From: an uncultured Coriobacteriaceae bacterium | GTDB taxonomy: Bacteria; Actinomycetota; Coriobacteriia; Coriobacteriales; Coriobacteriaceae | Direction of reading: 5' to 3' | NCBI GenBank assembly: GCA_944322175.1 | Contig: CALUOB010000007.1 | Span: forward strand, 1 to 37,430 | Length of the DNA stretch: 37,430 nt | Part shown: piece by piece, positions 1 through 37,430 of the stretch | Layout of the letters: each line of letters starts with the position of its first letter | How positions within the stretch are numbered: position 1 is the stretch's first letter | The notes under the pieces: model-generated | Told to the model about the DNA's origin: nothing | Seen by the model: the letters and a program-made list of their open reading frames with translations, nothing else | Databases searched by the model: none | Translations under genes and position numbers: made by a program

Positions 1-3152
<3,152 letters not shown>

Positions 3153-3159
3153 GCTTGTT

Positions 3160-3166
3160 CCTCCTT
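3160..3166 (-). promoter_or_regulatory. Shine-Dalgarno deciding the TTG start of rpoB
   Basis: AAGGAGG on the minus strand sits 7 bases before TTG at 3152. No ATG or GTG in frame is equally well placed, so the rare TTG start is favoured. Confidence 0.8.
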
Positions 3167-3170
3167 CGAT

Positions 3171-3195
3171 AAAAAGGCGGTTGAACGCCCGCCTT
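3171..3195 (-). terminator. Intrinsic terminator in the rpoB leader (possible attenuator)
   Basis: On the minus strand AAGGCGG, an 8-base loop and CCGCCTT are followed at once by further T residues (TTTTTAT overall). It lies downstream of the predicted promoter and only about 5 bases before the Shine-Dalgarno of rpoB. Any transcript reaching rpoB must read through it. An upstream GGCGGCGA segment in the leader could compete for the CCGCC arm. That an attenuator operates here is inference. Confidence 0.6.
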
Positions 3196-3226
3196 CTGCC
3201 GGTCGCCGCCACCCTGCTGCAAGACG

Positions 3227-3242
3227 GCACGGGATCCCGTGC
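3227..3242. repeat. 16-bp perfect palindrome in the rpoB leader
   Basis: GCACGGGATCCCGTGC is a perfect palindrome in the transcribed leader, upstream of the terminator hairpin. It could be an RNA hairpin that helps folding of the leader, or a protein site. Confidence 0.5.
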
Positions 3243-3295
3243 GCCCGAGGCGACGACGGCGAAGAGACAGAATCGGGCTAGATTCGCAACCTAAT

Positions 3296-3323
3296 AGTCT
3301 ACCAGCCGGCTACCGCTTAGCAA
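3296..3323 (-). promoter_or_regulatory. Putative rpoB promoter
   Basis: On the minus strand TTGCTA (3318-3323) and TAGACT (3296-3301) are separated by 16 bases, each matching four of six sigma-70 consensus positions. It would give a leader of about 135 bases. It was chosen by eye only. Confidence 0.4.
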
Positions 3324-3401
3324 GAACATGCTTGACGAATCGAACGATTTGTGCATGGTGAAAAAGCTTATCGACAAAAGCGCTGCTCAGAGCATATGAT
3401 A

Positions 3402-3415
3402 CGAACATATGTTCA
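3402..3415. promoter_or_regulatory. SOS-box-like palindrome
   Basis: CGAACATATGTTCA matches 13 of 14 positions of the Gram-positive LexA operator (CGAACRNRYGTTYC). It lies between the end of the first recombinase gene and the rpoB promoter, about 80 bases upstream of the proposed -35 box. A related but poorer copy lies upstream of the second recombinase (10598-10611). LexA control is inference. Confidence 0.4.
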
Positions 3416-3448
3416 TGGGTTTTCGGTGAATGAAGCTCTCAGGAGCCT

Positions 3449-4156
3449 CTACGGCTCCCGACGCACCTCTGCGCCCGCTCCCGCCCGCCTGCGCGCCGTG
3501 CCCGCACGGACCGCCTTTCCGTGTCGGCGCACGCCGTCCGAGCTGCCGCTTTGCGCCTCGGCCTCGCGGTCTGCGCGCACCCATTTCCAAAACGTCGAGC
3601 GACACACGCCGCACTCCTCCGCCGCACTCGCCGACGTGGTCTCGCCGCGCTCAAACCGTGCGCGAGCATCGGCGTAGCACGCCGGGCGCTTTTTTACCGG
3701 ACGCCCGAACCGCGCCCCGCGCGCCTTGGCGGCGGCGATACCCTCCGCCTGCCGGCGACGAATGCTCTCGCGCTCCACTTGGGCGATGTACGACAGCAAC
3801 TGCAGCACCACGTCGGCCAAGAACGTGCCCGTAAGGTCGCGCTGAGCGTCGCGCGTGTTGAGCAGCGGCATGTCGAGAACCACGAGATCGGCCTTCTTCT
3901 CTCGGGTGAGTACGCGCCATTGCTCGAGAATCTCCTCGTAGTTGCGCCCCAAACAGTCGATGCTCCCCATGACGAGCGTGTCGCCGGGATCGAGCTCGCC
4001 GAGCATGTCCTGGTAGGCGGGCCTCTGAAAGTCCGCGCCCGTCCAGCGGTCGACAAATATGCAATTCTCGGGAACCGGGAATGCCCGCAGCGCGTCGATC
4101 TGGCGATTGACGTTCTGATCTTTGGTCGAAACGCGCGCGTATCCGTACACGGCCAT
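3449..4156 (-). CDS. Serine recombinase (resolvase/invertase family), catalytic Arg68 replaced by Cys
   Basis: This 235-residue protein has a small serine recombinase domain (about 1-145; YGYARVST at 4-11, nucleophile Ser10) and a Hin/resolvase-like DNA-binding helix-turn-helix (CGVCRSTFWKWVRADR, about 180-195). Numbering coincides with gamma-delta resolvase: Arg8, Ser10, Arg45, Asp67 and Arg71 are present, but residue 68, an essential arginine in the family, is Cys (TGT, codon at 3953-3955). The paralogue at 9691-10557 keeps Arg68 (SIDRLGR). A single C-to-T change of CGT would explain it. The C-terminal tail of about 40 residues is Arg/Ala-rich and shows no recognised domain. The reading frame is otherwise intact. 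The protein may still bind DNA but is probably poor at strand cleavage. Confidence 0.85.
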   Translation of the reverse strand: MAVYGYARVSTKDQNVNRQIDALRAFPVPENCIFVDRWTGADFQRPAYQDMLGELDPGDTLVMGSIDCLGRNYEEILEQWRVLTREKKADLVVLDMPLLNTRDAQRDLTGTFLADVVLQLLSYIAQVERESIRRRQAEGIAAAKARGARFGRPVKKRPACYADARARFERGETTSASAAEECGVCRSTFWKWVRADREAEAQSGSSDGVRRHGKAVRAGTARRRAGAGAEVRREP

Positions 4157-4269
4157 GGCTGCCTCGCAGGTAAGAGCCTCTGCGACGCCGTGCGAGACCG
4201 CGGGCGCGCAGAGGTCGTTGTTCTCCTCTTTTTCGCACCCTGTTGTTCCCGCGTCATAATTTGCTTAAT

Positions 4270-4286
4270 CTTAATAGCATATTAAG
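4270..4286. promoter_or_regulatory. AT-rich inverted repeat between divergent genes
   Basis: CTTAATA-gca-TATTAAG is a perfect 7-bp-arm inverted repeat in an AT-rich patch of the divergent intergenic region between the first recombinase (minus) and the AlbA_2 gene (plus). It fits an operator or promoter element; no regulator is assigned. Confidence 0.35.
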
Positions 4287-4386
4287 AGAGGCTGAAGGCG
4301 CTCTTCTCCGCCGCGCAGGCCCGCCGCTGCACGCGCAGCCTCTCCCCCGGGTATAACCACGATGTGAGCAACAGTGGGAGGCCGCC

Positions 4387-5688
4387 ATGTTCAGCCCGTT
4401 TCGCGATGCCCAGGGAAACCCCAAGCAACTCGCCGACGTTACGTACGCCGACCTCGATCAGCTGCGCGATCTCGACGAGGGCTACGCCCTCGAGTTCAAG
4501 CGCAACTTCTCGGGCAACGTGCAGAAAAAGATTCCCAAGATCATCGCTTCGTTTGCCAATTCCGCCGGCGGCTGGCTGGTTGTCGGCATCGCCGACGACG
4601 ACAAGAGCGTGTGCCCCGTGCCCAAGCTCTCGGCTGACTACGGCCAGATCATCGGCGAGATTGCCCGGCGCCACATCACACCCATCCCGCGCTTCGACGT
4701 GCGCTTCGTGCCCGACCCAGAGGCGCCCCGGCAAGGCGTCGTGCTCATCGAGGTCGCCGAGGGAGACTTTCCTCCGTACGTAGCCGACGGCATCGTCGAG
4801 GTACGCGAAGGGTCGACCTCAGGCCCCGCGGTCGGCTCCGCGCTGGTGGAGCTTTACGACAAAGCAACCAAGCGCCGGCTCGAGGTCCGCAAGTTCTGCG
4901 AGCGCACGGTGTACTACGCGCTCCCCGAGCTCCCGCTCTTCAACCTCTACCTCTTTCATATGGGGAGGCGCGGCGCCGAGGCAACTTCGCGCGAGGCGTC
5001 CGCGGAGCGTCGGCGTGCGCTCGAGGCGAGCTTTCGGCATCAGGGCATGGCATGCCGTGTGCAGCACGCGCACGACTCGCTGATCTTCCGCGTTGCCGCG
5101 CACGACGACTTCAGGACCCCGCACTCTGCCATCGAGCTCTTCGGCGACGAGAGCATGAAGCTCTCGGTGCCCGTCGTGCTCCTCACGGGCAAAGCGCGCG
5201 AGGAGGCGCTGACCAAACTCATGGAGCTCGCTGGCAAGAGCGGTTCCGACAAAGAGACGAAGCCGGCAGCCGCCGATGCCGACATGCTCTTCCCCGAGCC
5301 GGTGCGCATCATGAGCGCGGTCGACACCCTCGCCCGCGTGACCCGCATGGCCGCGCTTCTCGACCGCTACGTGCGCGAGCGCGAAGCAGCTTGGCAGCAG
5401 TACGCCGTTGCCTACGAGCTCGAGAACATGGCGGGCGTGGTGCTTTGGTCGGACGACCCCACGTACCAGACGTACGTTGCCGAGCACGGAGCCCTGTACT
5501 GCGCCACAACCGACTGCGTCTCGCGCGTGCGCTATCTCAATGACGGCGCGCACAACGCCTTTCGCGCGCGGCAATTTGCCGGAAGCCATTTCTTCGAGGC
5601 GTGCGGGCTTCCTCTCGGCTCCCCCAGCCCCGAGGACAACGCGCTCGTTGACGCGCTCCTCAGAACCGCGCACGGGGCCGCGCGGTAA
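4387..5688 (+). CDS. AlbA_2 (Schlafen-type) domain protein, putative nucleic-acid-binding regulator
   Basis: The 433-residue protein opens with an AlbA_2/Schlafen-like domain (about 25-145): an EFKRN motif, K-IASFANSAGGWLVVGI, and then the conserved Ile/Val-rich strand with PPYVADGIVEVREGS. Proteins with this domain are usually annotated as ATP-binding or transcriptional regulators, and some act in defence; direct evidence for most is thin. The rest (about 160-433) has no motif I recognise and lacks the usual C-terminal HATPase/winged-helix module. The ATG follows GTGGGAGG at 8 bases. It stands alone on the plus strand between a damaged recombinase and a membrane-protein gene. Its function is unassigned. 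Confidence 0.8.
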   Translation: MFSPFRDAQGNPKQLADVTYADLDQLRDLDEGYALEFKRNFSGNVQKKIPKIIASFANSAGGWLVVGIADDDKSVCPVPKLSADYGQIIGEIARRHITPIPRFDVRFVPDPEAPRQGVVLIEVAEGDFPPYVADGIVEVREGSTSGPAVGSALVELYDKATKRRLEVRKFCERTVYYALPELPLFNLYLFHMGRRGAEATSREASAERRRALEASFRHQGMACRVQHAHDSLIFRVAAHDDFRTPHSAIELFGDESMKLSVPVVLLTGKAREEALTKLMELAGKSGSDKETKPAAADADMLFPEPVRIMSAVDTLARVTRMAALLDRYVREREAAWQQYAVAYELENMAGVVLWSDDPTYQTYVAEHGALYCATTDCVSRVRYLNDGAHNAFRARQFAGSHFFEACGLPLGSPSPEDNALVDALLRTAHGAAR

Positions 5689-5706
5689 GCCAGGTCGCAG
5701 CGGCAC

Positions 5707-5730
5707 AAAAAAGCCGGCCCGAAGGCCGGC
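5707..5730 (-). terminator. Intrinsic terminator of the small membrane-protein gene
   Basis: On the minus strand a perfect 7-bp GC stem (GCCGGCC/GGCCGGC, tetraloop TTCG) is followed by six T residues. It lies about 30 bases past the stop of the membrane-protein gene and, in the other direction, 25 bases past the AlbA_2 gene. Confidence 0.9.
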
Positions 5731-5758
5731 TCTGCGCATAACGCGATACAAACAAGGC

Positions 5759-6166
5759 TTAGAAACGCATGGTCTCCTTGCGCGCGGCAGTGGCCTGGAA
5801 CACGCCCGCGAGCGCCACGCCCGCGAGTACGGCATTCTGCCAAGCAGACCCGCCCGAAACGCCGGCGAGCACCGCCTCGACGATGTTGATCACGGCAATT
5901 ACGCCTGCGGCCACGATGAACGCGCCGAGCTTGGAAGGATTGTTGGCCCCGCGGATACCGAGCACGGCAACCACCAGGTAAAACACGCCGGTCACGGCAA
6001 AGACCACGCCGAGCGCCGTTGCGATGCCAACGGGATCGTCAACGCCCCCGAGACCCTCCACGGCCGGCGCGCTGAAGACGAATACCGCCCCGGCGACAAT
6101 CGCGAGAAGACCCAGAACGAACATGAGCAAGCTCAGGCCTTTGACGACCTTGCAGTGAGAAGACAT
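5759..6166 (-). CDS. Small four-helix membrane protein
   Basis: The 135-residue hydrophobic protein has four predicted membrane helices (about residues 8-32, 46-70, 79-100 and 110-126). No catalytic motif or named family is recognised. The ATG at 6166 follows GGAAAGGGG at about 6 bases; the longer open frame upstream starts inside the promoter/palindrome region and is rejected. It seems monocistronic, with its own promoter (6248-6276), a palindrome at the transcript start, and a terminator at 5707-5730. Confidence 0.75.
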   Translation of the reverse strand: MSSHCKVVKGLSLLMFVLGLLAIVAGAVFVFSAPAVEGLGGVDDPVGIATALGVVFAVTGVFYLVVAVLGIRGANNPSKLGAFIVAAGVIAVINIVEAVLAGVSGGSAWQNAVLAGVALAGVFQATAARKETMRF

Positions 6167-6210
6167 GCAATGCCCCTTTCCTGCGCGAAACATACGCGCT
6201 GCAGTTGTCA

Positions 6211-6246
6211 TACGATGCCGTAGCGCACGTGCGCTACGGCATCGTA
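6211..6246. repeat. Perfect 36-bp palindrome at a promoter
   Basis: Bases 6211-6228 (TACGATGCCGTAGCGCAC) are the exact reverse complement of 6229-6246, with no spacer. The predicted -10 box of the membrane-protein gene ends 2 bases before it, so transcription would start inside it. The first RNA made would fold into an 18-bp hairpin, or the DNA could be an operator. Outside the perfect part, TCA (6208-6210) and TATGA (6250-6254) continue the symmetry with a 3-base insertion. Confidence 0.9.
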
Positions 6247-6247
6247 C

Positions 6248-6276
6248 AGTATGAAAGCGCAGGGATGCCGCGTCAA
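6248..6276 (-). promoter_or_regulatory. Putative promoter of the small membrane-protein gene
   Basis: On the minus strand TTGACG (6271-6276, five of six consensus) and CATACT (6248-6253, four of six) are 17 bases apart. The start would fall in the 36-bp palindrome. It was found by eye. Confidence 0.5.
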
Positions 6277-6311
6277 CGCGCTGGGCAACGCTTCGCGGCA
6301 AAATGCAAGCG

Positions 6312-7229
6312 TTAGCTGAACATGTTCTTCATGTTGGGGAACTTTACGCGCACAAACCGATCGAACTGATCGAGGTAGTCGCTGCGGCGGTCTTTGATCG
6401 TCACGCGACACACGGGGACCGGCAGCATCTCCTCAGGGTCGATGCTGTGGATCTCGGCGGTTCCGGACACGCCGAACGCCTTGAGCCCGACGCCCATGGC
6501 GTACGCGTTGTTTTGAATAAACGGGTCGGTGCCCTTCTCATCGGTCGAAACGAGCCTCACCTCAGAGCGCAAACCGTTCTTGAGATACAAGTTGAGAATC
6601 GTCTCGTTGAAATCATCAACTGCGGGCGCGGATATGACCGGATACGGGGCAAGGTCCTCGAGGGTCACGGACCTCTTGGCTGCCAGCGGATGCGACGGCG
6701 CAAAAAACACCGATGTAGGCAGCGTGCCCACCACAACGGTGTCGCACTGGGGGTCGTCAAAACGACCAACCGTGATCATTCCGTCAAAACGGCCGCCGCG
6801 CAATCCATGCAACGCCTCGGACCCGAACATGAGCTCGATAGCCACGCGGAATCCCAGGTGCTTGGTGAGAAACTCCGAAAGGTTCTTGCAGAAGCGCTCG
6901 TGGCTTGAGAAGGGAGGCACAACAAGCGCGAGCGTAAGGTCGGCGTCGGAGCGACGCTCCGCCGCGGCACGCGCCGCCTCGGTGGCAAAGTGCTCGGCCT
7001 TGGAGAACGCCTCGACTGCCTCGAGCGCGTAGGGGTGCAGGATCCAGCCGAACGTCGTCGGCTGCGACCCGGTGCTGCCGCGCAAGAAGAGAGGCTCGCC
7101 GAGCTCCTCCTCCAACTCCCCGATTGCCTTAGATACCGCCTGGACCGACACACCCTGCTCGCCGGCTGCACGGGAGAAGCTCCCGACGCGCACGACCGCA
7201 CAGAAATAGGTTAGCTGTCGAATGTTCAA
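6312..7229 (-). CDS. LysR-family transcriptional regulator
   Basis: The 305-residue protein has an N-terminal winged helix-turn-helix (about 1-60: MNIRQLTYFCAVVRVGSFSRAA...VSKAIGELEEELGEPLF) and a periplasmic-binding-protein-like effector domain (about 90-295), the normal LysR layout and length. Such proteins sense a small molecule and control nearby or distant genes. Neither neighbour is divergently transcribed, so no target is obvious: upstream lies the terminator of rplL, downstream the small membrane protein. ATG at 7229 has only a weak GAAGGG upstream. Confidence 0.92.
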   Translation of the reverse strand: MNIRQLTYFCAVVRVGSFSRAAGEQGVSVQAVSKAIGELEEELGEPLFLRGSTGSQPTTFGWILHPYALEAVEAFSKAEHFATEAARAAAERRSDADLTLALVVPPFSSHERFCKNLSEFLTKHLGFRVAIELMFGSEALHGLRGGRFDGMITVGRFDDPQCDTVVVGTLPTSVFFAPSHPLAAKRSVTLEDLAPYPVISAPAVDDFNETILNLYLKNGLRSEVRLVSTDEKGTDPFIQNNAYAMGVGLKAFGVSGTAEIHSIDPEEMLPVPVCRVTIKDRRSDYLDQFDRFVRVKFPNMKNMFS

Positions 7230-7441
7230 CGTTCCGATGGCCCTTCACAACTCGCCAACGCCCTGCGCGCAACCGGAGATCCTCCCGCTCTGATAGTGCG
7301 AACAGGAGGTATCGGCGCACGACATCCGCATTGCCTTAGCGCATAGCATCCATTGGTACGCATAAGACTACCGCACGACCTCAGGGCCCTTTATGGAGGG
7401 GGCGTGTTTCAATCAGGGCTTGAACATGCATCACAGCGGCC

Positions 7442-7475
7442 ACAAAAAAGGACCCGAACAATGTTCGGGTCCTTT
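7442..7475 (-). terminator. Intrinsic terminator of rplJL
   Basis: A 13-bp stem (arms 7447-7459 and 7463-7475; AAGGACCCGAAC...) with a 3-base loop is followed on the minus strand by TTTTTTGTG. It lies about 40 bases beyond the rplL stop and shows that rplJL transcription is meant to end here and not run on to rpoB. Confidence 0.95.
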
Positions 7476-7512
7476 CGAAGCAATCTCGGCAAGCGTGTAG
7501 CTTGCGAAGAAG

Positions 7513-7887
7513 TTACTTGAGGGAGACAGCAGCGCCGGCAGCCTCGAGCTTCTCCTTGGCAGCCTCGGCGTCCTCCTTCTTGGCACCCTCGAGGATGGGA
7601 GCAGGAGCGGCCTCGACGGCAGCCTTGGCCTCCTTCAGGCCCAGACCGGTGAGCTCGCGGACGACCTTGATGACGGCGATCTTGTTGTCGCCAAAGCCCT
7701 CGAGGACGACGTCGAACTCGGTCTTCTCCTCCTCCTCGGCGGCAGCGGCAACCGGGCCAGCGGCAACGGCGACCGGAGCGGAAGCGGAGACGCCGAAGAC
7801 GTCCTCCAGCTCGTGAACGAGCTCGGAAAGCTCGAGAGCGGGCATCTCTTTCAGGGCCTCGATGATCTCTTCACGGGTAACAGCCAT
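7513..7887 (-). CDS. rplL: Ribosomal protein bL12 (L7/L12)
   Basis: The 124-residue acidic stalk protein has the dimerising N-terminal domain (about 1-35), an Ala/Glu-rich hinge (about 36-55) and the globular C-terminal factor-binding domain ([35 protein letters not shown] pattern), full length for the family. It recruits and activates translational GTPases. The ATG follows AAGGAG at 7 bases. It lies 136 bases downstream of rplJ in the same transcript and ends at a strong terminator. Confidence 0.99.
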
Positions 7888-8023
7888 GGTGAAACTCCTT
7901 CTTGGTAGGGCACGCGTTCCGTGCGCGCTCAGAATGTTTTAGGCAACCGCGCGCAAGCACGCGGGGTTCGCGCAGGCCGCCGGCTTAAAGCAGCGCTGCG
8001 CGGAAGAACACAGAAGACGGCGC

Positions 8024-8545
8024 TTACGCGGCCTTCTGGTCCTTGATGGCGTCCAGGACGTTGATGAGACCCTGGATCGGGCCGTTGATAACGCGAACGG
8101 CACCGGTGGCAGGACCGAGAGCGGCCTGAAGCACCATGGAGAGCAGCTGGTCGCGCGTGGGCAGATCGGCGATGGCCAGAACCTGCTCGGCGGTAACAGC
8201 CTTACCCTCCGAGATACCACCCTTGATGGTGATGACGTCCTTCGTCGCATCGGCGAAGTCCTTCAGCACCTTGGCGGCCTCGACGGGCTCCTTCTCGAAG
8301 AAGATGCAGGCGGTCGGGCCGGCGAGGATATCGTCGAGCGCGGGCTGCTCCTTCTCCTTGAGTGCGATCTTGACCAGGGTGTTCTTGAGAACCTTCATCT
8401 CGGCGCCGACCTCGCGGAGCTTGTGACGCAGGTCCTGAGACTGCTCGACCGTCAGGCCGTAGTAGCCGATGACGAACAGACCGGCGGACGCATCGATGCG
8501 CTCGTTGATCTGAGCAACCTGATCGAACTTGGACTGTGCGGGCAT
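8024..8545 (-). CDS. rplJ: Ribosomal protein uL10
   Basis: The 173-residue protein anchors L7/L12 dimers to 23S rRNA at the ribosomal stalk base. It shows the L10 N-terminal RNA-binding fold (VGAEMKVLKNTLVKIAL) and a C-terminal helix region for L12 dimers (LGPATGAVRVINGPIQGLINVLDAIKDQ). ATG at 8545 follows GAGGAGG. The gene leads the rplJL transcript and is preceded by an L10 leader with a terminator, so expression is probably autoregulated. rplKA, its common upstream neighbours, are not in the window. Confidence 0.98.
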   Translation of the reverse strand: MPAQSKFDQVAQINERIDASAGLFVIGYYGLTVEQSQDLRHKLREVGAEMKVLKNTLVKIALKEKEQPALDDILAGPTACIFFEKEPVEAAKVLKDFADATKDVITIKGGISEGKAVTAEQVLAIADLPTRDQLLSMVLQAALGPATGAVRVINGPIQGLINVLDAIKDQKAA

Positions 8546-8612
8546 GTTGACACCTCCTCGTAGCGTTTACCGGGCACAACCCGCACCTCAGAGGGCGGGG
8601 CTCGGCAAAAGC

Positions 8613-8643
8613 AAAAAGCCCCGCCGCTATCCAGCGACGGGGC
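8613..8643 (-). terminator. Leader terminator (attenuator) upstream of rplJ
   Basis: On the minus strand GCCCCGTCGCT-ggat-AGCGGCGGGGC (one mismatch) is followed by TTTTTGCTTTT. It lies between the L10 leader motif and the rplJ start, so rplJL is transcribed only by read-through. In Bacillus subtilis an L10(L12)4-controlled terminator occupies the same place; the same mechanism here is inference. Confidence 0.85.
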
Positions 8644-8659
8644 GAGAAGACTCCATGCA

Positions 8660-8760
8660 TCTGCTCGACCACCTCGGCAGGCGGGCCTTGCAGCGCTTGT
8701 GGGCGCGGCAACCCCTTTGAGCCTTGCGGCACCGGCTGTCTCTGGCAGCGGAATTGTGCG
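8660..8760 (-). ncRNA. Ribosomal protein L10 leader RNA
   Basis: The minus-strand leader contains the conserved blocks of the L10 leader: AGAGACAGCCGGTGCC (around 8727-8743) and CCTGCCGAGG (8672-8681), paired by the intervening sequence to mimic the L10-binding kink-turn of 23S rRNA. It precedes the terminator at 8613-8643. The boundaries are approximate. Confidence 0.85.
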
Positions 8761-8790
8761 TGAACACAATGGCCTTTCGGCCACTCAGGT

Positions 8791-8819
8791 ATTGTGCCAA
8801 GCCGCAGCCGAGCCGTCAA
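8791..8819 (-). promoter_or_regulatory. Putative rplJL promoter
   Basis: On the minus strand TTGACG (8814-8819) and CACAAT (8791-8796) lie 17 bases apart, giving a leader of about 240 bases that contains the L10 leader and the terminator. This marks rplJL as its own unit here, separate from rplKA. Confidence 0.6.
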
Positions 8820-8881
8820 GCAAAACATCCGGTGCGCCGCGCACCCGCAGGCCGCACCATAAACGCGCCACAAACCGAAGG

Positions 8882-9769
8882 CTAGAACACCGTCAGCGTG
8901 AAGGAGCGCTCGTCAACGGCACCGGGGTCGAGAAGCACGGTGTCGCGCTTGTGCTCGAACACGTCGTCCTCGTCGGTTGCCGTTGCGTGGCCGAGCCACG
9001 GCTCGAGCGCTGCGAACGGAGCATCGCCGAACGACCATACGCCCAGTGAGGTGAAGCCCTCGAAGTCGCAGCGGATACCGTGCCCGCTCTTTGTGCCGAC
9101 AAGCTCGATGGTGCTGTCGGGCACGTTCTGGAACACCCACGCGTCCTGGGTGAAGGCGTCGCGCGAAAGCGGCATATGGTCGTCGTTCTCAAACGGGGTG
9201 CGCGCCTGGCCGTAGTCCATGAGCCCCGAAGGCGTCACCAGCGGGCAGACGGGCGTCCACGGCTCGGTAAAGCGGACCTCGTAGTCTTCGAAGCACTCGT
9301 CGGTACCGGGGAGCGGCACGTTGAACGCCGGGTGACCACCCTCGGTAAAGGGCAGGGGCACCGATCCGGTGTTGGTGACCTTGTACACCTGCTCGAGCGA
9401 GGCGTCGTCGACAATGCGGTAGGTCATCTCGAGCATGAAGTCGAACGGGAACTGCTCGCGCGTTTCGGGCGTGGACACCAGACGATACGAAACCGCCTCG
9501 TCCGTTTCGGACACGATCTCGTGACGGTAGTTGCGCGCCAGGCCATGGCGGCCCATGTGCGCAGGGCCTTCGGCCGTGGACGCCTCGCCGTTGCGCAGCG
9601 AGCCGACTATGGGAAACAGAATCGGGGCGCTCTTTGCCCACCAGCGCGCGTCGCGCTGCCACAGGTACTCACGGCCGTCGAGGTTGAGGCTCATGAGCTG
9701 CGCGCCCTGTGCGTCAACCTGCGCCGAAAACGCTCCGCGAGCGATCTTGGTAATCGTCGAGTCTGCCAT
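8882..9769 (-). CDS. Aldose 1-epimerase family protein (LacX-type)
   Basis: The 295-residue cytosolic protein belongs to the aldose 1-epimerase (mutarotase) superfamily, LacX-like branch. Conserved features are the LWQRDARWWAKSAPILFPIVGSL-type start, HMGRHGLARN with a catalytic-type His, GGHPAFNVPLP with the second His, and a C-terminal LEPWLGHATATDED. It should interconvert alpha and beta anomers of a hexose or related sugar; the substrate is unknown. The ATG at 9769 follows GGAAAGGA at 6 bases; a longer open frame to 10072 is rejected because it runs antiparallel-frame through the recombinase gene. The first 79 bases overlap the tail of the recombinase gene on the same strand. Confidence 0.88.
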   Translation of the reverse strand: MADSTITKIARGAFSAQVDAQGAQLMSLNLDGREYLWQRDARWWAKSAPILFPIVGSLRNGEASTAEGPAHMGRHGLARNYRHEIVSETDEAVSYRLVSTPETREQFPFDFMLEMTYRIVDDASLEQVYKVTNTGSVPLPFTEGGHPAFNVPLPGTDECFEDYEVRFTEPWTPVCPLVTPSGLMDYGQARTPFENDDHMPLSRDAFTQDAWVFQNVPDSTIELVGTKSGHGIRCDFEGFTSLGVWSFGDAPFAALEPWLGHATATDEDDVFEHKRDTVLLDPGAVDERSFTLTVF

Positions 9770-10557
9770 GCTACGTCCTTTCCCTCGCACCGTGCGAGCC
9801 GTGTACAAGCGTATTGTGGCATACCGCACCGCGCACAGCGCCACCCAACCAGGCGAACGGCTCCCCGCCGCTTGAGAACGGAAACGCCGCTGCGCAAGCG
9901 TCCTGCCAAGAGAGACAGCCTGAGGCACGCGTCTTGCTCGCCCAGCGACTCTTTGAGGCGGTCGGCGCGCACCCACTTCCAAAACGTGGAGCGGCACACG
10001 CCGCATGCTCGCGCTGCGCGCGCCGAGCTGACCTCGCCCCGCTCGAACTGCGCGCGCTCGTCCGGGTAGCACGGTGGGCGGGGCTTTGCCGGCCTGCCGA
10101 AGCGAGCGCCGCGCGCCTTGGCAGCGGCTATACCTTCCGCCTGCCGCCGCCGTATGCCCTCGCGCTCAACCTGTGCCACGTAGCTGAGCAGCTGCAAAAC
10201 GATGTCGGATATGAGCGCGCCTGTGACCCCGGGCGCCGCCCCGCGCGTAGGCCGCGTGTCGAGCAAGGGCATATCGAGAACCGTGATGTCGGCGCCGATA
10301 TCGTGCGTGAGATGGCGCCACTGGTCGAGAATATCGGCGTAGCTTCTCCCCAGACGATCGATGCTCGCTACCACGAGGAGATCTCCGCGCGTGAGGTTGC
10401 CCACCATGCGCTGCCACTCCGGACGCTCAAACGTGGCGCCCGTAAAGTGATCGACATAGATATTCTCTTCGGCAACAGGAAACGCCCGCAACGCGTCCAG
10501 CTGCCGGTTTACGTTTTGGTCGCGCGTGGATACGCGCGCATAGCCAAACGTCGTCAC
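9691..10557 (-). CDS. Serine recombinase (resolvase/invertase family), intact catalytic set
   Basis: This 288-residue protein is a paralogue of the recombinase at 3449-4156, about two thirds identical by eye over the first 195 residues. Catalytic Arg8, Ser10, Arg45, Asp67, Arg68 and Arg71 (gamma-delta numbering) are all present, then comes the helix-turn-helix CGVCRSTFWKWVRADR. It catalyses site-specific DNA inversion or resolution through a phosphoserine intermediate. The GTG at 10557 is preferred over GTG at 10566 because AGAGGTGG then lies 5 bases upstream and the residue numbering matches the family. The Arg-rich tail (about 90 residues) runs through the epimerase promoter region and overlaps its first 79 bases, so it may be dispensable. 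No cognate invertible segment was identified. Confidence 0.87.
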   Translation of the reverse strand: MTTFGYARVSTRDQNVNRQLDALRAFPVAEENIYVDHFTGATFERPEWQRMVGNLTRGDLLVVASIDRLGRSYADILDQWRHLTHDIGADITVLDMPLLDTRPTRGAAPGVTGALISDIVLQLLSYVAQVEREGIRRRQAEGIAAAKARGARFGRPAKPRPPCYPDERAQFERGEVSSARAARACGVCRSTFWKWVRADRLKESLGEQDACLRLSLLAGRLRSGVSVLKRRGAVRLVGWRCARCGMPQYACTRLARCEGKDVAWQTRRLPRSLAERFRRRLTHRARSS

Positions 10558-10597
10558 CGTTTCCACCTCTTTGCGCCTGCCCGTCGTGGCATAAATA

Positions 10598-10611
10598 CGA
10601 ACATTTGTACG
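10598..10611. promoter_or_regulatory. Palindrome-like site upstream of the second recombinase
   Basis: CGAACATTTGTACG shares ATACGAACAT and TGT with the SOS-like box at 3402-3415 but departs from the LexA consensus at three or more positions. It lies about 40 bases upstream of the recombinase start, in the divergent region shared with the AMMECR1 gene. It could be a diverged LexA operator, or a site bound by the recombinase itself. Confidence 0.25.
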
Positions 10612-10755
10612 ATAGAACGCGGCGCGGACACCTACACAAAAAAGAGAGACCTTCCAACCGGTACGACGCGCTACTCAGGCTGAAGGCGGGAATAGTTAGG
10701 TAAAGCACTGCCGCGCTCGGGCCCACGGGCGCGGAGGCTCCGAAAGGAGATCGTC

Positions 10756-12228
10756 ATGCCGGTACTTGCAGCGTTTGCCGTCCCGCATCCACCCCTCATC
10801 GTTCCCGCCGTCGGACACGGCAGGGAGCGCGAGATCGACGCCACGATAGAAGCCTACCGGGAGGTCGGCCGTCGCATCGTCGAACTCGACCCCGATACCA
10901 TCGTTGTATCGAGCCCGCACACGGCCTACTACCTCGATTACCTGCACATTGCCCCGGGACGCGAGGCAACCGGATCGTTCGCCTCGTTTGGAGCGCCCGG
11001 CGAGGGCAGCACGGTGCGCTACGACACCGAGCTTGCCTCGGAGCTCGCCCAGAGCGCCGAGGCGGAGGGCATTCCCGCAGGAACGTCGGGGCAGCGCGAG
11101 CCCAACCTCGACTGGGGCGTCCTCGTCCCCCTGCACTTTGTGCTGCGCGCGCACGATGAGCTCGAACCGCAAGGCAACAACGGTCGACATGCGCTGCCGC
11201 AGCTGCCCCACCGCATCGTTCGCCTCGGCATCGCAGGACTTTCCCCAGACGTCAACTACCGTTTCGGCACCCTGGTCCGCAAAGTTTCCGAGCAACTCGG
11301 ACGTCGCATCGTCTACGTCGCATCGGGAGATCTCTCTCACAAGCTCTCGGAAAGCGGTCCCTACGGCTATGCCCCAGAGGGGCCCGAATTCGACGAGCTT
11401 GCGTGCCGCGCTTTCAGAACCGGCAACTTCCTCGAGCTTCTCCGCGCCGACCCCGGGCTTTGCGAACGCGCGGCGGAATGCGGCCTGAGGTCGTTTCAGA
11501 TCATGGCGGGCGCGCTGGACCGCACGCCGGTAAAGCCGGAGCTTCTGAGCTACGAAGGGCCTTTCGGCGTCGGCTACGGCGTTGCAGCCTTCACGCCAAC
11601 AGGGCCAGCGGGCTCAGACAACAGCCGCGCCTTCGGCGAGCAGTACGTCGCCTGGCATAAGGCAGATCAGGAGCGTCGCCGCAGCGCCGAAAGCCCCTGG
11701 GTACGGCTTGCGCGCTTCTCGCTCGAACGCTACGTGCGCGACCGCAAGCAAACCGACCCCACAGGCGACCTCCCGAGCGACCTTGCCGCCACGCTGCCGA
11801 CAGAGCTCTTCTCCACGCGCGCTGGAGCGTTCGTGTCGCTCAAAATCAACGGACAGCTGCGCGGGTGCATCGGCACCATCGCGCCCGTGCGCGCCTCTCT
11901 CGCGGCAGAGATCTGCGCCAACGCCGTGAGCGCCGGCTGCCACGACCCGCGCTTTCCCGCCGTTTCCGCAGACGAGCTCGACGAGCTCGTGTACGACGTG
12001 GACGTTCTCTCCCAACCGGAGCGCGTACAAGGCCCGGAGAACCTCGACGCGAAGCGCTACGGAGTCATCGTGAGCACCGCAGACGGACGCCGCGGCCTTC
12101 TGCTCCCCGACCTCGACGGCATTGACACGGTAGAGGAGCAGCTCGGCATCGCCGCGCGCAAGGGAGGCATCGATCTCGAAGAAGACGAGGTCACCCTGGA
12201 GCGCTTTACCGTTACGAGGCACCTCTGA
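10756..12228 (+). CDS. AmmeMemoRadiSam system fusion: LigB-like dioxygenase fold + AMMECR1
   Basis: The 490-residue protein fuses an N-terminal class III extradiol dioxygenase (LigB/Memo superfamily) domain (about 1-275, starting LAAFAVPHPPLIVPAVG and with VASGDLSHKLSESGPYG) to a C-terminal AMMECR1 domain (about 300-490) with the hallmark LRGCIGT. In the AmmeMemoRadiSam system AMMECR1, a Memo-like protein and a radical SAM enzyme occur together; the reaction is not established. ATG follows AAAGGAG at 6 bases. The stop TGA shares its last base with the ATG of the radical SAM gene, so the two are translationally coupled. Histidines of the N-terminal domain suggest a metal site, but ring-cleavage activity is not implied. 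Confidence 0.9.
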   Translation: MPVLAAFAVPHPPLIVPAVGHGREREIDATIEAYREVGRRIVELDPDTIVVSSPHTAYYLDYLHIAPGREATGSFASFGAPGEGSTVRYDTELASELAQSAEAEGIPAGTSGQREPNLDWGVLVPLHFVLRAHDELEPQGNNGRHALPQLPHRIVRLGIAGLSPDVNYRFGTLVRKVSEQLGRRIVYVASGDLSHKLSESGPYGYAPEGPEFDELACRAFRTGNFLELLRADPGLCERAAECGLRSFQIMAGALDRTPVKPELLSYEGPFGVGYGVAAFTPTGPAGSDNSRAFGEQYVAWHKADQERRRSAESPWVRLARFSLERYVRDRKQTDPTGDLPSDLAATLPTELFSTRAGAFVSLKINGQLRGCIGTIAPVRASLAAEICANAVSAGCHDPRFPAVSADELDELVYDVDVLSQPERVQGPENLDAKRYGVIVSTADGRRGLLLPDLDGIDTVEEQLGIAARKGGIDLEEDEVTLERFTVTRHL

Positions 12229-13214
12229 TGAGCGCGGCCGCGCTCAACGCGCAGGCCACGTGCTCCACGTGCCCACGCCGCTGCCGCATAGAGCCCGGCG
12301 GACACGGGGCGTGCCGCGCTCGCCGAAACGAAGAAGGCGCTGTCGTTGCCGAGAACTATGCGCGCGTTACGTCGCTCGCGCTCGACCCTGTGGAGAAGAA
12401 GCCGCTCGCCCGCTTTCTGCCCGGCAGGTTCGTTCTCTCTGTGGGAAGCTACGGCTGCAACCTGCGCTGCCCCTTCTGCCAGAACCACGAGATCGCGCAA
12501 GCCCGCGCCAACGACGTTCCCTGGCGCGCCATTGCCCCCGACGAGCTCGTCCGCACTGCTCAAGACCTCCGCGCCCACAACCCCGACGTAGCAGGCATTG
12601 CCTTTACCTATAACGAGCCGCTCGTGGGCTGGGAGTACGTGCGCGACTGCGCTCAGCTCGCCCACGAAACGGGGCTCGTCACCGTGCTCGTGTCGAACGG
12701 TCTGGCAGACGAAGCCGTGATACAGGAGCTCGCCCCTCACATCGACGCGGCAAACATCGATCTCAAATCATTCTCCGCCGCCTTTTACGCCATGTGCCTC
12801 ACGGGCAACCTTTCGTCGCCCAAGGACGAAGACGCCCCGCAGACAGCCTTGGGGGCCCGCGCATTTGCGTGCGCCAAACGCACGATCGAGCTTCTCGCCG
12901 CCTGCCCCGGATGCCATCTCGAAGTGACCACCCTCGTCGTGCCGGGCCTCAACGACAGCGCCGCCGAGATCGACGCGGCAGCGCGCTGGCTTGCAAGCAT
13001 CCCCTACCGAGAAGATCCTCCCGCGCGCTGGGCAGAGCTCGCCGCCCCGGGGGCGGAGAAGCCACGAGGCGACGCTCAGCCCACCTACCACGTCACGCGC
13101 TTCTTCCCGCGTTGGCGCCTCACCGATCGCGGCGCCACGCCCGTCTCAACGGTCTACGAGCTCGCCGAGGTGGCACGGCAATACCTCGATCACGTGTACG
13201 TGGGCAACTGCTAA
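12228..13214 (+). CDS. AmmeMemoRadiSam system radical SAM enzyme
   Basis: The 328-residue protein is a radical SAM enzyme related to pyruvate formate-lyase activating enzyme. The [4Fe-4S] motif CNLRCPFC (Cys77, 81, 84) is followed by FTYNEPLVGWEYV and NIDLKSF, both typical of this group. An extra N-terminal cysteine set (CSTCPRRC...GACRAR, about 12-29) probably binds a second metal or cluster. It starts at the last base of the preceding stop codon, and its own TAA overlaps the stop of metH on the opposite strand. A partner protein in cis (the AMMECR1 fusion) is the likely co-worker; the substrate is unknown. Confidence 0.93.
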   Translation: MSAAALNAQATCSTCPRRCRIEPGGHGACRARRNEEGAVVAENYARVTSLALDPVEKKPLARFLPGRFVLSVGSYGCNLRCPFCQNHEIAQARANDVPWRAIAPDELVRTAQDLRAHNPDVAGIAFTYNEPLVGWEYVRDCAQLAHETGLVTVLVSNGLADEAVIQELAPHIDAANIDLKSFSAAFYAMCLTGNLSSPKDEDAPQTALGARAFACAKRTIELLAACPGCHLEVTTLVVPGLNDSAAEIDAAARWLASIPYREDPPARWAELAAPGAEKPRGDAQPTYHVTRFFPRWRLTDRGATPVSTVYELAEVARQYLDHVYVGNC

Positions 13215-15733
13215 GCGCGCTCGACGAGGAACCTCTCGGCGATGCGCGCGGCAGCGGCGGCATCCTTTGCGTAGGCGTCGGCGCCTATTTGGTCGGCGTA
13301 CTCCTGGGTGAGCACGGCACCTCCCACGAAGACCTTGGTTTCGGGCGCCTCGCGGCGCAACAGGTCGATCGTGTCGCGCATGGCGGGCACCGTCGTCGTC
13401 ATGAGCGCCGAGAGGCCCACCAGGCGAACGCCGTGCTCGCGCACACAGCGCAAGACCTCCTCGGGCGCCACGTCTCGACCCAGGTCGTAGATGCGGTACC
13501 CGTAGTTCTCGAGCAGCATCTTGACGATGTTCTTGCCGATGTCGTGGATGTCTCCCTTGACCGTCGCCAGGCACAGGGCGCCCTTTGCGGCACTTGCCCC
13601 ATCTACGCCGTCCGCCTGCGCGCGCAGGCGCTCTTTTACCAAGTCAAAGCCGACCTTCGCGGCCTCGGCAGACGCCATAAGCTGCGGCAAGAAGAACGTT
13701 CCCTCCTCAAAGCGATCGCCCACCTCGTCGAGGGCGGGAATCAGCATCCCGTTCATAACGTCGAGCGGGTCCTCGGCGTCATCGAGCGCCGCCTCCACCG
13801 CTGCGGGCACTTCTCCCCTGCGTCCCGAGATCACCAAAGCGCGAACGTCAAAGGGGTCGGCGGCGCCGCTGTGTCCCTTGGCACTCGCTGCGCCTCGAGC
13901 CTCTTTGCCGCCCGAACCATCGGTCGCGCGCGGCGCTTCGTACGGGTCTTGCCGCGACGCGTAGCGCTCGATAAACTGCCGCGACTCACCGTCCTGCGCG
14001 TTGAGAACGCGCCACGCGGCAACCGCATCGCGGTAACGAGGCGAGGCGGGGTTCAGGATGGGCATATCGAGACCTGCGCCGAAGGCGGCCGCCAAAAACG
14101 TCGCGTTGAGCACAGGGCGCTGCGGCAGCCCAAAGCTCACGTTTGAGACGCCGAGCACCGTGCGCACGCCGAGCCGCTCCTTGACCATCGAGACCGCGCG
14201 GAGAATCTCGACAACCTGCGCCTGATTGGTAGAAGCCGTCATCACCAGGCAGTCGATTACGACGTCCTCCCGGGGAACGCCCGCCGCCTCCGCGGCGCGC
14301 ACGATCTTCTCTGCCAAGGCAAAGCGCTCTTCGGCCGTGGCAGGTATCCCGCGCTCGTCGAGCGTGAGCCCCACCACGGCGCAGCCGTAGTGCCGCACCA
14401 GCGGGAGCACGGAGGCGAGGCTCTCGTCCTTCGCGTTGACCGAGTTGACCATGGGCTTTCCGGCATAAGCGCGCACGCCCGCCTCCACCGCCTCGAGATC
14501 GGAGGAGTCGATCACGAGCGGCAAAGGGCATGCCCCCTGAATGGTCTCGACGGCGCGGGCTATGAGCGCCGGCTCATCGATCTCGGGCAGGCCGAGGTTC
14601 ACGTCGAGAAGATCGGCGCCCTGCTCGGCCTGCTCGATAGCCTGGCCGAGCACGTAGTCCATATCGCCCGATCTCAGCGCGTCTTTGAGGCGCGGCTTGC
14701 CCGTTGGGTTGATGCGCTCGCCGATCACGGCGACGTTGCGCGACCCCGCGGGCAGCACGACCACGTTCTGCGCGCTCGTCACGGCAAAGCACGGGGCAAC
14801 CGCGCGCGCCAGCGGCGTGCGACCGGCGATCTTGGCGCGAAGTGCGGCAATGTAGGACGGATCGGTGCCGCAGCAGCCTCCGACCACCGCAACGCCGTGC
14901 TCGACCATCCTCTCCACGGCGTCGGCGTACGGGTCGGCAGCGATGTCGTACACGGTAACGCCGCCCTCGTCGCGCGGCAGTCCGGCATTTGCCTGCACCA
15001 TAACGGGAACGGGAGAAACCTCGAGCATGCGCTCGGCAAAGGGCGCCACCTCCGCAGGCCCCAGTGAGCAGTTGATGCCCACGACCTCGGCACCGAGCGC
15101 AGGCAGGGCAATGGCAGCCGCCTCGGGCGTGGTCCCCAGGAACGTCCGCCCGTCTTCGCCAAACGTCATCGTGACAAAGATCGGCAGACGCGTGCACTCC
15201 TTTGCCGCAAGCACCGCCGCCTTAGCCTCGAGCAGGTCGGCCATGGTCTCGATGAGGATAAGATCGGCGCCGTGGCGCTCCGCCGCTCGAACCTCCTCGG
15301 CAAACAAATCGTACGCCTCGTCAAACGAGAGCGTGCCGAGCGGACGCAGCAGCGCCCCCAAGGGCCCGATGTCTGCCGCTACCCAGCGGGGACCCGCCGC
15401 CCGCGCGCACGCTATGGCGGCCTCGAACACCGCGTCGACCGGCGCGGCAGCGCCGAGCTTGCGCGCGTTGGCACCGAACGTGTTTGCCGTAACGACCTCC
15501 GACCCCGCCTCTACGTAGGCCCGATGTATCGCCGTAACCGACTGGGGATCCGAGAGGCACAAGAGCTCGGGCAGCTCCCCGGCAGCCAGTCCGGCGCGTT
15601 GAAGCATGGTTCCCATCGCTCCGTCAAAAAGCAGGTGCCGCTCACCTGCGATAACAGCAATAAGGTCGGGGTCGGCGACGTTCAAGTCGCCGGGCACCTC
15701 GCGATACGGCAGGCGGTTCTCGTCAAAGCGCAT
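13211..15733 (-). CDS. metH: Cobalamin-dependent methionine synthase, lacking the activation domain
   Basis: The 840-residue enzyme transfers the methyl group of 5-methyltetrahydrofolate via cobalamin to homocysteine. Domains in order are: homocysteine methyltransferase (about 10-300; Zn cysteines in GINCSLGP and GGCCGTDP), pterin-binding (about 330-590; VIGERINPTGKPRL), four-helix cap (about 650-720) and B12-binding domain with the cobalt-ligand motif DIHDIG. It stops there: the roughly 330-residue SAM-binding reactivation domain of classical MetH is absent and is supplied by the upstream gene. ATG at 15733 follows AGAGAGG at 8 bases; an in-frame GTG at 15760 overlapping the previous stop (GTGA) is an alternative. 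A low-complexity Gly/Ala linker joins pterin and cap domains. Last gene of the metF operon. Confidence 0.95.
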   Translation of the reverse strand: MRFDENRLPYREVPGDLNVADPDLIAVIAGERHLLFDGAMGTMLQRAGLAAGELPELLCLSDPQSVTAIHRAYVEAGSEVVTANTFGANARKLGAAAPVDAVFEAAIACARAAGPRWVAADIGPLGALLRPLGTLSFDEAYDLFAEEVRAAERHGADLILIETMADLLEAKAAVLAAKECTRLPIFVTMTFGEDGRTFLGTTPEAAAIALPALGAEVVGINCSLGPAEVAPFAERMLEVSPVPVMVQANAGLPRDEGGVTVYDIAADPYADAVERMVEHGVAVVGGCCGTDPSYIAALRAKIAGRTPLARAVAPCFAVTSAQNVVVLPAGSRNVAVIGERINPTGKPRLKDALRSGDMDYVLGQAIEQAEQGADLLDVNLGLPEIDEPALIARAVETIQGACPLPLVIDSSDLEAVEAGVRAYAGKPMVNSVNAKDESLASVLPLVRHYGCAVVGLTLDERGIPATAEERFALAEKIVRAAEAAGVPREDVVIDCLVMTASTNQAQVVEILRAVSMVKERLGVRTVLGVSNVSFGLPQRPVLNATFLAAAFGAGLDMPILNPASPRYRDAVAAWRVLNAQDGESRQFIERYASRQDPYEAPRATDGSGGKEARGAASAKGHSGAADPFDVRALVISGRRGEVPAAVEAALDDAEDPLDVMNGMLIPALDEVGDRFEEGTFFLPQLMASAEAAKVGFDLVKERLRAQADGVDGASAAKGALCLATVKGDIHDIGKNIVKMLLENYGYRIYDLGRDVAPEEVLRCVREHGVRLVGLSALMTTTVPAMRDTIDLLRREAPETKVFVGGAVLTQEYADQIGADAYAKDAAAAARIAERFLVERA

Positions 15734-15756
15734 ACGTCGAGCCTCTCTTCTTGACT

Positions 15757-16518
15757 TCACAGGGCGCCCTCGCCCGCGCCGCGGCACGTCACGCCGCGGG
15801 CGCGCAAAGAGCACGCTTCGCGCAAACGGCATAGCGAGCAGGGGTGCGGCGCATCCGCGCTCGCCGGCGCGGTGTCGAATAAGCCCACAAACGCCGTCAC
15901 GCTCTTGCTCGGGACGAGCATGTTAGACGACGTGCAGGTAATGCCCAGGCCACGCGCAGCGTCGAGCGCCGCAAGCAGATCGGGCTGCACGTTGAGCGGC
16001 AAGTCGCCGTACCCCGGGCTAAAGCGCCAGTTTATCGCATATCCCGCGCGCTCCGCCCGAGCCCGGACTTCGGCCTCGAGCGCCGCTGTGCCCGCCTCCA
16101 CATAGGCGGAGCACGCCGCGTCAAACAACGTCGCCCCGAGCGGATCCGTTGCGGCAAGAGCGCGCAGGCGCCGCTCGCTCTCGGCCCCGAGCGTGCATGC
16201 GAGAACCGCGCAGAACCGCGCATCTTTAAGATGGAGAAACGCCGACTTCCCGCGCAGGCGCACCGTCGTCCCCGCCAGGTCTATCGCAGGGGCAACGTCT
16301 GGCGCCCCGGGCACGGGCACCACGCTGAAGCACCGGGCAGTGCCCCGTGGAGCCAAGGCGTCTTCGCATGTCTGAGCGATGCGCCCGATCCGCTCGGCAA
16401 GCTCGCCGGTGATCTCTTGCCCGGCGTAGCCCAGGTACCGAAGCATCTCGGCGCGATCTATGCGCGCCGAGAGCGTATGCGGAGGTAACGCGATATCCAC
16501 ATGTCGGCAGCTATCCAT
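15757..16518 (-). CDS. Methionine synthase activation-domain-like protein with Cys-rich tail
   Basis: The 253-residue protein resembles the C-terminal reactivation domain of MetH, which binds S-adenosylmethionine and re-methylates oxidised cobalamin. The RFSPGYGDLPLNVQ stretch and the following TSSNMLVPSKSVTAFVG match the SAM-binding core. The C-terminus has CSLCRLREACSLRARGVTC, a four-cysteine cluster like that of stand-alone activators in Clostridia and Thermotoga, suggesting an Fe-S or zinc site for electron delivery. ATG at 16518 is chosen because it lies 10 bases after the metF stop; ATG at 16578 would overlap metF by 50 bases. It lies between metF and metH in one operon, which fits a reactivator acting in trans. 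Confidence 0.87.
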   Translation of the reverse strand: MDSCRHVDIALPPHTLSARIDRAEMLRYLGYAGQEITGELAERIGRIAQTCEDALAPRGTARCFSVVPVPGAPDVAPAIDLAGTTVRLRGKSAFLHLKDARFCAVLACTLGAESERRLRALAATDPLGATLFDAACSAYVEAGTAALEAEVRARAERAGYAINWRFSPGYGDLPLNVQPDLLAALDAARGLGITCTSSNMLVPSKSVTAFVGLFDTAPASADAPHPCSLCRLREACSLRARGVTCRGAGEGAL

Positions 16519-16528
16519 CGCCCGTCTC

Positions 16529-17401
16529 TTATCCACGACCCTCCCTTGGCACCGCGCCGGCGCAAACGCGCGCAACATCGGGCCGGTTCATCGTGTACAC
16601 ATGGATGCCCTCGACACCGTGAGAGACGAGGTCTTCGATCTGGCGGCAAGCGTAGTCCATGCCCGCCTGACGCAGCGCCGAGGGGTCGTCCTCGTAGCGA
16701 GCGAGAAGCTTGATGACCGGCGAGGGCAACGACGCCCCGCACATGAACACCATGCGCTCGAGCTGCTGCTTGCTCATGAAGGGCATGATGCCGTACGTCA
16801 CCGGCACGGTCACGCCCGCACGGGCGGCACGATCGCGGAAGCGGTAGAGCTCCTCGTTGCTGAAGCAAAGCTGCGTGACCAAAAACGACGCGCCGGCGTC
16901 CTGCTTCTCCTTCAGGCGCTCCACATCGAGATCGAGATCGTCACAGGCTATGTGACCCTCGGGGTACGCCGCCGCCCCCACGCAGAACCCCGCCTCTACC
17001 AAATCGGGGATAAGGTCTTTGGCGTAGCGGTAGTCGCGAACCTGCTGGCCGGGCACCGGGTCGCCGCGCAGCGCGAGCACGTTTTGCACGCCCGCCGCCT
17101 TGAACTCGTCGATCTTCTCGGCAAGCTCGGAACGGCTGAGCCCCATGCACGTCAGATGGGCAACCGAGCTCACCCCAAGCTCCTCCGAGATCATCGACGC
17201 GATGGCAGAGGTCGCCTCGGCGTTTCCCGACCCGCTTGCCGAGTACGTTACGCTTACGAAGTCGGGCGCCAAGGGCGCGAACTCCGCCGCCACCTCGCGC
17301 GCGCGGTCGAGCGTAAGCTCTCCTTTGGGCGGAAACATCTCAAACGAGAGGGCGCATTTCTTCTCCTCGCACCTCAGGCGAAAAACCTCGTCAACGCGCA
17401 T
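16529..17401 (-). CDS. metF: 5,10-methylenetetrahydrofolate reductase
   Basis: The 290-residue flavoprotein makes 5-methyltetrahydrofolate, the methyl donor for the methionine synthase encoded downstream. It shows the family pattern: FEMFPPKGE near the N-terminus, VSVTYSASGSG, HLTCMG, VLALRGDPV and FLVTQLCF. Length is normal for a bacterial MetF. ATG at 17401 follows GGAGG at 4 bases. It is the first gene of a three-gene operon (metF, activation protein, metH) with 10- and 23-base spacers, so methyl donor, transferase and reactivator are made together. Confidence 0.94.
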   Translation of the reverse strand: MRVDEVFRLRCEEKKCALSFEMFPPKGELTLDRAREVAAEFAPLAPDFVSVTYSASGSGNAEATSAIASMISEELGVSSVAHLTCMGLSRSELAEKIDEFKAAGVQNVLALRGDPVPGQQVRDYRYAKDLIPDLVEAGFCVGAAAYPEGHIACDDLDLDVERLKEKQDAGASFLVTQLCFSNEELYRFRDRAARAGVTVPVTYGIMPFMSKQQLERMVFMCGASLPSPVIKLLARYEDDPSALRQAGMDYACRQIEDLVSHGVEGIHVYTMNRPDVARVCAGAVPREGRG

Positions 17402-17443
17402 GGGGCCTCCTCTGTGCCGGGTCGCGAAACCTCTTTGCACGGT

Positions 17444-17449
17444 ATTATC
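17444..17449 (-). promoter_or_regulatory. Putative -10 box of the metF operon
   Basis: GATAAT on the minus strand lies about 43 bases before the metF ATG; no convincing -35 box is seen at the right distance. No SAM or cobalamin riboswitch fits into the short leader. Confidence 0.3.
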
Positions 17450-17560
17450 GCCCAGTAGCATCGGCCTTTTGCGGGCACGCGCCAAGCGACAAAAACCGAA
17501 ACACGATCGCAACGCCCCGGGCCGCCCGGGCGCGCTCGGCTCCCTGCGCGACGGAGCTGC

Positions 17561-17566
17561 TAAAAT
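17561..17566 (+). promoter_or_regulatory. Putative extended -10 promoter of the UPF0210 gene
   Basis: TGCTAAAAT ends about 78 bases before the ATG; TAAAAT matches five of six -10 positions and is preceded by TG at the extended position. No good -35 box is seen. Confidence 0.4.
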
Positions 17567-17644
17567 GAGCTGAACAAAGCGCGCGGCACATGCAGGAAAG
17601 CGCCGCCGGCAACCGTCCGCCTACCAACTGAACAGGAGCATCGC

Positions 17645-19009
17645 ATGGCCATCACAGCGCAGGAAATCGCCGAGACTCGCGGCATGGTCGTTGAGCAGCA
17701 CTTGGACATCCGTACGGCTACGATGGGCGTCTCCCTGCTCGGATGCGCAGACGAGAACATCGACCGCATGGCGACCAAGGTATACGACCGCATCACCTCA
17801 CGCGCAGAGCGCCTTGTTCCCGTTGCCAACGACCTGGCCCGCGAATACGGCATCCCCATCGTCAACAAGCGCGTGTCGGTCACTCCGATCGGCATGATCG
17901 CATCGGCGTGCTCCGACGAGGACCTCACGCCTCTCGCCCAGGCGCTTGACCGCGCCGCGCAGACCATCGGCATCGACTTCATCGGCGGCTTCTCCGCGCT
18001 GGTGCACAAGGGCATCGGCGACGCGGATCGCCGCCTCATGAACTGCATCCCCACCGCCCTCGCCACCACCGAGCGCGTGTGCTCCTCGGTCAACGTGGCG
18101 AGCCTTCGTGCCGGCATCAACATGGACGCCGTGCTCAAGATGGCCGAGATCGTCAAGAAAACCGCCGAGGCCACTGCTGACAACCAATGCTACGGCGCGG
18201 CAAAACTCGTCGTCTTCTCCAACATGGTCGAAGACTCCCCCTTCATGGCAGGCGCCGTTCACGGCACCGGCGAGGCGGACGCCGTGATCAACGTCGGCGT
18301 CTCCGGCCCCGGCGTTATGGCCGCGGCACTCGAGCGCCTTCCCGAGACGGCCGACTTCACCGAGGTTGCCGAGGAGATTAAGAAGACGAGCTTCAAGATC
18401 ACGCGTGCCGGCGAGCTCATGGCGCGCGAGGCCTCGCGTCGCCTCGGCGTGGCCAAGGGCATCGTGGACCTGAGCCTCGCGCCCACGCCCGCCGTGGGCG
18501 ACTCGGTTGCGCGCATCCTCGAGATCATCGGCGTCGGCACGTGCGGCGGCCCCGGCACCACCTGCTCGCTCGCCCTGCTCAACGACTGCGTCAAGAAGGG
18601 CGGCGTTATGGCGAGCTCGAGCGTGGGCGGCCTCTCGGGCGCCTTCATCCCCGTCTCCGAGGACGCCGACATGATCGCCGCCGCCGAGAAGGGCGCGCTC
18701 ACGCTCGAGAAGCTCGAGGCTATGACCTGCGTGTGCTCCGTGGGTCTCGACATGATCGCGGTCCCGGGCGACACCACCGTCGAGGCCATCGCCGGCCTCA
18801 TCGCCGACGAGATGGCCATCGGCGTCATCAACAACAAGACCACTGCCGTACGCGTTATCCCCGCCATCGGCTACGGCGTCGGCGACCGCCTGGACTACGG
18901 CGGCCTCATGGGCTACGCCCCTGTCATGCCCATCAACGAGCATGCGGGCACGGTCCTCGCCCACCGCGGCGGACACTTCCCCGCCCCGCTCAACTCCCTC
19001 AAGAACTAG
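17645..19009 (+). CDS. UPF0210 (DUF711, 'PFL family') protein
   Basis: The 454-residue cytosolic protein belongs to the conserved UPF0210 family, distantly related in fold to pyruvate formate-lyase-type proteins; no reaction is established. Full length is present, with family blocks [60 protein letters not shown] and the C-terminal [18 protein letters not shown] follows CAGGAG at 6 bases. In most genomes an ACT-domain UPF0237 protein is encoded just upstream; the 243-base upstream region here contains no such gene. A methyltransferase follows after 3 bases, probably coupled. Confidence 0.93.
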
Positions 19010-19012
19010 GCC

Positions 19013-19921
19013 GTGAACGTTGACCGCCACTCCGCGCTCCTTCTCTCCATCGATTGGAACGCGGAGTGGATGCAACTGCAAGAGGCCCGGCGCAGGGCGG
19101 ACGACCCTGCTTGGTGGGACAAGCGCGCCAAGCATTTCAGACCCAAAGAGACCTCGCCCTACGCCCGCGACTTTCTCGCACTCGCCGGCATCTGCCCTGG
19201 CGAGCGCGTGCTCGACATGGGCTGCGGATCGGGAACGCTTGCCATTCCGCTCGCGCAACGCGGCTGCCGCGTCGTAGCTGCCGACTTCTCTGCCCGCATG
19301 CTCGACGAGCTCACAACTACCGCGGGCGAGGCAAACGTCCGCGTGAGCAGCGACGACGCAGCGGGTATCAGGCCCGTGCTTCTCGCTTGGGATGACGACT
19401 GGGCCAGCGCGGGCCTCGACGAGAACAGCGTCGACGTGGCCCTCGCCTCCCGCTCTATCGCCACGCACAACCTGCGCGCCGCCCTCGAGAAGCTCGACCG
19501 CGTCGCAACCAGACGCTGCTGCGTCACGCTCGCCTGCAACGCAGGACCGCGCTACGACGCCGAGGTTATGAACGCCATCGGCGTCTCGGTCGGCGAGAGC
19601 GTCGACTGGCTGTACGCCTTCAACATCCTCGCCCAAATGGACCGCGCACCCGAGGTCTCCTACCTAGCGTCGCCGCGCAAGGATACGTTCGACTCGCTCG
19701 AAGAGGGCGTTGCCGACTTTGCGCGCATGCTCGAATCGGGGTACGAGGACAAGATCGATGAGCTTCGTTCGTATCTCGCCGAGCACATGGTCAAAAATGA
19801 CGAGGCGGGCCAACCCGGACCCAAGGGAAGGCTCCAAGGTCGCTACACGCTCGATCACATGCGTCTTACGCGCTGGGCGTTCATAAGCTGGGAACCCGTG
19901 CGCCGAAGCGCCGGAATTTAG
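19013..19921 (+). CDS. Class I SAM-dependent methyltransferase
   Basis: The 302-residue protein has a Rossmann methyltransferase fold: motif I VLDMGCGSGTLAIPLA (about 66-81), the acidic loop after VVAADFSARML, and VDVALASRSIATHN as motif IV-like. The substrate is unknown; no motif ties it to RNA, protein or a cofactor. The GTG start lies 3 bases past the UPF0210 stop and has no Shine-Dalgarno, so translation probably depends on coupling; ATG at 19069 is a less likely start. Its TAG overlaps the stop codon of the gene on the opposite strand by four bases. Confidence 0.87.
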   Translation: MNVDRHSALLLSIDWNAEWMQLQEARRRADDPAWWDKRAKHFRPKETSPYARDFLALAGICPGERVLDMGCGSGTLAIPLAQRGCRVVAADFSARMLDELTTTAGEANVRVSSDDAAGIRPVLLAWDDDWASAGLDENSVDVALASRSIATHNLRAALEKLDRVATRRCCVTLACNAGPRYDAEVMNAIGVSVGESVDWLYAFNILAQMDRAPEVSYLASPRKDTFDSLEEGVADFARMLESGYEDKIDELRSYLAEHMVKNDEAGQPGPKGRLQGRYTLDHMRLTRWAFISWEPVRRSAGI

Positions 19922-20619
19922 CCCGAGATTTCGGGAAGCTCGACGCGCGTCTGCGAGCCGTCCTCGAACGTCAGCGCGAGCGCATCTCCGTCAAGCACCG
20001 CCTCCGTTACGCGGCCGCTGCCTTCGGCAAAGATCGTCGGCACCACGCCGTCAAAAAAGCCGTAGCTCACAACTTCGTACCCCGCTGCATCATCGTCTTC
20101 AGACAGGTTCTGGACCACGAAGAAGAAGCTGTTGCGCAATGCAAAGCATACGGGAGTACCCTCGAGCTCAAAGGCGGTCTCCTCCGTTGTGCCGGGCGCC
20201 ATGATATATCTGAACGACCAGGCGCCGCCCTTCTCCTCAAGCCAGCACGTGCACTGGTCCCAGTAGGTCAGGGTATCCGTGCGCGCCTCGCCGCTCTCCA
20301 CCTCAACTACCTCATCGGCAGAAGACACGCGCCGGTTCCCGGCATGATCCTTGGCCACGTCCTCGCCACGCGACGGTTCGGCGAGAAACGCGCGCATAAC
20401 CGCGCCGCCAAACCCAAAGAACACGAGCGCCCCGAGCGCGATGCCCAGAAGGATCGCCGCAAGCCGAATCCAAGCAGCCTTCTCGGGCCGCCCCGCCGCC
20501 CGAGCCCGCTCCAGCGCCTCATCCCCCTGCCGCTTCATAGAGCGCACGTCGCTATGCAAAGAGCGTGCATCTTTGGACTCGCTCTCCGAAAAGAGGGTTC
20601 GTTTGGCACGGATCGTCAT
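19918..20619 (-). CDS. One-helix membrane-anchored protein of unknown function
   Basis: The 233-residue protein has a cytosolic N-terminus with charged, possibly coiled segment (about 10-48), one membrane helix (about 50-74) and an extracytoplasmic domain of about 155 residues. That domain contains two close cysteines (WDQCTCWLEE) and beta-rich sequence; I recognise no family. ATG follows CTGGAGGTG at 4 bases. It is transcribed alone, converging on the methyltransferase gene with overlapping stops. The leader holds an imperfect hairpin (20643-20678) next to the ribosome binding site. Confidence 0.75.
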   Translation of the reverse strand: MTIRAKRTLFSESESKDARSLHSDVRSMKRQGDEALERARAAGRPEKAAWIRLAAILLGIALGALVFFGFGGAVMRAFLAEPSRGEDVAKDHAGNRRVSSADEVVEVESGEARTDTLTYWDQCTCWLEEKGGAWSFRYIMAPGTTEETAFELEGTPVCFALRNSFFFVVQNLSEDDDAAGYEVVSYGFFDGVVPTIFAEGSGRVTEAVLDGDALALTFEDGSQTRVELPEISG

Positions 20620-20642
20620 CGAACACCTCCAGAAATGGGCAA

Positions 20643-20678
20643 GACCCGGTGACTTGAATCAGAGGTCATTCCCGGGTC
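20643..20678 (-). repeat. Leader hairpin upstream of the one-helix protein gene
   Basis: On the minus strand GACCCGG and CCGGGTC (outer arms), and TGAC and GTCA (inner arms), form a two-part hairpin with a 3-base bulge. It ends about 10 bases before the Shine-Dalgarno and has no T tract. The rest of the 255-base interval up to the nrdJ stop shows no gene. Confidence 0.4.
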
Positions 20679-20818
20679 CTTCGTATACCATCATACCCAC
20701 CGCAGCAGGCCTCAACAAGAAAGCCATGGCATACGCCACCGCTCTCCCCCAACTCCCATGAAGGCCGAAAGGCGCCGTGGGGATATGCACGTGCTCGAGC
20801 ATGACCATGAAACGAGAC

Positions 20819-20841
20819 GGGCGCAGCAGGATGCTGTGCCC
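20819..20841 (-). terminator. Weak terminator-like hairpin after nrdJ
   Basis: GGGC-x-CAGC and GCTG-x-GCCC arms enclose a short loop about 35 bases past the nrdJ stop. The minus strand downstream has only a poor T-rich tail (GTCTCGTTTC). It is the only candidate terminator for nrdJ that I see. Confidence 0.3.
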
Positions 20842-20874
20842 GCTTAACATCAGATCAGGCTATGCGCGCCTTAA

Positions 20875-23800
20875 TCAGCTGCAGCCGGTGGTGGTGCCGC
20901 AGTCGAGGCAAACTTTGCAGGTGCCGTTTTGTACCATGCGCGTGCTCGAGCAGTTGGGACACACGCTTCCGTCGTAGAGACGCTCGCCGTGCTGGGCTGC
21001 GTCACGCGCAGCCTCGCTCACGAAGGCAGCCGTGTAGAAGTCGCGCGTATCGATGGCCCCCACGTCCTCGCGCAGCTCGCTCTCTTTGGCGGCTACAAGA
21101 CGCGTCATCTCCTCGGCACTCACCGCGGGCTCATCGGCGTCGGCGCCATCGGACACCGAGACCTCAGACTCGACCGCCGCAACCACGCTGGCGGGGTTTG
21201 CCGGCGAAGGCGCGCCGATGGGCTTGACCTGAACACGCGAGTAGTCGCCCATCTCGATGTCGATGACCTTGGAAATGAGGTCCGAGATCGATGTGACGTA
21301 CTTGATGTTGGGATGGCTCTGCACAAATCCATACGGCTCGTACTTCTGCCCGCGAAGCATCTTGGAGATGCTCGGAGCGGGGATGCCATACTGCAGCATG
21401 ACCGAGATCGTCTTGGAGAGCGAGTTCAGAAGCCCCATGATCGTGGTGCCTTCGCGGTCCGTTGTGACGAAGAGCTCCGAGATCTCGCCGCGCTCGTTGC
21501 GGTTGACCGTGGTGTAGATCTTGACGCCGTCGATCTGCGCCAGGTGCGTACGCCCGTTGCGAATACCCACGATGCGTTCGCGATGCGCCGGCCGATGGTC
21601 GTGCGACAGCTCCTTCTGCGCCGAACGCGCGTAGTCGAGGAGAGCCGCGTACGAGAGGTCGGCAAGATCGTCGGAGGCACTCTGGTCGGCAAGCGTGTTG
21701 TTGAGCGGCTGCGCGTTCTTCGACCCGTCGCGGTAGAGCGTGATGCCCTTGACGCCCGTCTGCCACGCCAGCGTGACTACGTCCTTGAAGTCCTGCACGG
21801 TAGCGGTATGGGGCAGGTTGACCGTCTTGGAGATGGCTCCCGAAACGAGCGGGGTCAGCGCCGCAACCATGAGCACATGGCCCTGAGGGGCAATGTAGCG
21901 CTCGCCCGATCCGCATACGTTGGCCGTGTCGAAGATCGGCAGATGGTCGGGCTTAAGGTGCGGAGCCCCTTCGAGCTTGCCGTCTTTGACCATGCCGTTT
22001 TCGTCTTTCTCCTCCACGTAAGCCATGATGTCGGCGATCTCGTCAGAGGTGTAGCCGAGGCGTGCGAGCGCATCGCCGATAACCGGGTTGCCCAGCGTCA
22101 TGAAGCCGCCGCCGATGAGCTTCTTGTACACCATGTGGCTGAAGAACGGCTCGATGGACGTTGCGCCGCAGTCCATGGCAAACGAGATGGTGCCCGTGGG
22201 GGCCAGCACGCTCACCTGCGCGTTGCGGTACCCGTAGCGCTCGCCGAGCTCCTCGGCGTAAGTCCACGCCTCGATCAGCGCGCTCGAAAGCTCGTCCTCG
22301 CCAAGCGACAGGAGCAGGTCGTGATCGACCGTGAGCGGCTTGATGGTGAGGTTCTCGAAGTCGTCGGTGCGGGCGCCCGCCACGCGCGCATGGTTTCGGA
22401 TGACGCGCTCCATGTAGCGGCGGTTGATGCCGTAGCATTCGAACGCACCGACCTTGCGCGCCATGATGGCCGAAGTCGCGTAGCTGTAACCGGTCAGCAC
22501 GCCCACCAGCGCAGCCGCGTACGCGCGTGCCTCGCGCGAATCGTATGGAAGCCCCTTGCACATGAGCAGGCTCGCGAGATTGCTCACCCCGAGGCCCGTG
22601 GCGCGGAATCGGTAGGTTTTGCGCGCAATGTCCTCGGTGGGGAACTGCCCCCACACAATGGATGCCTCGAGCGCGAGCTGAACGGTTGCGATGGCGTGCT
22701 TGTAGCCCTCGAGATCAAAGACGCCTGACTCGGGGTCGAAGAAGCGGTACAGATTGATGGAGGCAAGGTTGCAGCTCGAGTCATCCAAGAACGCGTACTC
22801 GCCGCAGGGGTTCGTGGAGTTCAGCCGGTTGTAGGGAGCCCCCACAACGCCGTCCTCGCCTGCAGGGCAGGTGTGCCACTCGTTGAACGTGTCGGAGAAC
22901 TGCGGCGCGGGATCAGCGCAGCGCCACGCGCTCTCGTTGAAGACGTCCCACAGATGCGAAACCGAGACTTCGCGGTCCTTCGAGCGGTCGACGCGTCCCT
23001 TGAGCATAAAGGTGGCGTCCGGGTCTTCGGGCAGATCAACAACCTTCTGCATGAACTCGTTGTCGATGCGCACCGAGTTGTTGGAGTTCTGGCCCGACAC
23101 GGTGGCGTACGCCTCTCCGTTGATGTCGCCGTCGTAGCCCATTTTCATGAGGGCAAGGGCTTTGTCTTCCTCCTTGGCCTTCCAGGTAATGAACTCCTCG
23201 ATGTCGGGATGGTCGATGTCCAGGCACACCATCTTGGCAGCGCGGCGCGTGGTGCCGCCGCTCTTGATGGCCCCCGCGTTGCGGTCGAAGCCCTTGAGGA
23301 AGCTCATGAGGCCGCTCGAAACGCCGCCTCCCGAGAGCTTCTCCCCTTCGGCGCGCAATGGCGAGAAGTTGGTGCCCGTGCCCGAGCCGCCGCGGAACAG
23401 CTTGGTCTCGGTTACGTACTCCTCAGAGATGGAGTGCGCGCCGAGGAGCGTGTCGCGAATGGAGACGATGAAGCAGGCGCTCGCCTGCGTACGCGTATAG
23501 GTGTCGGGGGACTTGAAGACCTCGCCTACCTCGGGGTCGTAATAGAACAGCTCGGACGGACCGCCCGAGATGCCGTAGGCGCGCTTGATGCCGGTGTTGA
23601 ACCATTGCGGCGAGTTGGGGGCAAAGCGCTGGTCGAGCAAAAGGTACACGAGCTCGTCGTACAGGATCGCGCTCTGGGCGCCCTCCTCGACAAGGCCCTC
23701 CTCAACGAGCGCCGCCACCCAGAAGTCGACCATGCGATGGGCAACCTGGCGCATGGACACCTCGTGCTCCGTTCCCGGAACGCCCGCCTTGCGGAAGTAC

Positions 23801-24009
23801 TTCGACACGATGATATCGACGGCGTTCTGGGAGTATCCGGCGGGAAACTCCACATCGTGCATATCGCACAGCACGCGACCCGACTTGTAGTCGGTCAGAT
23901 GCACGTCGCGCTTTTCCCACTCAAAGAGATCGTAGACCGTCCAGTCGGGATGATTGTCCAGTTCGGTTGTGTAGTAACGCGTTACCAACTCGTTGATCGT
24001 CGTCGCCAT
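20875..24009 (-). CDS. nrdJ: Vitamin B12-dependent (class II) ribonucleotide reductase
   Basis: The 1044-residue enzyme reduces ribonucleotides to deoxyribonucleotides with adenosylcobalamin as radical source, so it works with or without oxygen. Visible features are: the substrate-binding region FRGGSGTGTNFSPLRAEGEKLSGGG, ACFIVS and NPCGE with active-site Cys/Glu, APTGTISFAMDCGATSIEP, and a C-terminal zinc-ribbon/redox tail CPNCSSTRMVQNGTCKVCLDCG. ATG at 24009 follows GGGAG at 5 bases; GTG at 24030, with AGGAG at 5 bases and in frame (MRLMGDGMATT), is almost as good. Upstream are a promoter, a 9-bp hairpin and an NrdR box. It is the only RNR in the window and monocistronic. Confidence 0.97.
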   Translation of the reverse strand: MATTINELVTRYYTTELDNHPDWTVYDLFEWEKRDVHLTDYKSGRVLCDMHDVEFPAGYSQNAVDIIVSKYFRKAGVPGTEHEVSMRQVAHRMVDFWVAALVEEGLVEEGAQSAILYDELVYLLLDQRFAPNSPQWFNTGIKRAYGISGGPSELFYYDPEVGEVFKSPDTYTRTQASACFIVSIRDTLLGAHSISEEYVTETKLFRGGSGTGTNFSPLRAEGEKLSGGGVSSGLMSFLKGFDRNAGAIKSGGTTRRAAKMVCLDIDHPDIEEFITWKAKEEDKALALMKMGYDGDINGEAYATVSGQNSNNSVRIDNEFMQKVVDLPEDPDATFMLKGRVDRSKDREVSVSHLWDVFNESAWRCADPAPQFSDTFNEWHTCPAGEDGVVGAPYNRLNSTNPCGEYAFLDDSSCNLASINLYRFFDPESGVFDLEGYKHAIATVQLALEASIVWGQFPTEDIARKTYRFRATGLGVSNLASLLMCKGLPYDSREARAYAAALVGVLTGYSYATSAIMARKVGAFECYGINRRYMERVIRNHARVAGARTDDFENLTIKPLTVDHDLLLSLGEDELSSALIEAWTYAEELGERYGYRNAQVSVLAPTGTISFAMDCGATSIEPFFSHMVYKKLIGGGFMTLGNPVIGDALARLGYTSDEIADIMAYVEEKDENGMVKDGKLEGAPHLKPDHLPIFDTANVCGSGERYIAPQGHVLMVAALTPLVSGAISKTVNLPHTATVQDFKDVVTLAWQTGVKGITLYRDGSKNAQPLNNTLADQSASDDLADLSYAALLDYARSAQKELSHDHRPAHRERIVGIRNGRTHLAQIDGVKIYTTVNRNERGEISELFVTTDREGTTIMGLLNSLSKTISVMLQYGIPAPSISKMLRGQKYEPYGFVQSHPNIKYVTSISDLISKVIDIEMGDYSRVQVKPIGAPSPANPASVVAAVESEVSVSDGADADEPAVSAEEMTRLVAAKESELREDVGAIDTRDFYTAAFVSEAARDAAQHGERLYDGSVCPNCSSTRMVQNGTCKVCLDCGTTTGCS

Positions 24010-24041
24010 TCCGTCTCCCATCAACCGCACATGAGCTCCTA

Positions 24042-24066
24042 TCCGCACCATACCCTCTGGTGCGGA
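24042..24066 (-). promoter_or_regulatory. 9-bp hairpin just upstream of the nrdJ ribosome binding site
   Basis: TCCGCACCA and TGGTGCGGA form a perfect 9-bp stem with a 7-base loop in the nrdJ leader. The stem ends one base before the AGGAG that serves the GTG start at 24030, so it could limit access to that site and shift use to the ATG at 24009. Function is inference. Confidence 0.5.
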
Positions 24067-24165
24067 CACGATTAAAAATCTCGCCTCAAAAAGGCTCGCG
24101 CGCAAACCCCGTGGCCACAGCGGTCTGCGCGAGGCGGCGCTCGGTCAGAATGCGCCGTACTATCC

Positions 24166-24193
24166 ATTCTACGGAGCAGATTGTCACGCTCAA
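24166..24193 (-). promoter_or_regulatory. Putative nrdJ promoter
   Basis: On the minus strand TTGAGC (24188-24193) and TAGAAT (24166-24171) lie 16 bases apart, giving a leader of about 150 bases. It is a by-eye assignment. Confidence 0.4.
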
Positions 24194-24232
24194 AGGAGAG
24201 AATTCCATAATCGGTAGACGGAGCCTCTGCAC

Positions 24233-24250
24233 AACACAATATGTTGTGTT
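24233..24250. promoter_or_regulatory. NrdR box upstream of nrdJ
   Basis: AACACAATATGTTGTGTT contains ACACAATATGTTGTGT, which fits the NrdR-box consensus (ACACWATATNTTGTGT) and is a perfect 7-bp-arm inverted repeat with a TATG centre. NrdR is the ATP/dATP-sensing repressor of ribonucleotide reductase genes. It lies about 225 bases upstream of nrdJ and about 40 bases upstream of the proposed -35 box. NrdR boxes normally come in pairs three helical turns apart; I find no second good copy. Confidence 0.8.
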
Positions 24251-24496
24251 TCATGAAGAAGAACTTGGACGCTGGAAAGAGCGACGCAGGTAAACGACCG
24301 GCTCAAAATAGGGTTGCCCAAGGCGGGTGAAACCGCCTGCCGATAGGCTCTTGACGCATGCGCGCCAACGTGACATGGGATTTCTCTGCTCTTGTCCAGA
24401 GCCCGCGCCACCGACTCGCGCTTCAGGTATTGTATGCCTGAAAACTTCGAAGATCTTCCCGTCGCCCGTGCGACGGCCGCGCGAAAGGCAAGACAC
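24251..24496 (+). other. Intergenic region between nrdJ control region and the CRM gene
   Basis: No gene is seen. It contains a hairpin AGGCGG-gtgaaa-CCGCCT (24321-24338) and a TTGACG at 24351-24356 without a matching -10 box. The stretch 24434-24496 is an open extension of the CRM frame starting at ATG 24434. A structured leader for the CRM gene is possible but matches no family I know. Confidence 0.4.
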
Positions 24497-24796
24497 ATGG
24501 CACTTCTCGGCAAGCAGGTTCGACAGCTCCGCAGCATGGCGCACCACCTGGAGCCCGTCATCAGCATCGGCAAGAACAACATTACCGACGCCGTGGTAGG
24601 CGAGGCCTCCGAGCTTCTCGAGGCGCGCGAGCTTATCAAGGGCACCGTGCAGGAGATGAGCGACTACACCGCCCGCGAGGCCGCAAACGAGCTCGCCGAT
24701 CGCCTGAACGCCGACGTGGTCCAGGTCATCGGCCGCAAGTTCTCCCTCTACCGCCGCAGCACCCGCGACGACGTGGAGCACATCGAGCTCGCGTAG
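24497..24796 (+). CDS. yhbY: CRM-domain RNA-binding protein (YhbY family)
   Basis: The 99-residue protein is a single CRM domain, as in YhbY, which associates with pre-50S ribosomal particles. Typical features are KQVRQLRSMAHHLEPVISIGKNNIT (GxxG-type RNA-binding loop, here GKNN), the ELIKGTV strand and the C-terminal VVQVIGRKFSLYRRS. ATG at 24497 follows GAAAGG at 7 bases and gives the standard length; ATG at 24434 would add 21 residues that the family lacks. A strong terminator follows, so the gene is monocistronic. Confidence 0.88.
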   Translation: MALLGKQVRQLRSMAHHLEPVISIGKNNITDAVVGEASELLEARELIKGTVQEMSDYTAREAANELADRLNADVVQVIGRKFSLYRRSTRDDVEHIELA

Positions 24797-24819
24797 TAAG
24801 AGCCGAACACAACAACCGC

Positions 24820-24865
24820 AACGCCCCCGCCGACCTCATTCCAGAGAGACGGCGAGGGCGTTTTT
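24820..24865 (+). terminator. Intrinsic terminator of the CRM gene
   Basis: AACGCCC and CGCCG pair with CGGCG and GGGCGTT across a loop of about 18 bases, followed by TTTTT. It lies about 25 bases after the stop and separates the gene from the convergent zinc-ribbon cluster. Confidence 0.85.
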
Positions 24866-24915
24866 GCTATCGACCGCAACTCACACACGGCCCAAATCGA
24901 TCTATGTTTGCCAAC

Positions 24916-25728
24916 CTACAACTCGTCGGAAATCTCTTCCGAATCGTGGGAGACGCTCTTCAAGAAATACCAGTGCCCCTCGCACTGAATAGTCCATACA
25001 TCGAAATCGCTATTGTCGCTAAAGCCGTTTTCTCCCGAGATGTCGACCTTGCACACCAAGCGCTGCGCACCGGTGATACTCGACGGATCAAGCTCCAGCC
25101 CCTCAAAAGCCGTCTGGGCATCCCGCAGTACCTCTGGGTCGTCAGGAATACTCTCCACGATGTCGTACGCATACGACCAATCGGATCCGCAATATTGCTC
25201 TATGCCGGAAATTGCCGAAGCGTGCCCGTTCTCAAGATAGTCCCAATACTGCGCAATCAAGTCTTGATCATCGGCACGATCGTCTGCAGCGAGCATTTGG
25301 TAGTGCATCGAGCCGAACGCACGCGCAGCATCATCGTCCGAGCCATTCTCCATGTTGAATTGGAAATACCCGTCAACAACCTCTTCGGGAGAATCCGCTC
25401 GAGGACCGAAGTCCTTCACGGTTCGGGGCTCGCTGCTATCCTCCGGCTCGTCGGCGTCGCCCCATAAACCCGTGCTCGCTTCTCGAGAGCCCTCGTCCTC
25501 GCGCGGAGTTTCGCGCTCCTCCCGACCTGCCGCACCGCCCGAAAGAGCGCCCGATAGCGCGACACCGGCGCCGATGCCTACCGCAACAGAAGCCAGCAGC
25601 GCAATCGCAACAAGCAGCGCCCGCGGCACGCCGTTCCTCTTCGGCTTCGCCCCCTGAAGCTGCCGTCCGCACACGGGGCAGAACCTCGATCCGTCGGCAA
25701 TAACTGCCCCGCACCAAGGACATCTCAT
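24916..25728 (-). CDS. Zinc-ribbon, one-helix membrane protein with extracellular domain
   Basis: The 270-residue protein has a cytosolic double-cysteine zinc ribbon (CPWC...CPVC, residues 3-20), a membrane helix (about 36-60), an acidic linker (about 65-105) and an extracellular domain (about 110-270) ending in CEGHWYFLKSVSHDS. The DSPEEVVDGYFQFNMENGSDDDAARAFGSMHYQ start of that domain is like the NTF2/DUF4878-type domains of TcaA-like proteins. ATG at 25728 follows GAGGCGAG; the longer frame to 25770 lacks a ribosome site. Last gene of the zinc-ribbon cluster, 45 bases after its neighbour. Function is unknown. Confidence 0.8.
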   Translation of the reverse strand: MRCPWCGAVIADGSRFCPVCGRQLQGAKPKRNGVPRALLVAIALLASVAVGIGAGVALSGALSGGAAGREERETPREDEGSREASTGLWGDADEPEDSSEPRTVKDFGPRADSPEEVVDGYFQFNMENGSDDDAARAFGSMHYQMLAADDRADDQDLIAQYWDYLENGHASAISGIEQYCGSDWSYAYDIVESIPDDPEVLRDAQTAFEGLELDPSSITGAQRLVCKVDISGENGFSDNSDFDVWTIQCEGHWYFLKSVSHDSEEISDEL

Positions 25729-25773
25729 CGCACTCGCCTCTTCCCGACCGTTACCACCTTGCCAGCGCAAGCC

Positions 25774-27729
25774 CTACTCGTACTTATCCCTCACGTCCTG
25801 GTAGAGGAGGTCGGCCGTCTTAAACGACGTGACGAGAATCTCGTGCCACCCATTCCCGTAGGGGCCAAATTCGTAGGGACGCGTAACGAACACTACCCCG
25901 TCGTCGGTAATGTAGTACCGATCAGGATCGTTCACTATGTCATCGAAAGAGGCCGTGCTCGGGTCCCCCGCGCTGTATTCCTCGGGATGCTCCGCAAAGA
26001 ACTCGCGAAGCCCCGTCTCGGCAGCACTCGCCAAAGAAAGACCCGACTCCCCGTCGCCCAGAGCCTTCCCGACCGACACCTCTTCGCCCGTTCGCAAGTC
26101 ATACGTAGAGCCCGTAACCGCAGACATGCCGTGCGCGCCCCCACCGTACTCGTAACGCTCCTCGCGTACGCTTGCGATGCCATCCTTGCAATAGGTGATA
26201 TCGACGTTGTACTCCTCCGTATACATAGACGCATCGCTCGAAGTCCAGGCCCTGGCGTCCTCGACCATCTCGTCAAACTCGTCCTTGATTCTCTTGTTCA
26301 GATCCTCAAGAGCCCCCGAGGGTTCGCCCCCTGAAAACTGCGGATAACTCCAGGTCCTAGCGGTATCGGGTCCTGGGCTTTGTTCCGCATAGCTATGCGA
26401 GGCAAACGTCACCGTCTCCTCGACGACCTCAGCGGTGAAGTCGCTGTCATCGGAGCGATCTTCAGCAACGTCATCCTCTTGCTCAGTGCCATCCTCTTGC
26501 GCAGCATCATCCAGTAGCCCGCTCTTGTTGGTGAACAGATCAACATAGCTTTTTTGCTCTTCAAGCATATTGATCCGCGTTTCGTACCATGCCTTTGTTG
26601 TTTCGTCAGGATCTTTAAACTCGTCGATTATTTGTTGAACGCACGAAAGAATCCCTGACTCGTTAATCACGAGCTGATACAACAAGTACTCTCCGCGAGC
26701 ATGAACTGTAATAAGCAAATCGTAGATCGCACATTTTTGCTGAACTGCAGCATAGGACGCCGCCACGTCATCATCGTTGGGGTTCACCTCGATCTCGTCC
26801 GCAGCAGAAGACAATGCCTCCGCAACGTGCGTCAGTACCTTGATTTCTTGATACCGCTCAAAAGTGTTAGTGGTTCCAAAGGCAATATCTCCCACCAGAA
26901 TGGCGCCCTTGAAAGTGAACTCGCCCAGCGATAAGAGGGCCCCCGCTGCCTTTCCCCCATAATCAATAAGGAGCATAAGACCCTCATCGTCATAGAGGTC
27001 CGTCTTTTTGAGCAGCTCCATCGAGTAGTCTTTCATAAATGTGTCAGCCTGAAAGGACGACAATCTGCTCCAGTTGCCGAGACAGTACCTCATGCGCTCC
27101 TGAAGCAGCGACTTGTTGATCCTCAGCAAACGCCTCGCCGCGCTGCGCAAATATGCATCGCTCGAGCTGTCAACAATAGCCTGAAGAAACGCTTCCGACT
27201 CTGAATAGTCCTGCGCTATCGCCTCGATAAAATGCGCTTGATTGGCAGATTCTACAATTGCACCCGCGCCCGACACGGCAGTGTCGAATAAATCATCCAC
27301 GCCTTCGGGGAGCGTGGATCCGATAACGGTCTCCGCAAGATCGGCTACAGTCTCCCCAACCTCAGGCATTTTGATATCAGACGTCGCCGACTGACTTTCA
27401 ATCTGATTCGCCAATCCAGCTTGATGAAGAGCCATGAGTTCTGAAAGAACCTGGGCATACGTGTCTTCACTCGGGAGCACGTCGAGAGCATAGGAGGCCA
27501 GATCGATAACTTTCTCTTGCGCACCCGTGTCTTCTATGAGTGTCCAGTACCCATTGACGCTAGGTTCCCCCAAGTATTCCTGGAAAATCTCTTCGTGCTT
27601 AGCAAACCCAGCAATCGCCGATTCTCTCCAATCATCTCCAAAAGCAACCCGGGGAAGATTTGCACCCATCAAGGAGGCAGCAAGTAGCCCACACACCGCG
27701 ATACGACAGAACCGCCTTACGCCCTTCAT
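25774..27729 (-). CDS. Secreted protein with C-terminal RsiV/DUF3298-like domain
   Basis: The 651-residue protein has an N-terminal signal peptide (basic MKGVRRFCR, hydrophobic stretch, likely cleavage near residue 31), a mostly helical region (about 35-400), an acidic Asp/Glu linker (about 405-440), and a C-terminal domain (about 445-650) with YEYGGGAHGMSAVTGSTYDLRTGEEV and GVVFVTRPYEFGPYGNG, as in DUF3298/RsiV-type and PdaC N-terminal domains. Unlike its neighbours it has no zinc ribbon. Its ATG overlaps the stop of the preceding gene (ATGA), so it is coupled. Codon usage in the helical region (about 26500-27500) is visibly more AT-rich than the cluster, suggesting separate origin. Confidence 0.75.
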   Translation of the reverse strand: MKGVRRFCRIAVCGLLAASLMGANLPRVAFGDDWRESAIAGFAKHEEIFQEYLGEPSVNGYWTLIEDTGAQEKVIDLASYALDVLPSEDTYAQVLSELMALHQAGLANQIESQSATSDIKMPEVGETVADLAETVIGSTLPEGVDDLFDTAVSGAGAIVESANQAHFIEAIAQDYSESEAFLQAIVDSSSDAYLRSAARRLLRINKSLLQERMRYCLGNWSRLSSFQADTFMKDYSMELLKKTDLYDDEGLMLLIDYGGKAAGALLSLGEFTFKGAILVGDIAFGTTNTFERYQEIKVLTHVAEALSSAADEIEVNPNDDDVAASYAAVQQKCAIYDLLITVHARGEYLLYQLVINESGILSCVQQIIDEFKDPDETTKAWYETRINMLEEQKSYVDLFTNKSGLLDDAAQEDGTEQEDDVAEDRSDDSDFTAEVVEETVTFASHSYAEQSPGPDTARTWSYPQFSGGEPSGALEDLNKRIKDEFDEMVEDARAWTSSDASMYTEEYNVDITYCKDGIASVREERYEYGGGAHGMSAVTGSTYDLRTGEEVSVGKALGDGESGLSLASAAETGLREFFAEHPEEYSAGDPSTASFDDIVNDPDRYYITDDGVVFVTRPYEFGPYGNGWHEILVTSFKTADLLYQDVRDKYE

Positions 27730-28282
27730 CGCGCATCGTCCTCAGTAAGCGCATTCACAGCCTTGATAAGCTCGCTCTCGAGCACGGCCTCTTTCTCCGC
27801 GTCCTCGTCAACCATGGCAACGCTGCCGTTAGCCCTTACGACAGTCACCTCGCACGCAACGTCCACGACATCGTAGTCGCCGTTGTTTAGATGTTCCGCC
27901 ATGAACTCTTCCGGATCGCCTTCATCGAGGCTCTCACGCATGAGCACATCAAAACACGGAAGCGTCGCGGTTGCCTCAATAGTCTGCTCGCCGCTCTTCG
28001 TCGTTTCCTCTTCATTGAACGATATGTCAACCAAAGAAAGTGGGTCGATTGCGACCTTTCCCGCCTCAGCCTCCGCCTCGGCAGGACCGCTCCCGCCAAA
28101 CAGCCCGTCGAGCCGTATGACGCCAGCAAGGGCAAGAGCGGCGGTCACCCCAACAGCGGCAAGAGCAACGCCCAGCACGGCGCCGGCCGCCAAGGGCCAG
28201 CGGCGCTTGGGCGCCGGGGCGCCACACACGCCGCAGAACTTTGATCGCGCGAATTATCAGATCCGCACTTCTTGCACTTCAT
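27726..28282 (-). pseudogene. Zinc-ribbon membrane protein gene with frameshift in the zinc ribbon
   Basis: ATG at 28282 starts MKCKKCGSDNSRD, matching the N-terminus of the M4/VWA protein (MKCKKCGANISRKKKFCGVCG). At about 28240-28246 the frame breaks: a one-base deletion (or -1 shift) is needed to reach SKFCGVCGAPAPKRRWPL, which then aligns residue for residue with the paralogue. The second frame (open to 27726, about 167 codons from GTG 28229) encodes a membrane helix, then an extracellular region of about 120 residues ending ALTEDDAR. The first frame ends at 28145. Possibilities are a real pseudogene, restart at the internal GTG giving a protein without the first CxxC, or an assembly error. 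The stop overlaps the next ATG. Confidence 0.75.
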
Positions 28283-28370
28283 GACGCCTACCCACCTTGA
28301 GCTCGCATGGTTTACCCATGCCCTTAGAGGCCTCTTACCATGAGCGGCAGAAACAACCCGGCCCTGTAAC

Positions 28371-31300
28371 CTACGCCGCCGACCTACGGCGTACCAGGGC
28401 GCGGTCGATGGCAAAGATGCCGCCTCCCGCAAGCACAGTGACCGCTGCGCAGCCCGCGACCGTCAGATTTACCGCTGCGCTGTTATCTATCTTCTCGGCA
28501 TCCTCTCCGGCTTTTGCCTCGTAGACCTCGTCGAGAATACCGTCGCCGTCAATGTCGACCGTCAGGCGCGTGCGATCCGAAACCTCGGCCGTCGTGGCAA
28601 TCTCGGTCCCCTCTTCAACGTCGATGCCATCAAAGGTGCGGAAGTCGGTATAGTCGCCGTCGCTGTCGGCAAAGCCAATGGAATAGTCCATCGACCCCTC
28701 GCCGGTGCCCTCGATATCAATGTCGTACGCCGGGCCCTCTCGCAGGCGCAGCACCTTAACGGCGTCTTCCTCTGTTACATAACCGTTCTCGTCCAGCTCG
28801 TCTTCAAAGGTGATGGTGCCAAACGACGTACGCGTATTCCGATCGTCAACAGACGAATTGAGCTCCTCGCCGTCGTAGCGCACCGTCACATCAACCGGGC
28901 ATGCAGCACGCACGTACACAAAGCGCGTACCGGCAATTTCGTCTGCAATATCGGTAAAGAAGCCCTTGAGCTCGCTCGCATCGGACACCTCGTAATGGCA
29001 TCCGTCGCTCGCCATGGCCGAAAGCAGGGCATAGCCGTCGGCTCCCTCTTCAAAGCCGACCGTGTAAATCTTGACGCCCTCTTCCTTAAGCTCTTCAGCG
29101 TAGGCGATAAGCTCGTCGCCCACCATGCCCTCGTTGGGCGCACCGTCCGACATCAGCACGATGATCTGCTTGTCGGCGTCACCAGCGGCCAGTACATCCT
29201 CCGCCTTTCTCAGGCCATCCTCGATGTTGGTGTTGCCCGACGTCGAGAGACTCGCGATGCCACTCGACAGCCGCGCCTCATCGCTCGTGAGCCCTTCCAC
29301 GATCGTGGCTTCATAGCTGTACGAGACAAGACCCACGTCCGCACCGCTCGCAAGCGCCGTATCCACAAAGCCGTCGGCGCCTTTGCACATTTGGGTCATT
29401 TTGTTGCCCGACATAGAACTTGAGATGTCGAGCACCAGCGCCACGTCGCGCGTGCCCGGCCCCTCGCCCACAGGCTCGGGCAAGCTATCGGCCCCTTTCT
29501 TCTTGGTCTGCTCCACCTCGTCGCCCCAAGGGGTACTGATCGTGAGAAGATCTCGGCCGTCGTCGGCAACCATGACCATGATCTTGAAAGACTGGTCGCT
29601 GTTGGCATCTTCGACGGTAAGCCGGTAACTTACCTCGTGCTCGAACTCCAAAGGCATCGGATCCGAAGAAGTCGGCGTGAGCGTATAAGGCGACTCAACG
29701 AAATAGTCCGCCTGCCGTGCTTCGGGCTTCAGCTCAGCGCGCTCGGCGTACATCTGCGCGCCTCCCGCGTCATAATCGGCAAGCAGAATCGAGGAGTCGT
29801 CGTCACCGCTGTCGGGACCCGGCGTCGTAAGCATCGACTGCACGGTAACCGTGTAATCGGCATAGGGCTTGGAATTGACGTCGAGCACCTGGATTTTCGC
29901 GTCCTTCGTAACCCGGTAGACCTCGTCGTTGAGGACGCCGATCTTGACCTCGTCAAACGCCGCTGAGATCCGTTTGAGGTTTTCCTCGGTCATAAGATCA
30001 CTGTCGATCATGGTCTGGGCCACGCTCTCGGCAATAGCCCTGAACTGCTCGAACGTACAATCACTCGGCATCAGCATGAACGAAAGATACACGAGCTGAG
30101 CAAGCTGGTCCGTGCTGAGCTTCTCGCCGTCTAGACCGTCGCTGTTGCACATGAGATATGCCGCATGAGAGACCACCGTGCTGTTGTTATGCACGTAGCC
30201 GTTGTCGTGCTCCTCATCGGTCAGGCCAGGGTCACCCCATGCCTCATCGCCGACTTCGGCAGGATTCTTCGAATCGTCAGGTTTTGAGATGTTTCTTGAC
30301 CCTGTATGAAGCCAGTCGCAGCTATTGTCCATGCGACCGTCGTTGTAGTCCTCGACCAGTTCGCCGAAAATGTCCGAAGTTGCCTCCATTAGAGCGCCAG
30401 ATTCCCCTTCGTACACCATGGAGCTCAGCGTCGCCTCGACAGAGTGCGTAAACTCATGCGCAACGGTATCAAGGGCAATATCGTTCTTATGGCCAAAGCA
30501 AATGAACGTAATATGCGGACCCACCGTCAGCGACATGGCATTACCGGAGTCGTCTACGCCCTTAGAGGTAACAAACTTCGTTCCAGCAACGACCGTCATG
30601 CTGCCGTATTCGCCATTGAACCCCTTGCGACCGAGAACGTATCTGTAGAAGTCCAAACAGCGCTGCGTGCGCTCAAATGCTGTCGTAGCGCGCACTTTAT
30701 TGCTATCAAACAGTTCCTGCTCACTGCCCTCAATCGCCGACAGAACCGATCCGCCTACACGCACATCTGCCGCTGAGACAAACGCGCGTTCGGCGACCGT
30801 CTTACCGCCCCTCGTCAGACGGTAATACCTATTTCCCACATGCGTATCCTGCAGGCGCTTGCCATCGCTGTCGAGAAAATATGCACTTCCGCTTCCGATA
30901 ACGTCCATGTTGTACGTATTTCCGTTTTCGTCAGATCCCTCCGTATCGAAAACCTGAATCTCCTTCTCTCCGGCGTCAACCCCCAACAGGCCGCTTGCGT
31001 CGTTGCTCAACTCGTAGGAATTCTCCCCCGTCTTCCACACTTCCACGTCAACGGTATTGTCATCTTTGTCTTTGCCTGAAATTGTCTCGATGCCATCCGT
31101 CCGCATCAAATCCTCTTCGGTCAAGATCTCCCCACTCGCCGCATCGACAAAAAACGACCGAGCCTCCGAAGCACCGTAAGCATCTATTTGCCATGCAAGA
31201 GCAGGGTCATGATCGCCAAGCGAATACACGCACAAACCCGCAGGGCCCATCTGGCTCCAGTCGCCCTCATCGGCCACCGTCTCAAGCGCTTCGTCCTCAG

Positions 31301-31823
31301 TGATCTTGGGATCGGTATCCACATCGCTGATCGGCAGGTAATTGCTCGTAAGAGCTGTGGTCTCGCCGTCTTTATCCGCGCCCATAGCCACGCTGCGGCC
31401 GTACACGGGAATGCCCTCGTACATCTGGGCATATCGGTAAAACGTCGTGTCGAGCGCCTCATTGGTCTGCGAGAGGCTGAGCTGCTCGCCAACATCCTCG
31501 ATGCCAAGAGCCGAGGCAACGTCGTCGAGCGCGTCGAGCGCCGAGTCCTCGTCGGTTACCTTCACGTCGGTAAAGCCGCCATTGAGCTGCAGGTAATCAC
31601 CGTCCATGTAACCTGTCGGCCCGTTTTCGCGTTCGCCCAAGACGCGCCCAACGTCAACGACCCCCGCAAGGGCGAGGGCTGCCACTACAGCGCCTGCAAT
31701 GACAAGCACGCCGGCAATGCCGCCAACCACAAGCGGCCAACGACGCTTAGGCACAGGCGCCCCGCACACGCCGCAGAATTTCTTCTTGCGCGAGATATTC
31801 GCACCGCATTTCTTGCATTTCAC
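28371..31823 (-). CDS. Zinc ribbon - helix - M4 metallopeptidase - VWA - helix protein
   Basis: This 1150-residue protein combines, in order, a cytosolic zinc ribbon (CKKC...CGVC, 3-20), a membrane helix (about 29-55), FTP and PepSY-like propeptide regions (about 70-240), a thermolysin-type M4 peptidase (about 300-630; HEFTH at 456-460, third zinc ligand Glu480 in GALMEATSD, exactly 20 residues on), a VWA domain (about 793-965; MIDAS DISSS at 799-803, later Thr and Asp in NTNIEDG and MSDGAP) and a C-terminal helix (about 1118-1142, then RALVRRR). The peptidase should face outside and be held at both ends. GTG at 31823 has a Shine-Dalgarno (AGGTGAG) overlapping the previous stop, so it is coupled. 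Catalytic residues look complete. Confidence 0.85.
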   Translation of the reverse strand: MKCKKCGANISRKKKFCGVCGAPVPKRRWPLVVGGIAGVLVIAGAVVAALALAGVVDVGRVLGERENGPTGYMDGDYLQLNGGFTDVKVTDEDSALDALDDVASALGIEDVGEQLSLSQTNEALDTTFYRYAQMYEGIPVYGRSVAMGADKDGETTALTSNYLPISDVDTDPKITEDEALETVADEGDWSQMGPAGLCVYSLGDHDPALAWQIDAYGASEARSFFVDAASGEILTEEDLMRTDGIETISGKDKDDNTVDVEVWKTGENSYELSNDASGLLGVDAGEKEIQVFDTEGSDENGNTYNMDVIGSGSAYFLDSDGKRLQDTHVGNRYYRLTRGGKTVAERAFVSAADVRVGGSVLSAIEGSEQELFDSNKVRATTAFERTQRCLDFYRYVLGRKGFNGEYGSMTVVAGTKFVTSKGVDDSGNAMSLTVGPHITFICFGHKNDIALDTVAHEFTHSVEATLSSMVYEGESGALMEATSDIFGELVEDYNDGRMDNSCDWLHTGSRNISKPDDSKNPAEVGDEAWGDPGLTDEEHDNGYVHNNSTVVSHAAYLMCNSDGLDGEKLSTDQLAQLVYLSFMLMPSDCTFEQFRAIAESVAQTMIDSDLMTEENLKRISAAFDEVKIGVLNDEVYRVTKDAKIQVLDVNSKPYADYTVTVQSMLTTPGPDSGDDDSSILLADYDAGGAQMYAERAELKPEARQADYFVESPYTLTPTSSDPMPLEFEHEVSYRLTVEDANSDQSFKIMVMVADDGRDLLTISTPWGDEVEQTKKKGADSLPEPVGEGPGTRDVALVLDISSSMSGNKMTQMCKGADGFVDTALASGADVGLVSYSYEATIVEGLTSDEARLSSGIASLSTSGNTNIEDGLRKAEDVLAAGDADKQIIVLMSDGAPNEGMVGDELIAYAEELKEEGVKIYTVGFEEGADGYALLSAMASDGCHYEVSDASELKGFFTDIADEIAGTRFVYVRAACPVDVTVRYDGEELNSSVDDRNTRTSFGTITFEDELDENGYVTEEDAVKVLRLREGPAYDIDIEGTGEGSMDYSIGFADSDGDYTDFRTFDGIDVEEGTEIATTAEVSDRTRLTVDIDGDGILDEVYEAKAGEDAEKIDNSAAVNLTVAGCAAVTVLAGGGIFAIDRALVRRRSAA

Positions 31824-31833
31824 GGCAGCTCAC

Positions 31834-32484
31834 CTACCTTGTGCCCGCAAAGGACGCCTGAGTCGGACGGCGGCTTGTGCAATACAGTACAAGAGCAACA
31901 ACGGTCAGGCCGAGAAGTGCTATGAGCCCTGCGGCCCACTCGGCAATCCATTCCGAGAAAAACGCAGCGACGTATTGCAGAGGAGCCGTTGACGACGAGG
32001 AGGAAGCGGAAGAGGAGCCCCAAACGGTGCCCAAAACCGCCAAGCTTCCAACCAACGCGACAAGTGCAACCAGAAGCGGAAGTGTCCTGAGCAGCGGGTG
32101 CGCCAACGCCTTGCGCGATCCCAACGCAGCCCCCAGTAGTCTCAAAGCCAATAGCGCCAGAAGCACGGCAAGCGCAAGCCCCAGCGCATACCACACGGCG
32201 GTGGAAAGCACTGCCTGCGACACGTCGTACATGCCGAGAAACGCGCTCAGCTCCTCGTACCGCGCAAAGACATTGGCCCCGAAGCCGACAACGAGAACCG
32301 CTCCGAGTGCTGCGCAGGCCACGAAGAGCAGGCGGCTGCCGACCATGCCGAGGCTTGTATTGGCAAAGCTTCCCGCCTGAAAGCGACCAGAAGCCGAGCC
32401 CTGGGCTTCCGTTAGCGAAGCGCCGCAGCGCCCGCAAAACGAAGCACCCCGGGGGAGCCTGTTACCGCAACGAGGACAAAACAA
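31834..32484 (-). CDS. Zinc-ribbon protein with four membrane helices
   Basis: The protein (about 216 residues) starts with a zinc ribbon (CPRC...CGRC), then four hydrophobic segments: two before and after a short loop near LGMYDVSQAV, then LLRTLPLLVALVALVGSLAV, and a final one before a short basic tail. No enzyme motif is seen. The start is uncertain: TTG at 32484 with GGTGA 5 bases upstream gives MFCPRCGNRLP, the usual start for such ribbons; GTG at 32493 is an alternative, while 32583 would add a run without a ribosome site. It lies between the four-ribbon protein and the M4/VWA gene; its stop overlaps the latter's Shine-Dalgarno. Confidence 0.7.
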   Translation of the reverse strand: MFCPRCGNRLPRGASFCGRCGASLTEAQGSASGRFQAGSFANTSLGMVGSRLLFVACAALGAVLVVGFGANVFARYEELSAFLGMYDVSQAVLSTAVWYALGLALAVLLALLALRLLGAALGSRKALAHPLLRTLPLLVALVALVGSLAVLGTVWGSSSASSSSSTAPLQYVAAFFSEWIAEWAAGLIALLGLTVVALVLYCTSRRPTQASFAGTR

Positions 32485-32508
32485 CGCAATCACCGACCAT
32501 AAACAGCA

Positions 32509-32528
32509 CGCGCCCCCAAGGGGGCGCG
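32509..32528. repeat. Strong GC hairpin inside the zinc-ribbon cluster
   Basis: CGCGCCCCC and GGGGGCGCG form a perfect 9-bp stem with a 2-base loop between the stop of the four-ribbon gene and the start of the next gene. There is no T tract, so it is more likely an RNA-stability or pausing hairpin than an intrinsic terminator. Confidence 0.5.
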
Positions 32529-32543
32529 CCGACAGACCAATCG

Positions 32544-33476
32544 CTACAAATACAGGCTGTACCGCATAGGATCGAGATACCAATGTCCGTTGCTCTTGAC
32601 CACGCCGATCGTCATGGTGCGCTCTTCCTCGTCGTCGCCGTCCTTGTCGACAACGGTAACCTCAACCTCATACTCTCGGCCCTCGGACACATCGGGTACG
32701 TCCGCCTCGGCGTCGTCGTAGAAATCCTCAACATCCTCAAGCTCACTGTCGCGGTACGGGTCTTCGTCCACGATCTCGTACTCATACGTCCAGCCCTTGC
32801 CGTACAGATCGGCCATAGTATCGAAGCTGTTCTCGCGGTTCTCCTCGATCCAGTCGCGCATGTCCTCGTCGTCGTAGTTCGCTTCGTCCATCACAGCGTT
32901 CACATACGCCGGATCCATAAAGGGCATGCTGTCGTAGCCCGTATCTTCGTTGAGACAGAACTCGAGGTAATCCTTCACCACATCCTCGGGATTGTTGCCG
33001 CGGAAGAAGATGAAGAAGATGCCGACTGCTGCCAGCACGACTACGGCAACGACCGCCACGGCACCGATGCCGATAGCCTTATAGTTGGCAGCCTTCTTCT
33101 GCTTCACCACGTAGCCGCACGTAGGACAGGCCGAGGCGCCCGAAGGCAGAGGGCTCCCGCACTGCGGGCACGTGCTTCCCATGGCACCGGCTGCACCTGC
33201 CGAGCCTGCACCGAAGCGATGCCCGCACGACGGGCAGAAGCTCGCCCCCGCCGGCAGCGGAGCGCCGCACTGGGGGCATACTGCGGGCATGGACGGAGAA
33301 GCTGTGGCGCCAGTCGCCGAAAGCGGACGACCGCAAACACCGCAGAATTTGGTTCCGGGCTTTACCGGAGCGCCGCAGCCCGGGCATACCGCGCCCTGCT
33401 GCGGAACCTGGTGTCCGCACGAGGGACAAAACGCCGAGCCATCGGGAATGACCGAGCCGCACGAGGGGCAATTCAT
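32544..33476 (-). CDS. Membrane protein with four tandem double zinc ribbons and an extracellular domain
   Basis: The 310-residue protein has eight CxxC motifs in four repeating modules (about 3-21, 31-49, 67-85, 103-121; patterns CPSC-CPSC, CPGC-CGVC, CPQC-CPSC, CPQC-CPTC), each following a 'G..(I/L)P.G..FC' spacing. A lysine cluster and a membrane helix (about 134-160) follow, then an acidic extracellular domain (about 163-310) starting NPEDVVKDYLEFCLNEDTGYD and ending in VVKSNGHWYLDPMRYS, NTF2-like as in TcaA-type proteins. The Shine-Dalgarno GGGTAGG overlaps the stop of the upstream gene. The tandem ribbons suggest a cytosolic platform for binding a partner. Function unknown. Confidence 0.82.
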   Translation of the reverse strand: MNCPSCGSVIPDGSAFCPSCGHQVPQQGAVCPGCGAPVKPGTKFCGVCGRPLSATGATASPSMPAVCPQCGAPLPAGASFCPSCGHRFGAGSAGAAGAMGSTCPQCGSPLPSGASACPTCGYVVKQKKAANYKAIGIGAVAVVAVVVLAAVGIFFIFFRGNNPEDVVKDYLEFCLNEDTGYDSMPFMDPAYVNAVMDEANYDDEDMRDWIEENRENSFDTMADLYGKGWTYEYEIVDEDPYRDSELEDVEDFYDDAEADVPDVSEGREYEVEVTVVDKDGDDEEERTMTIGVVKSNGHWYLDPMRYSLYL

Positions 33477-33482
33477 CTTTAC

Positions 33483-34145
33483 CTACCCTTCCAGTTTATG
33501 GCCGCATGACATGCAAAACGTGCTCTGAGGCTTATTGGTTGCCCCACATGCAGGGCAGATCTTTGCCGCCTGCGCCGCGGGAGGCGTCACCAGCACGGCA
33601 CCCATTGGCGCGGTCTGCTGCTGCGCAGGAGTCACCGGCTGGGCAGGCACCGTCGGTTGGACCGGTGCCGCCGGTATCGTCTGTCCGCAGCTCATGCAAA
33701 AGCGATCCCCCGCGTTAATGGGCGAGCCGCAATTTGGGCACAGCGTGGTCCCGGCAGAAATGGAGGGCTGCGAAACCGCCATGTCCGATCCGCAGTACGG
33801 GCAGAAGCGAGAGTCGCCGTTTACCTCGCGATGACAGATCGGGCACACCCGCCGCGTTTGAACCGTCATCAGCTGTTGTTGCAGACTTGAGATTTCAGCA
33901 TTGAGGCTATCGACGAGTGCGACCTGACCTTTAAACTCGGCAGTGGCATCCCCGTGATGTCTCTGACAATATGCTTGGCCGATCTGCTCGTAGATCCCCT
34001 GAATGCGCTTCCTGCGCTCCTCTATGGACGAATTGATGCGCGCGGTCTCGCCAAACTCGCGCGCTCGACCGCCGATCCCCTGAGTAAATCCCGTAACGCG
34101 CCGGCCGATCTCGCTAAATGCGCTATCGATGGTGATATCTGCCAT
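33483..34145 (-). CDS. Soluble coiled-coil protein with three double zinc ribbons
   Basis: The 220-residue protein has no membrane helix. Residues about 10-95 are helical and charged (IGGRAREFGETARINSSIEERRKRIQGIYEQIGQAY..., LVDSLNAEISSLQQQL), likely a coiled coil, followed by zinc ribbons CPIC...CPYC, CPNC...CMSC and, after a Pro/Gln/Val-rich linker, CPAC...CMSC at the C-terminus. ATG at 34145 follows GGGAGG at 6 bases. It opens the operon that continues with the four-ribbon membrane protein 6 bases later. A cytosolic partner or adaptor for the zinc-ribbon membrane proteins is a reasonable guess. Confidence 0.82.
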   Translation of the reverse strand: MADITIDSAFSEIGRRVTGFTQGIGGRAREFGETARINSSIEERRKRIQGIYEQIGQAYCQRHHGDATAEFKGQVALVDSLNAEISSLQQQLMTVQTRRVCPICHREVNGDSRFCPYCGSDMAVSQPSISAGTTLCPNCGSPINAGDRFCMSCGQTIPAAPVQPTVPAQPVTPAQQQTAPMGAVLVTPPAAQAAKICPACGATNKPQSTFCMSCGHKLEG

Positions 34146-34625
34146 GCATCCTCCCGGTCGTTCCCAAGCGACACGTGCAAAACCGAGCCTCAAGCTGCTA
34201 TCAGCGGCTGGAAAAGCGCCGAGCAGCGCATGAGCAGATACTCTCGACCGCAGGACTGGATCCGCTCATCAAAGTCTATTGTCGACCACATTTTCTGCAC
34301 AAATCCAAACTTATACTACACGACCCCGCAAGCACAAATGAGCACCTTCGAGATTTGTTACGTTTTAAGGCACAGGGCAGCATCCGCGAGCCAGATCCCT
34401 CCGTCCTTCTCTGGCTCGCTTGAGCACATACCACCGTGTTCACGCTCAATGCACTCTGCGATCGAGATGTCCCAGTCCCGCAAGAGAACCGACCGCTCCG
34501 GCCCGACCGTTGCGAGGCACCGTCTTTTGAGGCAAAGCGCTTCCCGTTGCGTAACATTTGAGCGCATGTCCTAACGAGCGCAGCCAAGGCAGTCCGAACG
34601 GCATCCAGCAAATGACAACTGCCTT
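34146..34625. other. AT-richer intergenic stretch with no confident gene
   Basis: This region of about 480 bases precedes the 33483-34145 gene and must contain its promoter, though none is convincing. Short open frames exist on both strands (for example a 69-codon one at 34358-34567, minus, containing RDWDISIAECIEREHGG), but they lack ribosome sites and recognisable motifs. Base composition is less GC-rich than the surroundings; it may be remnant DNA. Confidence 0.5.
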
Positions 34626-34644
34626 CCACCCGCTGAGCGGGTGG
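34626..34644. repeat. Hairpin 1 of a tandem pair
   Basis: CCACCCGC-tga-GCGGGTGG, a perfect 8-bp stem with 3-base loop, 7 bases away from a second hairpin. Paired, closely spaced subterminal hairpins like this are found at the ends of IS200/IS605-type elements and in REP elements; that link is inference, since no transposase is present. Confidence 0.6.
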
Positions 34645-34651
34645 GTTTCCA

Positions 34652-34672
34652 TGCCGCGCGTACCGCGCGGCA
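34652..34672. repeat. Hairpin 2 of a tandem pair
   Basis: TGCCGCGCG-tac-CGCGCGGCA, a perfect 9-bp stem with 3-base loop, next to hairpin 1 and 25 bases from the terminator at 34697-34737. Confidence 0.6.
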
Positions 34673-34696
34673 CAGGCTAAAGTCTTGAAATCACAA

Positions 34697-34737
34697 GCAA
34701 AAGCCGCCCGCAACCATATTGGGTTGCAGGCGGCTCA
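34697..34737 (-). terminator. Intrinsic terminator of the 34767-36209 gene
   Basis: On the minus strand AGCCGCC-TGCAACC pairs with GGTTGC-GGGCGGCT around an AATAT-type loop and is followed by TTTTGCTT. It lies about 30 bases past the stop and separates this gene from the zinc-ribbon operon downstream. Confidence 0.85.
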
Positions 34738-34766
34738 ACAGTCAAACAGCCAGAGCTGATGAAGCG

Positions 34767-36209
34767 CTAGCGCAGCGTGATGCAGTCAGCCATGGTATCG
34801 CCCAAGATACTCATAGGCTGAGTAAACATACTCGAACTACCGCTCGTCGACTTGTACGTGTTGAGCATAGTGTCGTAGCTGTACGTTCCCATGGTTTGCA
34901 GATCCACGAGCTCGCGTGCCTCGTCCATGGAGTAGTATGTGTCGGGATTGCTCGAATTGAGCGAAGCGTAGTAAGCGATGAGATAGCTGTAGTTGGTCAT
35001 GCGCACGACAACACGCTGAGACCCACTGATGGCAGAATAACAGGAACTGTTGGCAACATCACCCGCACTGTTTCCCGAACTCGCTGACTCGACTTCGATA
35101 GAGCACACCTTGCGCGACGGATACGCGCTCGAGTAGATGTTTGTCGTGTTGCCGCTCTGGGTCCACGTCACACGGCCGCGCCAGTACACGGGCACCGTGA
35201 ACTCGTAGTAGTTAGAAGTGACCCGGTAGGCCGCCTCCTCCTGCTCGGCACGGCGGCGCGTCTCCTCCTCCTGCGCCCTGCGATTCTCCTCCTCAACGGC
35301 ATCGTCGCGCCACTTCTCGGCAGCGCTCTTAAGATCGTCTGCCTGGTCCTTGGTGTCGCAGCCGCCGTCCACCGCGCAATCATAGGCACGCTGAATATCG
35401 TCGTCGGTTACGTCGAGCGCATCTGCCAGCTTGAACTCCAGAGGGAAAGCGCCCGACATGGACACGCTGCCGTCTTCCTCAATATCAAGCGCGACCTTGT
35501 CGTCAGGGCACGCGTACAGCGTTCCGTCTTCGCCAAAGGGCGAGGCGGCGACTGACAGCTCGTACGAACCGGGCAGCAGGCTCAGCCCCTCGCCGTCGTC
35601 GTCAACGTACTGGATCTCGTCGACGTCGTTGTCGTCGTAGTCGGTGCCCGTAACCTGCACGGGAACAAGCGAGCCGCTGTCAGGATCGTAGTTGGGAATA
35701 TCCACCTCAAAGGGAACCTCAACAGGCTCGGGCTCGCCCTTGATGGCGTTGATCACCACATTGCCGCCGCCCTCAGACGAATCGGAACCCAAGAAGAGAA
35801 ACACGCCAACTGCAGCTGCCACAGCGACTACGGCGCATACAACGGCAACGATAACCCCCGTATGCAAGCGTTTCTGCGGTGCAGGGGCGGCATACGGATC
35901 AGCCTGCCCAGCACCTGTCGGTGCTGCTGCATGAGGCATCACAACGGTATGATCTGCACCGCCTACAGCGGCAGATTGCTGGGCAGCAGGAGCCTCATAT
36001 CCAGAAGTGCCCGCAGGACTCTCCTGCTCCCCATCCTTAGGCTCAAGAGGAGCGTGAAGCTCGCCGTCTTTGGGCTCGGGAACACGCGTCTCCTCTTCTG
36101 CCGTATCGTGCTCGCCCGACGTAACGTCCGAGGCCTCGACCGGCTTTCCGCACGCAGTGCAGAACTTGCTTCCCTCTGGTATCTCGGCACCACAGCCTGT
36201 GCAGAACAT
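34767..36209 (-). CDS. Zinc-ribbon, one-helix membrane protein with coiled coil and extracellular domain
   Basis: The 480-residue protein has an N-terminal zinc ribbon (CTGC...CTAC, 3-20), a long acidic, Pro/Ala-rich cytosolic linker with a duplicated EPKDGE motif (about 45-62), a membrane helix (about 117-140), an Asp-rich beta region (about 150-270), a Glu/Arg-rich coiled coil (about 310-345, EEENRRAQEEETRRR) and a C-terminal domain (about 350-480) starting YYEFTVPVYWRGRVTW and rich in Ser/Tyr. ATG at 36209 follows AGAGGAG at 6 bases. It is monocistronic, with its own promoter and terminator, but shares its layout with the operon downstream. Function unknown. Confidence 0.8.
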   Translation of the reverse strand: MFCTGCGAEIPEGSKFCTACGKPVEASDVTSGEHDTAEEETRVPEPKDGELHAPLEPKDGEQESPAGTSGYEAPAAQQSAAVGGADHTVVMPHAAAPTGAGQADPYAAPAPQKRLHTGVIVAVVCAVVAVAAAVGVFLFLGSDSSEGGGNVVINAIKGEPEPVEVPFEVDIPNYDPDSGSLVPVQVTGTDYDDNDVDEIQYVDDDGEGLSLLPGSYELSVAASPFGEDGTLYACPDDKVALDIEEDGSVSMSGAFPLEFKLADALDVTDDDIQRAYDCAVDGGCDTKDQADDLKSAAEKWRDDAVEEENRRAQEEETRRRAEQEEAAYRVTSNYYEFTVPVYWRGRVTWTQSGNTTNIYSSAYPSRKVCSIEVESASSGNSAGDVANSSCYSAISGSQRVVVRMTNYSYLIAYYASLNSSNPDTYYSMDEARELVDLQTMGTYSYDTMLNTYKSTSGSSSMFTQPMSILGDTMADCITLR

Positions 36210-36261
36210 GGCGCTCCTCTCAACGCATGAACGTACGCACGCTATCGAATTTGCATCTATC

Positions 36262-36267
36262 AGTATA
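36262..36267 (-). promoter_or_regulatory. Putative -10 box of the 34767-36209 gene
   Basis: TATACT on the minus strand, five of six consensus, about 53 bases before the ATG; no good -35 box. A palindrome lies just upstream of it. Confidence 0.4.
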
Positions 36268-36271
36268 CGCA

Positions 36272-36285
36272 GACATTGGAATGTC
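36272..36285. promoter_or_regulatory. Palindrome in the promoter spacer, possible operator
   Basis: GACATT-gg-AATGTC is a perfect 6-bp-arm inverted repeat, located in the -35/-10 spacer of the zinc-ribbon gene's proposed promoter. A repressor bound here would block RNA polymerase. Confidence 0.35.
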
Positions 36286-36326
36286 CCAGGGCGCAAAATG
36301 GTGACTGCCGCACGAGTTTGCGAACG

Positions 36327-37256
36327 CTAGGGTATGCGAGGCTCAGGCGCATCCCACGCGTCGAGGTCAGAGCGCCACGCAATAGCCTGTTGAGCACCAG
36401 CAGAAAGGCACGTGTACGCAGAGGCCTTCGTCGCAAAGTCCATGCAGCCTTCAAGGTCCTTACCCTCAAGGAGGGCAACGGCAAAGGCGCCAATATAGGT
36501 ATCGCCAGCACCGGTGGAATCAACGGCCTCAATGGCAAGCGGAGCCTTACGGAGCAGGTCCCCACCGTGAAGCGCGGCCGACCCGGAAAAGCCGAGCGTC
36601 AGCACGGCCTCAGAAGCACCGCGCTCCTTGAGGACCTTAAGAGCATTGCGGCATGAGTCGTCGTCAGAAGGAAGAATGCCCGTGATGATCTCGCATTCCG
36701 TCTCATTGAGGCAGAGAAGGTCGATGCACTCCCATAGATCATCCGGAAAGACGCGGGCAGGAGCAGGATTAAAGATAACGCGAGCTCCGAGCTCATGGGC
36801 AAGCCGAATTGCCGAGTATGTCGCAGCGAGATCGCACTCAAGCTGGCAGACAAACACATCGTCAGGTTCAAGCACATCCCGCATGATGGGCTCAACGTCA
36901 TCAAAAGTGAGCGCATGGTTTGCGCCAGGATCGAGAATGATCCGATTGTCCCCATGAGTCCTGACAATAACGGCCACGCCAGTGGTCGTATCGCTTAAAG
37001 AGCGCACACGGGCGCAGTCGACGCGCGAATCGCAAAGCCCTTTGAGAAGCCCAGATCCAAAGGAGTCATTCCCCACAGCTGCGATCATAACGGTAGGAGC
37101 TCCAAGGCGCGAAGAAGCTACTGCCTGATTGGCGCCCTTGCCGCCCGGATTGCAGATGAAGCCAAAACCCTCCAACGTCTCACCGACCTGCGGCACGCGA
37201 TCGCAAGCAATGGAAAGGTCCATATTCATACTGCCGAAAACAACAACTTTGGACAT
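36327..37256 (-). CDS. rbsK: Ribokinase
   Basis: The 309-residue PfkB-family kinase phosphorylates D-ribose at O5 with ATP. It shows the N-terminal GSMNMDLSIACDRVPQVGETLEG, the sugar-binding NPGGKGANQAVASSRLG, and the C-terminal PfkB signature DSTGAGDTYIGAFA with the catalytic Asp. Length is normal. ATG at 37256 follows TGAGGTGA at 4 bases. No ribose transporter or rbsD lies nearby in the window. It ends about 118 bases before the divergent-oriented control region of the 34767-36209 gene; no terminator is seen for it. Confidence 0.93.
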   Translation of the reverse strand: MSKVVVFGSMNMDLSIACDRVPQVGETLEGFGFICNPGGKGANQAVASSRLGAPTVMIAAVGNDSFGSGLLKGLCDSRVDCARVRSLSDTTTGVAVIVRTHGDNRIILDPGANHALTFDDVEPIMRDVLEPDDVFVCQLECDLAATYSAIRLAHELGARVIFNPAPARVFPDDLWECIDLLCLNETECEIITGILPSDDDSCRNALKVLKERGASEAVLTLGFSGSAALHGGDLLRKAPLAIEAVDSTGAGDTYIGAFAVALLEGKDLEGCMDFATKASAYTCLSAGAQQAIAWRSDLDAWDAPEPRIP

Positions 37257-37351
37257 GCGATCACCTCAAGATAGCAAGATAAGGAATGGTGATCACATTG
37301 TACGCAATCGAAGAAGAATGAGACCCTGTACAACGCACAGAGAGTTCACGC

Positions 37352-37388
37352 AAAAAAGAAGGGGCCCCGCGGTCTCCCGCGGGGCCCC
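37352..37388 (-). terminator. Strong intrinsic terminator of an off-window gene
   Basis: A perfect 12-bp stem (37361-37372 and 37377-37388, GGGGCCCCGCGG) with a TCTC/GAGA tetraloop is followed on the minus strand by TTCTTTTTT. It should end transcription from a gene to the right of the window and isolates rbsK. Confidence 0.92.
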
Positions 37389-37430
37389 TCCCGGGCCCGC
37401 CATCCCTGGCGAGCGCCGCCCACCGGTCGG

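Follow-up and report, generated by a model that had tools for sequence, protein, structure and literature searches.

Background

The AmmeMemoRadiSam system brings together an AMMECR1 protein (component A), a protein of the Memo family (component B) and a radical SAM enzyme (component S). The ideas about its substrate in the literature are nucleobase or isoprenoid modification. "Memo-Ammecr1 systems" with a radical SAM domain are mentioned in the available part of PMC7159879, which cites Burroughs 2019 for them, and the AMMECR1 family appears in a table of uncharacterized conserved proteins in an excerpt of PMC6393860. Among the partly accessible texts covered by our literature search, we noticed no functional study of a bacterial AmmeMemoRadiSam system, and no reaction was given in them for AMMECR1, Memo or the radical SAM enzyme. 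On plasmids of Segatella and Ideonella the system has a two-gene layout, in which amrB encodes a Memo-AMMECR1 fusion (PF01875, with 193.7 and 154.4 bits in the two proteins, and PF01871) and is followed by amrS.

The original prediction pointed out that the human relatives of these proteins are linked to disease, and the available passages of the literature agree, with PMC5502304 for AMMECR1 and PMC11081632 for MEMO1. According to the former, human AMMECR1 contains the motif LRGCIG, and a change of a glycine within this motif is reported with disease. The accessible part of PMC11081632 describes MEMO1 as an iron-binding protein that showed no dioxygenase activity with the substrates tried. Its iron ligands H49, H81 and C244 occupy the places of H12, H61 and E242 of LigB, and the Cys ligand is needed for iron, as the C244S variant binds none.

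Here we describe a gene pair from an uncultured Coriobacteriaceae bacterium, located in a stretch of 37,430 nucleotides that is referred to below as the window. The pair is a sound, ordinary member of the widespread AmmeMemoRadiSam system. We file it as a LigB variant because a LigB-type domain takes the place of the Memo-family protein B (PF01875).

Results and discussion

Architecture of the gene pair

The features of the locus are collected in Table 1. Both open reading frames are present at the coordinates given in the original prediction, on the + strand, and they are tightly coupled as it had claimed, with the stop codon of the fusion gene and the start codon of the radical SAM gene sharing one base. 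Of 39 distinct loci, 26 offer an in-frame start codon that overlaps the stop, so such an overlap is common but not universal. The sequence AGGAG is found at positions 10745–10749, ahead of the first ATG of the fusion gene.

Table 1. Features of the LigB-AMMECR1/radical SAM gene pair, with positions counted from the first nucleotide of the window
Feature	Position	Strand	Remarks
LigB-AMMECR1 fusion gene	10756..12228	+	490 aa; PF02900 + PF01871, TIGR04335
LigB/PCAD-fold domain, aa 6-276	10771..11583	+	PF02900 129 bits; TK2203, LigB and MEMO1 fold matches
H11, metal ligand position	10786..10788	+	72/72; APD H13 by phmmer alignment to 3vsg
H55, metal ligand position	10918..10920	+	72/72; APD H62 by alignment to 3vsg
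W120, at second catalytic His position (LigB H127, beet DODA H119)	11113..11115	+	Alignment to 29ky
H195, second-shell/catalytic His (LigB H195; MEMO1 DxxH)	11338..11340	+	72/72
E241-C242, candidate third metal ligands	11476..11481	+	C242 72/72; E241 67/72
AMMECR1 domain, aa 316-487	11701..12216	+	PF01871 138.9 bits; 1vaj Z 20.2
LRGCIG motif, aa 368-373	11857..11874	+	R369, G370, G373 72/72; C371 70/72
TGATG stop/start overlap, one base common to both genes	12226..12230	+	
AmmeMemoRadiSam radical SAM enzyme gene	12228..13214	+	328 aa; TIGR04337 224.9 bits; 3cb8 fold match
N-terminal C12xxC15xxxC19x9C29 set	12261..12314	+	61-62/63 rows
CxxxCxxC [4Fe-4S]/SAM motif (C77, C81, C84)	12456..12479	+	63/63 rows

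Codon-position GC provided no separation of the two genes from opposite-strand open reading frames. That the frames are not a product of chance is indicated by matches in 33 of 60 genomes and by confident AlphaFold2 models, with a mean pLDDT of 93.2 for the fusion and 94.4 for the radical SAM enzyme. The identity of the fusion to the proteins of other genomes in this sample ranges from 44 to 88% when whole-length matches only are counted. The genome of origin (G000, 2.1 Mb in 167 contigs) contains one AMMECR1 match. A promoter search found none, nothing scored above the Rfam gathering score between positions 8000 and 20000 of the window, and one terminator-like element was detected compared to 2.4 expected.

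The predicted fusion of a LigB-type domain to AMMECR1 within a single frame is supported by both domain profiles, whose scores (Table 1) lie far above the cut-offs of 26.3 bits for PF02900 and 25 bits for PF01871. The fusion also scores 112.5 bits with TIGR04335, the family of AMMECR1-type protein A, against a cut-off of 99, and its neighbour passes the cut-off of 220 for TIGR04337 narrowly, so that the assignment to AmmeMemoRadiSam rests on two NCBI families with both scores above their thresholds. A more general PF04055 match to the radical SAM protein has 63.4 bits.

The description of the N-terminal domain as "Memo/LigB-like" is correct in terms of fold but not in terms of the Memo profile, as PF01875 gave no match in the fusion protein of the window at E 0.001. 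The model of this domain is most similar to TK2203 (5hee; Z 32.0, rmsd 2.2, 254 residues aligned), followed by aminophenol dioxygenases (Z 27–28), LigB (Z 25.1, rmsd 3.2, 263 aligned) and MEMO1 (Z 19.4, rmsd 3.2, 234 aligned). For the C-terminal domain, the model matches 1vaj, a structure of AMMECR1, with an rmsd of 2.1 over 169 aligned residues.

The best fold match of the radical SAM enzyme is the pyruvate formate-lyase (PFL) activating enzyme (3cb8; Z 23.5, rmsd 2.4, 230 aligned, residues 41–325). NifB is next with Z 19.5, and QueE and viperin are also among the similar folds. Families of glycyl-radical activases gave weaker matches that remained below the cut-off. The extra N-terminal cysteine set noted in the original prediction is real, but it is not special to this protein and extends over the family, with C12, C15 and C29 each present in 62 of 63 rows of the alignment and C19 in 61. 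One row is gapped at the set, probably that of L062, whose reading starts past these cysteines. The fold search barely covers this N-terminal part, since at least a fifth of its rows span residues 46–328. Over 70% of 26 relatives lack residues 191–206 and 260–277 of the window enzyme.

Co-occurrence and genomic context

The distribution of the two genes was followed in three samples: 60 genomes, including the genome of origin; 148 Clostridia-type genomes, all from the same class as the Oscillospiraceae MAG G060; and 198 genomes of the phylum, again including the genome of origin. The fusion has a match in 33 of the 60 genomes, the genome of origin among them; in G030 the match is confined to the AMMECR1 part, which sits in a frame of 150 aa, and in G059 it is split between two contigs. 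Of these 33 genomes, 31 also have a substantial match to the radical SAM enzyme, in some cases incomplete or scoring below the cut-off, compared with 0 of the 27 others. G058 and G006 are the ones without it: in G058 a contig end truncates the fusion, and G006 is a genome in a single contig whose fusion is intact and in which no TIGR04337 gene was detected at E 0.001.

Among the 148 Clostridia-type genomes, AMMECR1 is present in 62 and the radical SAM gene, searched with a threshold of E 1e-20, in 58, all of which fall within the 62, leaving 0 of 86 genomes with a radical SAM gene in the absence of AMMECR1 (p ~ 1e-36 by Fisher's exact test, with relatedness ignored). At the same threshold, the four genomes G100, G173, G177 and G205 have AMMECR1 and no radical SAM gene, and two of them (G173 and G205) carry a fusion with an intact site although they have no TIGR04337 gene. 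Over the phylum the link is strong but looser than in the other two samples. AMMECR1 is found in 74 of the 198 genomes and the radical SAM gene in 80, with 69 genomes containing both, five AMMECR1 alone and 11 the radical SAM gene alone; in other words, the radical SAM gene accompanies AMMECR1 in 69 of 74 genomes and occurs in 11 of the 124 that lack it. Co-occurrence in relatives, whose absence the original prediction had named as a refuting finding, is thus seen in every sample. Further occurrences of the radical SAM gene are in Sulfolobus acidocaldarius, which served as a search control, and on Sinorhizobium and Methylocystis plasmids. No amrB is listed beside the Methylocystis gene, in a gene table that is incomplete, and the Sinorhizobium record carries no annotation around the match.

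The proposed reduction of the system to two genes by fusion is confirmed, but such a reduction is not unusual. In the Clostridia-type genomes, 58 of 64 AMMECR1 places lie within frames of at least 430 aa, and each of the 32 fusion-length loci that were read (L065–L096, including two from G060) is matched to the window protein across its LigB and AMMECR1 domains, so the fusion is the rule there. Over the phylum, 37 of 75 AMMECR1 places are in fusion-length frames. Memo (PF01875) exceeds its cut-off in none of the 60 genomes, the genome of origin included, with one match just below it in the fusion of G041 (26.3 against 27 bits). It does so in 8 of the 148 Clostridia-type genomes, three times in a separate Memo-sized frame and five times in fusion-length frames.

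The radical SAM gene lies 3' of the fusion, on the same strand and within 0.8 kb, in 32 of 34 longer loci (the window and L032–L064), the exceptions being L055 from G006 and L056, which is the second copy of G046. Some Clostridia-type genomes (e.g. G115, G117, G147 and G150) have their radical SAM gene elsewhere, and the co-occurrence still holds. Clustering of open reading frames of at least 80 aa in 74 loci revealed no third gene widely shared beside the pair: the fusion is found in all 74, the radical SAM gene in 63, which is a lower bound because over-long frames drop out, and the next clusters in 16 and then 9. No glycyl-radical enzyme shared beside the pair was seen among the neighbours in these loci. 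The cluster found in 16 loci resembles, by look alone, a common ABC ATPase. Two clusters that by eye resemble CdaA and CdaR are found downstream in 9 of the 40 Clostridia-type loci, and in seven of these they immediately follow the radical SAM gene; we rejected these genes as partners and take the arrangement as a shared order of housekeeping genes. A role of the pair as a defence system was likewise rejected, the viperin match being weak (PADLOC pVip, 31.9 bits) and of a kind that members of the superfamily can give.

In the genus g3 the two genes occur, or are missing, together as one block. Five genomes of this genus have the pair. In the four that were read with context (L049–L052), it is located between a HAD-looking gene on one side and a TetR-looking gene and a large MMPL-looking gene on the other, all named by eye. 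The TetR-looking and the large gene are present in 10 of 10 genomes of the genus in the sample that lack the fusion, and in none of the ten does the 16-kb stretch at this site give a match to either gene of the pair. Both flanks were matched in seven of them, with the HAD gene at 49–55% identity, on the same strand and 0.16 to 0.91 kb from the TetR gene. The HAD match is on the other strand in L149 and was not found in L155 and L158. The natural presence or absence of the small two-gene form at one site in sister species allows a clean comparison or knockout.

Conserved residues of the fusion protein

Six residues of the LigB-type domain, H11, H55, D192, S194, H195 and C242, are unchanged in all 72 distinct fusions, so the N-terminal domain does possess residues of a metal site, on which the original prediction depended. 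The positions of H11 and H55 correspond to H12 and H61 in LigB and to H49 and H81 in MEMO1, respectively, by way of the APD alignment combined with the structure alignment in the available part of PMC11081632, and not by direct alignment to Memo, which failed at these positions. Ring-cleaving enzymes have a second catalytic histidine (His119 in beet DODA and His127 in LigB, according to the accessible text of PMC11926856). This second catalytic histidine of class III extradiol dioxygenases is absent from the window protein, which has W120 in its place, and the 72 fusions have His in 53 cases and Trp in 19.

The third ligand can be sought at two adjacent positions. Position 241 is Glu in 67 of the 72 fusions, Gln in four and Asp in one, and outside this set it is Met in L139, an unfused relative, and Gln in L133. 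In alignments E241 falls on the Glu ligand of the aminophenol and dihydroxyphenylacetate dioxygenases, so that by this route, which involves the portion of PMC11081632 available to us, C244 of MEMO1 would correspond to E241 and not to C242. Judged by conservation in the sequences, C242 is the favoured candidate, with E241 as the alternative. The Memo-type sequences are mixed at this point: in favour of C242, a Cys-Gly of the Memo-AMMECR1 fusion L148 aligns with C242-G243; against it, the fusion L145 has Ala at C242 and its own Cys-Gly three columns off (by both mafft and hhalign), and the Memo proteins L097–L099 have Asp-Ser.

In the AMMECR1 domain, E385, D397, R399, F400 and D416 are also unchanged in all 72 fusions. 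The LRGCIG motif is intact in L055, L121 and L144, which are fusions from genomes without the radical SAM gene. The copy of G046 that lies beside a radical SAM gene (L057) has PRGYMG for LRGCIG and QCC for ECG.

Possible modes of action

These results lead us to propose, tentatively and as a reading that is plausible rather than probable, that the pair forms an AmmeMemoRadiSam-type unit of the LigB variant in which two proteins make up one O2-independent radical/metal enzyme. Component B, with the metal site, and component A, AMMECR1, are joined in one polypeptide, and its translation would be coupled to that of the radical SAM enzyme (S). The LigB domain, which would not act as a ring-cleaving dioxygenase, may bind one iron-type metal by H11, H55 and C242 or E241, and the AMMECR1 domain, with LRGCIG, E385, D397-x-R399-F400 and D416, could be the part that holds the substrate. 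On this same substrate the reaction would be initiated by a 5'-deoxyadenosyl radical from the radical SAM enzyme, and the metal site would then finish a rearrangement or the cleavage of a bond, with no need for O2. Since the fusion persists in a few genomes that have no radical SAM gene, it may serve for more than the radical step.

The fold of the LigB domain, together with the presence of H11, H55, E241 and H195 in alignment with dioxygenase residues, would also fit a functional class III extradiol dioxygenase, one that opens an aromatic ring with O2 and has neighbouring genes supplying its substrate. We consider this highly improbable in view of the Trp at the second catalytic position in the window protein and 19 of the 72 fusions, the replacement of the Glu in five of the 72 compared with none for the neighbouring Cys, the coupling to an oxygen-sensitive class of enzymes, and the origin of several relatives from the animal gut, as given in record titles, where their life style is anaerobic. 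The properties of MEMO1, which binds iron and showed no dioxygenase activity with the substrates tried, are in turn compatible with a role in metal or redox homeostasis, in which the fusion would bind iron or copper, a function suggested for MEMO1, with a linked role of the radical SAM enzyme in repair or stress. The unchanged D192, S194 and H195 and several unchanged polar residues of AMMECR1 look more like a catalytic pocket, and none of the genes neighbouring the pair, which are annotated only in part, is widely shared; a homeostatic role therefore appears to us rather improbable.

A further scenario assigns the fusion itself as the target, with the radical SAM enzyme placing a radical or a modification on it, at LRGCIG of AMMECR1 or near the metal, as the PFL activating enzyme does on PFL. 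Its nearest solved fold is indeed that enzyme, about 4 Z units above NifB, the matches to glycyl-radical activases point the same way while staying below their cut-off, and in the samples of 60 and 148 genomes the radical SAM gene never occurs without AMMECR1. It does so, however, in 11 of the 80 phylum genomes that have the gene, and LRGCIG is intact both in fusions from genomes that lack a radical SAM gene and in human AMMECR1. The motif presumably also lacks the spacing of glycyl-radical sites, and as such a site it is retained only within the broader version given below. QueE and viperin, which have similar folds, act on small molecules. On balance we regard modification of the fusion as unlikely, if somewhat less so than homeostasis. 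A broader version, in which a PFL-activase-like enzyme radicalises or modifies the AMMECR1 part of a Memo-like protein, a fold of O2 chemistry thereby runs O2-free radical chemistry, and human MEMO1 and AMMECR1 are a remnant left without the radical partner, is in our opinion very doubtful, the more so as the alignments give an ambiguous match between C242 and the MEMO1 Cys. The notion of an anaerobic swap, with a radical SAM enzyme used instead of O2, was rejected because the gene is also found in Sulfolobus acidocaldarius, Sinorhizobium and Methylocystis, which are aerobes.

Comparison with known systems

If C242 proves to be the third ligand, AMMECR1 partners of the LigB and Memo types probably share one function, and dioxygenase would be the wrong name for the bacterial protein. 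The unchanging cysteine at the metal site is suggestive of a functional relationship to human MEMO1. The pair is a useful object of study because it is small and naturally dispensable, and the cysteine offers a clear test of whether LigB-type partners of AMMECR1 function in the manner of MEMO1.

Compared with the AmmeMemoRadiSam system as described, the locus agrees in its A and S components, which are both above the cut-offs, and in the two-gene layout of amrB-amrS in Segatella and Ideonella. It differs from the plasmid amrB in having a domain of the LigB profile where amrB has one of the Memo profile, so AMMECR1 has fused partners of both types. The window protein resembles MEMO1, as described in the available text, in its fold, the two His ligand positions, the DxxH motif and a Cys near the third ligand that does not change in the fusions; unlike MEMO1, with which it shares 14% identity, it is fused to AMMECR1, lies beside a SAM enzyme and has a Glu before the Cys. 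With TK2203 and the class III dioxygenases, such as aminophenol 1,6-dioxygenase and LigB, it shares the fold, the two His and His195, and TK2203 also has Trp in place of the second catalytic His. The unchanging Cys next to the Glu in the fusions, and the Trp for that His in the window protein, set it apart from the class III dioxygenases. The radical SAM enzyme, finally, is similar to the PFL activating enzyme in the fold of residues 41–325 and differs from it by its extra N-terminal part with four cysteines.

Radical SAM genes in genomes lacking AMMECR1, and fusion paralogs in G046

In the phylum sample of 198 genomes, a radical SAM gene was found despite the absence of an AMMECR1 match in G214, G217, G228, G234, G261, G277, G297, G307, G326, G349 and G373. 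The radical SAM match exceeded 600 bits in all of these AMMECR1-less genomes except G234 and G228, and the genes scoring above 600 bits perhaps represent a separate subfamily.

Genome G046 carries two paralogs of the LigB-AMMECR1 fusion (loci L056 and L057). The LRGCIG and ECG motifs are changed in the paralog adjoining a radical SAM gene and canonical in the one with no such gene adjacent.

Neighborhood of the pair, and Memo proteins of other loci

Features flanking the fusion and radical SAM gene pair in the window
Feature	Position	Strand	Location
Serine-recombinase-type gene 1	9691-10566	-	Directly upstream of pair
Serine-recombinase-type gene 2	3449-4156	-	
CGAACATTTGTACG	about 10590-10620		Between recombinase gene and pair
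B12-dependent methionine synthase, 273-aa protein and MTHFR genes	13211-17512	-	Convergent, behind pair

The two serine-recombinase-type genes share 68% identity across about 200 residues. Locus L032 also contains the pair-adjoining recombinase gene (90%) and retains CGAACATTTGTACG, a candidate SOS box resembling the Gram-positive motif. Clusters of the methionine synthase region are retained in L032, L045 and L060. No activation-domain match was found in the 873-aa methionine synthase; the separate 273-aa protein has one, below the cut-off.

Proteins labeled by eye as CdaA-like (diadenylate cyclase) and YbbR/CdaR-type follow the radical SAM gene in seven of 40 Clostridia-type loci (L108-L111, L119, L123 and L132), and lie near it in two further loci (L126 and L128).

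The Memo proteins of loci L097, L098 and L099 each have a hydrophobic stretch at the N-terminus, and each of their genes is preceded by a gene of 406-432 aa. All three proteins carry Asp-Ser near the position of C244, the cysteine iron ligand of human MEMO1.

Follow-up and report, generated by a model that had tools for sequence, protein, structure and literature searches.

An M4 peptidase gene of Coriobacteriales shares a VWA-CTD-TM module with unrelated hydrolases and lies beside a gene for a candidate membrane partner

The window, a 37,430-nucleotide stretch of DNA from an uncultured Coriobacteriaceae bacterium, encodes an M4 metallopeptidase that continues into a VWA domain, a region of ~156 residues (the CTD) and a last transmembrane (TM) helix. 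The constant part of this architecture is the VWA-CTD-TM module, not the peptidase or the zinc ribbon at its N-terminus: the module is shared with other hydrolases, the catalytic and metal-binding residues are intact, and the gene upstream is conserved. We propose, with a probability of roughly 0.45, that the two genes form a surface enzyme system in which the VWA-CTD-TM part would mount the hydrolase and dock it to the upstream polytopic zinc-ribbon protein. The enzyme gene and its parts are:

28371..31823, minus strand: M4 peptidase-VWA-CTD protein, 1150 aa, GTG start (single open frame without internal stop)
31752..31820, minus strand: zinc ribbon, residues 2-24, four Cys, predicted cytosolic (Pfam and alignment)
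31647..31742, minus strand: N-terminal transmembrane helix, residues about 28-59 (hydropathy, which in one reading extends it to 28-63)
31341..31466, minus strand: FTP propeptide motif, residues 120-161 (Pfam, 3.4e-8)
31116..31307, minus strand: PepSY propeptide, residues 173-236, a weak match (Pfam, 18.1 bits, under the cut-off)
30438..30941, minus strand: M4 N-terminal catalytic lobe, residues 295-462, with HEFTH at 456-460 (Pfam, alignment)
29940..30425, minus strand: M4 C-terminal helical lobe, residues 467-628, with Glu480, Asp540 and His545 (Pfam, 2.1e-22)
28956..29447, minus strand: VWA domain, residues 793-956, full MIDAS D799-x-S-x-S803, T865, D893 (Pfam, 2.7e-20)
28488..28955, minus strand: CTD, residues 957-1112, conserved, with a DxDGDGxxD loop at 1090-1098 (profile searches)
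28404..28466, minus strand: C-terminal transmembrane helix, residues 1120-1140, with a positive tail (hydropathy)

The domain order thus runs zinc ribbon, TM, FTP, PepSY, M4, VWA, CTD and C-terminal TM. Pfam, phmmer and hydropathy agree with the initial annotation in placing M4, FTP/PepSY, VWA, two anchors and a zinc ribbon in one chain; profile searches recover both M4 (M4_C, 2e-22) and VWA (3e-20), and HEFTH, Glu480 and the MIDAS motif DISSS stand exactly as first described. Neither the CTD between the VWA and the last TM nor the linked upstream gene was mentioned there. The FTP match exceeds the Pfam cut-off, PepSY stays below it (18.1 bits vs 24, E 0.0035), the Peptidase_M4 N-lobe scores 20.9 bits in one scan and 25.1 in another (cut-off 22.4), and Zn_Ribbon_1 reaches 21.6 bits vs a cut-off of 25 with all four cysteines in place. 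When five M4-VWA sequences are aligned, these cysteines (3, 6, 17 and 20) are invariant, as are H456, E457, H460, E480, D540 and H545 and the MIDAS residues D799/S801/S803/T865/D893, and a single position of HEFTH 456-460 varies; the M4 catalytic motif is found in six M4 versions.

The best PDB match is the thermolysin precursor (2.7e-22, phmmer), whose FTP region and catalytic domain are matched separately, and D540 and H545 are the equivalents of thermolysin Asp226 and His231. The protein has the features of the M4 family (both lobes, HExxH, the Glu ligand, the catalytic His and an FTP/PepSY propeptide), and with thermolysin-type enzymes (MEROPS M4) it shares FTP plus PepSY, HExTH, the second Glu ligand, the Asp226/His231 equivalents and both lobes; unlike them, it adds a type II anchor with a zinc ribbon, the VWA-CTD and a C-terminal TM. 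Structure prediction from two input sequences gave a pLDDT of 29 for the whole protein and 41 for the VWA-CTD, both too low for a reliable model of how peptidase and VWA pack. Cysteines at 942 (VWA) and 975 (start of the CTD) are kept in nearly all module copies and could form an interdomain disulfide.

A genome of the same genus (G002) holds a 93% identical orthologue with the same domain order, a copy that is also present in L002, a public contig from an uncultured Collinsella sp.; three further genomes carry M4-VWA relatives at 39-44% identity with the order kept, and a sixth copy, of the same layout, lies in G421. A frame error joining two genes was rejected because the layout is intact in these relatives and the single frame has no internal stop. 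Between the window and L002, dN/dS is 0.11 for the whole protein, 0.06 for the VWA and 0.05 for the CTD, values from one sequence pair, so that differences between domains are only indicative; the window gene is under purifying selection.

Across 397 Coriobacteriales genomes, M4_C matched 38 times in 31 genomes and only 6 matches were followed by VWA-CTD, so that the M4-VWA architecture is rare. Most other M4 proteins of the order are ~620-860 aa long and lack a VWA, and the eight genomes with such proteins that we checked have their VWA domains elsewhere or not at all. Many of these proteins have lipoprotein-like N-termini (judged by eye), which goes against the initial premise that M4 peptidases are as a rule secreted and released from their propeptide: in Coriobacteriales these enzymes are commonly attached to the cell, and the rare feature is the VWA-CTD fusion. 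Two VWA-less M4 proteins also carry a zinc ribbon, namely L086, a zinc ribbon-TM protein of 955 aa from a different genus of the order (G383) that matches M4_C, and a second M4 protein at L002:9092-12733 (zinc ribbon-TM-FTP-M4 with a PdaC/DUF3298 end).

A profile of VWA-CTD was used to follow the distribution of the module: 11 genomes in a set of 398 from the class carry it, as do 14 in a set of 397 from the order Coriobacteriales; most genomes are fragmented, and these counts of modules and genes are minima. For the phylum, an evenly drawn sample of 396 genomes gave only two further matches, both weak, in polytopic proteins and limited to the VWA and the first part of the CTD; no genome from another order matched farther into the CTD than this. 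No VWA-CTD was found in viral contigs and only separate VWA or M4 matches on plasmids, and these two collections, which were the material searched outside Actinomycetota, held no M4-VWA and no VWA-CTD-hydrolase protein. A match in Monoglobus was rejected as a member of the system (453-aa VWA protein, no hydrolase). The CTD itself has no Pfam family, and a PDB profile search with it gave no match below E 0.5.

Module copies with other enzymes are 42-52% identical to the window copy. They are joined to a subtilase in G133 (Peptidase_S8, 8e-35), to SGNH/GDSL hydrolases in G039 and G276 (by Pfam) and in G357, G423 and the truncated G454 (by motifs), and to a class-3 lipase (lipase_3) in G044. Wherever the enzyme part is complete its catalytic motifs are kept (the S8 triad, the SGNH motifs and, in the lipase, GxSxG, to which the check was limited there), and the MIDAS residues are invariant in 10/10 module sequences spanning the four enzyme types. 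The N-terminal part differs: the M4 and S8 versions start with a zinc ribbon and a helix, whereas the esterase and lipase versions have a signal-peptide-like start (one with a lipobox-like end) and no ribbon. All enzyme versions have the C-terminal TM helix, which makes it the constant anchor. On the question of repeated swaps of enzyme type, the module tree has an unresolved backbone.

The genes around the window enzyme are:

31834..32484, minus strand: candidate partner, zinc ribbon + 4-5 TM protein, ending 10 bases before the enzyme gene
32544..33476, minus strand: protein with four zinc ribbons + one TM, same cluster (Pfam, hydropathy)
33483..34193, minus strand: soluble protein with three zinc ribbons, same cluster (Pfam, hydropathy)
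25774..27729, minus strand: 651-aa protein with a PdaC/DUF3298 end, downstream, same strand (Pfam)
24916..25770, minus strand: zinc ribbon + one TM protein, downstream, same strand (Pfam, hydropathy)

In every one of the ten complete loci (M4, SGNH and lipase), the partner gene precedes the enzyme gene, either immediately or with a single small gene in between; G357, whose locus is split over two contigs, keeps the arrangement too. Outside the window genus, partners are 18-30% identical to the window copy, and because of this high divergence the homology test excluded the ribbon and the nearest relative. Each of the ten partners then scored higher than 17 unrelated polytopic ORFs, 50 shuffles and its own reversed sequence. 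Across 20 genomes, the partner profile gave strong full-length matches at the module loci and at one extra place (G044:C97); the matches at the ten module loci follow from how the profile was built, and it could overlook a partner that has diverged strongly. The G044:C97 match was outside the profile build and stands directly before a second lipase copy. Eight module-free genomes gave only ribbon-sized or otherwise partial matches. In that second partner-lipase pair (L119:1-1233), the lipase has an early in-frame stop and the contig ends inside its gene.

The subtilase locus has upstream only an 84-aa zinc-ribbon mini-protein, which was rejected as a partner, being indistinguishable from shuffles. 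At SGNH loci, an extra single-TM gene of ~225 codons lies between partner and enzyme (L033:5475-6146, L040:1413-2087 and L055:4050-4813; the two of these three that were tested had no clear Pfam match). Finally, a single chain combining a zinc ribbon, several TMs and VWA-CTD is encoded on contig C16 of the window genome (and on C81 of G002). Scored with the partner profile, the membrane part of the C16 protein reaches 8.3 bits vs a best of 1.4 in 200 shuffles, which is suggestive, though not proof, of a partner-module fusion. This C16 paralogue (L037:7087-11334, 1415 aa) has a zinc ribbon, ~six helices, VWA-CTD, two helices and a long C-terminal part, and the calcium-like loop of its CTD is degraded.

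It had been suggested that the zinc ribbon could report or control the state of the peptidase. This idea is not supported: ribbons are plentiful in the genomes concerned, and neither the esterase nor the lipase versions have one. Almost every gene at 24916-36296 (minus strand) of the window has a zinc ribbon, a run largely kept in L002, and of the 12 module-carrying genomes covered by a profile search, 11 have 14-32 ribbon matches each and the remaining one (G039) has 4; the window genome has 22. Given this abundance in genomes and cluster, and ribbons on the VWA-less M4 proteins of L002 and G383, the ribbon is a general membrane-protein feature of the lineage, not a device specific to the M4 peptidase. 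TcaA-like Gram-positive proteins likewise have an N-terminal zinc ribbon, a single TM and an extracellular part; the window protein shares this layout, but its ectodomain is an enzyme with a VWA, and it has no match to the TcaA model NF053815.

Since the module and the upstream membrane protein stay constant while the enzyme varies, the simplest reading is that the VWA binds the partner or that both belong to a joint complex. The VWA-CTD-TM would then serve as a shared mount that keeps a hydrolase on the outer side of the membrane, docked to the upstream partner through the VWA metal site or sitting with it in one surface complex, and the enzyme, hence the substrate, would be the exchangeable part. 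The M4 version would be exported as a membrane-anchored precursor; known M4 family chemistry predicts that it removes its own FTP/PepSY propeptide, with which the N-terminal anchor would also be lost, and the mature enzyme would stay on the cell by the C-terminal helix alone, where it may digest proteins at the cell surface. The two membrane anchors first described are indeed predicted by hydropathy, but the N-terminal one may be transient if autoprocessing removes it. The ligand, the partner binding and the activity are inferred.

If this is true, it shows how gut Actinomycetota use a single surface fixture to carry digestive enzymes of different kinds, and the pair would offer a simple two-gene system for asking what bacterial VWA domains bind; the CTD and the membrane protein family could also be used for finding further such enzymes. 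At somewhat less than even odds, we further suggest an undescribed, interchangeable surface-enzyme platform of Coriobacteriales, in which the polytopic zinc-ribbon protein would bind a VWA-CTD-TM fitted with at least four unrelated hydrolases (M4, S8, SGNH and class-3 lipase), as a bacterial counterpart of the CLCA peptidase-VWA and its membrane partner. The main enzyme and VWA domains are known, and their combination with the CTD and the upstream gene was not found in the Pfam, PDB and literature searched; the literature search returned nothing on M4-VWA or on Collinsella VWA.

VWA domains with a full MIDAS commonly bind extracellular ligands, and the main rival, which we consider rather unlikely, is that the VWA is an adhesin: it would tie the hydrolase on the cell to one shared external ligand (mucin, host matrix or a cell-wall polymer), and each enzyme would digest whatever the cell has settled on. 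The enzyme types, all ordinary degradative hydrolases, would suit this, and so would animal CLCA1. In this protein a zinc metallopeptidase precedes a MIDAS-bearing VWA and a beta-rich domain; it processes MUC2, which is cleaved by the N-terminal product containing the catalytic and VWA domains (PMC6851300). The adhesin reading nevertheless leaves unexplained why the upstream membrane gene is constant across enzyme types. The same CLCA1 VWA is reported to interact in a MIDAS-dependent manner with the polytopic ion channel TMEM16A (PMC6851300). CLCA1 appears to be the closest functional parallel in the literature: it shares the order of metallopeptidase, MIDAS VWA and further domain with the window protein, but is a secreted HEXXE zincin (vs the M4 motif HEFTH) and has no zinc ribbon. 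Because the catalytic motifs differ, we regard it as an analogue, not a relative; the CLCA model TIGR00868 matches only the VWA of the window protein. In CLCA proteins a BSR domain comes after the VWA; the region at that place in the window protein, the CTD, gave no Pfam or PDB match. We do not favour the earlier suggestion of a VWA that keeps a substrate next to the peptidase, possible though it is, as the same VWA-CTD occurs with four hydrolase folds that are unrelated, and the element that does not change is the upstream membrane protein.

Zinc-ribbon proteins are abundant in these genomes, with several in the same cluster, and the VWA-CTD might accordingly be a passive spacer or stability module, with a gene order that reflects a general zinc-ribbon cluster and not a complex. 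We find this improbable: the MIDAS is invariant across 10 sequences, the VWA and CTD have the lowest dN/dS of the chain, and the non-partner zinc-ribbon proteins at the loci nearly all have 0-2 TMs, the clear exception being the C16 protein, which itself has VWA-CTD. Least probable of all is a sensor made of VWA-CTD and partner, in which a ligand or metal at the VWA would control the hydrolase and the ribbons would signal inside, for although the ribbons of the partner and of the peptidase versions are on the predicted cytosolic side, the SGNH and lipase enzymes have none, ribbons are generic in the lineage and no known signalling domain is linked.

Known anti-phage defence was rejected, as the enzyme, the partner and the downstream gene match no PADLOC model. 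Other Coriobacteriales surface proteins also have a MIDAS VWA (L011, a 3129-aa frame), but this one is 36% identical over the VWA stretch and no hydrolase domain was noticed in the stretch read. Just downstream of the window enzyme, in the zinc-ribbon + TM gene at 27726-28282 (minus strand), the reading frame is broken inside the ribbon, with the ATG start and the second CxxC in different frames, reflecting either an assembly error or a broken gene. The counterpart of L002:9092-12733 in the window, at 25774-28282, is only a remnant plus the 651-aa protein with the same PdaC/DUF3298 end, a contrast indicating that this place has recombined.
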